Positions 1 to 47,633 of a stretch of 47,633 nucleotides of DNA are shown here, piece by piece (positions within the stretch are counted from its first letter, which is position 1; the number at the start of each line of letters is the position of its first letter). The DNA comes from Komagataeibacter melomenusus. Its GTDB lineage: Bacteria; Pseudomonadota; Alphaproteobacteria; Acetobacterales; Acetobacteraceae. A program made the position numbers and the translations under genes. The notes under the pieces were generated by a model. That model was not told the DNA's origin. It did no database searches and saw only the letters and a list, made by a program, of their open reading frames with translations. The stretch spans positions 1 through 47,633 of the forward strand of contig NZ_JABJWC010000027.1 in assembly GCF_013155395.1 (NCBI RefSeq). Reading direction: 5' to 3'.

Positions 1-1044
1 GGACACCACCACGCCCGCGCCATAAGCCGCAGCCCCCGCCAGTGCCGTCCCCCGTTCCCCGCGCGCCATGCGCTCAAGGGCCAGGATCTTCATGGCCAGC
101 ACGGGAAAGACGCAGGGCATGAGGTTCAGGATCACGCCACCTGCAAACGCCATGAGCAGCAGCACGCCCACATTGGCGCGCGCATCCGCTACCGCCACGG
201 GGGCGGCAAGGGCCTCGACCGCCCCCGGCACCGGCCTGACCTGCAACCCACGCTCGCGCCCCGAGCCATCACGCAGCACCACGATGCCCGACAGGTTGGC
301 ACCGCCATGGAATTCCGGCCCCGGATGCAGCACAAGCTGCACCACGCCATCGCGCACCGTGAGCGGCTGCGCGGCGTCCTGATCGATCGCGCCCGCCACC
401 TCGGGCATGAACCAGGCATCGCGCACGCTGTCGGGCGAGAGTTCGCGCCCGCGCAACTGCATGATCCCTTCCGCCGAGACCCTGGCCGCAAACGGCGAGG
501 CCACGGGGCGGCCCGCTGCGGCCTGCGCAAAGGCCGTAGCCTGCGCCGAGGGTTGGGGCGCACCGCGCGGCAGGCTCAGGCTGAACGTGCCGTGCTCGGG
601 CACGCACACCTCGGCACAGACCAGCCAGTCCGCCACGGCATTGAGCGTAAGCGGACCATCGCCCTCACCCGCCACGGGGGTGAGGGTAACGGGCAGCAGC
701 ACATCGCCGGTATAGGCATAGGATGTCAGCGGCCCGTCATGCAGCACGCGCGGCGTGGGCCATTCGATGGTGCTGGCCTGCCCGGTGGCGCCCCCCTGCG
801 CGTTCACCACAAGCGTGGGCGCATCGCCCGCATCACCGGGGTTGAGCCAGTAGGTGTGCCAGCCGGGGGCAAGTTGCAGGCGCAGGCCCACATGCAGCGG
901 TCGGCCGGGGCTGTAGGTGTCATCATCCGTGACCAGCGTGGCGGTGGCGCGGGTCGAGGTTACGGGGTCGCTCTGGGCTGCATGGGCAGTCGGCAGGTTT
1001 GCCACCAGCATGCACAGGATCGACACAAGCCACAGAAAGGGCAC
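1..1044 (-). CDS. DsbD/ScsB-type protein-disulfide reductase, N-terminal part (cut by window edge)
   Basis: The frame is open from a GTG at 1044 to the window edge, giving 348 residues. GGTGGAG lies about eight bases before the GTG. The protein starts with a signal peptide (hydrophobic core at residues 2-17, AHA at about 20-22), followed by a periplasmic domain with the cysteine pair WLVCAEVC (C143, C147) typical of the ScsB/DsbD N-terminal domain. From about residue 304 the first membrane helix of a CcdA-like domain begins and contains LMPCVFP, the usual electron-transfer cysteine. Proteins of this family carry reducing power from cytoplasmic thioredoxin across the inner membrane to periplasmic thiol proteins. 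The C-terminal thioredoxin domain would lie beyond the window, so full-length DsbD-like or shorter ScsB-like forms cannot be told apart. It is divergent from hrpB. Confidence 0.85.
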   Translation of the reverse strand, partial: MPFLWLVSILCMLVANLPTAHAAQSDPVTSTRATATLVTDDDTYSPGRPLHVGLRLQLAPGWHTYWLNPGDAGDAPTLVVNAQGGATGQASTIEWPTPRVLHDGPLTSYAYTGDVLLPVTLTPVAGEGDGPLTLNAVADWLVCAEVCVPEHGTFSLSLPRGAPQPSAQATAFAQAAAGRPVASPFAARVSAEGIMQLRGRELSPDSVRDAWFMPEVAGAIDQDAAQPLTVRDGVVQLVLHPGPEFHGGANLSGIVVLRDGSGRERGLQVRPVPGAVEALAAPVAVADARANVGVLLLMAFAGGVILNLMPCVFPVLAMKILALERMARGERGTALAGAAAYGAGVVVS

Positions 1045-1143
1045 GGACAGTACTCCACCAAAAACCGGGGATGAGGAAAAACGCAGCCACGCGGCACGGC
1101 AAGGATTGCCCCGCCACCATGCCCGACGCCATAAGATGAGGAT

Positions 1144-3702
1144 ATGGCTTTCGACCCGACCTTGCAAAACCGGCTGCATGCCCTTGTGGCCCAAAACGCC
1201 GCCGCCCTGCCCGTGGCTGAGGCCCTGCCTGCCCTGCAGGCAGCACTCGCCCGCACATCCAACGCCGTTCTGGTTGCGCCACCGGGGGCAGGCAAGACCA
1301 CGCTGGTGCCGCTGGCCCTGCTTGCGGCCCCATGGCGGGGTGATGGGCGCATCCTCATGCTTGAGCCCCGCAGGCTGGCCACGCGCGCAGCCGCCACCCG
1401 CATGGCCGAACTGGTGGGCGAGCCGGTTGGCGGGCTGGTGGGCTACCGCACCCGGCTTGATGGCGCGACCTCGGAGCGCACGCGCATCGAGGTGATCACC
1501 GAGGGGCTGCTGGTGCGCCGCCTGCTGTCCGACCCCACGCTTGATGGCGTGGCCTGCGTGATCTTTGATGAAATCCATGAACGCTCGGTCGATGCCGATG
1601 CGGCGCTGGCCTTCTGCCTTGACCTCCAGCGCAGCCTGCGGCCGGAACTCAGGCTGGTGGCCATGTCGGCCACCATGGATGGCGCAGCACTCGCCACCCG
1701 CATGAATGCCGAGCGCGTGGAAAGCGAAGGCCGGATGTTCCCCGTGGAAATCCGCCACGCCACGCGCGACCTCGTGCATCGCCGCGACCTGCCCGATGCC
1801 ATGGCCGCCGCCATCCGCACCGCCATTGCGCAGGATGAAGGCGACGTGCTGGCCTTCCTGCCCGGCGTGGCCGAAATTCACCGCGCGCGCACCGCCCTTG
1901 CCGGTATCGATGCCGATGTGCTGCCACTCTATGGCGAACTCCCCCCCGCCGAGCAGGACCTGGCCCTCACCCCCCACCCCGCCGGGCGCAGGCGGGTGAT
2001 CCTGTCCACCTCCATTGCCGAGACCTCGCTCACCGTGCCCGGCGTGCGCATTGTGGTTGATGGCGGGTTCCGCCGCGTGCCCCGGCTGGATGTGGGCACG
2101 GGACTGACGCGACTCGATACGGTGCGCATCTCGCGGGCTGCCGCCCAGCAGCGCGCGGGCCGCGCGGGCCGCGTCGCACCCGGCATCGCCATCCGGCTGT
2201 GGACGGAAATGACCACCCGCGCCATGCCACCCCACGACCAGCCGGAAATGATGGAGGCCGAACTGACCGGCCTGCGGCTTGATGCCGCCGCGTGGCAGGA
2301 AGCCATGGGCACGGCGCCTGCCGACCTGCCCTTTCCCGATACGCCCCCCAATGGCGCGTTCGAGGCCGGGCGCAGCCTGCTTGAAGCCCTCGGCGCGCTG
2401 GATGAGGCGGGTCGCATCACCCGTGAGGGCACGCGCATGGCAGCCCTTGGCGCCCATCCCCGCCTGGCCGCCATGATGCTGGCCGCCCGCACCCCCCCCG
2501 AACGCGCCATGGCCGCCGATATCGCCGCCCTGCTGGAGGAACGCGACCCGCTGCGCCCCCGCCGCCCTGCAGGCGGCAGCCGGGGCGCGCCACCCGCGGC
2601 ACCGGCCGATATCCGCCTGCGCCTTGACCTGATTGCAGGCGGCGACCACCCCGATGCCGACCGCGCGGCACTCTCGCGCATCCGCCATGCTGCCCGGCAG
2701 TATCGCAGGCGGCTGGGACTGGGCCGCGACATCGAGGCCACGGGCAACCCGGCCGCCCTGATTGCCGCAGCCTTCCCCGACCGGGTGGCGCAGGCACGTG
2801 GCGATGTGGGGTCCTTCCGGCTGGCGGGCGGGGGGAGTGCCCGGCTTTCCAAGACCGATGAACTGGCGCGCAGCCCCCTGCTGGCAGTGGCGGGCCTGCA
2901 TGTGCGCAAGGCGGCCGAGATCTGCCTGGCCGCCCCGCTGGAGCGCGACAACCTGCCCCAGACCCTGCTGGCGCGGGCGAAGGAACAGGTGGAAACCACG
3001 CTCGACACCACCACGGGCAGCGTACTGGCCCGGCGCAGGCTGCGGCTGGGCGCCCTCGTGCTGCGCGACCGCACGGTGACCGCCAGCGCCGATGAGGTCT
3101 GCACCCTGCTGTGCGCGCAGGCGGCGCAGAACCTTGCTGCCACGCTCACCTGGTCCGATGCCTGCCGCCAGCTACAGGCGCGGGTGGAGACCGCCCGCAC
3201 GCGGCTTGACCGCCCCGACCTGCCTGACCTGTCGGATGCGGCGCTGGCCACCACCACCGAAACATGGCTCGCCCCATGGCTTGCGGGGGTCAACCGCCTG
3301 TCCGCGCTGGCGGAGATGGACCTTCTGGCCATGCTGCGCGCCACCATGGACCATGCCAGCCTGAAATGGCTGGACCGCATGCTGCCCCCCCATCTGGACC
3401 TGCCCGGTGGCCGCGCCGCGATCGACTACCTGCAACCCGTGCCGGTGGCCGCCGCCCGCGCCCAGACCTTCTATGGCGTGACCCAGACCCCGCGCCTGGC
3501 CGATGGCAGGCTCGACCTGCGCATCGCCCTGCTCTCGCCCGCAGGCAGGCCACAGGCGATCACGGCGGACCTGGCCGGGTTCTGGGCCGGGTCATGGGCG
3601 GATATGCGGCGCGACATGCGCGGGCGCTACCCCCGCCATGACTGGCCCGAGAACCCGGCGACAGCCAGCCCGCCGCCACCACGCCCGCGCCGTCCGTCAT
3701 AA
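1144..3702 (+). CDS. hrpB: ATP-dependent helicase HrpB
   Basis: This 852-residue DEAH-type superfamily 2 helicase shows Walker A APPGAGKTT at 45-53, DEIH at 142-145, SAT at 175-177, STSIAET, and the motif VI sequence QQRAGRAGR. After the two RecA-like domains come the helicase-associated domain and the long C-terminal region characteristic of HrpB, and the length fits the family (about 800-850). HrpB is an RNA-helicase-like protein of poorly defined role in bacteria. A stand-alone gene is likely: dsbD diverges upstream and a hairpin repeat lies just after the stop. The ATG follows TAAGATGAGGAT, so the purine-rich site is close to the start. Confidence 0.93.
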   Translation: MAFDPTLQNRLHALVAQNAAALPVAEALPALQAALARTSNAVLVAPPGAGKTTLVPLALLAAPWRGDGRILMLEPRRLATRAAATRMAELVGEPVGGLVGYRTRLDGATSERTRIEVITEGLLVRRLLSDPTLDGVACVIFDEIHERSVDADAALAFCLDLQRSLRPELRLVAMSATMDGAALATRMNAERVESEGRMFPVEIRHATRDLVHRRDLPDAMAAAIRTAIAQDEGDVLAFLPGVAEIHRARTALAGIDADVLPLYGELPPAEQDLALTPHPAGRRRVILSTSIAETSLTVPGVRIVVDGGFRRVPRLDVGTGLTRLDTVRISRAAAQQRAGRAGRVAPGIAIRLWTEMTTRAMPPHDQPEMMEAELTGLRLDAAAWQEAMGTAPADLPFPDTPPNGAFEAGRSLLEALGALDEAGRITREGTRMAALGAHPRLAAMMLAARTPPERAMAADIAALLEERDPLRPRRPAGGSRGAPPAAPADIRLRLDLIAGGDHPDADRAALSRIRHAARQYRRRLGLGRDIEATGNPAALIAAAFPDRVAQARGDVGSFRLAGGGSARLSKTDELARSPLLAVAGLHVRKAAEICLAAPLERDNLPQTLLARAKEQVETTLDTTTGSVLARRRLRLGALVLRDRTVTASADEVCTLLCAQAAQNLAATLTWSDACRQLQARVETARTRLDRPDLPDLSDAALATTTETWLAPWLAGVNRLSALAEMDLLAMLRATMDHASLKWLDRMLPPHLDLPGGRAAIDYLQPVPVAAARAQTFYGVTQTPRLADGRLDLRIALLSPAGRPQAITADLAGFWAGSWADMRRDMRGRYPRHDWPENPATASPPPPRPRRPS

Positions 3703-3710
3703 GGCATGCC

Positions 3711-3750
3711 AGCGTTTTTTCAGCGTTTTTTGAAAAAAGCCCCACCATAA
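3711..3750. repeat. AAAAAGC hairpin repeat, copy 1 (degenerate)
   Basis: GCGTTTTTTGAAAAAAGC followed by CCCACC, nine bases after the hrpB stop. It is a degenerate member of the hairpin family also seen at 8571-8647, 42160-42240 and 44442-44479. It could act as a transcription terminator for hrpB. Confidence 0.55.
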
Positions 3751-3901
3751 ACGTCATGCAGTTTTCAGGCCGTGGGGCGCGGGTCTGTCGGACAGCTCCG
3801 AAAAACGCATGCATCTTGCCCTACCATGCCATGCAGACATGGCATTGCCGCTTTTTTCGGATAACATGCTGCATCATGAACGCATTCCCCCGCCCCCCGG
3901 C

Positions 3902-5053
3902 ATGACATGGCCCGCCACGGCCCGTCCGGCTTCACGCCTGTTCCCGGTCCTGCTGCTGGGCATGGCTGGCGCGGGCACACAGGCGCTTGCGCAGGACGGG
4001 GGGGCACCGACCGTGCCCGCCAGTCCCTCGCTGTTCGCGCCCCCCGTGCCGCCGGTGGTGCAGACCGGGCCGCTGACCTTCGCCCCCCTGGTGCGCCAGG
4101 TTGGCCCCGCAGTGGTGAACATTGCCGTATCGCAGGCGCAGGACAGCCACCAGGCCGCTACCCGCCAGCCCCTGCCGCCCAGCGTGAAGGGCACGCCCTT
4201 CGAGCATAAATTCCGCGAGCGCATGCGCGCCCATGGCGAGGAAATGCTCGGCGCGGGCTCGGGATTCCTGATCGACCCCGGCGGCGTGATCGTGACCAAT
4301 GCGCATGTGGTGGGGGGCGCTGACCAGATTACCGTCTCGCTCTCCGATGGCACGGAGTTTCCCGCCCGCCTTGTGGGCAGCGACGACCTGACCGATATCG
4401 CGGTGATCCAGATCCATGCGCCCCACCCCATGCCCTTCGTGCCATGGGGCGACAGCAGGCTGGTCAATATCGGTGACTGGATCATGGCGGCGGGCAACCC
4501 CTTCGGGCTGGGCTCGAGTGTTACGGCAGGCATCGTCTCGGCGCGCGGGCGCGACATCGGCACCAGCCCGTTCGATGATTTTTTCCAGATCGACGCGCCC
4601 ATCAACCCTGGCAATTCCGGCGGGCCGTCCTTCAATCTGGGCGGGCAGGTGGTGGCGGTGAACACGGCCATCGTCTCGCCCACCGGCGGCTCGGTGGGCA
4701 TCGGCTTTGGCCTGCCATCGGAGATCGTGGCCCCCATTGTGGAGGAACTGCGCCATAACGGGCATATAGACCGCGGCTGGCTTGGTGTTACACTGGCCGA
4801 CGGCGCAGGGCATGGCGGCGTGCAGATCGTGGGAATCGACCGCGATGGCCCGGCCATGAAGGCGCACCTGCGCATTGGCGATGTCATTACGGCGGTAAAT
4901 GACGAGCCGATCGATACCGCGCGCATGCTGATCCGCTCGATCGCGGCCAAGCGGCCCGCCTCCACCGTAACGCTGCACATCCGCCGCCGCCACGATACCA
5001 TGAGCCTGGAAGCCTGCGTGGGCCACCGCCCCGATGAAGACCTGGACGACTGA
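3902..5053 (+). CDS. Do-family periplasmic serine protease with one PDZ domain (DegP/DegQ/HhoB-like)
   Basis: A trypsin-like protease of 383 residues with a signal peptide (basic SRLFPVLLLG stretch, ALA cleavage site near 28-30). The catalytic triad is visible: His135 in VTNAHVV, Asp165 in DLTDIAV and Ser239 in NPGNSGG. A single PDZ domain follows (about 285-375), whereas classical DegP has two, so the layout is closer to DegS/HhoB although it is probably secreted. The frame stays open upstream (ATG at 3809 and 3866); 3902 was chosen because it places the signal peptide at the N-terminus, but no start has a convincing ribosome site. Its stop lies just before the response regulator gene, which suggests co-expression with the two-component system and a role in envelope protein quality control. 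Confidence 0.88.
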   Translation: MTWPATARPASRLFPVLLLGMAGAGTQALAQDGGAPTVPASPSLFAPPVPPVVQTGPLTFAPLVRQVGPAVVNIAVSQAQDSHQAATRQPLPPSVKGTPFEHKFRERMRAHGEEMLGAGSGFLIDPGGVIVTNAHVVGGADQITVSLSDGTEFPARLVGSDDLTDIAVIQIHAPHPMPFVPWGDSRLVNIGDWIMAAGNPFGLGSSVTAGIVSARGRDIGTSPFDDFFQIDAPINPGNSGGPSFNLGGQVVAVNTAIVSPTGGSVGIGFGLPSEIVAPIVEELRHNGHIDRGWLGVTLADGAGHGGVQIVGIDRDGPAMKAHLRIGDVITAVNDEPIDTARMLIRSIAAKRPASTVTLHIRRRHDTMSLEACVGHRPDEDLDD

Positions 5054-5084
5054 CCGACCCCGCCCCAACCGACACGAGGCCACT

Positions 5085-5765
5085 TTGCATATTCTTGTTG
5101 TTGAAGATGACCCCACCGTCCGCTCTTTCGTGGCCAAGGGCCTGAAGGAAGCGGGCCACCTGGTCGAGATGACCGATAACGGCAAGGACGGCCTGTTCAT
5201 GGCCGTGAGCGAGAAATTCGACCTGATCATACTCGACCGCATGCTGCCCGGCGGTATTGATGGCGTGCGCCTGCTCGAGACCATCCGCGCGCAGAACAAC
5301 ACCACCCCCGTGCTGCTGCTCTCGGCGCTGGCCGATGTGGATGACCGCGTGCAGGGCCTCAAGGCGGGCGGCGATGACTACGTGACCAAGCCGTTCGCCT
5401 TCAGCGAACTGCTGGCCCGCGTCGAAGCGCTTGGCCGCCGGGGCCGCACCGAAACCGCGCCCCAGACCAAGCTGGAAGTGGCCGATCTCGAGATCGACCT
5501 GCTCTCGCGCACGGTGCGCCGGGCGGGGCAGAAGATCGACCTCCAGCCGCGTGAATTCCGCCTTTTGGAATATCTCGCCCGCCACGCAGGCCAGGTCGTG
5601 ACCCGCACCATGCTGCTCGAGGGTGTGTGGGACTACCATTTCGACCCGCAGACCAACGTGATCGACGTGCATGTCTCGCGCCTGCGCCAGAAGGTGGACA
5701 AACCCTTCGGCGCGCCGCTCATCCATACCATCCGCAATGCGGGGTACATGCTGCGTGCCGAGTAA
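5085..5765 (+). CDS. OmpR-family response regulator
   Basis: 226 residues. The receiver domain has the acidic pocket EDD at 7-9, phospho-acceptor Asp51 in ILDRMLPG and Lys in VTKPF. A winged-helix DNA-binding domain follows (LQPREFRLLEYLARH, then the VSRLRQKV recognition region). The start is taken as a TTG at 5085 because ACGAGG lies five bases before it and because receivers normally begin directly with a strand such as HILVVEDD. An in-frame ATG at 5034 inside the end of the protease gene would add 17 residues but has no ribosome site. It is the cognate partner of the kinase that follows. Confidence 0.92.
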   Translation: MHILVVEDDPTVRSFVAKGLKEAGHLVEMTDNGKDGLFMAVSEKFDLIILDRMLPGGIDGVRLLETIRAQNNTTPVLLLSALADVDDRVQGLKAGGDDYVTKPFAFSELLARVEALGRRGRTETAPQTKLEVADLEIDLLSRTVRRAGQKIDLQPREFRLLEYLARHAGQVVTRTMLLEGVWDYHFDPQTNVIDVHVSRLRQKVDKPFGAPLIHTIRNAGYMLRAE

Positions 5766-5900
5766 CAGGCGCCCCCCGCCCCGCAGGGGCAAACGCGCGC
5801 CCTTTTACGGGGCGGCGCGGCCCATGGCAGCAGGGATGCGCCTTTACAGTCCGCCCCATGCCCCGTCGTGCGTGCGTGGATGGCGCCTGCACGGGTGGCC

Positions 5901-7484
5901 ATGACAACGCCCGCCTTTTCCACGCCCGCCACGCCACGCCGCTCGCGCTGGCGGGCATGGCGGTCGGCCAGCCTGCGTTTTTCGCTGGCCTATGGCACCA
6001 TGTTCGCGCTGTCTTCCATCCTGTTCATGTCGTTCATGTGGTGGGGCACGATCGGCTTCCTTGAACGCCAGGTGGAAACCGCCATCAACGCCGATGCCCG
6101 CGGCCTGGCCGAGCGCTGGGTCATGGGCGGCCTGCCCACGCTGGCCCTGACCATCGAGGACCGGCTTGAACAGAACCTTGATGATGACGCGATCTATCTG
6201 GTCATGGACCCGCAGGGCAATTACCTGACCGGCAACGTCTCCGCCTGGCCCGCCAGGGTGGAACATACCGACAGGTGGTACAACCTGCCCGATACCCGCG
6301 CGGGGCTGCGCGGGATGGCCCAGCTCCATGCCTATAACCTGCCCGGCACGGCCCAGACCCATACGGAAGGCCAGCTTGACAGCGGCTACCGCCTGCTGGT
6401 GGGGCGCGACGTGCGCGCGCGCGGCATCCTGCGCCACCTGCTGACCGATTCGCTGCTCTGGGCATGGGTCATGGTCACGCTGCTGGCCATCAGCGGGGCG
6501 GTGCTGGTGCACCGCATCTTCCGCCGCATGGTCAAGACCGTGGCGCGCACCACCTCCGCCATCGCGCATGGCGACCTGAGCCGCCGCATGCCGCTCGTGG
6601 GCAACGGCGACGAGATGGACCAGGTGGCCGAGGCCATCAATGAAATGCTCGACCGGATCGTGCGCCTGATGGATGGCGTGCGGCAGGTCTCCAACGCCAT
6701 TGCGCACGACCTGCGCACCCCCATCGCGCGCGCGCGCACCCAGCTTGAAGATGCCGCGCTGCATGCCAGCACGCCCGATGAACTGCGCGGCGCGATCGAT
6801 CGCGCGGTAGGCGACCTGGATAACGTGACCGCCGTGTTCGAGGCCCTGCTGCGCATTGCCCAGATCGAGGCGGGCGCGCGCCGCTCGGCGTTCATGACCT
6901 TCGACCTCGTGCCCGTGCTGCGCGACGTGGCCGACCTGTATGAAGCCGTGGCCGAGGAGCATGGCATTGCCCTCGCCCTCGACCTGCCCGCGCGCCTGTT
7001 CTTTTATGGCGACCGCTCGCTGGTGCAGCAGGCGGTGGCCAACATGCTGGATAACGCCATCAAATTCTCGCCCCCCGGCGGCACGGTTTACCTGCGCGCG
7101 CAGTTGCGCGAGAGCGCGCCGGGGCGCCTTGCCGGCCCCACGGGCGAGGGCATGCTCGACCTGTCGGTCAGTGACGAGGGCATTGGCATGAGCGAGGCGG
7201 ACATGGCGCGCGCGACCGAGCGCTTCTTCCGCGCGGAGAAGGCCCGCCACACCCCCGGCTCGGGGCTGGGGCTGTCGATGGTGCGGGCCATCGTGCAACT
7301 GCATGGGGGGCAGATGCATCTCTCATCGCATGCGCCGGGGCTTACGGTTTCGCTCGCCCTGCCCGTAGCGGCCAGCGCCCTGGCTGAAGCGGATGAGGAT
7401 ATGCCTGCATCCACGCACATATCAGGCATGACTCAAACGTCACCTTTACCCCATCAGCACGACACGAACAGTAGCGTAGAGTAG
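5901..7484 (+). CDS. HAMP-containing sensor histidine kinase
   Basis: 527 residues. Transmembrane segment about 31-53, periplasmic sensor region of about 130 residues, second transmembrane segment about 186-205, HAMP domain about 206-258. The dimerization/phosphotransfer motif IAHDLRTP carries His269. The ATPase domain shows the N box NMLDNAIKFSPP, the G1 motif SDEGIGM and the G2 motif GSGLGLSMV. With the adjacent regulator it forms a complete two-component system. The trigger is not evident from sequence; the upstream protease makes envelope stress a reasonable guess. ATG 5901 (MTTPAF) is preferred over an in-frame ATG at 5868 because GGGTGG lies just before it, though weakly. Confidence 0.9.
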   Translation: MTTPAFSTPATPRRSRWRAWRSASLRFSLAYGTMFALSSILFMSFMWWGTIGFLERQVETAINADARGLAERWVMGGLPTLALTIEDRLEQNLDDDAIYLVMDPQGNYLTGNVSAWPARVEHTDRWYNLPDTRAGLRGMAQLHAYNLPGTAQTHTEGQLDSGYRLLVGRDVRARGILRHLLTDSLLWAWVMVTLLAISGAVLVHRIFRRMVKTVARTTSAIAHGDLSRRMPLVGNGDEMDQVAEAINEMLDRIVRLMDGVRQVSNAIAHDLRTPIARARTQLEDAALHASTPDELRGAIDRAVGDLDNVTAVFEALLRIAQIEAGARRSAFMTFDLVPVLRDVADLYEAVAEEHGIALALDLPARLFFYGDRSLVQQAVANMLDNAIKFSPPGGTVYLRAQLRESAPGRLAGPTGEGMLDLSVSDEGIGMSEADMARATERFFRAEKARHTPGSGLGLSMVRAIVQLHGGQMHLSSHAPGLTVSLALPVAASALAEADEDMPASTHISGMTQTSPLPHQHDTNSSVE

Positions 7485-7488
7485 CATC

Positions 7489-7821
7489 ATGACCATGCAA
7501 TCCTCCGTGACGCCCGCCATCGTCGTGATGAGTTTCTGCCTGTGCGGCGCAGCGCCCGCGCCGATAGCGCCGGAGGGCACGCCCCAGATCATGGCCGCGC
7601 GTGACGGCGGGAGCGACAAGCCGGTCATCATTACCAGCGACACCAAGGCCTACTGCAACCGGCTGCTCAACATCATCGATGCCTACGGCCCCACCCTGCC
7701 GCAGGATGTGGACAGCCTGCGCATGCAGGGAGCCGACATGTGCCGCGAGGGGCGCATCCGCTCAGGCATCGTACGGTTGCGTCGTGCGTTGGTCGAACTC
7801 AAGGAGACCACGCATTCATGA
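7489..7821 (+). CDS. Small secreted protein of unknown function
   Basis: 110 residues, starting four bases after the kinase stop and ending in a four-base ATGA overlap with the SIMPL gene, so it belongs to the same transcription unit. A short hydrophobic N-terminus (PAIVVMSFCLCGAAPA) looks like a signal sequence and could be a lipoprotein signal with a weak lipobox. The rest is a helical region with two cysteines (KAYCNRLL and ADMCREGR) spaced as if they could form a disulfide. I recognise no domain. Confidence 0.7.
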   Translation: MTMQSSVTPAIVVMSFCLCGAAPAPIAPEGTPQIMAARDGGSDKPVIITSDTKAYCNRLLNIIDAYGPTLPQDVDSLRMQGADMCREGRIRSGIVRLRRALVELKETTHS

Positions 7822-8567
7822 CCCGACTCCATTTTCCCTTTCCCGCCCGCACCCGCCACAGGATAGCACTGTGCGGCCTGCTGGCGGTTGCCGGGCTGCA
7901 CCCGGCAGCAGGCATGGCCCAGACACCCGACTCCACCCGCCCCGATGGCACCGAACTCGAACTGAGTGCCACCGGCACCGTGCAGGCCCCGCCCGATGAA
8001 CTGACCGCCACCTTCGTGGCCGAGGCGCAGGCTGATACCGCCGCCGCGGCACAGGCGCAGCTCAATGCGCTCATCAGCGCGGCCATTGCCACCACCGCCC
8101 ATACGGACGGGCTGGAGATCAACGCCGAATCCTATTTCGTGCATCATGATGAAGGCGATGTGCACCAAAACCGCAAACCACGCTGGGTCGCCCGGCAGGG
8201 CCTGCGCCTGACAGCGGCCGACGGCAAGGTGCTGCTGCCGCTCGTGGGCCGCATCCAGGCCGAGAACTTGGCGCTGACCCGGCTGGACTGGTCGCTCTCG
8301 CGCGCCAGGCGCGCGGAGCTGACCCGCAAGGCCGAAACCCTGGCGCTGGAAGACATGCAGGCCCGCGCGCAGGCGGCGGCGGCGACCCTCAGGCTCAGGG
8401 TCGTTTCCATCCGCTCGGTTGCGCTGGAGGAGCAGAACTTCCCCCGCCCCATGCCCATGATGATGATGGCCCGCATGGCCTCGGCTGATGGAGCCGCCCC
8501 CGAGGCCCCCACCGGGCAGCAGGATGTGACCGCGATGGCACGGGCGACGGTCATCCTCAAGCCCTGA
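7818..8567 (+). CDS. SIMPL-domain (DUF541) periplasmic protein
   Basis: 249 residues beginning at an ATG that overlaps the previous stop. Signal peptide with cleavage near GMAQ (about residue 34), then the SIMPL fold: LELSATGTVQAPPDELTATF at its start, LTAADGKVLLPLVGRI in the middle and KAETLALEDMQARAQAAAATL near the end. SIMPL/DUF541 proteins are periplasmic or outer-membrane associated and some relate to oxidative-stress protection. Here the last gene after a protease and a two-component system, which supports an envelope-maintenance role (inference). A Met-rich stretch (PMPMMMMARM) lies near the C-terminus. Confidence 0.85.
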   Translation: MTRLHFPFPARTRHRIALCGLLAVAGLHPAAGMAQTPDSTRPDGTELELSATGTVQAPPDELTATFVAEAQADTAAAAQAQLNALISAAIATTAHTDGLEINAESYFVHHDEGDVHQNRKPRWVARQGLRLTAADGKVLLPLVGRIQAENLALTRLDWSLSRARRAELTRKAETLALEDMQARAQAAAATLRLRVVSIRSVALEEQNFPRPMPMMMMARMASADGAAPEAPTGQQDVTAMARATVILKP

Positions 8568-8570
8568 ACG

Positions 8571-8647
8571 TTCTTGGGCGCTGCCTTTTTTCCAAAAGGC
8601 GGTGTTCCTTGAAGCTTTTTGAAAAAAAGCTTCACCAAAACCCTTTA
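8571..8647. repeat. Composite hairpin repeat, copy 2 (most complete)
   Basis: Two hairpin modules in series, four bases after the SIMPL stop: GCTGCCTTTTT...AAAAGGC and then GAAGCTTTTT...AAAAAAAGCTTC followed by ACCAAAA. The same two modules occur in opposite orientation at 42160-42240, and the second alone at 44442-44479. Probably an intergenic repeat that can fold in RNA. Confidence 0.8.
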
Positions 8648-8655
8648 TCCATAAA

Positions 8656-8687
8656 AAAAGCCCGGAGGGTGATCCCTCCGGGCTTTT
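8656..8687. terminator. Bidirectional rho-independent terminator between the SIMPL gene and infC
   Basis: Perfect 14-base arms (AAAAGCCCGGAGGG and CCCTCCGGGCTTTT) around a four-base loop TGAT. On the minus strand the stem is followed by a run of seven T, which makes it a strong terminator for infC; on the plus strand it has TTTT only. Confidence 0.9.
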
Positions 8688-8709
8688 GCGTCCTGTCCCC
8701 GCAAAGGGA

Positions 8710-9246
8710 TCAACGCGGTGCCAGCACCATGATCATCTGGCGGTTTTCAAGCTTGGGCATATGCTCAACCTTGGCCAGTTCATCCATCTCGGCGCGGATG
8801 CGTTCGAGAACCTTCACACCCAGATCCTGATGCGCCATTTCACGGCCACGGAAGCGAAGGGTCACCTTCACCTTGTCGCCCTCGCCAATGAAGCTCTTCA
8901 TGGCACGCATTTTAACCTGATAGTCATTTTCATCAATGTTCGGGCGAACCTTGACTTCCTTGATTTCAATGACTTTCTGCTTCTTGCGCGCTTCGTTGCG
9001 CTTCTTCTGCTGCTCGTATTTGAACTTGCCGTAATCGAGCACCTTGGCCACCGGGGGCTCGGCATTCGGGCTGATTTCAAGCAGGTCAAGACCAGCGGCA
9101 TAGGCGCGTGCCAGCGCATCACGCGTGGACATGATGCCGAGCATCTCGCCCTCTTCATCGATCAGACGCACCTGCGGCACGCGGATCTCTTCATTGACGC
9201 GGGGGCCCTCTCGATTTGGCGGAGTGGGCATCGGGGGTCTGGCTAT
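8710..9246 (-). CDS. infC: Translation initiation factor IF-3 (probable ATA start)
   Basis: 178 residues when started at the ATA codon at 9246. The N-domain shows [16 protein letters not shown] and the linker/C-domain shows [14 protein letters not shown], then [17 protein letters not shown], all typical of IF-3. An ATG exists 24 bases upstream at 9270 (adding eight residues), but nothing like a Shine-Dalgarno sequence precedes it, whereas AGGAG at 9257-9253 lies six bases before the ATA. IF-3 discriminates against non-canonical starts, and infC genes are known to use rare start codons such as AUU for self-control; ATA here would fit that scheme. thrS lies upstream on the same strand and a strong terminator follows. 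Confidence 0.93.
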
Positions 9247-9455
9247 GGTCAGCTCCTGTAACTGTTTCATTCAAACGGCAGGCAAGGCCATTCCTGCCGC
9301 CCGCGCCCGTGGGCAGAGCCACGGAAAAACACGCAGGCAAGGAATGACCTTACATTATGGAAAGATATGTGACGCAAAGACGCGCCCCAGATCAAGTACT
9401 GTCTGCCCCGTGCCTGCGAAAACAGCCATGCAGTTCCGGCACACGACAGTGGCAA
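9247..9455 (-). promoter_or_regulatory. infC leader region
   Basis: The gap between thrS and infC contains a direct repeat GCAGGCAAGG (9278-9287 and 9333-9342, plus-strand reading), an inverted repeat CCGTGG/CCACGG (9307-9312 and 9319-9324) and GGCAGG/CCTGCC arms (9277-9298). The leader RNA could therefore be structured just before the unusual start. No convincing promoter was identified, so read-through from thrS or a separate promoter are both possible. Confidence 0.35.
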
Positions 9456-11390
9456 TCAGCCGCGCTTGCGACGGATATCGGGTGGCAGGGCCTCATATGC
9501 AAGGGCCGAGACCGCTTCTTCCAGCGGCAGCACCTCCTGCGTCTTGCCGCCAAGGCGGCGCATGGCCACGGTGTTTTCCTCCGCTTCCTTGCGGCCCACG
9601 ACCAGGATGACCGGCACGCGCGCCAGGCTGTGCTCGCGAATCTTGGCGTTGATCTTCTCGTTGCGCAGGTCGGCTTCCACCACCAGCCCCGCCGCGCGCA
9701 GGCTGTCGGTCACGTGCTGGGCATAATCGGCCGCATCGGTCACGATCGAGGCCACGACCACCTGGGTCGGCGCCAGCCATAGCGGGAAGCGCCCGGCATG
9801 CTGCTCGATCAGGATGCCGAGGAAGCGCTCGAACGAACCAAGGATGGCCCGGTGCAGCATGACCGGGCGATGGCGCGCGCTGTCCTCGCCCACATAGGAG
9901 GCATCGAGCCGCTCGGGCAGCACGTAATCGACCTGCAGCGTGCCGCACTGCCAGTCACGGCCAATGGCGTCACGCAGCACGAATTCCAGCTTGGGGCCAT
10001 AGAATGCCCCCTCGCCCGGATTGTGCTCATAGGTGACGCCCGCCATGTCGCAGGCCACTTTCAGCGCGTTCTCGGCGCGGTCCCATGTTGCGTCGTCGCC
10101 TGCGCGCTGCTCGGGGCGATCGGCGAATTTGACGCGGAAATGCTCGAAGCCAAGGTCCTGGTACACATCGGCGAGCATGCGCACGAAGCGTGCGGTCTCG
10201 TCGGCGATCTGGTCCTCGGTGCAGAAGATATGCGCATCATCCTGCGTAAAGCCGCGCACGCGCATGATGCCGTGCAACGCCCCCGAGGGCTCGTAGCGGT
10301 GGCAGGCCCCGAATTCCGCCATGCGCAGCGGCAGTTCGCGATACGAGCGCAGCCCGTGGCGGAAGATCTGCACATGGCACGGGCAGTTCATCGGCTTCAG
10401 CGCGAGGGTCTTGTCCTCGTCCTCCACGGTGGCGATGAACATGTGCTCACGGTATTTGTCCCAGTGGCCGGAAGCCTCCCACAGGGCGCGGTCAACGAGT
10501 TGCGGGGTGCGGACTTCCTGGTAGCCGTTGCCGTCCTGCGCGCGGCGCATGTAGTCCTGCAGCACGGTGTACAGCCGCCAGCCCTTGGGGTGCCAGAAGA
10601 TCTGGCCCACGGCTTCTTCCTGAATGTGGAACAGGTCCATCTCGCGGCCAATGCGGCGGTGGTCGCGGCGCTCGGCTTCCTCAAGCTGGTGCAGGTGGGC
10701 CTCAAGCTCCTTGCGGTCGCGCCAGGCGGTGCCGTAGATGCGCGTGAGCATGGGGTTGCGGTGGTCGCCGCGCCAGTAGGCACCCGCCACCTTCATCAGC
10801 TTGAAGGCATGGCCCACATCGGCCGTGCCGCGCAGGTGCGGGCCGCGGCACAGGTCCAGCCACTCGCCCTGGCGGTAGATCGAGATTTCCTCATCCGCCG
10901 GCAGGTCGCGGATCAGTTCGGCCTTGAAGCGCTCGCCCCTGTTCTCGAAGAATTCGATGGCCTTGTCCCGCGGCCACGCCTCGCGCACGAAGGGTTCGTT
11001 GGCGGCCACGATCTCGCCCATGCGCTTTTCGATGGCGGCGAAATCCTCCGGGCTGAACGGCTCGTTGCGATAGAAATCGTAATAGAAACCATTCTCGATC
11101 GACGGGCCGATGGTGACCTGCGTGCCCGGAAAGAGCGACTGCACGGCCTCCGCCAGCACGTGGGCGGCATCGTGGCGGATCATTTCCAGCGCCTCGGGGT
11201 CCTTGCGCGTGATGAAGCGCAGGCTGGCATCATGGTCGATCTCGCGGCCGATATCCATGAGCTTGCCATCCACTTCCATGGCAAGGGCGGCGCGGGCAAG
11301 ACCGGCGCCGATGGACTGCGCCACGGTCGTGCCCGTCACTGCCCCGTCAAAGCGGCGAACGGATCCGTCAGGCAGGGTTATGGCAGGCAT
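9456..11390 (-). CDS. thrS: Threonyl-tRNA synthetase
   Basis: 644 residues, the normal length. N-terminal TGS domain ([13 protein letters not shown]), editing domain with [11 protein letters not shown], class II catalytic core with the zinc-binding cysteine in MNCPCH, motif 2 around [15 protein letters not shown] and motif 3 in [13 protein letters not shown], then an anticodon-binding domain (residues about 535-644). It charges tRNA-Thr and removes mischarged serine. The ATG follows CCGGAGCAATGAAACC. It lies upstream of infC, the common thrS-infC order, but rpmI and rplT are not next to infC here. Confidence 0.96.
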
Positions 11391-11432
11391 GGTTTCATTG
11401 CTCCGGTAAGAAGATACTGCGCTGTAATGGCG

Positions 11433-12335
11433 TCAGCCGCGCGTTGCCGCAACCCTGTCAACGCGCACGGTGGCCAGATCACGCACATAAATCACCCGCA
11501 CCTGCCCTGCCCGCACCCCCACCGGGGCGGTCAGGGCGGGGTTGCTGTCGGCGGAAAACAGCACGGTGCACTTCACCCCAAGGGCGGCTGCCATGTGCAT
11601 GGGGCCGGTATCATTGCCCACCGCCCAGGCCGCGCGGGCCAGCACGCCGCCGAGTTCGAGCAGCGTGGTCCGGCCGGTCAGGTCAAGCGCATCGGGGCAG
11701 GCGTTGCGGATGGTGCAGGCCAGCCCGGCCTCGCCCCCGCCCCCCACCACGACCGGCAGCAGGCCCTGGCCGCGCAGGCGCACGGCAAGGGCTGCATAGC
11801 GTTCTGCCGGCCAGCGCTTGGCCGGGCGGTGGGCGGCAGCACCTGGCACGAGCACCGCATAGGGCGCGGGCAGCACCGGGCCGCCCCGTGCCAGCCATGA
11901 CAGGTCGGGCACGGGCAGGTGCGCGAGTCCCGCCCGCCTGAGCTGGTCGCGCTGGCGGGCGCGGGTATGCATGAAGCGCCGCTGCGGGTTGTCATGCACC
12001 GCCTGCGCGCCGCGCCCGATTCCCGACCACGCCCTGCCGCCCGAAAGATGAAAATAGCGCGTGCTGCGCCCCGAGGTCTGCAGGTCGTAAATGAAGTCAT
12101 ACCCCCGCAGCATGCGCCGCAGCGCCATGATGGCGGCAATGTCGCGCCACGGCGGCCTGCGGTCGAGCAGTACATGGTCGAACCACGGGCAGGCGCGACC
12201 GAGTTCGGCAAAGGGTGCCTGGGTCAGCAGGTCCACTTCATCATGGGCATGATGGGCGCGGATGGCGGCAAACGGGGCAAAGGACTGCACGAAATCGCCC
12301 AGCGCGCCCAGGCGGATGACAAGGATGCGGGCCAT
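11433..12335 (-). CDS. Glycosyltransferase family 9 (heptosyltransferase-like)
   Basis: 300 residues with the GT9 N-terminal motif RILVIRLGALGDFVQS and the C-terminal nucleotide-sugar region (VVVGGGGEAGL, then GNDTGPMHMAAALG). GT9 enzymes transfer heptose from ADP-heptose to lipopolysaccharide inner core, which is the most likely role here, but the exact acceptor cannot be read from sequence. It lies three bases after the TPR gene on the same strand, so the two are probably cotranscribed, and it is near a GT4 gene that is divergent. Confidence 0.85.
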   Translation of the reverse strand: MARILVIRLGALGDFVQSFAPFAAIRAHHAHDEVDLLTQAPFAELGRACPWFDHVLLDRRPPWRDIAAIMALRRMLRGYDFIYDLQTSGRSTRYFHLSGGRAWSGIGRGAQAVHDNPQRRFMHTRARQRDQLRRAGLAHLPVPDLSWLARGGPVLPAPYAVLVPGAAAHRPAKRWPAERYAALAVRLRGQGLLPVVVGGGGEAGLACTIRNACPDALDLTGRTTLLELGGVLARAAWAVGNDTGPMHMAAALGVKCTVLFSADSNPALTAPVGVRAGQVRVIYVRDLATVRVDRVAATRG

Positions 12336-12338
12336 TGA

Positions 12339-13313
12339 TCAGGGTGCCTCGGGGTCGGTTTCCAGCAAAGCGAGGTCCTGGCGCGCAAGGTCGGCCTCAT
12401 CCGAATCCGGGGCCTGCCTGACCACGTCCAGCCAGTCGGCGCGGGCCAGTTCCATCTGGCCCTGGCGCTGGTACAGGATACCGCGCTCGAGCAGGGCCGC
12501 GCCGTTATGGGGCATGTCATGCAGGGCGGCGTTGATGTCGGCCATGCCCTGGTCGATGCGCCCGAGCTTGCGCCACGCGCCCGCCCGCGCCACCAGCGCC
12601 TCGTCACGCGCGCCTGGCGCGGATGGCAGCGGCGTGAGCATGTCGATGGCGCGCTGGGGCTGGCCCAGTTCCACCGCCACCCGCGCATAGACCAGCTTCA
12701 GCGCCGGGTCATCGGGGGCCAGCGCCAGCCCATAGGTTGCGCTGTCGAAGGCCTGTTTCGGGCTGTCATCAGCCTGCCAGGCGCGGGCTGCCGCCTCCGC
12801 CACGCTGGCACGGCGCAGGCGGGAGGCGGGTGTTTCCACCACGGCCTGCCGGCTGCCCCGCCTGCCTTCGGGCGGCGGGCCATCCGGCCAGTCGGGCACA
12901 TGCGCCAGCCGGTCGAGGGTGGTGGCGGCGGTGGCGACATCACCCAGTTCCATCTGGGCCAGGGCCGCGCATTGCTCGGCCTCGAGGCCGCCGCCATGGC
13001 TGCGCCAGTCCTCGGCATAATCGCGGGCGCCATCGGGGTCATCGGCCAGGGTGGCGGTGCAGTGGTTGAAATCCCAGCCCTGCGGTGCCGCAGGCGGCGT
13101 GGATGAGGGCGTGGCGATGGGCGGCGCCGCTTCTTCTTTTACGGGACCGGTTTCATCGGCCCGGGCGCGCCCGCACGCAAGGCCTGCGGCCAGCACGAGG
13201 CCAACGGCCATGAAACCCGCGCGCCGGGGGCACGAAAACACCGCCACCGGCCTTGCGGCAGGACTGCGCCATACGGCAGGCGCGCAGGGGAAGGACTGGG
13301 CAGAAAATCTCAT
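12339..13313 (-). CDS. TPR-repeat exported protein
   Basis: 324 residues from ATG 13313. A basic N-terminus followed by a hydrophobic stretch (AGFMAVGLVLAAGLACG, about 37-53) looks like a signal or anchor. The rest is made of TPR-like helical pairs, clearest at AFDSATYGLALAPDDPALKL, GQPQRAIDMLTPL, LGRIDQGMADINAALHDMP and LLERGILYQRQGQMELARAD. TPR proteins act as scaffolds. The frame remains open to 13799 but that part overlaps the divergent GT4 gene, so it was not used. No ribosome site is clear for 13313. Confidence 0.72.
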   Translation of the reverse strand: MRFSAQSFPCAPAVWRSPAARPVAVFSCPRRAGFMAVGLVLAAGLACGRARADETGPVKEEAAPPIATPSSTPPAAPQGWDFNHCTATLADDPDGARDYAEDWRSHGGGLEAEQCAALAQMELGDVATAATTLDRLAHVPDWPDGPPPEGRRGSRQAVVETPASRLRRASVAEAAARAWQADDSPKQAFDSATYGLALAPDDPALKLVYARVAVELGQPQRAIDMLTPLPSAPGARDEALVARAGAWRKLGRIDQGMADINAALHDMPHNGAALLERGILYQRQGQMELARADWLDVVRQAPDSDEADLARQDLALLETDPEAP

Positions 13314-13413
13314 TAGCGCATTCGTCGGCCTGCCTGCGGCCAAGGTCAAGGCCAAAGCCCCATTGACCGGCAGACCGTGCAGTTCCATTGCGTTCGTGAT
13401 ATGGTGGAATGTG

Positions 13414-14643
13414 ATGCAAACCGTTACTGACCGACCCGTCATCCTGCAGGTGCTGCCTGCGCTCGAATCCGGCGGGATAGAACATGGCACGCTGGAAATG
13501 GCGCAGGCCATCGTACAGGCTGGCGGCACGGCGCTTGTGGCCAGTGCGGGCGGGCGCCTTGTGCCACGCCTGAAATATATCGGCGCAACCCCCATCGCGC
13601 TCGAACTCGGGGCCAAGAATCCCTTCTCCATCATGCGCAACGCCAGCAGGCTGCGCCATGTCATGGCCGAGCATGGCGTCAACCTGGTGCATGCCCGCTC
13701 GCGCGCGCCCGCCTGGGCGGCATCGCTGGCCTGCCGCCGGGCGGGCGTGCCGCTGGTCACCACCTGGCATGGGGTGCATGCCGCCAACCTGCCGGGCAAG
13801 AAGCGCTATAACAGCGTGCTCGCCTCGGGCGCGCGGGTCATTGCCATCAGCCAGTACATCGCCACCCGCCTGCGCGATGAATACAAGGTGGGCGATGACC
13901 GCCTGCGCCTGATCCCGCGCGGGGCGGACATGCTGCGCTTCGACCCGCATAACGTGCGCGGCAACCGCGTGCAGAAGCTTATGGGGCTGTGGCAGATCCC
14001 CGACGGGGCCGCCGTCATCATGCTGCCCGCGCGCGTAACCGGGTGGAAAGGCCACGCCGTGCTGATCGAGGCGCTGGCCCACCTCACCCGCACGCAGGGC
14101 ATCGCCCAGGACTGGGTATGCATTTTCGTGGGCGAGGCCAACGCGAAGGAAGGCCGTGCGCTCGTAGCCCAGGCCGAGCGCTGCGGCATCGCCGAACACC
14201 TGCGCTTCGCCGGACACTGTGCCGACATGCCCGCGGCCATGATGCTGGCTGACATGATCGTGGTGCCCTCACGCAGGCCCGAGCCGTTCGGCCGCGTGGT
14301 GGTGGAGGCGCAGGCCATGGGCCGCCCCGTGATCGTGGCCGCCCACGGCGCCGCACTCGAGACGGTGGAGAACGGCGTGACCGGCTTTGCCTTCCCCCCC
14401 GATGATGCGCAGGCGCTGGCCGCGTGCATCCGCCACGTGGCCGACCTGTCGGCAGGCGAACGCGCGGACCTGGCCGCCCGCGCGCGCGAAAACGTGTACC
14501 TGCATTATTCCACCCAGGCCATGCAGTACGCGACCCTGTGCGTTTATGATGAACTCCTGCACACCCGGCTGGCGGACACGTTCTATCACGCTGCCGTGGG
14601 CAGCCTGGACTGGGATGAGGAAGCCCTGCCCCAGGCGGGCTGA
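13414..14643 (+). CDS. Glycosyltransferase family 4
   Basis: 409 residues with GT-B layout. N-terminal domain begins ILQVLPALESGGIEHGTLEMA, as in lipopolysaccharide or exopolysaccharide GT4 enzymes. The donor-binding C-terminal domain has RVTGWKGHAVLIEAL and the EX7E region EPFGRVVVEAQAMGRPVI. It probably adds a sugar to a cell-surface polysaccharide; donor and acceptor are unknown. The start ATG 13414 has GGTGGA just before it; an adjacent in-frame GTG at 13411 is an alternative. It is divergent from the TPR/GT9 pair, and the three form a small surface-glycan locus. Confidence 0.87.
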   Translation: MQTVTDRPVILQVLPALESGGIEHGTLEMAQAIVQAGGTALVASAGGRLVPRLKYIGATPIALELGAKNPFSIMRNASRLRHVMAEHGVNLVHARSRAPAWAASLACRRAGVPLVTTWHGVHAANLPGKKRYNSVLASGARVIAISQYIATRLRDEYKVGDDRLRLIPRGADMLRFDPHNVRGNRVQKLMGLWQIPDGAAVIMLPARVTGWKGHAVLIEALAHLTRTQGIAQDWVCIFVGEANAKEGRALVAQAERCGIAEHLRFAGHCADMPAAMMLADMIVVPSRRPEPFGRVVVEAQAMGRPVIVAAHGAALETVENGVTGFAFPPDDAQALAACIRHVADLSAGERADLAARARENVYLHYSTQAMQYATLCVYDELLHTRLADTFYHAAVGSLDWDEEALPQAG

Positions 14644-14649
14644 GGGGGC

Positions 14650-14676
14650 GCACCGTAATTATGTCATATACGGTGC
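14650..14676. promoter_or_regulatory. Inverted repeat after the GT4 gene
   Basis: GCACCGTA and TACGGTGC form perfect eight-base arms around an 11-base AT-rich loop, seven bases after the GT4 stop. There is no T run, so it may be a weak terminator or an operator for the following Rieske gene. The rest of the gap to 14873 shows no gene. Confidence 0.4.
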
Positions 14677-14873
14677 AACAATGCCTTGATCTGCCTCATG
14701 GCCGCGCCAAAACACGGGCCGAGCATCCAGCCCCGAGCATGGGCCATATGCAAGGGGTGGTTTTACAGTCGACAACACGGCTGAAATTCTTCACCCATGG
14801 CACATTCTGATTCCTGGCGGACGGGGATGCCCGCTGACCGCCGTTTAACGTGAACACTTCGGGACTGCACCAC

Positions 14874-16019
14874 ATGAACCAGATTTCCCCCGTCCAGACA
14901 GACACCGCCGCCACGGCAGCCCAGCCGGACCTGCGGCGGGTCAATTCCAACCCGGATTTCTGGTATCCGGTGGCGTGGTCTTCCGCCCTGCGCAAGAACA
15001 AGACGCTGGCCGTAAGCTTTGCGGGCATTCCCATGGTGCTCGTCCGCCCCGAGGAAGGCACCGTCTTCGCCCTGTTCGACCGCTGCCCCCACCGCCAGGT
15101 GCCGCTGAGCAAGGGCACCGTGAACGGCCAGACCGTGCGCTGCTGCTACCATGGCTGGGCCTTTGGCCGCTCGGGCCGCTGCATCGACGTGCCCTACCTG
15201 GGCAAGGGCAAGCTGCCCAACGGCGTGCGCACCTTCCCCGTGCGCGAGGAAGGCGGGCTGATCTTCGTCTTCCCCGGTGATCCGGCCAAGGCGGAGACCG
15301 TCCCCTTCCCCAAGCTGGCCCAGACCGCCAACCCCGCTTACAAGACCAAGCAGTTCGGCCCGCGCGTGAACTGCCACTACACCTTCATGCACGAGAACCT
15401 GATGGACATGAACCATCAGTTCCTGCACCGCCGCCAGATGGGCCAGATCAAGGCGCGCTTCCTTGGCCAGGACAAGGGCGAGGACTTCATCGAGGCGCGC
15501 TACAGCTTCATGCGCTGCGCGGGCCAGCAGCCGCTGGCCGAGCGCCTGATCTTTGGCAAGCACAAGGATCTCAACGGCCGCGAGCAGCCCGTTGAGGAAG
15601 TGGTGACCATCCGCACCGAATACCCGTACCAGACCCTGCGCATCACCGACAAGGATGGTGACCTGATCATGGATCTGTGGACGGCCTACGTGCCGGTGGA
15701 CAAGAACGAGCGCGTGACCCAGGCCTTTGGCCTGCTGTCCATCCTGCGCCCGCAGACCCCGCTGCTGATCGACCTGATCTGGCCCGCGCTGGGCTGGTTC
15801 ACCAACCGCATCTTCCTTGAGGACAAGGAAATCGTGGAACTGGAGCAGGCCGCCTGGAACGAGGTCGGCTACGACCGCAATGTCGAGATCTTCCCCGTGG
15901 TCAAGGCGCTGCGCGAACTGCTCATGCGCTGTGGCATTGCACAGGATGCCGCGCAGTCAGGCGCGGTCGAACCCGTGGCCCCTGCCGCCTGCACCGCCGA
16001 ACCCGAAACCACGGCCTGA
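14874..16019 (+). CDS. Rieske [2Fe-2S] non-haem iron oxygenase, alpha-subunit type
   Basis: 381 residues. Rieske cluster ligands C71-x-H73 (FDRCPHRQ) and C90-x-x-H93 (RCCYHGW). The mononuclear iron site of ring-hydroxylating oxygenases is recognisable in ENLMDMNHQFLH (His181, His185, with Asp/Asn nearby). No beta subunit, ferredoxin or reductase gene is adjacent, so it is an orphan terminal oxygenase that needs electron carriers encoded elsewhere. Single-component relatives demethylate, hydroxylate or desaturate aromatic, sterol-like or other hydrophobic substrates. Substrate unknown. ATG 14874 was chosen; an in-frame GTG at 14850 would add eight residues, and neither has a good ribosome site. 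Confidence 0.85.
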   Translation: MNQISPVQTDTAATAAQPDLRRVNSNPDFWYPVAWSSALRKNKTLAVSFAGIPMVLVRPEEGTVFALFDRCPHRQVPLSKGTVNGQTVRCCYHGWAFGRSGRCIDVPYLGKGKLPNGVRTFPVREEGGLIFVFPGDPAKAETVPFPKLAQTANPAYKTKQFGPRVNCHYTFMHENLMDMNHQFLHRRQMGQIKARFLGQDKGEDFIEARYSFMRCAGQQPLAERLIFGKHKDLNGREQPVEEVVTIRTEYPYQTLRITDKDGDLIMDLWTAYVPVDKNERVTQAFGLLSILRPQTPLLIDLIWPALGWFTNRIFLEDKEIVELEQAAWNEVGYDRNVEIFPVVKALRELLMRCGIAQDAAQSGAVEPVAPAACTAEPETTA

Positions 16020-16029
16020 GCGCCGCACG

Positions 16030-16051
16030 ACCCGCCCCGGCAGGGGCGGGT
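16030..16051. terminator. GC-rich hairpin after the Rieske gene
   Basis: ACCCGCCCC and GGGGCGGGT form perfect nine-base arms around GGCA, ten bases after the Rieske stop. No T run follows, so it may attenuate rather than end transcription, or protect the 3' end of the RNA. Confidence 0.5.
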
Positions 16052-16077
16052 GGCCTGACCCTGAACGAAACACCGCC

Positions 16078-16257
16078 ATGACCGACCGGCCCGATACCCC
16101 ACGCCTGACCGACCGGGCGGAAGCCGCGCGCCGCGCCCGCCTCGCGCGCGAGGCCGAAGCCCTGCGCGCCAACCTGCGCCGGCGCAAGCAGCAGAGCCGC
16201 GCCCGCGTAACCGCACCCGAAGCCCCGCCGCAGGACACATCCGGCAACGAAGCGTGA
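16078..16257 (+). CDS. Small Arg/Ala-rich protein
   Basis: 59 residues: a short acidic start (MTDRPDTPRL), then an amphipathic, very basic helix (AEAARRARLAREAEALRANL followed by RRRKQQSRAR), then a proline-rich tail. No domain is recognised. Small proteins of this composition next to murA are, from memory, common in Alphaproteobacteria, but I cannot name a function. It may bind nucleic acid. The ATG is preceded by GAACGAAACACC, a weak site. It sits between the Rieske gene and dcd. Confidence 0.6.
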   Translation: MTDRPDTPRLTDRAEAARRARLAREAEALRANLRRRKQQSRARVTAPEAPPQDTSGNEA

Positions 16258-16352
16258 TTTTGCCGGTTGCGGTTGGCCGGTCACTTCGTTAGTGGTCGCG
16301 CAAGCCGCAGGGGCACGCCCCGCGCGCAATCCATGCCGGAGGAACGGACACC

Positions 16353-16907
16353 ATGCCCATAATGCCTGATACGTGGATTCGCCGCATGGCCACGGAACAC
16401 GGCATGATCGAGCCCTTCGTGGAAAAACAGAGCCGTGAGGGCGTAATCTCCTTCGGCCTGTCCTCCTATGGCTACGATGCGCGTATCGCCAACGAATTCA
16501 AGATTTTCACCGACGTGGACAACGCGGTAGTCGACCCCAAGAACTTTGCCGAGAACAGCTTCGTAACCCGGCATGGCGACTGCTGTACCATTCCGCCGCA
16601 CAGCTTCGTGCTGGCGCATACGGTGGAATATTTCCGCATCCCGCGCGACACGCTGGTGGTGTGCCTGGGCAAATCCACCTACGCGCGTTGCGGCATCATC
16701 GTCAACGTGACGCCCCTGGAGCCGGAATGGGAGGGGCAGGTCACGATCGAGATCAGCAACACCACGCCGCTGCCCGCGCGCATCTATGCCAATGAAGGCA
16801 TCTGCCAGTTCCTGTTCTTTCAGGGGGCCAGCCCGTGCGAGGTCAGCTACGCCGACCGCAAGGGCAAATACATGGGGCAGGTCGGCGTCGCCCCACCGCG
16901 CATGTAA
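16353..16907 (+). CDS. dcd: dCTP deaminase
   Basis: 184 residues, the usual length. [10 protein letters not shown] start, [15 protein letters not shown], the substrate-binding region [23 protein letters not shown] with the catalytic glutamate in PLEPEWEG, and [13 protein letters not shown]. It deaminates dCTP to dUTP, the first step towards dTMP by this route. GGAGGAACGG precedes the ATG. It lies 17 bases upstream of murA, the order usual in Acetobacteraceae. Confidence 0.95.
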
Positions 16908-16924
16908 GCAGGAACCGCAAGCCT

Positions 16925-18187
16925 ATGGACCGTTTCATCATCCACGGCGGCCACCCGCTGCGTGGCGACATCATTATTGGCGGGGCCAAGAACTCCGCCC
17001 TCAAGCTGCTGGTGGCCGGCCTGCTCACGCCCGAGAAGCTGGTGCTCGAAAACGTGCCCCGCATTGCCGATATCCGCACCATGCGCCGCCTGCTCGCGCA
17101 GCATGGGCTGGACGTGGAAGACGTAAGCGGTGACGGCGGCACGCTTTCGGTCGGTGGCGAGATCACCAATACGGAAGCGCCGTACGACATCGTCTCCATG
17201 ATGCGGGCCTCGATCCTGGTGCTCGGCCCGCTGCTGGCCCGCTGTGGCGAGGCCCGGGTGTCGCTGCCCGGTGGCTGCGCCATCGGCACCCGGCCGGTTG
17301 ACCTGCACCTCAAGGCGCTGGAAACGCTGGGGGCGAAGATCACGCTCGAGAACGGCTACATCCACGCCGAGGCGCCCGACGGGCTGAAGGGCGAGCGGGT
17401 CATCCTGCCGTTTGCCTCGGTGGGGGCGACCGAGAACCTGCTCATGGCCGCCGCGCTTGCCAAAGGCCGCACCGAGATCATCAACGCCGCGCGCGAGCCC
17501 GAGATTGGCGACCTTGTCGGCTGCCTCAACGCCATGGGGGCGCGCATTACCGGCACCGGCACCGGCAAGCTGGTGATCGACGGGGTCGAGGGCCTGCATG
17601 GCGCGCGCTACCGCGTCATGCCCGACCGAATCGAATGCGGCACCTATGCCTGTGCCGCCGCCATTACCGGGGGCGAGCTGCGCCTTGTGGGCGGGCAGGT
17701 CGAGCATCTCGGCGCGGTGGTGCGCGCGCTGGAGGAAGCCGGCGTGGAAATGGTGCAGGAAGAAGGTGCCGTGCGCGTGCAGCGCACCGGCGCACTGCGC
17801 GGGGTCGATATCATGACCGAGCCCTATCCCGGCTTCCCGACCGACATGCAGGCGCAGTTCATGGCGCTGCTCTCGGTGGCGGAAGGCGCCTCGATGGTGA
17901 CCGAGACCATTTTCGAGAACCGCTTCATGCACGTGCCCGAACTCAACCGCATGGGCGCGCGCATCAACGTGCATGGCTCGTCAGCCATCATCCGGGGCGT
18001 GCATTCGCTCTCGGGCGCGCCGGTCATGGCGACCGACCTGCGGGCCTCGTTCTCGCTCATCCTCGCGGGGCTTGCCGCCCATGGCGAGACGATCCTGAGC
18101 CGGGTCTATCACCTTGACCGTGGCTATGAGGCGGTCGAGCGCAAGCTGGCACAGGTGGGCGCGCATATCGAGCGCGTTTCGGGCTGA
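16925..18187 (+). CDS. murA: UDP-N-acetylglucosamine 1-carboxyvinyltransferase
   Basis: 420 residues with the EPSP-synthase-like fold. The N-terminus [11 protein letters not shown] and the loop [20 protein letters not shown] are typical; the Cys in GGCAIG corresponds to the PEP-binding, fosfomycin-sensitive cysteine (Cys115 in E. coli). It performs the first committed step of peptidoglycan synthesis in the cytoplasm. AGGAA precedes the ATG. Adjacent to dcd upstream and hisG downstream. Confidence 0.96.
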
Positions 18188-18305
18188 GGCCCCTGCCCTG
18201 AGAAAAGGGCGCTTCCTGCCTGATGGCGGAATGTGGTATGCGCGCATGTCACTTACGGGCTGCTGCGCGATTGCAGCGGGCCTGCCTTCATGCGTGGAGA
18301 ATGCA

Positions 18306-19013
18306 TTGACCGTCCTGTCACCGGCCCAGACCGCCATTCCGGAAACGGATAGCCCGCTGGTACTCGCCCTGCCCAAGGGCCGTATCCTCAAAGCCGCGGC
18401 GCCGCTTCTGCATATGGCGGGCATCGTGCCCGGCCCGGACTTCAATGATGACAAAAGCCGCCTGCTGCGTTTCGAGACCAATGACCCCGGCATCGACGTG
18501 GTGCGCGTGCGCTCATTCGATGTGGCAACCTTCGTGGCCTTTGGCGGGGCGCAGATCGGCATCTGCGGCGCTGATGTGCTGATGGAGTTCGACTACCCCG
18601 AAATCTATGCCCCGCTTGACCTGGGCATCGGAGGCTGCCGCATTTCCATCGCCCGGCCCAAGGACCGCAGCGGGCAGGAAGACAACCCAAACCGCCTCTC
18701 GCAGGTGCGGGTGGCGACCAAATACCCTTCGCTTACGCGGCGGCATTTCGCGGCACGCGGCATCAATGCCGCCATCGTGCACCTGCATGGCGCGATGGAA
18801 CTGGCCCCGGTGCTCGACCTTTCGCACCTGATTGTCGATCTGGTCGATACCGGCTCCACGCTGCGCGCCAACGGGTTGGAGGAAACCCAGACCATCGCCC
18901 ACATCACCAGCCGCCTGATCGTGAACCGCACGGCGCTGAAAACCCAGCCCGAGCGCATTAGCGCGATCATCAACCGTTTCCGCGCGGCGCTGGCCAAGGA
19001 GCACGAGGCATGA
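18306..19013 (+). CDS. hisG: ATP phosphoribosyltransferase, short form (HisG)
   Basis: 235 residues from a TTG at 18306, chosen because GTGGAG lies six bases before it and the conserved LVLALPKGRIL then falls at the expected place. An in-frame ATG at 18246 would add 20 residues without family support. The PRPP-binding motif appears as VDLVDTGSTLRANGL. The protein lacks the C-terminal ACT-like domain of the long form, so it should be a short-form HisG that needs the regulatory subunit HisZ, which is not in this window. First step of histidine synthesis. Overlaps hisD by four bases. Confidence 0.93.
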   Translation: MTVLSPAQTAIPETDSPLVLALPKGRILKAAAPLLHMAGIVPGPDFNDDKSRLLRFETNDPGIDVVRVRSFDVATFVAFGGAQIGICGADVLMEFDYPEIYAPLDLGIGGCRISIARPKDRSGQEDNPNRLSQVRVATKYPSLTRRHFAARGINAAIVHLHGAMELAPVLDLSHLIVDLVDTGSTLRANGLEETQTIAHITSRLIVNRTALKTQPERISAIINRFRAALAKEHEA

Positions 19014-20314
19014 AGCGCCTTACAAGCACCCAGGCGGATTTCCGCACTGAATTCAAACGCCTGCTGGCCGACCGTGATAGCGACACCGCCCGCGTCGATG
19101 GTCCCGTAACCGAAATCCTCGCCGCCGTGCGCAGCCGCGGCGATGAGGCATTGTGCGAATTCACCAACCGCTTCGACCGCACGAATGTCACCCCCGCCAC
19201 CCTGCGCATCACGCCCGAAGAGATTGCGGCCGCCTGCGCCGATGTGAGCCCTGAACTGCTTGAGGCGCTGGAAGTCGCCGCCACCCGCATCGAATCCTTC
19301 CACAAGGCGCAGATGCCCACCGACATGAAATATGTCGATGCCGCGGGCGTGACGCTGGGCATGCGCTGGACGGCGCTGGACTCGGTGGGGCTGTACGTGC
19401 CCGGCGGCAAGGCGGCTTACCCCTCCTCCGTGCTGATGAACGCCATCCCCGCCCATGTGGCGGGTGTGGGGCGGATTGCCATGTGCGTGCCCACGCCCGA
19501 TGGCGTGCTCAACCCGCTCGTGCTCGCCGCCGCCCGCCGCGCGGGTGTAACCGAGATCTACCGCGTGGGCGGGGCGCAGGCCGTGGGTGCGATGGCCTAT
19601 GGCACCACCACCATCGCCCCGGTTGACCGCGTGGTGGGGCCGGGCAACGCCTATGTGGCCGAAGCCAAGCGGCAGGTATTCGGCACGGTAGGCATCGACA
19701 GCATTGCCGGCCCGTCGGAAGTGGTGGTGATTGCCGATGGCAATAACGACCCCCGCGCCATTGCGCTGGACCTGCTGGCCCAGGCCGAGCACGACCCCAT
19801 GGCCCAGTCCATCCTGATCACGCCCGATGCGGGCATGGCAGACAAGGTGGAACAGGCAGTGGCCAAGGAGCTTGAAACCCTGCCACGCGCCGATATCGCC
19901 CGCGCCAGTTGGGATGCGCATGGCGCGATCATTACCGTGCGCGACCTTGATGAAGCCGCTGGCCTGGTCAACGAGATCGCGCCGGAACATCTGGAACTCA
20001 TGATCGACAGCCCGCAGCCGGTTTTCGACCGCGTGCGGCATGCGGGCGCGATCTTCGTGGGGCGCTACTGCCCCGAGGCGATCGGCGATTACGTGGGCGG
20101 GCCGAACCATGTGCTGCCCACCAGCCGCACGGCGCGGTTCTCGTCGGGGCTTTCGGTGTTCGACTTCATCAAGCGCACCACGTTCATCGAGGCGCAGGCC
20201 GAGTCGCTGCGCAAGATCGGGCCTGCCGCCGTCAGCCTCGCCGAGGCCGAAGGGCTTGATGCCCATGCCCTGAGTGTGGCCGTACGGCTGGCAAAGCTGG
20301 ACGGCGCACGATAA
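19010..20314 (+). CDS. hisD: Histidinol dehydrogenase
   Basis: 434 residues, normal length. NAD-binding/active region GVGRIAMCVPTP and YRVGGAQAVGAMAYGT; the family signature with catalytic glutamate and histidine appears as ASWDAHGAIITV and EIAPEHLELM; the C-terminal region DYVGGPNHVLPTS carries a metal ligand. It converts histidinol to histidine in two NAD-linked steps. It starts at an ATGA overlap with hisG and GAGGC precedes it, so the two are translationally coupled. Confidence 0.96.
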   Translation: MKRLTSTQADFRTEFKRLLADRDSDTARVDGPVTEILAAVRSRGDEALCEFTNRFDRTNVTPATLRITPEEIAAACADVSPELLEALEVAATRIESFHKAQMPTDMKYVDAAGVTLGMRWTALDSVGLYVPGGKAAYPSSVLMNAIPAHVAGVGRIAMCVPTPDGVLNPLVLAAARRAGVTEIYRVGGAQAVGAMAYGTTTIAPVDRVVGPGNAYVAEAKRQVFGTVGIDSIAGPSEVVVIADGNNDPRAIALDLLAQAEHDPMAQSILITPDAGMADKVEQAVAKELETLPRADIARASWDAHGAIITVRDLDEAAGLVNEIAPEHLELMIDSPQPVFDRVRHAGAIFVGRYCPEAIGDYVGGPNHVLPTSRTARFSSGLSVFDFIKRTTFIEAQAESLRKIGPAAVSLAEAEGLDAHALSVAVRLAKLDGAR

Positions 20315-20364
20315 CGGAGCTTGACCCCGGCGGCGAGTCTCCCCACATAAACCAACCGTACTAC

Positions 20365-20380
20365 GCCGCGGGCCCGCGGC
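20365..20380. promoter_or_regulatory. 16-base perfect palindrome before infA
   Basis: GCCGCGGGCCCGCGGC reads the same on both strands. It lies between hisD and infA, about 30 bases before the infA start. It has no T run; it could form an RNA hairpin in the infA leader or be a binding site. Function unknown. Confidence 0.4.
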
Positions 20381-20411
20381 AGGACGGCACTTTTGATGAT
20401 TGAAGGACACG

Positions 20412-20630
20412 ATGTCTAAAGAAGACATGATCGAATTCAGCGGCACGGTTACCGAACTGCTGCCCAATGCCATGTTCCGCGTGACACTGGACAACGAGCA
20501 CACCATCCTCGCGCATACCAGCGGCAAGATGCGCAAGAACCGCATCCGCGTGCTCGCCGGTGACCGCGTGAATGTGGAAATGACGCCTTATGACCTGACA
20601 AAGGGTCGCATCACCTTCCGCTTCAAGTAA
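20412..20630 (+). CDS. infA: Translation initiation factor IF-1
   Basis: 72 residues, exactly the usual IF-1 length when started at ATG 20412, which has GAAGGACACG before it. S1-like OB fold: [39 protein letters not shown] and a C-terminal GRITFRFK. It occupies the A site of the 30S subunit during initiation. The position between hisD and maf is typical for Acetobacteraceae. Confidence 0.96.
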
Positions 20631-20646
20631 GCCGCTCTTGTCGGTC

Positions 20647-21276
20647 ATGACCGGAACCACCGCGCCCGGTGGCGCGGAGGCAGGCGTGCGGCTTGTCCTC
20701 GCCTCGGCTTCACCCCGCAGGCTTGACCTGCTGCGCCAGATCGGGCTTGTGCCCGGTCAGGTCTTTCCCGCCAATATCGATGAAACGCCCGGGCGTGATG
20801 AACTGCCCCGCCCCTACGCCGCGCGCCTTGCCGCTGAGAAGGCGGCGCATGTGGCTGCTCAGGTCGATGGCCCGGCACTCATACTCGCGGCCGATACGGT
20901 CGTGGCCCTTGGCCGCCGCATCCTGCCCAAGGCGGAAGACGAGCAGACGGCACGCGCCTGCCTTGAACAGCTTTCGGGCCGCCGCCACACCGTCTTTACC
21001 GCCATCGCCCTGCGCCCCACCGCAGCATGGGCGCAAGGGCGCGCCAGCAGCCGCATCGTTGCCAGCACGGTCACCTTCTCGCGCCTGACACCGGTACAGA
21101 TCGACGCGCTCATTGCCGCAGGCGACTGGCAGGGCAAGGCGGGCGGCTATGCCATCCAGGGCCATGCGGCAGCGTTCGTGCGCTTCCTGTCGGGCAGCTA
21201 TACCGGCATTGTCGGCCTGCCCCTGTTCGAGACAGCCCAGCTACTGCGCGGGCAGAAGGGAAGCTGGCTTTCGTGA
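20647..21276 (+). CDS. maf: Maf-family nucleotide pyrophosphatase
   Basis: 209 residues. Conserved LASASPRRLDLLRQ near the start, the acidic AADTVVALG motif, and GKAGGYAIQGHAAAFV with the Tyr/Gln pattern of the family. Maf proteins hydrolyse modified or canonical nucleoside triphosphates to the monophosphate. ATG 20647 was chosen; a TTG at 20638 in frame is possible. The last four bases overlap the next gene (GTGA). Confidence 0.92.
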   Translation: MTGTTAPGGAEAGVRLVLASASPRRLDLLRQIGLVPGQVFPANIDETPGRDELPRPYAARLAAEKAAHVAAQVDGPALILAADTVVALGRRILPKAEDEQTARACLEQLSGRRHTVFTAIALRPTAAWAQGRASSRIVASTVTFSRLTPVQIDALIAAGDWQGKAGGYAIQGHAAAFVRFLSGSYTGIVGLPLFETAQLLRGQKGSWLS

Positions 21277-22391
21277 GCGCGCGCCTCTGCGCCAGCAGCA
21301 GCCCGGGTGAAATCCGCATTGCCGCAACCCTTGACGGCATCATGCAGGAATTCGCCCTGTGGCGACCTGACATGCCCGATGGCGTGGGCGATATCTACCG
21401 CGCCCGCGTCAGTGCGCATGCGCCCGCACTCGGCGGCACGTTCGTCACCCTGCCGGGGCAGGAACAGGCGGGCTTCCTGCCGGATTCGGAAGGGCTGGGC
21501 GCGCTGACGCAGGGGCAGACGGTGCTGGTCACCGTCACCCGCAGCGCGCAGGGCGGCAAGGGCGTGCGGCTCGGTGCGCGCAACCTCCCCCCCGACCTGC
21601 CCGGCGGCGCCGACCCCCGGCTGCTGCGTCGCGGCCCCACCCCGCTGGAGCGGCTGGCCGCGCGCTACCCTGATGCGCCCATCGTCATTGATGATGCGGC
21701 GATTGCTACGCTTTTGCCTACCAGCCTGCACCCGCGCCTGACCCGCGCCAGTTCCGCCTTTGACAGCGACCTGCGCGCCCAGGCCGATGCGCTGGAGGAG
21801 GCTACCGTGGCCCTGCCCGGCGGCATGTCGGCCAGCATTACACCCACCCCGGCCCTGGTTGCGATTGACATGGATGGGGGGGCGGCCACCAGCATGGACC
21901 GCCGCCCAAAGCAGACCGCGCAGTTTGCCGCCAACCGCGATGCCCTGCCCGACCTGATGCGCCAGTTGCGGCTGCGCAACCTGTCTGGCGCGATCGTGGT
22001 TGACGTGGCGGGGCTTGCCATCCGCAAGCGCCGCGCGCTGGGTGAGACGATCGAGACCGTGCTGCGTGATGACCCGCTGCGCCCGCGCTTTCTGGGCTTT
22101 ACGGCGCTGGGCCTGGCCGAGATCGTGCGCCCGCGCGTGCACCCGCCGCTGCATGAACTGTTCCATTCGCGCGAGGGCCGCATGCTGCACGCCCTGCGCG
22201 GGCAGATGCAGGCCCATCGCGGCATGCCGCCCAACGGGCAGCCCGTGCGGCTGGCCTGCGGCCATGGTATCATGCAGATGATGCAGGACCATCCGGCCTG
22301 GGTGGAGGACTTCATGCGCCTGACCGGGCGCGTGCTTGCACCCGTTGCCGACCCGGCCCTGCCCGCCCATGGCTGGAGATTTGAACCATGA
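21273..22391 (+). CDS. Small RNase E/G-family protein
   Basis: 372 residues from a GTG at 21273 that overlaps the maf stop. An S1-like region lies at about 35-110 (GDIYRARV, GTFVTLPGQEQAGFLP), followed by the DNase I-like catalytic core with the two metal-binding Asp residues, D199 in LVAIDMDGG and D244 in GAIVVDV. The zinc-link CPxCxG motif of RNase E/G is absent, and the protein is shorter than E. coli RNase G (about 490). It occurs in the maf-yacG unit as in other Alphaproteobacteria. It probably processes RNA as a non-essential paralogue of a larger RNase E elsewhere. Confidence 0.85.
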   Translation: MSARLCASSSPGEIRIAATLDGIMQEFALWRPDMPDGVGDIYRARVSAHAPALGGTFVTLPGQEQAGFLPDSEGLGALTQGQTVLVTVTRSAQGGKGVRLGARNLPPDLPGGADPRLLRRGPTPLERLAARYPDAPIVIDDAAIATLLPTSLHPRLTRASSAFDSDLRAQADALEEATVALPGGMSASITPTPALVAIDMDGGAATSMDRRPKQTAQFAANRDALPDLMRQLRLRNLSGAIVVDVAGLAIRKRRALGETIETVLRDDPLRPRFLGFTALGLAEIVRPRVHPPLHELFHSREGRMLHALRGQMQAHRGMPPNGQPVRLACGHGIMQMMQDHPAWVEDFMRLTGRVLAPVADPALPAHGWRFEP

Positions 22392-22594
22392 CCGCGCAGC
22401 CCAAAGCCGCCCCCTGCCCCATCTGTGGCCAGCCTGCCAGCCCGCGCTACCGCCCCTTCTGCTCGCGACGTTGCGCGGATGTGGATCTGGGGCGCTGGTT
22501 CTCGGGGCAGTATCGCGTGCCCTCGACTGAAATTCCCTCCGGAACGGATGAAAAATACACAAGACGGGTTGATCCCGATGATGAGGTGGGTTAA
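22388..22594 (+). CDS. yacG: DNA gyrase inhibitor YacG
   Basis: 68 residues with the zinc ribbon PCPICGQP (two Cys) and FCSRRCADVDLGRW (two Cys). The acidic tail ends in DPDDEVG. YacG binds GyrB and inhibits gyrase. It starts at an ATGA overlap with the RNase gene, completing a chain of coupled genes maf-RNase-yacG. Confidence 0.93.
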   Translation: MTAQPKAAPCPICGQPASPRYRPFCSRRCADVDLGRWFSGQYRVPSTEIPSGTDEKYTRRVDPDDEVG

Positions 22595-22653
22595 ACGCTT
22601 GTCCAACGTCATGACGGCCCTGCCCCATGACCTAGCCGGACCAACGGCCCGGT

Positions 22654-22729
22654 GCCCAAGTAGCTCAGTTGGTAGAGCATGCGACTGAAAATCGCAGTGT
22701 CACTGGTTCGATCCCGGTCTTGGGCACCA
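22654..22729 (+). tRNA. tRNA-Phe (anticodon GAA), CCA encoded
   Basis: 76 nt. Acceptor stem GCCCAAG/CTTGGGC, D-arm GCTCAGTTGGTAGAGC, anticodon stem TGCGA/TCGCA with loop CTGAAAA (anticodon GAA), T-arm CTGG-TTCGATC-CCGG and encoded ACCA end. It follows yacG by 59 bases. No copy of its 3' end was found nearby, so I see no sign of an integration site. Confidence 0.97.
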
Positions 22730-22737
22730 CTTTTATC

Positions 22738-22755
22738 ATCAAATACATATTTGAT
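22738..22755. promoter_or_regulatory. AT-rich palindrome after tRNA-Phe
   Basis: ATCAAATA and TATTTGAT form perfect arms around CA, nine bases after the tRNA. It may end or process the tRNA transcript, or be an operator; there is no T run in the tRNA direction. Confidence 0.35.
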
Positions 22756-22824
22756 AAAATTGGCAGGGCCATGCCACTCGCCCCAGTCAGTCTTTCCGGC
22801 TGGGCGCGATCTGTAGCACAGGCG

Positions 22825-23550
22825 TCATTGGCCCGATGCAGGGGCCTCCATCATGTCACGGATCATTTGACCCGCGCGGCGCAGCGCTTCATTACTATTG
22901 AGGCCGCTTGGCGCAGAAAGGTGGGAGACAACGGCAAAGGGAATCGGACCGGGACGAAGGTAGATCACCTTACCATGACCGTTTACCTGAAATTCCTTGC
23001 GTTCAAGTTCGACCTCCCTGCCAAATACCACCCGCATGAAATCCTGGACATGCGTTACACCAACACCGAGAAACAGGCGGGGCCGTCGCTGCAATACAGC
23101 CTCATGCATCCGGGTAAAGCATACTTCCCTGATAGCGCGGATATAATCCTTTTTATCCTTAAACCCGCTGCGCAACTGCGCATCCGTGGACCATGTCTCC
23201 AAGGTTCGGCATTCAAAAGGGAAAAGATTGGTCTGAAAATACCCTGTTGTCCTGCTTTCAAATATCTTCTGCTTTTTCGCATAGTCATAAGCAATTTCTA
23301 TATTTTGCCCCTCAATGACGGAAATCAGCTTGAAAGCATTCCTGTTATAGGTCCACCGATCCCATTGCACTTCTACGGGATACTCTCCTTCAGGGAGTTC
23401 ATGGCCTGCGGGGACAGGCGCTTCGCCATATTCGATGCCACATAACCATAACGAACGATGACTGGGGGAACCGATATCCCCAGGGCCATCAAACGTATGA
23501 TTCCGGATGGAAGCGGGAAGTTCGGCCACTGAAGGCGCATGTCGGGTCAT
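22825..23550 (-). CDS. Protein of unknown function, possibly uracil-DNA-glycosylase-like fold
   Basis: 241 residues from ATG 23550, with CAGGAATGG upstream. No domain is firmly recognised. The order of conserved-looking pieces recalls the uracil-DNA glycosylase superfamily: RSLWLCGIEYGEAP near the N-terminus, NLFPFECRTLETW in the middle, PRLFLGVGVTHVQDFMRV (an 'X is a G-like clone' strand-loop) and VVSHLSAPSGLNSNEA near the C-terminus, where UDGs have HPS. The codon use and base composition are visibly less GC-rich than neighbours, which suggests transfer. It sits alone between tRNA-Phe and pyrC. Confidence 0.6.
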   Translation of the reverse strand: MTRHAPSVAELPASIRNHTFDGPGDIGSPSHRSLWLCGIEYGEAPVPAGHELPEGEYPVEVQWDRWTYNRNAFKLISVIEGQNIEIAYDYAKKQKIFESRTTGYFQTNLFPFECRTLETWSTDAQLRSGFKDKKDYIRAIREVCFTRMHEAVLQRRPRLFLGVGVTHVQDFMRVVFGREVELERKEFQVNGHGKVIYLRPGPIPFAVVSHLSAPSGLNSNEALRRAGQMIRDMMEAPASGQ

Positions 23551-23654
23551 GGAAAATCCATTCCTGTTCAAGATGCCGGTCGTAAAATACCGGTTCTCCT
23601 TACAGGCTCGAGCATGCTGTAACGATGGCATTTCCAGTTTGATAATATGGAAAA

Positions 23655-23676
23655 GCTGCCCTGCATAACGGGCAGC
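23655..23676 (-). terminator. Rho-independent terminator of pyrC
   Basis: On the minus strand GCTGCCC and GGGCAGC form perfect seven-base arms around eight bases and are followed by TTTT, about 75 bases after the pyrC stop. A second small hairpin (CCTTAC TCC GTAAGG, 23677-23691) lies directly before it. Confidence 0.75.
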
Positions 23677-23750
23677 CCTTACTCCGTAAGGAAACTACCG
23701 TGCCTCCACACGCTTCAAGTCCAAGCAGGGGCGGAAAACGCCTTTTGCCA

Positions 23751-25091
23751 TCAGGCCGCGCGCGGGCGATCCGTGGCTTCAAACAGCAGGGGTTCACCCT
23801 GCGCGGCGGGGGCAAGCTGGTTCTCCCACATGACCACGTTGCCACGGATGATGGTGCCCATGGGGCGGCCGGTCAGTTCATCGCCCACGAAAGGCGACCA
23901 GCCACATTTTGAGGCCAGCCATTCCTGCTGCACCGTCCAGCGCGCGGCAAGATCCACCACCGAGAAATCCGCGTCATACCCCACCGCGATGCGCCCCTTG
24001 CGCACCAGGCCGAACAGGCGCTGCGGGCCAGCCGATGTCATGTCCACCAGGCGGCGCAGCGACAGCCGCCCGTGGGCTACGTGGTCGAGCATGAGCGGCA
24101 GCAGGGTCTGCACCCCCGGCATGCCCGAAGGGGTATCGGGATAAGCGCGCTGCTTGGCAGCAAGCGGATGGGGCGCATGGTCGGAGCCGATGATGTCGGG
24201 CACGCCCTGGCCCATCCAGTGCCACAGCCCGTCGCGGTATTTCCGGCCACGGATGGGCGGGTTCATCTGCGCCAGCGTGCCCAGCCGGGGATAGGCATCC
24301 TCGGCCGCCAGCGTCAGGTGCTGCGGCGTGACCTCGCAACTGGCAATGTCCTTGTGCCCCGACAGGAACTCAAGTTCAGCCGGGGTGGTGACATGCAGCA
24401 CATGGATGCGCCGCCCCGTGCGCCGCGCCAGATGCACGATGCGCCGTGTTGCGCGCATGGCCGTTTCATCATCGCGCCAGACCGGGTGGCTCGACGGATC
24501 GCCCGCCTTGCGCTCCCCCATGCGCTCAAGCAGGCGGGTCTCGTCCTCGGCATGGATCGCGACCCGGCGGCGGCCCGAGCGCAGCACGCGCTCAAGCACC
24601 GCATCATCGGACACCAGCAGGTTGCCGGTGGAAGACCCCATGAAAATCTTGATCCCCGCCGTGCCCGGCAGCATTTCCAGTTCGGCGCAGCGATCGGCGT
24701 TATCAGTCGTGGCCCCCACGTAAAAGGCATGGTCGCACCACATCCGCCCGCGTGCATGCGCAAGCTTGGCCACCACCGCCTCGGGGCAGTCAGTGGCGGG
24801 CTTGGTGTTGGGCATTTCAAACACGGCGGTCACGCCACCCATCACGGCGGCAAGGCTGCCGGTGGCCAGGTCTTCCGCCGCCGTCAGCCCCGGCTCGCGG
24901 AAATGGACCTGCGTGTCGATCACGCCGGGCAGGACAGTCAGCCCCGTGCAGTCAATGACCCGGCCCGCATCGCCCGGCCCGCCAATGCGGGCAATACGCC
25001 CGTCCCGCACGTAAACATCGGTCACGACCGTGGCATCAGGCAGGACAACGCTGCCATTTTTCAGACAGAGATCGAAAATGGGTAAGGTCAT
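23751..25091 (-). CDS. pyrC: Class I dihydroorotase (QxH variant)
   Basis: 446 residues. The amidohydrolase fold shows the metal ligands Lys148 (GIKIFMG), His180 (AIHAEDE), His233 (HVLHVTT) and Asp304 (IGSDHAPH). However, the canonical HxH before FREPG is QxH here: IDTQVHFREPG with Gln61 and His63. Dihydroorotase closes carbamoyl-aspartate to dihydroorotate in pyrimidine synthesis. The Gln codon is CAG, so this is not an obvious sequencing error, and it may mark an alphaproteobacterial subfamily; a hydantoinase-like role cannot be excluded. ATG 25091 (MTLPIF) follows AGGATAG at a good distance. It stands alone, with a terminator after it and another before it. Confidence 0.85.
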   Translation of the reverse strand: MTLPIFDLCLKNGSVVLPDATVVTDVYVRDGRIARIGGPGDAGRVIDCTGLTVLPGVIDTQVHFREPGLTAAEDLATGSLAAVMGGVTAVFEMPNTKPATDCPEAVVAKLAHARGRMWCDHAFYVGATTDNADRCAELEMLPGTAGIKIFMGSSTGNLLVSDDAVLERVLRSGRRRVAIHAEDETRLLERMGERKAGDPSSHPVWRDDETAMRATRRIVHLARRTGRRIHVLHVTTPAELEFLSGHKDIASCEVTPQHLTLAAEDAYPRLGTLAQMNPPIRGRKYRDGLWHWMGQGVPDIIGSDHAPHPLAAKQRAYPDTPSGMPGVQTLLPLMLDHVAHGRLSLRRLVDMTSAGPQRLFGLVRKGRIAVGYDADFSVVDLAARWTVQQEWLASKCGWSPFVGDELTGRPMGTIIRGNVVMWENQLAPAAQGEPLLFEATDRPRAA

Positions 25092-25208
25092 GGGACTATC
25101 CTGTGGCCATAAACCCGCAACCCGCCGCATGCGGCAGGCGGGCGCAGGGGTTGCTGATCGTGTTTGTATGGCATGCGCCCGGCCCCGTGCAAACCGCCCA
25201 TACAAAGA

Positions 25209-25234
25209 CACCCCGGTCCTTGCGGGCCGGGGTG
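25209..25234 (-). terminator. Hairpin after the EAL gene
   Basis: CACCCCGG and CCGGGGTG form eight-base arms, about 30 bases after the stop of the PAS-GAF-GGDEF-EAL gene. On the minus strand TCTTTG follows. It probably ends transcription of the cyclic-di-GMP genes before pyrC. Confidence 0.55.
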
Positions 25235-25265
25235 CGGATCATGAAGGCCGATGCAGGCGCGCGCC

Positions 25266-27452
25266 TTATTCGCCCGCGGCGGCGCGGCTTTCCCTGGCTT
25301 CCTTCAGCACGGCGGAAAGACGGTCATTACGCAGCCATTCCTCCAGCTTTTCAGGCGGCATGGGGCGGGCGAACAGGTAGCCCTGCACCACGTCGCACCC
25401 AAGCTGGCACAAAAGGTCAAGCTGGCGCACGGTTTCCACGCCTTCGGTCACCACCGTCATGCCAAGGCGGCCGCCAATGCCGATCACCGCCGTGGTCACG
25501 GCCTGGGCGTTGGCATCATGCTCGAGGTTCATGATGAAGCTGCGGTCGATCTTGATCTCGGTCAGCGGCAGGCGCGTCAGCCGCGAGAGCGAGGAGTAGC
25601 CCGTGCCGAAATCATCCATCGACAGGGCCACGCCAAGGTTGCGGATGGACTGGAGGACCATGTTCGTGTCCTCGTTTTCGGTCATCATCACGCTCTCGGT
25701 AATCTCGACCGTCAGGCGATGGGGCTCGAGCTTGCTGTCACTGAGCAGGCGGGCAATGAAGCCGGGCAGGTTGCGGTTGCGGAAATGCCCCGCCGAGAGA
25801 TTGACCGCCACCGTGGGCACGTAAATGCCATGGGCGTCCCATTCGAGAATCTGCCGCACGGCGCGCTCGAGCGACCAGGTGCCGATGGCCTCGATCTGCC
25901 CGGTTTCCTCCGCCACGGCAATGAAGCGCGAGGGGTAGATGTTGCCCAGCGTGGGGTGGTTCCACCGCGACAGCGCCTCCACGCCATACAGCGTGTTGTT
26001 GCGCACGTCGATCTGCGGCTGGTACTGCAGGTTGAGCAGGCCCTGCGCCAGCGATTCACGCAGCGCCGAGCCCAGCAGCAGCCGGTCCTGCGCGGCCTTG
26101 TTGTCTTCCGAGCGCGCAAGGTGGGTCATGCCCAGCCCCGAGCGCTTGGCCTGCCGCATGGCCTGCTCGGCATAGCTGAGCAGGGATTCGCCATCCGGCC
26201 CGTTCTCGGGGAACAGGCTGATGCCGATGCCCAGCGTCGGCACGATCATGTTGCCGCCGATCTCGATGGGCTGCTTGACGCAGCCATGCAGGGTATCGGC
26301 GAATTTGAGCGCTTCTTCCCGGCGCGTGTTGGGCACGATGATCAGGAACTCGTTCGGGCCGGACCGGCTGAGCACATAATTGCTGCGCGACACGCCCTTG
26401 AGCCGCTCGGAAACGGATTTCAGGAAGCCATCGCCATTGATATGGCCCAGCGCATCGTTGATATCGCGGAAGCGGTCGATATCGATCATGTACAGCGCGA
26501 AGTGATTATCCCCCGGCTGGCCAATCAGCGAGCGGATGACCTTGTGCACCGCCGTGCGGTTGAGGAAGCCGGTCAGCGGATCGTAGTTCGACAGCTGCGA
26601 GATATGCTGGCGCGCCTCATGCTGCTCGATCAGCACGCCACAGAACGGCACGCAGCTGTTCACGATCTGCGCGGGCCAGCTGCCACGGTTGCGCTCGGAG
26701 CGCGAATACAGCGCGAAGATGCCGGTAATGCGCCCGTTGCGCGTGCGGATGGCCGAGGCCCAGCAATGGTGCAGCCCCAGCGAGATGCCAACCGAGCGGT
26801 AGCTGTCCCACACGATGGTCGTCGCCTCGTTGAGGTCATTGGCCAGGGCTGCGATATCGGCCTCGGTCAGGCGCATGTCTTCAAGGGCTGCGGCAAAGCG
26901 GCGCGGCATGCCGGGGCCGGACAGGATGCGCAGGCGGCTCTGCTCATCAAGCAGGATCAGCACGGCAACCGTATTGGGCACCAGTGTCTCGACCTCGCGG
27001 CAGACCATGTCCGCCACGTCCTGGATCTGGATCTCGCTCGACAGCGAGCGGAACACCGTATTCTGCAGTTCGACCACCCGGCTGCGATGGCCCGCGCCGG
27101 TAATGCCATGCACCATCATCAGCCGGTAGCGCCGCCCGTCAGCCCCCACCTGCGCCGCCGTCAGGCTGACCTCGGCGGAGATGTAGTCCCCGCTGCGGTT
27201 CTCGAACGTCACCTCCCCCGACACCGGCTCAACCGCCTGGATCGAGGCGTTGATGTCAAAGGGGGCAGCCCCGTTCTCCACCGATGCAGCCATGAGTTCC
27301 CCCACGGGCCGCCCCGCCAGCGTGCCAGGGTCGTAACCCCATAACGTCTCGGCTGCCGGGTTGGCATAGAGGATCATGTTGTGGTCATCGATGATGACCA
27401 TGCCATCATGCGCCTGATGCAGCAGTTCAAAACTGATCTCAGGAATGGCCAC
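25266..27452 (-). CDS. PAS-GAF-GGDEF(degenerate)-EAL cyclic-di-GMP phosphodiesterase
   Basis: 728 residues from a GTG at 27452. PAS domain about 8-125, GAF-like domain about 135-280, GGDEF domain about 290-450 with GPNEF at 365-369 in place of GGDEF, and EAL domain about 465-715 with EAL at 492-494, the DDFGTGYSS loop, KIDRSF and TEGVET all intact. The sequence is therefore a probable c-di-GMP hydrolase with a non-synthesizing GGDEF domain. It is paralogous along its whole length to the next gene, but its PAS domain lacks the haem-ligand histidine (GAAPFD at that place). The GTG has no ribosome site; an ATG at 27489 is out of frame by one base because of a nine-C run. Genes of this type control cellulose synthesis in Komagataeibacter. 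Confidence 0.88.
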   Translation of the reverse strand: MAIPEISFELLHQAHDGMVIIDDHNMILYANPAAETLWGYDPGTLAGRPVGELMAASVENGAAPFDINASIQAVEPVSGEVTFENRSGDYISAEVSLTAAQVGADGRRYRLMMVHGITGAGHRSRVVELQNTVFRSLSSEIQIQDVADMVCREVETLVPNTVAVLILLDEQSRLRILSGPGMPRRFAAALEDMRLTEADIAALANDLNEATTIVWDSYRSVGISLGLHHCWASAIRTRNGRITGIFALYSRSERNRGSWPAQIVNSCVPFCGVLIEQHEARQHISQLSNYDPLTGFLNRTAVHKVIRSLIGQPGDNHFALYMIDIDRFRDINDALGHINGDGFLKSVSERLKGVSRSNYVLSRSGPNEFLIIVPNTRREEALKFADTLHGCVKQPIEIGGNMIVPTLGIGISLFPENGPDGESLLSYAEQAMRQAKRSGLGMTHLARSEDNKAAQDRLLLGSALRESLAQGLLNLQYQPQIDVRNNTLYGVEALSRWNHPTLGNIYPSRFIAVAEETGQIEAIGTWSLERAVRQILEWDAHGIYVPTVAVNLSAGHFRNRNLPGFIARLLSDSKLEPHRLTVEITESVMMTENEDTNMVLQSIRNLGVALSMDDFGTGYSSLSRLTRLPLTEIKIDRSFIMNLEHDANAQAVTTAVIGIGGRLGMTVVTEGVETVRQLDLLCQLGCDVVQGYLFARPMPPEKLEEWLRNDRLSAVLKEARESRAAAGE

Positions 27453-27465
27453 AACAGCTGGCGAA

Positions 27466-27474
27466 GGGGGGGGG
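27466..27474. repeat. Run of nine G (C9 on the coding strand)
   Basis: A nine-base homopolymer 13 bases upstream of the assigned GTG of the EAL gene. With eight C the upstream ATG at 27489 would be in frame with the EAL protein; with nine it stops after 15 codons. Candidate slipped-strand site or a sequencing-length error. Confidence 0.8.
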
Positions 27475-27563
27475 ATTCTGCGTTTTCATAGGGATCCAAG
27501 GTTAAGCAGGCCTGTTTCCAACCAGGCATGGGAACAGCGAACAAGCCAGGAATTGTGGCGGCA

Positions 27564-29843
27564 CTATTTCTTCGTTTTGCTTTCAACCGCATCAGAGGCG
27601 ACCAGTTCGAGCGCAAGGGTCTTGGCCGGTCCCTGCGACCATTCAAGCAGTTCCGCCGGCGGCATCGGCCGCGCGAACAGATAGCCCTGCACCACATCGC
27701 AGTTCAGCTCCTGCAGCAGCTTGAGCTGGGCCTCGGTCTCGACACCTTCGGTCACGACGGTCATGCCCAGGCGGTTGCCGATGCCGATCACCGCCGTGGT
27801 CACGGCCTGGGCGTTGGGATCATGGTCAAGGTTCATGATGAAGCTGCGGTCGATCTTGATCTCGGTCAGCGGCAGGCGCGTCAGCCGCGAGAGCGAGGAG
27901 TAGCCCGTGCCGAAATCATCCATCGACAGACCAACGCCGAGGTTGCGGATGGCGGCGAGCCCTTCCATCGTGTCCTCGTTTTCGTCCATCATCACGCTTT
28001 CCGTAATTTCCACGCACAGGCGCTCCGGCGAGATCTGGCGCTCCTTGAGGATGCGCTCGATCAGCGCGGGCAGCCCGCGATTGCGGAAATGGGCGGCCGA
28101 CAGGTTGACCGATACGGTCGGCACGTAAAGCCCGGCGCGCTCCCAGTCGAGGATCTGCCTGGTCGCCTCTTCGAGCGACCAGGTGCCGATCGTCTCGATC
28201 TGCCCGGTATCCTCCGCCACCGCGATGAAGCGCGAGGGGTAGATGTTGCCCAGCGTCGGGTGCTTCCACCGCGAGAGCGCCTCAACGCCATACAGCTTGC
28301 CGGTCTTGATATCGACCTGCGGCTGGTAATGCAGGTTGAGCATGCCCTTGGCCAGCGACTCACGCAGCGCCGAGCCCAGCAGCAGCCGGTCCTGGGCGGC
28401 ACGGTTATCAGCCGTACTGGACACGCAGTAGCCGCCGCGCGCCTCCTTCTTGCACCGGCGCATGGCAATCTCGGCATGGCCCAGCAGGGATTCGCCATCC
28501 GGCCCGTTTTCAGGGAACAGGCTGATACCGATGCCAAGGGAGACGACGAGCAGGTTGCCCGCGATCTCGATGGGTTCCTGCATGGCCTTGATCAGGCTCT
28601 CGGCAAAGTTCGCGGCCTTGGCTTCATCACTGTCGGGCATGACGATGACGAACTCATCCCCGCCCGACCGGCTGAGGATGTAATTGCTGCGCGACAGGTC
28701 CTTGAGCCGCTGGGCCACCGCCTTGAGGAAGGCATCGCCATTCATGTGGCCAAGCGTGTCGTTGATATCGCGGAAGCGGTCGATATCGATCATGAACACC
28801 GCGAACTCGTTATCACCCGGGCGGTCGATCATCGACTTGATGACCTTGTGGATGGCGGTGCGGTTGTGGAAGCCGGTCAGGGAGTCATGGTTGGCGAGCT
28901 GGGCAATGTGCTGCTGCGCCTCATAGTTCTCGATCACCACGCTACAGAAGGGCACGCAGCCCGACACGATCTTCTGCGGCCAGTCGCTCAGCTTGTACTG
29001 GTTGCGCGAATACAGCGCGAAAATGCCCGAAATGCGCCCGTTGCGCGATTTGATGGCCGAAGCCCAGCAGTTGTGCAGCCCCAGCGAGATGCCCAGCGAG
29101 CGGTAGCTGTCCCACACGATGCTGTTGGCTTCCGACAGGTCATTGCCCAGCGCCGCAAGGTCGCCCTCGGTCAGGGCCATGTTCTCGAGTGCCGCAGCAT
29201 AACGGCGCGGCAGGCCGGGACCGGACAGGATGCTCAGGCGGTTGTTCTCATCAAGCAGGATGATGGCCGAGACCGTGTTGGGCACGAAGCTTTCCACCTC
29301 GCGGCAGACCAGGTCGGCCACGTCTTCGACCAGCATGTCGTTGGAGATGGCCTGGAACACCGTATTCTGCAGGTCGAGCAGCTTGCGGCGGTGGCTCTCC
29401 TCGGTCACGCCTTTCATGAAGGCCATGTAATAGCGCTTCTTTTCCGGGCCGAGCAGCGCGGTCGAGATCGACATCTCGCCCGAGATGTAGTCACCCGCCT
29501 TGTTCTCGAACGTCACCTCGCGCGAGGTGCCGACAATGCGGTTCACGCCCGTCTTGCGGTTTTTATAGATATAGCTGTCATGATCGCCACGATAGACCGA
29601 TGGCACGAGGCAGCTCACGTTGCGGCCGAGCACTTCATCCTCGGAATAGCCCCACAGCTTCTCGGCCGCCGGGTTGAAAAAGACCACCTCGTTGCGTTCA
29701 TTGATGATGACCACGCCATCCGTCGCCTGCTCGAGCAACTGGAGGCTGACATCGGCGGTCATGTCGAGTTCACGGCTCGGGGTCTGTTCAGACGTCATCG
29801 CGGGGGCATCGTGAGGGTTCATTACATGCTCTTGCTGTTTCAT
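27564..29843 (-). CDS. DosP-like PAS(haem)-GAF-GGDEF-EAL bifunctional cyclic-di-GMP enzyme
   Basis: 759 residues. PAS domain about 33-150, GAF-like about 165-310, GGDEF about 320-475 with GGDEF intact at 394-398, EAL about 495-745 with EAL at 521-523, DDFGTGYSS, KIDRSF and TEGVET intact. The PAS aligns with E. coli DosP: NEVVFFNPAAEKLWGY matches its NDEVMFFNPAAEKLWGY. His88 sits where DosP has the haem ligand His77; at the DosP distal Met95 position there is Thr106, so a five-coordinate, gas-binding haem is plausible, as in K. xylinus PDEA1. The inhibitory I-site (RxxD) is not present. The start is ATG 29843; an in-frame ATG at 29822 is an alternative. It is 17 bases after the MHYT gene. Confidence 0.9.
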   Translation of the reverse strand: MKQQEHVMNPHDAPAMTSEQTPSRELDMTADVSLQLLEQATDGVVIINERNEVVFFNPAAEKLWGYSEDEVLGRNVSCLVPSVYRGDHDSYIYKNRKTGVNRIVGTSREVTFENKAGDYISGEMSISTALLGPEKKRYYMAFMKGVTEESHRRKLLDLQNTVFQAISNDMLVEDVADLVCREVESFVPNTVSAIILLDENNRLSILSGPGLPRRYAAALENMALTEGDLAALGNDLSEANSIVWDSYRSLGISLGLHNCWASAIKSRNGRISGIFALYSRNQYKLSDWPQKIVSGCVPFCSVVIENYEAQQHIAQLANHDSLTGFHNRTAIHKVIKSMIDRPGDNEFAVFMIDIDRFRDINDTLGHMNGDAFLKAVAQRLKDLSRSNYILSRSGGDEFVIVMPDSDEAKAANFAESLIKAMQEPIEIAGNLLVVSLGIGISLFPENGPDGESLLGHAEIAMRRCKKEARGGYCVSSTADNRAAQDRLLLGSALRESLAKGMLNLHYQPQVDIKTGKLYGVEALSRWKHPTLGNIYPSRFIAVAEDTGQIETIGTWSLEEATRQILDWERAGLYVPTVSVNLSAAHFRNRGLPALIERILKERQISPERLCVEITESVMMDENEDTMEGLAAIRNLGVGLSMDDFGTGYSSLSRLTRLPLTEIKIDRSFIMNLDHDPNAQAVTTAVIGIGNRLGMTVVTEGVETEAQLKLLQELNCDVVQGYLFARPMPPAELLEWSQGPAKTLALELVASDAVESKTKK

Positions 29844-29860
29844 GAAAAAAATCGCGCCTC

Positions 29861-31945
29861 TCAGATATCGGGGCCGAATACGGGAGAAGAGACGGCGCGC
29901 ATGGCACTGCCGGGCGTTCCGCCCCCGGTCGTGACCGCTGCCTGGGCCAGCTGCGCAGGGTGGCCGATCAGGTATCCCTGGCCTTCGTCGCACCCTTCGG
30001 CCGAGGCGACGCTGAACTGGCCTTTCGTTTCGATCCCCTGCGCCAGCACCGATATGCGCAGCGCACGGCCCATAAGCAGGATGGAGCGGACAAGCTGCGC
30101 CGCCACCGGGTCGGTATCGACCTGCTGCATGAGCGAGCGATCGATCTTGAGCTTGCTGAAGGGGAACGCACGCAACATGTGCAGCACCGAACGGGTGCCG
30201 CCGAACTCGTCAAGCGCCAGACGCACCCCAAGCGCCTGCAGGCTGTCGGCCATGGCCAGCGCGCGGGCGGGGTTGCGCTGCACGGTTTCTTCCGTGATCT
30301 CGATGACCAGGCGGTCGGGCGCCAGCCCGCTGCGGGCAAGGTTTTCCTGCACCGCCACCACGAAGCGGGGCTGGAGGAACTGGGCTGCGGACATATTGAC
30401 CGCGACCCGGACCGCTTCATCCCACCCTGCCGCTGCCGCGCAGGCGGTCTGGAGCACCCATTCGCCAAGCTTGATGATCTGGCCGCTCTCATCGGCAAGC
30501 TGCAGGATTTCGGGGGGCGCGATGGCGCCGCGCTCGGGGTGTTCCCAGCGCAGCAGCGCCTCGTAACCCGAGATCTCGCCCGTGGCCACCACGGTCTGCA
30601 CCTGGTAGTGCAGCGAAAGCTGCCCGTTGGCCATGGCGGTCTTGAGGTCCTCGCCCAACGCGCGCCGTTCGCGCATGGTCTGGTCGAGCGCAGTTTCATA
30701 ATACCAGATGGTGTGGTGCGGGTCGGTCTTGGCGCGGTACATGGCCATGTCCGCGCGCGAGATCAGGGTCTCGCTGTCGGTTGCATCCACCGGGTAGACC
30801 GCAACGCCAATACTGCCGCCACTGGTCACCACGTAATCCTCGATGGGAATCGGCTGGTTGAGCGCCTGCTGGATGCGCTCGACAAAGCCATGCAGTTCGG
30901 CGCTGTCGGACGTGCGGTGGATGGCAATGAACTCGTCACCGCCAAGACGGGCCACGAATTCGCCATCCGCGAGCAGGGCGCTGAAGCGCTCGGCCAACGT
31001 GGTCAGCACGATATCACCTGCGGCATGGCCACGGGTATCGTTGATTTCCTTGAACTTGTTCAGGTCGATGCCAATGACGGCAAACTGCTCGCCATCGCGG
31101 TTGGCCCGGCTGACCTCGTTTTGCAGCCGCTCGTTGAAGCTGATGCGGTTGGGCAGGCCGGTCAGCCCGTCCGACATGGCCATGCGATGCAGTTCCTCAT
31201 AGGATTCCTGCCGCACGCTGCCATCAATGACGAACGAGGCGATACCGGCGATGAGCATGAGCATCGTGCCCCCGATGACCGAGAACCCGAGGGCCAGGAA
31301 CTGCCCATTATCATGCGCGGCCAGCATGTGCTGCGGCATGGCCACCACATGCATGGCCTCCATGCCGGTAAAATGCAGCCCCGCGACCGCCCCCACCAGC
31401 GCCAGCGTCGTCTCGATCTCGCGGCGCGGATTTACTGGCCGCAACGCCAGCAGCAGCGCCAGCGCGGAAAAACCGACCCCGATCAGCACGGAGGCGACCA
31501 CAAGCGGCCCGTTCCACGCCACGGGCGCGTCAAGCCGGTAGGCGGCCATGCCGATATAATGCATGCAGGCAATGCCAAGCCCGAACACGGCGCCACCCAG
31601 CATACAGCCACCCCGGCCATACAGGCGCACGGCCAGCATCACCGCCAGCGGCACCGCCACGAGCATGACCAGGAGCGAAAGCCCGGTGCGCAGGGGATCA
31701 AGATGCACGCCTGCGCTGCAATGATAGGCCAGCATGGCGGCAAAATGCGTGCACCACACAAAGCTCGCCCCTGCCATGCTGGCAAGGCAGTACCACCCCA
31801 GGCGCTGGCGGCCGTGGGTCTGCGCCACCCGCGATACCAGCCGCATCGTAATCCACGCGCCCATTACGCACACGAGCAGTGCACCGGCGAGCAGGAAGGG
31901 ATCATACACCTTCAGTTCATAGATATGATTGCTCATGACTTCCAT
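29861..31945 (-). CDS. MHYT-GGDEF-EAL membrane protein, EAL degenerate
   Basis: 694 residues. N-terminal MHYT domain with seven membrane helices (about 15-240) and metal-binding motifs CTHFAAM, CMHYIGM and LHFTGMEAMH. The cytoplasmic GGDEF domain is intact (GGDEF at 335-339) without an I-site. The EAL domain keeps EAL at 462-464 and KIDRS but has DEFG where DDFG is usual and AQGIET where AEGVET is usual (Gln636 for a metal-ligand Glu), so hydrolysis is doubtful. It is best read as a diguanylate cyclase responding to a diatomic gas or metal at the membrane (MHYT proteins are proposed to bind copper). First gene of the three-gene unit. ATG 31945; ATG 31936 is also possible. Confidence 0.88.
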   Translation of the reverse strand: MEVMSNHIYELKVYDPFLLAGALLVCVMGAWITMRLVSRVAQTHGRQRLGWYCLASMAGASFVWCTHFAAMLAYHCSAGVHLDPLRTGLSLLVMLVAVPLAVMLAVRLYGRGGCMLGGAVFGLGIACMHYIGMAAYRLDAPVAWNGPLVVASVLIGVGFSALALLLALRPVNPRREIETTLALVGAVAGLHFTGMEAMHVVAMPQHMLAAHDNGQFLALGFSVIGGTMLMLIAGIASFVIDGSVRQESYEELHRMAMSDGLTGLPNRISFNERLQNEVSRANRDGEQFAVIGIDLNKFKEINDTRGHAAGDIVLTTLAERFSALLADGEFVARLGGDEFIAIHRTSDSAELHGFVERIQQALNQPIPIEDYVVTSGGSIGVAVYPVDATDSETLISRADMAMYRAKTDPHHTIWYYETALDQTMRERRALGEDLKTAMANGQLSLHYQVQTVVATGEISGYEALLRWEHPERGAIAPPEILQLADESGQIIKLGEWVLQTACAAAAGWDEAVRVAVNMSAAQFLQPRFVVAVQENLARSGLAPDRLVIEITEETVQRNPARALAMADSLQALGVRLALDEFGGTRSVLHMLRAFPFSKLKIDRSLMQQVDTDPVAAQLVRSILLMGRALRISVLAQGIETKGQFSVASAEGCDEGQGYLIGHPAQLAQAAVTTGGGTPGSAMRAVSSPVFGPDI

Positions 31946-32333
31946 TTTTGAGCGCCCGATACCATGCGTTCACGAAAACAGGTTCCAACAAACGCCTGGC
32001 TTCACATGGGGCAATGTGTAAAGCCACCTGACATCAAGCACTTACAATAAGGGCATCCAACGGAAAATCAGCCATTTATTTTTATATTTACCGATATTAA
32101 TCAGTTTTTAATAAACATTCATTCATAATGCAACAAAAAATTATCCTAAGAAAAATTCATAATACCTTGGAACGCAACACCCCCGTATAGTTAAAGGGGT
32201 TTCCTATTCAAAACCGTAACGGATAAATTAAAAAATAACAAATATTAGGCTTATATTCCTAATTTTTTATTTGCGGGGAGAGATTTATACCACTTCCAGG
32301 CGCCATTAGGACACTCATCCCCGCCCCTGCCCG
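31946..32333. other. AT-rich intergenic region before the cyclic-di-GMP unit
   Basis: About 390 bases without a gene, clearly AT-rich compared with the coding DNA. It must hold the end of the cytochrome b561 transcript and the promoter of the MHYT gene. I see an inverted repeat ATTAGG/CCTAAT (around 32246-32265) followed by a T run on the plus strand, and ACCCC/GGGGT arms around 32178-32201. No confident -35/-10 pair. Confidence 0.5.
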
Positions 32334-32885
32334 TCAGGGTAACATGCGTTGAAAAATTCGGTCACGATAAACGAACAGATGGTAAAACCCCGCAGCGCCG
32401 TGAAAGAGCGCGACGCAGAACAGTAACCATGCGTCCCAATGATGTAATCCTGAAAAAAAGGAATGCGTTCCATGCATCAGCATGGGCAAAGGCGAGTTGA
32501 TCGGAACGCCAAACGCCATGACGGGCCGCCCGGTTGACCAGCGCGCCATGTAGCCGAACACGATCTCACCACCAAGCAGCATATAAAGCAGGCGGTGCAC
32601 GCTGCGCGCCACGCGGTCCTGCATTGTCACGACGGGGAAGCGGATGGCCCGGCCGCCGGTCATGGCCCATACCACGCGAGTGATGAACACCGCGGCCAGC
32701 ACCACGCCAAGCGAGGTATGCGTCGCCACCAGGAAAGGCCGCCACGCCGCCGTGCGGGCCATGAGATGCCAGCCCACCTGCCCCACCACGAACTGCTCGA
32801 GCACCAGAACGGCAGTCAGCCAGTGCAGCCACCGTGTCTCCCAGCTGTAATGTGCGGGCGGCGAAGAAAGCAAAGATACGGTCAT
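32334..32885 (-). CDS. Cytochrome b561-like membrane protein
   Basis: 183 residues with four predicted membrane helices. Conserved histidines at WETRWLHWLTA, HTSLG, HRLLY and HHWDAWLLF match the bis-histidine haem b pattern of the Ni/Fe-hydrogenase/cytochrome b561 family. Such proteins move electrons between quinone and a periplasmic partner. No partner gene is adjacent. ATG 32885 was chosen; the frame remains open a few codons upstream with a TTG. Placed next to the cyclic-di-GMP genes across an AT-rich gap. Confidence 0.82.
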   Translation of the reverse strand: MTVSLLSSPPAHYSWETRWLHWLTAVLVLEQFVVGQVGWHLMARTAAWRPFLVATHTSLGVVLAAVFITRVVWAMTGGRAIRFPVVTMQDRVARSVHRLLYMLLGGEIVFGYMARWSTGRPVMAFGVPINSPLPMLMHGTHSFFSGLHHWDAWLLFCVALFHGAAGFYHLFVYRDRIFQRMLP

Positions 32886-32943
32886 CCGGTGGTCTCTGAT
32901 CAAAATTACCGATAAAAAGGCCGCAGCCCGCTCTTACCCGCCA

Positions 32944-33309
32944 TCAGTTGACGCCGGGCAGAATCGCGCTGTCTTCGCCACCAATGTTCATATTGGTATA
33001 GTTGCCATCGGTCATGCCGGGCGCGGCACTGCCGGAGGCGGAGCCGGGCATCATCATCGCGCCGCTCATCTGGTCGGATTCCGCGTTGTCATTGCGGAAT
33101 TGCGGCACGCCCCCGCCAGCGCCGGTCTCGGGTGCGCTGTAGGCAGGCGGCATGTCCGCCGCGCCTTCATCCTGGCCAGCCCCGTAGCTGTCTGCGCCCG
33201 TGGCGGCACTGGCCGAATGACTGCGCGCCTCGGCCACGCCAGCCGACCCGCAGGCCAGCAACAGGCCAAACGCCGCAGCCGCCAGCCCCTTCGTGATATG
33301 ACCTGTCAT
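32944..33309 (-). CDS. Small secreted or lipoprotein-like protein
   Basis: 121 residues. A signal sequence (residues 1-28) contains LLLACG, which could be a lipobox, and a signal peptidase I site at VAEA. The mature part is low-complexity, rich in Ala, Gly, Ser and Met, and acidic, with no recognised domain. AGGGAGGGTAG lies before the ATG, a strong ribosome site, so it is expressed well. It is upstream of the cytochrome gene on the same strand (58-base gap). Confidence 0.6.
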   Translation of the reverse strand: MTGHITKGLAAAAFGLLLACGSAGVAEARSHSASAATGADSYGAGQDEGAADMPPAYSAPETGAGGGVPQFRNDNAESDQMSGAMMMPGSASGSAAPGMTDGNYTNMNIGGEDSAILPGVN

Positions 33310-33555
33310 GTGGCTACCCTCCCTCTATGGAGCATGGACCCGTTTCCATGACCCCCTTTTAAATTGGGGCAATAACCCCATATTACCAATGTTTATCACG
33401 CATGCATGAACGGCGGGATATTCCTGCCATGCATGGAGCATGCGCGTGCCATGCAGCATGTAACACCCGCAGGGGTGCACGGTTGTCATGAAACGTAACG
33501 GGGCGCACAGTCCGCCCCGTCGTCCCCTGGCGGCTGCCGCGATGGAGAATGAAAA

Positions 33556-34080
33556 ATGACCAGACTCGCCACCCTTCCCCTCTCAGACCTCATCGTCGTG
33601 CCTGACCTGCTCGCTGCACCGGTCGGCACCGTGATGCTCGCCTCGGAAGTCTCGCGTGATGACCAGAAGATCGTCATCCGCAGCCGCCTTGTCGGCCCCG
33701 ATGGCAGCGCAACGCCGGGCCTGATCCTGATGGCGACGGATGTACGCGGCTATTTCGTGCCTGATGCAGCCTGCACCGCCTTCGTGCGCACGGCCATTGA
33801 CGTCACCGCCGCCATGCCCCTGCTGCTGACCAAGATCGTGCCGGGCTTCCGCTACAAATATGACGCCGTGGTGCGCGGCGATGTGTGGCAACTCAAGGAT
33901 GCGCAGGGCAAGCCGTTCACCGGCCTTGCCATTGGCTCGTCGGATGAGGAAGAAAGCAAGGTCTTCGCCTATGCCCGCATCGACGGCGGCCGGATTGGCG
34001 ATATCGTGCCCGGCGAGCGCGTGGCCTATCTGGGGCTGCTTGATTTCGGGGCAGGCCCGGCCGTGCCCACGCTGGGCTGA
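33556..34080 (+). CDS. Protein of unknown function
   Basis: 174 residues, no signal peptide and no recognised domain. Beta-rich with regularly spaced hydrophobic strands (VGTVMLASEVSR, DQKIVIRSRLVG, GLILMATDVRGYFV, KYDAVVRGDVWQL, VFAYARIDGGRIGDIVPG). GGAGAATG lies nine bases before the ATG. It is alone on the plus strand, convergent with the di-iron gene and separated from it by a strong hairpin. Confidence 0.6.
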   Translation: MTRLATLPLSDLIVVPDLLAAPVGTVMLASEVSRDDQKIVIRSRLVGPDGSATPGLILMATDVRGYFVPDAACTAFVRTAIDVTAAMPLLLTKIVPGFRYKYDAVVRGDVWQLKDAQGKPFTGLAIGSSDEEESKVFAYARIDGGRIGDIVPGERVAYLGLLDFGAGPAVPTLG

Positions 34081-34091
34081 ACCCGCTTCTT

Positions 34092-34118
34092 CCCCCGCCT
34101 GCGCCAGACAGGCGGGGG
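34092..34118. terminator. GC hairpin between convergent genes
   Basis: CCCCCGCCTG and CAGGCGGGGG form perfect ten-base arms around seven bases, 11 bases after the stop of the unknown gene and 20 bases before the end of the di-iron gene. Lacks a T run but the location fits a shared terminator. Confidence 0.65.
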
Positions 34119-34138
34119 GGGGCGGTTACGGCAGCGGG

Positions 34139-35143
34139 TTATGCCGCGCCGGGCTGGCTTTCAAGGCTGGCCGAATTGGGCGTGCGCGGCAGGAAGAAGC
34201 GGATGATGCGCGCCAGGTTGGGCGCAAGCTTCGGCCGCACCAGGCGCGGGTCATAGCCCGAGAAGCGGCGCGCATTCTCGATCAGGCAGATATCGATCAT
34301 GTCGCGCAGCTTCACATCCACATCGGCCACTTCCTTCGTGCCGTTGACGGTGAAGTTGTTATCCTGCTCGTGCTTGTTGCCATCGGCATCGAACGTGGTG
34401 ACCATGCCCAGACGCTCATAGAGCAGGAAGAACCAGACACCGAGCACGCGCGCCTCGAACCACGGGCGCTTCCACCACGGCATGGTGGCGCGGTGCCAGG
34501 CCAGCCAGTTGGCGAACAGCAGGATGTGGCGGCATTCCTCCTGCATCACCGGCTCGAACGTGTCGATCAGCGCGGGCGGGAAGAAGGCGGATTTCTGGGC
34601 AATGGCAAACAGGCCGAAGGCGAAGAAGCTGTCCACGCATTCCGAAAAGCCGGTGACCATATAGGCCCATTCCACATCGCGCGGCTCGATGTAGGGCGGC
34701 TCGGACGCCAGCGGAATGTTGTAGGCCGCCACCATCTTGGACAGCACTTCCTTGTGGCGGTTCTCCTCCCACGCATTGCGTGACAGGGCATCCTTCATGT
34801 CGGGGTCGTCGATCAGGCGGGCGTAGGCAGCCATGCGCAGGCGGGCCTTGCCTTCGGTCTGGACCGCGATGTCCCAGATCGGCAGGGAGGTGACGCGCTG
34901 CAGCGTCTCGGCATCGAGTTCGGGCCATTCGATGACGGATGGCTTGTAGGGGTTGAAGGTCTCGCGGAACATGTCCGCCACGGCCTTCTTGTGCGCAGGC
35001 GAGCCCGGCTTGAGGGGACCTGCAACCGGGCTGGACCAGTGCCGCGCATTGAAATCGGCCTTCGCCACGGCATCCGCCGTGGCGGCACCTGGATCACGGG
35101 CTTCAGGCAGGGTTGTATAAATGTCAGAAAGTGATTTCGTCAT
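34139..35143 (-). CDS. Ferritin-like di-iron protein (six ligands conserved)
   Basis: 334 residues. The helical bundle contains a full set of candidate di-iron ligands: Glu98, then ENRH (Glu127, His130), Glu168 and EECRH (Glu203, His206). This E, ExxH, E, ExxH pattern matches ferritin-like oxidases, acyl-carrier desaturases and related oxygenases rather than storage ferritins. The protein is much longer than a ferritin. Substrate unknown. ATG 35143 (MTKSLSD) is preferred, but the frame is open to an ATG at 35200. It has no operon partner and is on the same strand as clpP upstream. Confidence 0.72.
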   Translation of the reverse strand: MTKSLSDIYTTLPEARDPGAATADAVAKADFNARHWSSPVAGPLKPGSPAHKKAVADMFRETFNPYKPSVIEWPELDAETLQRVTSLPIWDIAVQTEGKARLRMAAYARLIDDPDMKDALSRNAWEENRHKEVLSKMVAAYNIPLASEPPYIEPRDVEWAYMVTGFSECVDSFFAFGLFAIAQKSAFFPPALIDTFEPVMQEECRHILLFANWLAWHRATMPWWKRPWFEARVLGVWFFLLYERLGMVTTFDADGNKHEQDNNFTVNGTKEVADVDVKLRDMIDICLIENARRFSGYDPRLVRPKLAPNLARIIRFFLPRTPNSASLESQPGAA

Positions 35144-35274
35144 GTCGGCTCGCTGTTCGGAACGGTGTCGCGTGAATACGCCGGCCGATGAGGCGTTCAT
35201 TCAAACTGCCTGACACCCTCGTTGCCGGTTCCCATATCATAAGTCCATGCAAAGTGCAGGACTGTTATCAGGAC

Positions 35275-35305
35275 TCCGCAGAAGGGGTCTTGCCCCTCCT
35301 GCGGA
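35275..35305 (-). terminator. Hairpin after the ClpP gene
   Basis: TCCGCAG and CTGCGGA arms with an inner GGGG/CCCC stem, 50 bases after the clpP stop on the minus strand. No T run follows. Possible terminator before the di-iron gene. Confidence 0.5.
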
Positions 35306-35354
35306 ACGGAACGCCAGCATTATGGGCGAGCCCTAAACGCCGCCTTGCCTTAAA

Positions 35355-36029
35355 TCAATGCAGGTCGGAGATTTTGTCGATCACGCGTGTCACCAGGCCA
35401 TAGGCGATCGCTTCATCAGCGGACATCCAGTAGTTCCGGTCGGTGTCCTTGCACACCTTCTCGTAAGGCTGGCCGGTCTCGCGGGCGAACAGGTGGTTGA
35501 GCCGCGCGCGCATCTTGACGATCTCGCGGGCCTCGATGTCGATATCCGTGGCAGGCCCGCGCACGCCGCCCATGGGCTGGTGCAGCAGGAAGCGCGTGTT
35601 GGGCAGGCAGTAGCGCCGTTCCTTGTTGCCCGCGGCAAAGATGAGCGCGCCAGCCGAGGCGACCCAGCCCGTGCCGATCATGTTCACCGGCGCCACCGAA
35701 TCGACAAAGCGGATCATGTCGTGAATGGTGTCGCCACTTTCCACATGGCCGCCGGGCGAGTTGACGTACACATCGATCGGCTTGTCGGAGGCACCGGCAA
35801 GGGCAAGCAGGCGACCGGTCACGTCGCGGGCGATCTTGTCGTTGATCGGGCCGAACACCAGAACCTTGCGCTGGTCGAACAGGCGGCTTTCAAGCTCGCC
35901 AATGGGCGAGGACAGCGTGCGGTTCTTGTCGGGCTCCTCGGTTTCCGGGCCCTGGGGTTCGGGGATATCGGGATCTCTCGGGTCTTCATCATCCATGCGG
36001 ATGCGGTAGTTCGGCTGCATGCCGTTCAT
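35355..36029 (-). CDS. clpP: ClpP-family serine protease subunit, triad Asp replaced by Asn
   Basis: 224 residues from ATG 36029 (GGGAGAACCCG before it). An acidic extension (residues 1-45) precedes the ClpP fold. Ser125 in VASAGAL and His150 in FLLHQPMGG match the catalytic Ser and His. At the place of the catalytic Asp (second D of the DRD in other ClpPs) there is Asn199 in DTDRNYW, while the preceding Asp-Arg oligomer sensor is kept. Listeria ClpP1 has the same replacement and is activated only in mixed ring complexes with ClpP2, so this may be a paralogue partnering a standard ClpP elsewhere. No clpX or clpA is nearby. Confidence 0.88.
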   Translation of the reverse strand: MNGMQPNYRIRMDDEDPRDPDIPEPQGPETEEPDKNRTLSSPIGELESRLFDQRKVLVFGPINDKIARDVTGRLLALAGASDKPIDVYVNSPGGHVESGDTIHDMIRFVDSVAPVNMIGTGWVASAGALIFAAGNKERRYCLPNTRFLLHQPMGGVRGPATDIDIEAREIVKMRARLNHLFARETGQPYEKVCKDTDRNYWMSADEAIAYGLVTRVIDKISDLH

Positions 36030-36300
36030 CGGGTTCTCCCTCTTCTCCGGGACTGTCCTGGTCATGCCCTTATCCTGCGCTGCCTTGCGCCCGGTGCCAA
36101 GTCCCGAGCTTGCAATCGGGCAGAGAGGTGGCGCACGTCATGACGCAAGTGATGCAACCCCTCTCGCTAAGAACGGCATTGCAGGCTAGTTTGCCCCGGT
36201 CGTGTCGTGTGCAGGCCACAAGGGCCATGGGAGCTAGAGATTGGGAAAGCGGGTGCCATCGCCAAGTCCCGGAAGATTTTTTTTTCCGCCACCAGGCCAC

Positions 36301-37275
36301 GTGCGTGCCGCACGGCCCGCCATGCTGGCCCTGTGCGCGGCAGCGCTTGCGGGCTGCGTGCACCATCAGGACACGGTCGATACCGTGACGCAGTGGTACC
36401 ACCAGTACCAGGGCGGCGTGATCAGCCACCAGCGCCCCCCGCCGCCGGGCACCCACCAGCCCTATCCCAGGATCGGGCTCGGCCCGCGCAAGGCGCCTGA
36501 ACTCCCCTCGCCCGACCTGCGCGAGGACATTACCGCCGACCTCGAGGCCCAGCACGAACTCAACGAACGCCAGGACGCGATCATGGGCACCATGCCCACG
36601 ATGACGGATATTCCGCCCATCCCCTCGCGCACGCAGTTCGGCACGCAGTCCGCCTCGCTCAAGGCGGCGGACAGCCCTGACACGCCTGCCGCGCGCACGA
36701 CCGCCACCACCGCAGCGGGCACTACCACATCGGCCACCACGGCGCCGAACAGCGCATCCGCCCCGCAGACCGGCCCGGACGGGAGCCCGCTCTATGGCAG
36801 CAACGGCCAGTTGCTCATGCCCGCGGTTACGGCGATGGTGAGCGAACACCCCGAGGCCATTCCCGCCAACCTGCCCCCCATTGCGGCCGAAGCCCCGGCC
36901 CTGCCCCAGGTGGGCGGCATCACCCTGCCCGACAACGCGGCGCGTGACGGGCTGGACCTGCCGAACTACCACCTTGCCAGCGCCGATGACGGACCAACGG
37001 TGCATTTCCTGCCCGGCTCGGATCACATTGCCGATGGCGAGGATGAGGTGGTGAACAACGCCGTAACGGAACGCGGCGACAATTTCGTGATCGTGAACGG
37101 CTATGGCAACGCCACCAGCGCCACGGCGGAAGGGCAGACCGCCGCCCTCAACCTCGCCATCCTGCGCACCCGCACCATCACCAGCATGCTGGTTGCGCGC
37201 GGCGTGCCCGCGTCAAAAATCGTGGTGCGCGCCCATGCCTTTGGCAATGGTGCAAGAATTGCCGTGCTGCGCTAG
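36301..37275 (+). CDS. OmpA-like lipoprotein
   Basis: 324 residues from a GTG at 36301, chosen because it gives a basic n-region followed by LALCAAALAGC, a clear lipobox, and AGG lies five bases before. The frame is open further upstream to a TTG at 36241. After a low-complexity Pro/Thr/Ala-rich spacer, the C-terminal part (about 235-324) resembles the OmpA/MotB peptidoglycan-binding domain: VHFLPGSDHIADGEDEVV, NGYGNATSATAEGQ and ALNLAILRTRTITSMLVARGV. It may anchor the outer membrane to peptidoglycan. A nine-T run (36277-36285) precedes the start. Confidence 0.78.
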   Translation: MRAARPAMLALCAAALAGCVHHQDTVDTVTQWYHQYQGGVISHQRPPPPGTHQPYPRIGLGPRKAPELPSPDLREDITADLEAQHELNERQDAIMGTMPTMTDIPPIPSRTQFGTQSASLKAADSPDTPAARTTATTAAGTTTSATTAPNSASAPQTGPDGSPLYGSNGQLLMPAVTAMVSEHPEAIPANLPPIAAEAPALPQVGGITLPDNAARDGLDLPNYHLASADDGPTVHFLPGSDHIADGEDEVVNNAVTERGDNFVIVNGYGNATSATAEGQTAALNLAILRTRTITSMLVARGVPASKIVVRAHAFGNGARIAVLR

Positions 37276-37285
37276 AGTGGCGCCC

Positions 37286-37308
37286 GCAGGCCCGGCACGC
37301 GGGCCTGC
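37286..37308. terminator. GC hairpin after the OmpA-like gene
   Basis: GCAGGCCCG and CGGGCCTGC form perfect nine-base arms around five bases, ten bases after the stop. No T run; may still end transcription. Confidence 0.5.
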
Positions 37309-37366
37309 ATGAGCTGATTCCCAACCCGGCGCGCGCATTTTCCGCCCGCCCGCAACAGAGCGTCCC

Positions 37367-38608
37367 ATGACCGAAGAATTCCATCGTATCCGCCGCCTGC
37401 CGCCCTATGTCTTCGCTGAAGTCAACAAGGCCAAGGCCGCCGCCCGAGCGCGGGGAGAGGATATTATCGATCTCGGCATGGGCAATCCCGACACGCCCAC
37501 GCCGCCGCATATCGTGCAGAAGCTGGTCGAGACCGTGTCGGACCCGCGCGCGCACCGCTACTCGGTCAGCCGGGGCATTCCGGGCCTGCGCCGGGCGCTT
37601 GCGGGGTATTACGAGCGCCGCTTCAACGTGAAGCTCGACCCCGAGACCGAGGTGATCGCGACCCTTGGCTCAAAGGAAGGGCTGGCCAACCTCGCCTCCG
37701 CCATCACCAGCCCGGGCGACACCATTCTGGTGCCCAACCCGTCCTACCCCATCCACCAGTTCGGCTTCATCATCGCGGGCGCGTCCGTGCGCTCCATCCC
37801 GGCCACGCCGGATGATGAAATGCTCGAGGCCCTTGACCGCGCGGTGCGCCATTCGGTGCCCAAGCCCACGGCGCTGATCGTCAATTTTCCATCAAACCCG
37901 ACCGCGTATCTGGCCGATCTCGATTTTTATCGCAAGCTCGTGGCATTCGCCCGCAAGCACGAGATCTGGATCCTGTCCGACCTGGCCTATGCCGAGATCT
38001 ATTTTGGCGACAACGTGCCCCCCTCGATCCTTGAGGTGCCGGGGGCGAAGGATATCGCGGTCGAGTTCACCTCGCTGTCCAAGACCTATTCCATGGCGGG
38101 CTGGCGCATGGGCTTTGCGGCAGGCAACCCCAGGCTGATTTCGGCGCTGACGCGCATCAAGTCCTACCTTGACTATGGCGCATTCACGCCCATCCAGGTC
38201 GCCGCCGTGGCGGCGCTGAGCGGCCCGCAGGACTGCGTTGCCGAAATTCGCGACATCTATCGCAAGCGCCGCGACGTGCTGATCCAGGGCCTGCATGCAG
38301 CCGGGTGGGACGTACCCTCGCCCGAGGGCTCGATGTTCGCCTGGGCGCCGATTCCCGAGCGGTTCCGCGACCTTGGCAGCGTCGGCTTCTCCAAGCTGCT
38401 GCTCAGGGAAGCAGGCGTTGCGGTGGCACCCGGCCTTGGCTTTGGCGAGCATGGCGAGGGTTTCGTGCGCATCGGCCTGGTGGAGAACACCCAGCGCCTG
38501 CGGCAGGCCTGCCGCTCGATCCGCCATTTCATGACGGAACATGGCGGCATTGCCCCCACCAGCCAGCAGGCTGCCCCCCTGCCTGAAGAACAGCCCGCCC
38601 ATTCATGA
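37367..38608 (+). CDS. PLP-dependent aminotransferase, AlaC/LL-diaminopimelate aminotransferase type
   Basis: 413 residues of the fold-type I class. The Schiff-base lysine lies in SLSKTYSMAGWRMGF; DLAYAEIYFG and RIGLVENTQRL (phosphate/carboxylate binding) are in place. The closest named families are AlaC (glutamate-pyruvate aminotransferase) and the LL-diaminopimelate aminotransferase-like group; the substrate cannot be fixed from sequence. It overlaps homoserine dehydrogenase by an ATGA, suggesting an aspartate-family or threonine/methionine role. Confidence 0.85.
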   Translation: MTEEFHRIRRLPPYVFAEVNKAKAAARARGEDIIDLGMGNPDTPTPPHIVQKLVETVSDPRAHRYSVSRGIPGLRRALAGYYERRFNVKLDPETEVIATLGSKEGLANLASAITSPGDTILVPNPSYPIHQFGFIIAGASVRSIPATPDDEMLEALDRAVRHSVPKPTALIVNFPSNPTAYLADLDFYRKLVAFARKHEIWILSDLAYAEIYFGDNVPPSILEVPGAKDIAVEFTSLSKTYSMAGWRMGFAAGNPRLISALTRIKSYLDYGAFTPIQVAAVAALSGPQDCVAEIRDIYRKRRDVLIQGLHAAGWDVPSPEGSMFAWAPIPERFRDLGSVGFSKLLLREAGVAVAPGLGFGEHGEGFVRIGLVENTQRLRQACRSIRHFMTEHGGIAPTSQQAAPLPEEQPAHS

Positions 38609-39975
38609 CGGCCCATTCGGTTGACGGAAAACAGATGACTTCTAAACCTTCTTCTTCGCCCGCACCCAGACCGCCCCTGCGCATCGGCATTGCAGGGCTG
38701 GGCACGGTTGGCGCTGGCGTTATGAAACTGCTGCGCGAGAACGCGGCCCTGATCCGCGCCCGCGCCGGCCGCGAACTGGTGGTGACCGCCGTAAGCGCGC
38801 GCGACCGCACGCGTGATCGTGGCATCGACCTGTCTGGCGTGGCCTGGTGCGACACGCCCGAGGCACTGGCCACCCACCCCGATGTGGACGTGGTGGCCGA
38901 ACTGATAGGCGGCGCCGAAGGCGCTGCCCGCCTGACCGTGACCCGCGCGCTGGAAAACCGCCGGCCGGTCGTGACCGCCAACAAGGCGCTGATCGCCATC
39001 CACGGCGCGGAGCTGGCCTGCACGGCGCAGGCGGCGGGCGTGCCGCTGATGTTCGAGGCGGCGGTAGCGGGCGGCATTCCCGCCATCAAGACCGTGCGCG
39101 AAGGGCTGGCGGCGGACCGCATCCTCAAGATCGGCGGCATCCTCAACGGCACGTGCAACTACATCCTGAGCGTGATGCACGAGACCGGCCGCGACTTTGC
39201 CGAGATCCTGGCCGATGCCCAGAAGCTGGGCTATGCCGAGGCCGATCCCTCCACCGATGTCGATGGCATCGACACCGCCCACAAGCTGGCCATCCTGGCG
39301 GGGCTGGCCTTCGGGCGGCCGGTGGTGTTCGCCTCCGTCTATATCGAGGGCATCCGCCGCATTGGCGCGCTTGACCTGCAGTTCGCGCGCAAGATGGGCT
39401 ACCGCATCAAGCTGCTGGGCATTGCCCGCCAGCATGAAAACGGCATCGAGGCCCGCGTGCATCCGTGCCTCGTGCCGCAGGATGCCTCGATTGCGCAGGT
39501 CAATGGCGTGTTCAACGCCGTGGTGGCCGAAGGCGCCTTTGTCGGCCGCCTGATGCTTGAAGGCCGGGGCGCGGGCGAAGGACCGACGGCCACCGCCGTA
39601 TGCGCCGACCTGATCGACATCGCGCGCGGGGCCGCCATTCCCGTATGGGGCTGCGATGCCGATAGCCTGACGCAGGCCGTGGCCCTGCCGGCCAAGTCGT
39701 TCATGGGCGAATACTACCTGCGCCTGAACGTGGAAGACCGCCCCGGCGTGATTGCCGACATCACCGCCGTACTGCGTGACAATGGCGTCTCGCTGCGCAG
39801 CATGCTCCAGCATGCCGATGCGCATGAAACCCGCCCTGACGGCACCCATGCCGTGCCGCTGGTGCTGCTGACCCACAAGACCAACGAAGCAGCCATGCAG
39901 CACGCCCTGCACCACATTGCCGAACTAAGCGCCGTGCTGGACGAGCCCGCCCTGATCCGCATCGACGCGGGCTAG
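38605..39975 (+). CDS. hom: Homoserine dehydrogenase
   Basis: 456 residues. NAD-binding motif GIAGLGTVGAGVM at about 27-39, catalytic core with NGTCNYIL and GYAEADPSTDVDGIDTAHKL, and a C-terminal ACT domain (LNVEDRPGVIADITAVLRD). It reduces aspartate semialdehyde to homoserine and is usually inhibited by threonine through the ACT domain. ATG 38605 is coupled to the aminotransferase stop; ATG 38635 with GGAAAACAG before it is an alternative. Confidence 0.95.
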   Translation: MTAHSVDGKQMTSKPSSSPAPRPPLRIGIAGLGTVGAGVMKLLRENAALIRARAGRELVVTAVSARDRTRDRGIDLSGVAWCDTPEALATHPDVDVVAELIGGAEGAARLTVTRALENRRPVVTANKALIAIHGAELACTAQAAGVPLMFEAAVAGGIPAIKTVREGLAADRILKIGGILNGTCNYILSVMHETGRDFAEILADAQKLGYAEADPSTDVDGIDTAHKLAILAGLAFGRPVVFASVYIEGIRRIGALDLQFARKMGYRIKLLGIARQHENGIEARVHPCLVPQDASIAQVNGVFNAVVAEGAFVGRLMLEGRGAGEGPTATAVCADLIDIARGAAIPVWGCDADSLTQAVALPAKSFMGEYYLRLNVEDRPGVIADITAVLRDNGVSLRSMLQHADAHETRPDGTHAVPLVLLTHKTNEAAMQHALHHIAELSAVLDEPALIRIDAG

Positions 39976-40050
39976 GAACGGCGCGGGTGGGCTTTGAGCC
40001 CATCCGCCCCCCCCGTCGCTGATCCCGGCCCCCAGCACAAGGACCCGCCC

Positions 40051-41898
40051 GTGCCTGTTACCGACCTGACACATCCCGCCCCTGCCGCGCAACGGGTAGA
40101 GGACGGAGCCGTTCCCGCCGTGCTCGGGGTAACCCACAGCGTGACAGGGCGGCGATGGACATGGCGCGCGGGCAGCCAGGCCAGCCATGTCGACCGCATG
40201 GGCATGGCCATTGCCCAGCAGACCGGCCTGCCCGAGATCGTGGCCCGCATGCTCGCTCTCCGCCATATCAGCCCGGAGCAGGTGGAGAGCTACCTCAGGC
40301 CCGTCATGGGCCAGATGCTGCCCGACCCCTCGACGCTGGTGGACATGGACGTGACCGCCGAACGGATGGCGCGCGCCATCCGCAATGGCGAGACCATCGG
40401 CCTGTTTGGCGATTATGACGTGGATGGCGCGTGCTCCACAGCGCTCCTGACCGCTTTCCTGCGCGGACAGGGCTGCACGGTGCTCACCCACATCCCCGAC
40501 CGCATGACGGAAGGCTACGGCCCCAACATCCCCGCCATCGAGGCCATGCAGGCGCAGGGGGCAAGCCTGGTCATCTGCCTCGACTGCGGCACGGCGGCGG
40601 TCGATGTACTCGAACATGTCAGCCAGGGCTGCGATGTGATCGTGCTCGACCACCACCAGGTGCAGGGCACGCTGCCCCGCGTGGTGGCCACGGTCAACCC
40701 CAACCGGGCGGACTGCCCCTCCGGCCTGCGCCATATCTGCGCGGCGGCGGTGACCTTCCTGGCGGCAGGCGCCACCACGCGCCTGCTGCGCCGCGAAGGG
40801 TGGTTTGACACCCATCCCGACCCGCAGCTCAAGCACAGCCTCGACCTGGTGGCCCTGGCCACCGTATGCGACGTGATGCCGCTGACCGGGCTGAACCGCG
40901 CCTTCGTGATTCATGGGCTGAACATCATGGCGCAGCGCGGGCGCACGGGGCTGGCCGCCCTGCTTGAGGCCGCGGGCGCGCGTGATCCGCTCTCGGCCTT
41001 TACCTGCGGGTTTGCGCTTGGCCCACGCATCAATGCCGGGGGGCGGATTGCCGATTCCGGGCTGGGGCTGCGGCTGCTGCTGTCAGACAACGCGGCCGAG
41101 GCGCAGGCGCTGGCCGACAAGCTCAATACCGTCAACCACAACCGCCAGAGCGTGGAAGCCGGCATTCTGGACCGCGCCATGGAACTGGCCGCCGCCCAGC
41201 GCGCGCAGGGCCACGGCGTGCTGGTGCTGAGCGGGCGCGACTGGCACCCCGGCGTGGTGGGCATCGTGGCCGGGCGCATAAAGGAAAAATTCAACCGCCC
41301 CGTGCTGGTGGGCGCGGAACTTGATGATGGCAGCGTCAAGGGTTCGGCCCGCTCCGTGCCGGGGCAGGACCTGGGCGGCGCCATCATTGCCGCGCGGCAG
41401 GCGGGGCTGCTCACCTCGGGCGGTGGCCACGCCATGGCGGCAGGCTTTGGGCTGCCTGCCGAAGGCGTGCCCGCGCTGCACGACTTTCTTGACCGCTACC
41501 TGGCCTCCGCCGCCGACCTGCCCGATGCGGTGGACCTGACCATCGACGCCGTGGTGAACGTGGCCGCCGCTGACGTAGCCCTTGCAACCGAGATGGACCG
41601 CCTCGCCCCCTTTGGCCCGGGCAATGACGAACCGCTCATCGCCCTGCCCCGGGTGCGCGTGGCCTATGCCGAGCGGATCGGGCGCGAGGGCAATACCCTG
41701 CGCCTCACACTTCAGGGCGAAGGCCGGGGCCCACGGCTCAAGGCACTGGTGTTCCGCGCCAATGAAAGTGCCATCGCCCCGGTACTGGAAGACCGCGACA
41801 CGCCCCCGCTGCACCTTGCAGGCTGGCTGCGGGCCGAGAGCTGGAACGGGCGGACATCAGCCACGTTCTTCATCCGCGACGTGGCGATCGCTCAATAA
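40051..41898 (+). CDS. recJ: Single-stranded-DNA exonuclease RecJ
   Basis: 615 residues. DHH phosphoesterase motifs: FGDYDVDGACST, ICLDCGTAA, VLDHHQV, and the DHHA1-type GPRINAGGR and TSGGGHAMAAGF. Involved in recombination and mismatch repair as a 5'-3' exonuclease. The start is taken as a GTG at 40051 because AAGGA lies seven bases before it; a TTG at 39994 in frame has no such site. Starts 75 bases after hom, so probably cotranscribed. Confidence 0.95.
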   Translation: MPVTDLTHPAPAAQRVEDGAVPAVLGVTHSVTGRRWTWRAGSQASHVDRMGMAIAQQTGLPEIVARMLALRHISPEQVESYLRPVMGQMLPDPSTLVDMDVTAERMARAIRNGETIGLFGDYDVDGACSTALLTAFLRGQGCTVLTHIPDRMTEGYGPNIPAIEAMQAQGASLVICLDCGTAAVDVLEHVSQGCDVIVLDHHQVQGTLPRVVATVNPNRADCPSGLRHICAAAVTFLAAGATTRLLRREGWFDTHPDPQLKHSLDLVALATVCDVMPLTGLNRAFVIHGLNIMAQRGRTGLAALLEAAGARDPLSAFTCGFALGPRINAGGRIADSGLGLRLLLSDNAAEAQALADKLNTVNHNRQSVEAGILDRAMELAAAQRAQGHGVLVLSGRDWHPGVVGIVAGRIKEKFNRPVLVGAELDDGSVKGSARSVPGQDLGGAIIAARQAGLLTSGGGHAMAAGFGLPAEGVPALHDFLDRYLASAADLPDAVDLTIDAVVNVAAADVALATEMDRLAPFGPGNDEPLIALPRVRVAYAERIGREGNTLRLTLQGEGRGPRLKALVFRANESAIAPVLEDRDTPPLHLAGWLRAESWNGRTSATFFIRDVAIAQ

Positions 41899-41923
41899 TT
41901 TCAGCCTTTTTTGCATCAGGGGG

Positions 41924-41952
41924 TTGACCCGCCCCCCGTAGCGGGATACTTA
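41924..41952 (+). promoter_or_regulatory. Sigma-70-type promoter of tRNA-Glu
   Basis: TTGACC (41924-41929), a 17-base spacer and TACTTA (41947-41952). The -10 box ends 16 bases before the first base of the tRNA, a normal distance for a short leader. Confidence 0.65.
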
Positions 41953-41967
41953 CCGCTCACGCCTTTA

Positions 41968-42043
41968 GTCCCGTTCGTCTAGAGGCCTAGGACACCGCCC
42001 TTTCACGGCGGCAACACGGGTTCGAATCCCGTACGGGACGCCA
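41968..42043 (+). tRNA. tRNA-Glu (anticodon TTC), CCA encoded
   Basis: 76 nt. Acceptor stem GTCCCGT/ACGGGAC, anticodon stem CCGCC/GGCGG around CTTTCAC (anticodon TTC), T-arm CGGG-TTCGAAT-CCCG, G discriminator and encoded CCA. A sigma-70 promoter lies just upstream. Confidence 0.97.
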
Positions 42044-42159
42044 GCTACTTGACCGCAGCAACCTGCGCGTATTGCTGAACACAGGCTCTTCTCCTCATTG
42101 ACCAGATTGTCCGCCATTTCCATGGTAGATGGTTTTCCGTCACGCCCGGTAATCATCAA

Positions 42160-42240
42160 AAATTCCTGGTGAAGCTTTTTTCAAAAAGCTTAAGAAAATG
42201 CTGCCTTTTCAAAATAAAGGCATTCCTCAAGAGCTTTGAC
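42160..42240. repeat. Composite hairpin repeat, copy 3 (opposite orientation)
   Basis: Read on the minus strand: GCCTTTATTTTGAAAAGGCAG then TTAAGCTTTTTGAAAAAAGC followed by TTCACCAG. Same two-module order as the copy at 8571, reversed. It lies between tRNA-Glu and an unknown gene; the rest of 42044-42351 holds no other feature I can identify. Confidence 0.75.
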
Positions 42241-42351
42241 TTTCCTCCCCGTTCACGCCCCGCCCGCATGGCTGGCAGGCCCTGCACCACCTTTCCACCA
42301 TCATGGCGAAGTATGGCATACTGCCGCGCCACCGAGGGAGGTCACAGGCTT

Positions 42352-42690
42352 ATGGAACCGTGGAATTCATTCACGCTGTTTGGAAAATCCGGCACGCTCT
42401 ACCAGTTTCATCGCGTGCCCTCGCCCCTACCGGACCAGGCTGGCGTGTTCCTGCTCACCACTGTCATGGGGTCAACGGCCAAGGGCGGGTCGTGGCAGTT
42501 TCTCGAACCCGAGATCGGCACGGTCACCTCCCTTTCGCGCCAGTGGGAGAGCGTAGTCAGCCCCGCGCGCGAGGCGAAAGCGGAAAGCGATGACGTTCTG
42601 GTCTGCTTTCCCGAAAGTGGCGACGTGCAGGACGCCTTTGCCGACCTGATTGAAGGGGGCGCGACCCGCCTGCCTGCCCAGGCCGCCTGA
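42352..42690 (+). CDS. Small protein of unknown function
   Basis: 112 residues without signal peptide. Starts at ATG 42352; GGGAGG lies 12 bases before and AGG closer. The frame is open to 42169 but that part is repeat DNA. Nothing conserved is recognised; the sequence has a beta-strand feel (SFTLFGKSGTLYQFHRVPS, GVFLLTTVMG) and an acidic C-terminal half. It precedes the secreted amidohydrolase by 79 bases. Confidence 0.6.
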   Translation: MEPWNSFTLFGKSGTLYQFHRVPSPLPDQAGVFLLTTVMGSTAKGGSWQFLEPEIGTVTSLSRQWESVVSPAREAKAESDDVLVCFPESGDVQDAFADLIEGGATRLPAQAA

Positions 42691-42769
42691 CCGGCACGGA
42701 CGTGAATGGACGCAGGCGCCCCTGATGGGCAACACTGCGCCATTGCCCGTGCCCGATGGAGAGGTATGC

Positions 42770-44167
42770 ATGCCCCGTGTCCGCCCTGCCCTGATGGCCG
42801 TTCTGGCCAGCCTGCCCGCCCTGTGCGGCACCGCCCGTGCCGAAACGGCAAGACCCGTGCTGCTGCGCCATGCCACCGTCATTGACGGCACGGGGCAGCC
42901 GGCACGGACCGATACGGATATCCTGATCGAAAACGGGCATATCACCGCCACGGGGCATGGCCTGAAGCTACCCGCCCATGCCCGCGTGCTTGACCTGTCC
43001 GGGCTGAGCGTGCTGCCGGGCCTGATTTCAGACCACAGCCATGTGGGCCAGGTCGGGGGCATCCATAACGGGGCGGAAAACTATACCCGCGCCAACATCC
43101 TTGCCGAACTCGCGCAGTATGAACATTACGGCGTAACAACGGTGGTCGCACTCGGGCTGAACCGCTCCCCGCTATTTGATGACCTGCGCCGCGAGCAGCA
43201 TGCGGCCCTCAACCCGGGTGCTGACCTGTTTGGCGTGGATCAGGGCATTGGCGCGCCCGATGGCGTGCCGCCCGAAAGTATGTTCCATATCGGCCCCGAT
43301 CAGGTCTTTCGCCCGACCACGCCTGCCGAGACGCGCGCCGCCGTCGATCGCATGGTTGATGAAGGCACGGACCTGATCAAGCTGTGGGTGGATGATTTCC
43401 GCAACGGTGTGCCCGGCGCCCGCCCCCTGCCCAAGATGCGGCCTGCGATCTACCGCGCCGCCATTGCGCAGGCGCATGCGCGGGGCAAGCGGATCGCGGC
43501 CCATATTCATGACCTGGCCGATGCCCGCGCGCTGGTGGCCGCGGGCGTGGATATTCTGGCCCACGGCGTGCGCGACCGGCCCATAGACACAACCCTGCTC
43601 AACGCCATGCGCACGCAGGGCACGGGCTATATCGCCACGCTCTCGCTTGACGAGGCCGGTTACATCTTTGCCGAGCACCCCGAATGGCTGGATGACCCCT
43701 TCCTGTCCTTCGGCCTCTCGCCCGCGCTGCGCCAGCAATTTGCCGACCCCGCCTGGCGGGCCAGAACGCTGGCCGCCCCCCTGAGTGCCGCCGCCCACCG
43801 GGCGCTGGCCATGAACATGCAGAACCTGATGGCGGTGTACCGTGCGGGCATCCCCACAGGCTTCGGCACGGATTCAGGGGCCACGCCGGTGCGCATTCCC
43901 GGCTTTGCGGAACATCGGGAAGTGCGCCTGTCCATCATGGCCGGGCTGACGCCGCTGCAGGCCATTACGCTGGCCACGGGCGATGCCGCACGCCTCATGC
44001 ACCTGACCGACCGGGGCACCATAGCGCCCGGCCAGTGGGCCGACCTGCTGGTGGTGCAGGGCAACCCCACGGTGGAGCCTGCCGCGCTGGACCGGATCCG
44101 CCAGGTCTGGCACCGTGGCCAGCCGGTGCCCGGCCCGCTGCCCGGTCAGCCCGCCCCCCGGAAATGA
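42770..44167 (+). CDS. Secreted metal-dependent amidohydrolase
   Basis: 465 residues with a signal peptide (ALMAVLASLPALCGTARA, residues 7-24). The imidazolonepropionase-like amidohydrolase fold shows SDHSHVG (HxH), a lysine in LIKLWVDD, HIHDLADA, ILAHGVRD and GFGTDSGA, which are the expected metal and catalytic residues. Family members act on cyclic amides, prolyl dipeptides or similar bonds; the substrate is unknown. GGAGAGG precedes ATG 42770, the chosen start. Followed after 14 bases by a small lipoprotein gene. Confidence 0.85.
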   Translation: MPRVRPALMAVLASLPALCGTARAETARPVLLRHATVIDGTGQPARTDTDILIENGHITATGHGLKLPAHARVLDLSGLSVLPGLISDHSHVGQVGGIHNGAENYTRANILAELAQYEHYGVTTVVALGLNRSPLFDDLRREQHAALNPGADLFGVDQGIGAPDGVPPESMFHIGPDQVFRPTTPAETRAAVDRMVDEGTDLIKLWVDDFRNGVPGARPLPKMRPAIYRAAIAQAHARGKRIAAHIHDLADARALVAAGVDILAHGVRDRPIDTTLLNAMRTQGTGYIATLSLDEAGYIFAEHPEWLDDPFLSFGLSPALRQQFADPAWRARTLAAPLSAAAHRALAMNMQNLMAVYRAGIPTGFGTDSGATPVRIPGFAEHREVRLSIMAGLTPLQAITLATGDAARLMHLTDRGTIAPGQWADLLVVQGNPTVEPAALDRIRQVWHRGQPVPGPLPGQPAPRK

Positions 44168-44181
44168 CAGGAACCCGCTTC

Positions 44182-44427
44182 ATGCCCGCACGCAAAACCG
44201 CCCTGTGCCTGAGCCTGCTCCTGCTGGGCGGCCTGGGAGCGTGCGCAGGACCTCAGGGCCCGCAGCTTTCGGGACCGGATGGCCCGATGATTGCGAATAA
44301 TGACTGGAATGAACATAATTACGGCATGGGGTATTATTCAGGCCCCTATAATGATGGTTTCGAGGCCGAAGGACTGGACGGCGGGCCGCCCGATTACATG
44401 GGGGATGCGTTCTTTACCGGCCCGTGA
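44182..44427 (+). CDS. Small lipoprotein
   Basis: 81 residues. Signal LSLLLLGGLGAC has a clear lipobox; the mature part is short, acidic, rich in Gly, Asn and Tyr (NYGMGYYSGPYND). AGGA lies nine bases before ATG 44182; an in-frame ATG at 44164 has the site too close. Function unknown; probably cotranscribed with the amidohydrolase. Confidence 0.7.
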   Translation: MPARKTALCLSLLLLGGLGACAGPQGPQLSGPDGPMIANNDWNEHNYGMGYYSGPYNDGFEAEGLDGGPPDYMGDAFFTGP

Positions 44428-44441
44428 AATTTCCGGGGACT

Positions 44442-44479
44442 ACGTTTTTTCGAAGCTTTTCCCCAAAAAGCTTCACCCA
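44442..44479. repeat. AAGCTTTTT hairpin repeat, copy 4
   Basis: GAAGCTTTTC and AAAAAGCTTC arms followed by ACCCA, 15 bases after the lipoprotein stop. Same module as the second half of copies 2 and 3. Could end transcription between two convergent genes. Confidence 0.7.
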
Positions 44480-44526
44480 GCGCCGCAATACTGAAAGCCC
44501 CAAAAAACATCCCTGCCCCGCCGCCA

Positions 44527-45426
44527 TCAGCAACGGGTGGAAAACCGGTCCCACGGCGTAATGCGCGTGACCGGCAGTTCCACCGGGCGGGCAAAGACCT
44601 CGGCGTGCAGAAAAGCCAGTTCGGCTTCCACCTCCGCCTCGGGCAGCGAGATGGACCACGCGCGCGGGTTGCCATCCGTGCCGTCATTCCACCGGTAGCC
44701 GCGCTGGCGCAACTGGTCCTTGAACTCATAGGGCGCATTTTCCGCCCAGATGCGACAGCGGACCTGCCGGGCATTTTCCAGCAGCGCGGCAAGGGCAGGC
44801 TGCCCTGATACCGGCAGCACCCGGTCGAGGATGGCAATGCCGGCCTGGCAGTCATCCACCGCACGATGCCCGTCAAACCAGAACCCCGCCTGCATGCCCA
44901 GATAGGACAGCTTGCGCCCCTCAAAGCCTTCCGCCGCCCAGTCCACATCCTTCATGGAGCACGCCCAGGGCTTGGTGGTGAAGGCGGGGGTGAAACGCTC
45001 GGCAAACTTGCGGTCAAAATCTGCATTATGTGCGATAATAAGTGAAGCAGGCGCCACGAAACTGGCCACCTCCTCAGGCGTGACCGACTGGCCCGCCACC
45101 ATGGCCGGGGTGATGCCGGTCAACGCGGTGATCTGTGGCGGAATGGGGCGCGTGGGCTCACGCAGGCGGCTGAACGGCTCCAGGCTGCCCAGAATCCGCC
45201 CGTCCAGCGTGTACACAAAGGGCACGATGCCAAATTCGATGATCTCGTCCTTCACCGCACTCAACCCGGTGGTCTCAAGGTCAAGGAACATGCCCAGCCG
45301 CGTTCCGGCCTCGGGCGGGTACTCCGCCAGCACACGCGGCGCGAGCGGGCGGAGCACGCGGTAGCGGCCCGTTCCTTCCAGCGTGGTGGCCATGTGTTCC
45401 ATCTGGTCTGGGGTCAGTTCTGTCAT
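44527..45426 (-). CDS. DnaQ-family 3'-5' exonuclease
   Basis: 299 residues. DEDDh motifs: FLDLETTGLS (D, E), IIAHNADFDRKF (D), HRAVDDCQAG (H, D). The C-terminal region about 200-299 has no recognised domain; the protein resembles the proofreading-like exonuclease often annotated next to DnaQ. AGGAGACCCC gives a very good ribosome site at 45426. Alone on the minus strand, divergent from the potassium channel. Confidence 0.85.
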   Translation of the reverse strand: MTELTPDQMEHMATTLEGTGRYRVLRPLAPRVLAEYPPEAGTRLGMFLDLETTGLSAVKDEIIEFGIVPFVYTLDGRILGSLEPFSRLREPTRPIPPQITALTGITPAMVAGQSVTPEEVASFVAPASLIIAHNADFDRKFAERFTPAFTTKPWACSMKDVDWAAEGFEGRKLSYLGMQAGFWFDGHRAVDDCQAGIAILDRVLPVSGQPALAALLENARQVRCRIWAENAPYEFKDQLRQRGYRWNDGTDGNPRAWSISLPEAEVEAELAFLHAEVFARPVELPVTRITPWDRFSTRC

Positions 45427-45584
45427 GGGGTCTCCTGCCGGCGGGATGCATGGATATGCGACGGGCGCACGCCCTCTCTACCACGCAGGGCGTTGCCCCG
45501 CCGGGACGCATGCCATATTACAAAGTTTGTCAGGCTGGTCTGATCTGCCCTGGCTCCACACCACACGCGCAGGCAGGACACGCC

Positions 45585-46553
45585 ATGGCACAGGACGCCG
45601 GGCCACAGACACCCCCACGCCCCAGCCCCCCGGCAGGCAGGCCACCCCCTTTCCACAAACTGGAAGACCGCGGGCACGATACGATCGTGCGCGTGGGGCA
45701 GGTGGACCGCATCTGGTCCGATTTCTATCACCATGCCCTTACGGCACCGTGGCGCACGTTCTTTTACGGCGCGCTGCTGGTTTATGTGGGGGCCAATCTG
45801 CTTTTCGCGCTGCTGTACATGGCCGACAGCCAGGGCGTTAAGGGGGCTGACCCGCACAGCTTCGCTGATTTCTTCTTCTTCAGCGTGCAGACCCTCTCCA
45901 CCGTGGGCTATGGCGGCATGGTGCCTGTCAGCCGCACCGCCAACATGATCGCCACGGTGGAAGTACTGGCGGGCATGATGATCAACGCCCTGGCGACGGG
46001 CCTCATCTTTGCGCGCTTTTCACGCCCGCGCGCGCGGGTCATGTTCAGCGACAAGGCGCTGATCCTGTCTGAAGGCGGGCACCTTCACCTTGATATCCGC
46101 CTGGCCAACTGCCGCCGCAGCCCCATCCTGTCGGTGGATGTGGAGTTTGCGCTTGCCCGCCTTATCCACACGCCATCGGGCCGGGTAGTGCGGCAGTTCG
46201 ACCCGCTCACGCTCCAGCAGTCGCATGTGCCGGTGCTGCGCTTTGCGTGCACGCCCACCCATGTCATTGATGCCAGCAGCCCCCTTTATGGCCTGACCGA
46301 ACATGACCTGGCCGCAGAGGAGGCGGAAATCATCGTCAGCCTGACCGGAACCGACGAGGCCTCGGGCCAGACCGTTTTTGCGCGTTCCGCTTACGGATTT
46401 GACCGCATGCTGTATAATCACCGCTTCGTCGATATCATCAACGCCGGGCCGGATGGGCGGATCACCGTTGACTACACCCGCTTTGACCAGACCGAATCCC
46501 CCCTCGATGAAAGCGCCGAGGTGGCGGAATACCTGGCTGACCAGCCGGACTGA
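45585..46553 (+). CDS. KirBac inward-rectifier potassium channel
   Basis: 322 residues. Two membrane helices (about 58-80 and 125-147) flank the pore loop with the selectivity filter TVGYG at 106-110. The C-terminal cytoplasmic immunoglobulin-like domain (about 150-310) is that of Kir/KirBac, with ILSVDVEFALARL and YGFDRMLYNHRFVDI. A slide-helix-like segment precedes the first helix. It conducts K+ across the inner membrane. AGGACACGCC precedes the ATG. Overlaps the next gene by 47 bases. Confidence 0.88.
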   Translation: MAQDAGPQTPPRPSPPAGRPPPFHKLEDRGHDTIVRVGQVDRIWSDFYHHALTAPWRTFFYGALLVYVGANLLFALLYMADSQGVKGADPHSFADFFFFSVQTLSTVGYGGMVPVSRTANMIATVEVLAGMMINALATGLIFARFSRPRARVMFSDKALILSEGGHLHLDIRLANCRRSPILSVDVEFALARLIHTPSGRVVRQFDPLTLQQSHVPVLRFACTPTHVIDASSPLYGLTEHDLAAEEAEIIVSLTGTDEASGQTVFARSAYGFDRMLYNHRFVDIINAGPDGRITVDYTRFDQTESPLDESAEVAEYLADQPD

Positions 46554-47633
46554 CCCGCACACGGCACCAGCACGGCTTGCCCGCGCAGGCGTGGTGCTGC
46601 TTGCCCTTGCGGGCGGCACACCCGCCCATGCCGCACGGCACGCGCCCCCGCCCTCCGCGCCACCCGCGCTGCGCTATGGCCTGCCCGCCGCGTGCCTGAC
46701 CCATGTCATCGCGGCGCCGCTGCTGACCAATAGCGGCAGCCCGATCATTCCCGCCACGTTCAATGACATGGCCGGACTGGCCTATGTCAGCGTAACGCAG
46801 GATGAGGTGGGCGTTTACGCGCCAACCCCCGCCGCCTTTCCCGTGCTGTCGGCCATCAGCATCCAGACCATCGCAGGCGTGGACACCACCTACACCACGG
46901 TTCTGCACGAACTGCGCATTACCAATGGCCGCGCCGGTGACGTGCCCGCCCTGCTTGAAGGCACGGTCCAGCCCCGCCTCAATGACCAGCCGGTGCTTGG
47001 CGTGATCGGCTACGACATACTGGGCAATTATGATGTGCTGTTTGATTTCCCCGCCCGCGTCATGGTGCTGTTCCTTGCCAGCACGGCAGCCGGCTGCCCG
47101 CCCCTGCAGGACTGGCTCGGGCCGGACAGCATGGCCCTGCCCCTGCAGCCCGACCGCCTCGGCCACCTGACCGGCATCAGCATGCAGGCAGGCACGCGGA
47201 GCACGCGCATGGAGATCGAACCGGGGGCGGACATGTCCTCGCTCTCGCGCAAGGATGCCAGGGCGCTGGGCCTGACCCCTGCCATCCTGCACGACGACAT
47301 TCACGTACGGACCAATGCCGGCAAGATCCTGAACGGACGCAGGCACCATTTTGACAACATCGCCATTGGCGCATGGCATGACCTGCCACTGGACGTGAAT
47401 GTGGAAAAAACCAGCTACAGCGTGCTGGGCATGAACTTCCTGCGGCGCAGGCGCGTGCTCATGGCCTTTCCGCAGGGCATGATGTACATGACCCCCCAGG
47501 CTGACATGCCCAACGACCACGGCCAGGCCGCCCACGGCATGCTCACGACCCGAACGGCCATTGCCCGCCTGATTGATGCGCCGCCCACCCCACCCGCGCC
47601 AGGCGAGCCGATGCAGGCCACGCCCGATCAAGC
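46507..47633 (+). CDS. Secreted retropepsin-like protein with degenerate active-site motifs, partial
   Basis: Frame open from ATG 46507 to the window end (375 residues visible). A long basic n-region is followed by GVVLLALAGG and PAHA, a signal peptide. Two retropepsin-like repeats follow, each ending in the VLG-hydrophobic motif (VLGVIGYDILGNYDVLFDF and SVLGMNFLRRRRVLM). Where aspartic proteases have DTG, the first repeat has FNDMAG and the second IEPGADMSSLS, so neither is a normal catalytic motif. It could be an inactive relative or a binding domain. ATG 46507 has no ribosome site and overlaps the channel gene, which suggests coupled translation. Confidence 0.65.
   Translation, partial: MKAPRWRNTWLTSRTDPHTAPARLARAGVVLLALAGGTPAHAARHAPPPSAPPALRYGLPAACLTHVIAAPLLTNSGSPIIPATFNDMAGLAYVSVTQDEVGVYAPTPAAFPVLSAISIQTIAGVDTTYTTVLHELRITNGRAGDVPALLEGTVQPRLNDQPVLGVIGYDILGNYDVLFDFPARVMVLFLASTAAGCPPLQDWLGPDSMALPLQPDRLGHLTGISMQAGTRSTRMEIEPGADMSSLSRKDARALGLTPAILHDDIHVRTNAGKILNGRRHHFDNIAIGAWHDLPLDVNVEKTSYSVLGMNFLRRRRVLMAFPQGMMYMTPQADMPNDHGQAAHGMLTTRTAIARLIDAPPTPPAPGEPMQATPDQ

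Follow-up and report, generated by a model that had tools for sequence, protein, structure and literature searches.

Three consecutive GGDEF-EAL genes, called P3, P1 and P2, are located on the minus strand of the window, i.e. the whole 47,633-nucleotide stretch of Komagataeibacter melomenusus DNA that was analysed (contig NZ_JABJWC010000027.1). P1 and P2 are paralogues in which selection guards different domains, the sensor in P1 and the hydrolase in P2. Residues, conservation, synteny and reversed selective constraint support a division of labour between the two proteins. Taken as a whole, the reading that P3 is a cyclase, P1 a haem-PAS phosphodiesterase of the AxPDEA1 kind and P2 a haem-free phosphodiesterase appears rather probable to us.

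P3 (29861..31945, minus strand) codes for a 694-residue protein with Pfam matches for MHYT, GGDEF and EAL, predicted to be a diguanylate cyclase with a degenerate EAL domain. It is separated by 17 nt from P1 (27564..29843, minus strand), whose 759-residue product has a PAS-GAF-like-GGDEF-EAL architecture and is predicted to be an O2-regulated haem-PAS c-di-GMP phosphodiesterase of the PdeA1/DosP type. P2 (25266..27452, minus strand; 728 residues as an open frame) has the same architecture with GPNEF in place of GGDEF. It is devoid of the haem motif and is predicted to be a phosphodiesterase only. P2 begins 111 nt after P1 if counted from the GTG that opens its frame and 74 nt after P1 if counted from a conserved ATG (see below). 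The three genes probably constitute an operon for a cyclase, a haem phosphodiesterase and a haem-free phosphodiesterase, presumably transcribed together. A scan for promoters and terminators returned 1 and 3 sites, respectively, vs 2.3 and 5.7 in shuffled sequences, and it is neutral on this point. P1 has the MHYT gene and an amidohydrolase gene among its neighbours. Its closest named relatives, and those of P2, are found in K. xylinus and K. nataicola, and the genome itself contains 16 EAL matches. A 353-residue protein encoded at window positions 34139-35200 is also conserved beside the locus (82-97% identity where matched), with no Pfam match at E 0.001.

P1 and P2 align over 705 residues with 65% identity, in line with the earlier note, which had described an adjacent pair aligning from end to end. 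Identity amounts to 38% in the PAS domain, 67% in the middle region, 64% in the GGDEF domain and 79% in the EAL domain. The PAS-GAF-GGDEF-EAL architecture proposed in that note holds for the PAS, GGDEF and EAL domains, which Pfam detects in both proteins. No Pfam match to GAF was obtained in either of them, and we write 'GAF-like' because that label stands on fold alone: phytochrome PAS-GAF structures appear within the best 50 Foldseek matches, with poor superposition of the two domains. The best Foldseek match of both N-terminal models is DosP.

The PAS domain of P1 (residues 36-150; 29394..29738, minus strand), supported by alignment, AlphaFold and Foldseek, harbours His88, Thr106 and Arg108, which align with His77, Met95 and Arg97 of DosP. 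In the available parts of PMC4263535, His77 is described as the haem ligand, Met95 as the sixth ligand that is displaced by O2, and Arg97 as the O2-binding residue. At these three positions P2 has Ala, Val and Gly, and its loop is three residues shorter. Thus, the His in the F helix that characterizes haem PAS domains of the FixL/DosP type (PMC10468136, in excerpt) is present in P1 but replaced by Ala in P2, and the distal Arg for O2 (DosP Arg97) is present as Arg108 in P1 but replaced by Gly in P2. The P1 PAS domain matches the haem PAS of DosP with an E value of 2e-25 and that of FixL with 6e-16; the E value of the P2 PAS domain with DosP is 8e-8. In the AlphaFold model of the N-terminal part of P1 (pLDDT 88.5), a helix spans residues 82-98 and contains His88, whereas the corresponding stretch of the P2 model (84.1) is mostly coil, with some residues under 50. 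For the P1 model, the best 50 Foldseek matches include haem PAS domains of DosP and FixL as isolated structures; none is present among the best 50 of the P2 model. In the PAS domain of P1, His88 would thus bind the haem, with no Met opposite (Thr106) and with Arg108 for O2. The residue correspondences that had led to its description as DosP-like stand, but Thr106 makes P1 AxPDEA1-like instead.

The catalytic domains of the pair also diverge. All eight EAL catalytic positions (E-N-E-D-D-K-E-Q), which we take to be those of RocR-type EAL domains, are occupied as expected in both P1 and P2. For cyclases, we took a GGDEF or GGEEF motif together with the metal Asp to be required, assuming the positions of PleD. 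Both features are found in P1, whose GGDEF lies at residues 394-398 (28650..28664, minus strand), and in P3; P2 lacks this combination and has GPNEF at the aligned position (residues 365-369; 26346..26360, minus strand), activity being a prediction in each case. The full set of PdeA1-type features, i.e. the PAS His/Thr/Arg, GGDEF and a complete EAL, is thus present in P1, whereas P2 lacks those of the PAS and GGDEF domains.

This split is conserved across the genus. We designate named loci by L and genomes by G; the two sets share some genomes, and their counts are not additive. Adjacent P1 and P2 genes occur in 16 of 19 genomes of the genus; in G060 and G124, P1 occurs without P2, and both genes are missing from G128, whose one match at E <= 1e-200 is 52% identical and of the PdeA type. 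P1 has the haem motif and GGDEF in all 16 pair genomes, and P2 has GPNEF or GSNEF in all 16 and the full His/Thr/Arg set in none. Among the named loci, the 12 P1 rows all retain His/Thr/Arg and GGDEF; the complete His/Thr/Arg set is absent from every one of the 12 P2 rows, which read GPNEF or GSNEF throughout and have a loop shortened by 3-5 residues. The eight EAL catalytic residues are retained in 11/11 complete P2 rows (L009 is cut). Across the genus, 17 of 18 P1-type genes keep GGDEF (those of the 16 pair genomes and L062); the exception is L061, one of the two P1-only orthologues, with GADEF. Individual P2 sequences have a His within the shortened loop, in L004 (one of the 12 rows) and in L054 and L056 (two of the 16 pair genomes), and an Arg occurs at the position of Arg108 in P2 of L002/L050.

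Single-copy relatives provide a point of comparison. In the genus of G073 (Novacetimonas group), all four genomes have a single gene at this locus, with His/Thr/Arg kept and GANEF. In the four named loci of this type, three from Novacetimonas and one from a Gluconacetobacter entanii record, a cytochrome b561 gene precedes the single gene, and there is no MHYT gene. In G060 and G124, the P1-type gene lies directly before the amidohydrolase gene with P2 absent, and the haem motif is kept in both. Single copies at this locus thus carry the haem motif in 6/6 genomes, and the motif-free copy stands beside a motif-bearing one in 16/16. This pattern is independent of the tree described below, although one loss event may lie behind it. 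In L039 (G060; ~10256-12246), the MHYT-type neighbour of the single P1-type gene matches in two pieces and looks split; that of G124 matches in one piece.

We determined dN/dS values by domain for the same seven species in P1 and P2 (the window, L003-L007 and L010), leaving aside the close L001, L002, L008 and L012 and the cut L009; the bootstrap intervals were obtained from resampled columns and ignore the shared ancestry of pairs. For the PAS domain, dN/dS is 0.024 in P1 and 0.196 in P2 (ratio 8.4, bootstrap 3.6-28), and for the EAL domain the order is reversed, with 0.081 in P1 and 0.034 in P2 (ratio 0.41, 0.20-0.83). The middle region gives 0.020 and 0.077, respectively. The GGDEF domain, with 0.086 in P1 and 0.054 in P2, shows no clear difference (P2/P1 ratio 0.64, 0.28-1.41). 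The single Novacetimonas-type gene has values of 0.077 for PAS and 0.135 for EAL. In the C91 paralogues, encoded elsewhere in the genome, PAS dN/dS is 0.276 where the motif is disrupted and 0.136 where it is kept (0.217 if L020 and L024 are included), and it is 0.252 in the SADEF clade, which keeps the His. Relaxed PAS evolution alone is therefore no proof of haem loss, as it is also found in paralogues that keep the His. What is telling is how strictly the PAS of P1 is kept and that constraint crosses over between the PAS and EAL domains. The claim that a haem-sensor site is present in P1 and not in P2 is thus upheld by the residues, by the 16/16 pair genomes and by opposite constraint, haem binding itself being predicted.

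In the mechanism that we propose, P3 would make c-di-GMP as a diguanylate cyclase. In P1, His88 would carry the haem, with Thr106 instead of Met, and Arg108 would stabilize bound O2. By analogy with AxPDEA1, O2 would lower the phosphodiesterase activity of P1, and therefore more c-di-GMP would be available to cellulose synthase in air. As the position of the DosP Met is occupied by Thr106, P1 is expected to be AxPDEA1-like, with an O2 effect opposite in sign to that on DosP. P2 would be an old duplicate that lost its cyclase site, and then its haem site in a lineage keeping P1 alongside; it retains a strongly constrained EAL domain, and its phosphodiesterase activity would be constant or set by a partner. 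In this scheme, haem and O2 binding, the direction of O2 control, transcription as an operon, enzyme activity and the hetero-oligomer considered next are the parts that we infer. Among the literature matches listed, none reports on haem, activity or interactions of P1 or P2.

The reciprocal constraint, with a slow PAS and a faster EAL in P1 and the reverse in P2, would also fit a hetero-oligomer with O2 sensing mainly by the P1 subunit and catalysis mainly by the P2 subunit. The two genes are adjacent in 16/16 genomes having both, and there is a precedent in Kosakonia, where PAS domains of a haem-binding and a non-binding cyclase encoded next to the cellulose operon are described as binding each other (PMC13141831, in excerpt). 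Nevertheless, the EAL domain of P1 has its full catalytic set and continues to evolve under purifying selection (0.081), the PAS domain of P2 is so variable that there may be no conserved interface, and interaction data are absent from the literature matches listed. We thus consider such a partition between subunits conceivable but unlikely.

The earlier note had also proposed that P1 both makes and breaks c-di-GMP. P1 retains every cyclase residue checked, namely the metal Asp, Asn, Asp, Lys, Arg and the GGDEF motif, and it may therefore have kept cyclase activity. As a prediction of bifunctionality this is weak, because the PdeA1 orthologue shares the haem motif and the intact GGDEF, yet it is described as an O2-inhibited phosphodiesterase (PMC6667682, PMC4646962 and PMC8846402, each in part). 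That orthologue belongs to locus L034 of the same genome, which by Pfam is the cdg1 operon, with CRP, PdeA-type, Dgc-type and Rrf2 genes; the gene content of cdg1 in the available parts of PMC6667682 and PMC4646962 is the same. The orthologue agrees with P1 in His/Thr/Arg and in the intact GGDEF residues. A truly bifunctional P1, in which O2 would switch between synthesis and hydrolysis with P2 as a fixed phosphodiesterase, could account for the complete residue set and for its conservation in 17/18 P1-type genes, but the GGDEF domain of P1 is no more constrained than that of P2, its RxxD site reads R..Y, and a separate cyclase-type gene lies 17 nt upstream. We regard this reading as doubtful, and bifunctionality is probably not the main role of P1. 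The companion claim, that P2 is a phosphodiesterase without cyclase activity, fared well as a prediction, with GPNEF or GSNEF in 16/16 pair genomes and the EAL set complete.

P3 is probably a better candidate than P1 for the diguanylate cyclase of the operon, judging from its residues. Its GGDEF motif is intact, and its EAL domain has D2 replaced by E and E3 by Q; across 13/13 P3-type rows of the locus (P3, L001-L010, L012 and L039), E3 is always Q and D2 always a residue other than D. The MHYT partner at the C91 locus has a complete EAL set, and EAL degeneracy is therefore no rule for MHYT partners. This second MHYT-type gene of the genome is followed by a PAS-GGDEF-EAL gene (L030:1807-6143). 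In the K. xylinus group, the C91 paralogue has a disrupted PAS haem motif and Asn at the metal Asp despite an intact GGDEF. Another paralogue of the same genome (L035, C58) lies near a contig start and has a TAA stop inside the matched stretch. We discarded the notion that two GGDEF states equal two enzyme types, an intact GGDEF being common in the paralogue group and occurring in the C91 paralogues together with Asn at the metal Asp. We also discarded the absence of an Arg towards the end of the GGDEF domain as the mark of a dead cyclase, as the Dgc-type L032, L033 and L034 are without it in the alignment as well. Section 29 of PMC6528568 counts GGDEF/EAL proteins and is silent on haem residues.

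A tree of the middle-GGDEF-EAL part was built with the motif columns removed, leaving out L042 and L043 (copies of L024 and L017), L036, L037 and DosP. The Novacetimonas-type gene groups with P2 (99/95). Fixed sites common to two groups vs the third number 35 for P2 and Novacetimonas, 27 for P1 and P2 and 19 for P1 and Novacetimonas, and those that are derived, i.e. absent from 24 other paralogue rows, number 4, 0 and 0, respectively. One of the four is the Asp-to-Asn change in GGDEF. In AU tests with groups named after the tree had been seen, a younger duplication within Komagataeibacter was not rejected (p 0.105), and the grouping of Novacetimonas with P1 was marginally rejected (p 0.046). 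The likely sequence is thus a duplication before the split of the genera, loss of the cyclase site of P2 and then loss of haem in the Komagataeibacter lineage keeping P1. Because of the p value of 0.105, 'cyclase first, haem second' is likely, not proven. A tandem duplication within Komagataeibacter is disfavoured.

The start of P2 in this assembly deserves comment. The GTG at 27452 is where the first start codon occurs in the open frame; an ATG at 27487..27489 (minus strand) is the conserved one. In relatives, this ATG follows a conserved TTGGAT and opens a frame of 738-742 residues, and it is in frame in 26/26 rows (some rows share genomes, and two stop at 648, where the contig ends). In the window its frame is only 16 codons long, because a nine-C run at 27466..27474 (minus strand) within the N-terminal codons of P2 puts the ATG out of frame with the rest of the gene. 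The run may be a sequencing error, a fixed frameshift or a length-variable tract, and translation of P2 in this assembly may not begin at the conserved ATG. Tracts of at least nine C or G give 33 overlapping matches at 21 places of the genome, far fewer than the ~222 expected from the base composition of the window alone. None of the literature matches listed deals with such tracts in Komagataeibacter. Another nine-base run (G on the plus strand) is present at 34114-34122 of the window, between open frames 33556-34080 (plus) and 34139-35200 (minus).

P2 could be seen as a decaying spare copy, redundant after duplication, with no division of labour and already frameshifted in this strain. Its relaxed PAS and out-of-frame start would agree with this, as would the comparable PAS decay that the C91 paralogue shows in the K. 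xylinus group and the ~40% of FixL/DosP-type PAS sequences reported to be without the His (PMC10468136, in excerpt). However, the EAL domain of P2, with a dN/dS of 0.034, is more constrained than that of P1, its eight catalytic residues are kept in all complete rows, the gene is retained in 16/19 genomes of the genus, and its start is in frame in all rows from relatives. Decay therefore seems improbable. We think it no likelier that the PAS domain of P2 senses another ligand or a redox cofactor: the PAS fold is kept in the P2 model outside the loop, and His loss in this group may reflect a change of specificity according to the same excerpt of PMC10468136, but the stretch replacing the F helix varies among P2 orthologues and, read by eye, contains no Trp, so that P2 lacks the F-helix Trp given there as the criterion for FAD. 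Equally improbable, in our opinion, is a two-part enzyme, with P1 as the sensor and P2 as the catalyst of a hetero-oligomer, a haem-free copy tolerated here only beside a haem copy, and a C run that lets single lineages switch P2 off.

The preferred reading, with P1 as a haem-PAS phosphodiesterase and P2 as its haem-free counterpart, bears on the question of why bacteria keep many near-identical c-di-GMP enzymes. The tandem pair offers a measurable case of opposite constraint on sensor and catalytic domains, and since the single-copy relatives are natural controls, sensor loss after duplication becomes directly testable. P1 would also represent a further probable O2-sensing phosphodiesterase besides PdeA1 in bacteria employed for cellulose production.

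Among known systems, PdeA1 (AxPDEA1 of the K. xylinus cdg1 operon) has in common with P1 the PAS, GGDEF and EAL domains, the His/Thr/Arg residues and the intact GGDEF, and its orthologue in the genome analysed here shares 56% identity with P1 across 728 columns. Their settings differ, as PdeA1 sits with CRP/FNR, Dgc1 and Rrf2 genes, and P1 with an MHYT-type gene and a twin free of the haem motif. Escherichia coli DosP is matched by P1 over the full protein with an E value of 2e-131. DosP has a second PAS domain. Its GGDEF is degenerate in the alignment, unlike that of P1. DosP (PdeO) resembles P1 as a haem-PAS phosphodiesterase encoded beside a cyclase gene, in dosCP (PMC8846402, in part), but it has Met95 as the sixth ligand and is described as O2-activated (PMC4263535, in part), with Thr106 in P1. 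Both P1 (647.8) and P2 (568.5) fall below the cut-off of 857 of the DosP equivalog NCBIfam NF008467; with the Met absent as well, P1 was rejected as a DosP orthologue. After DosP, the next solved protein matched by the PAS domain of P1 is FixL. The haem PAS of FixL contains His and Arg but no Met. Its output is a histidine kinase, unlike that of P1. The proportion of FixL/DosP-type PAS sequences without the His given above (PMC10468136, in excerpt) means that His loss itself is common.

The Kosakonia proteins KoBdcA, KoBdcB and KoBpdA are the other relevant set: three PAS c-di-GMP proteins linked to cellulose and O2, one of which is reported not to bind hemin. In the available part of PMC13141831, a haem cyclase, an accessory PAS cyclase not binding hemin and a haem phosphodiesterase act on cellulose. 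That non-binder is a cyclase with its own GGDEF, and the proteins are described as membrane proteins encoded beside the bcs operon (PMC13141831, same part). No paper on the P1/P2 pair is among the literature matches listed. Within these matches, what seems new relative to the systems above is that the two members of one duplicated tandem pair are split in a conserved manner, with constraint reversed between them and single-copy relatives as controls.
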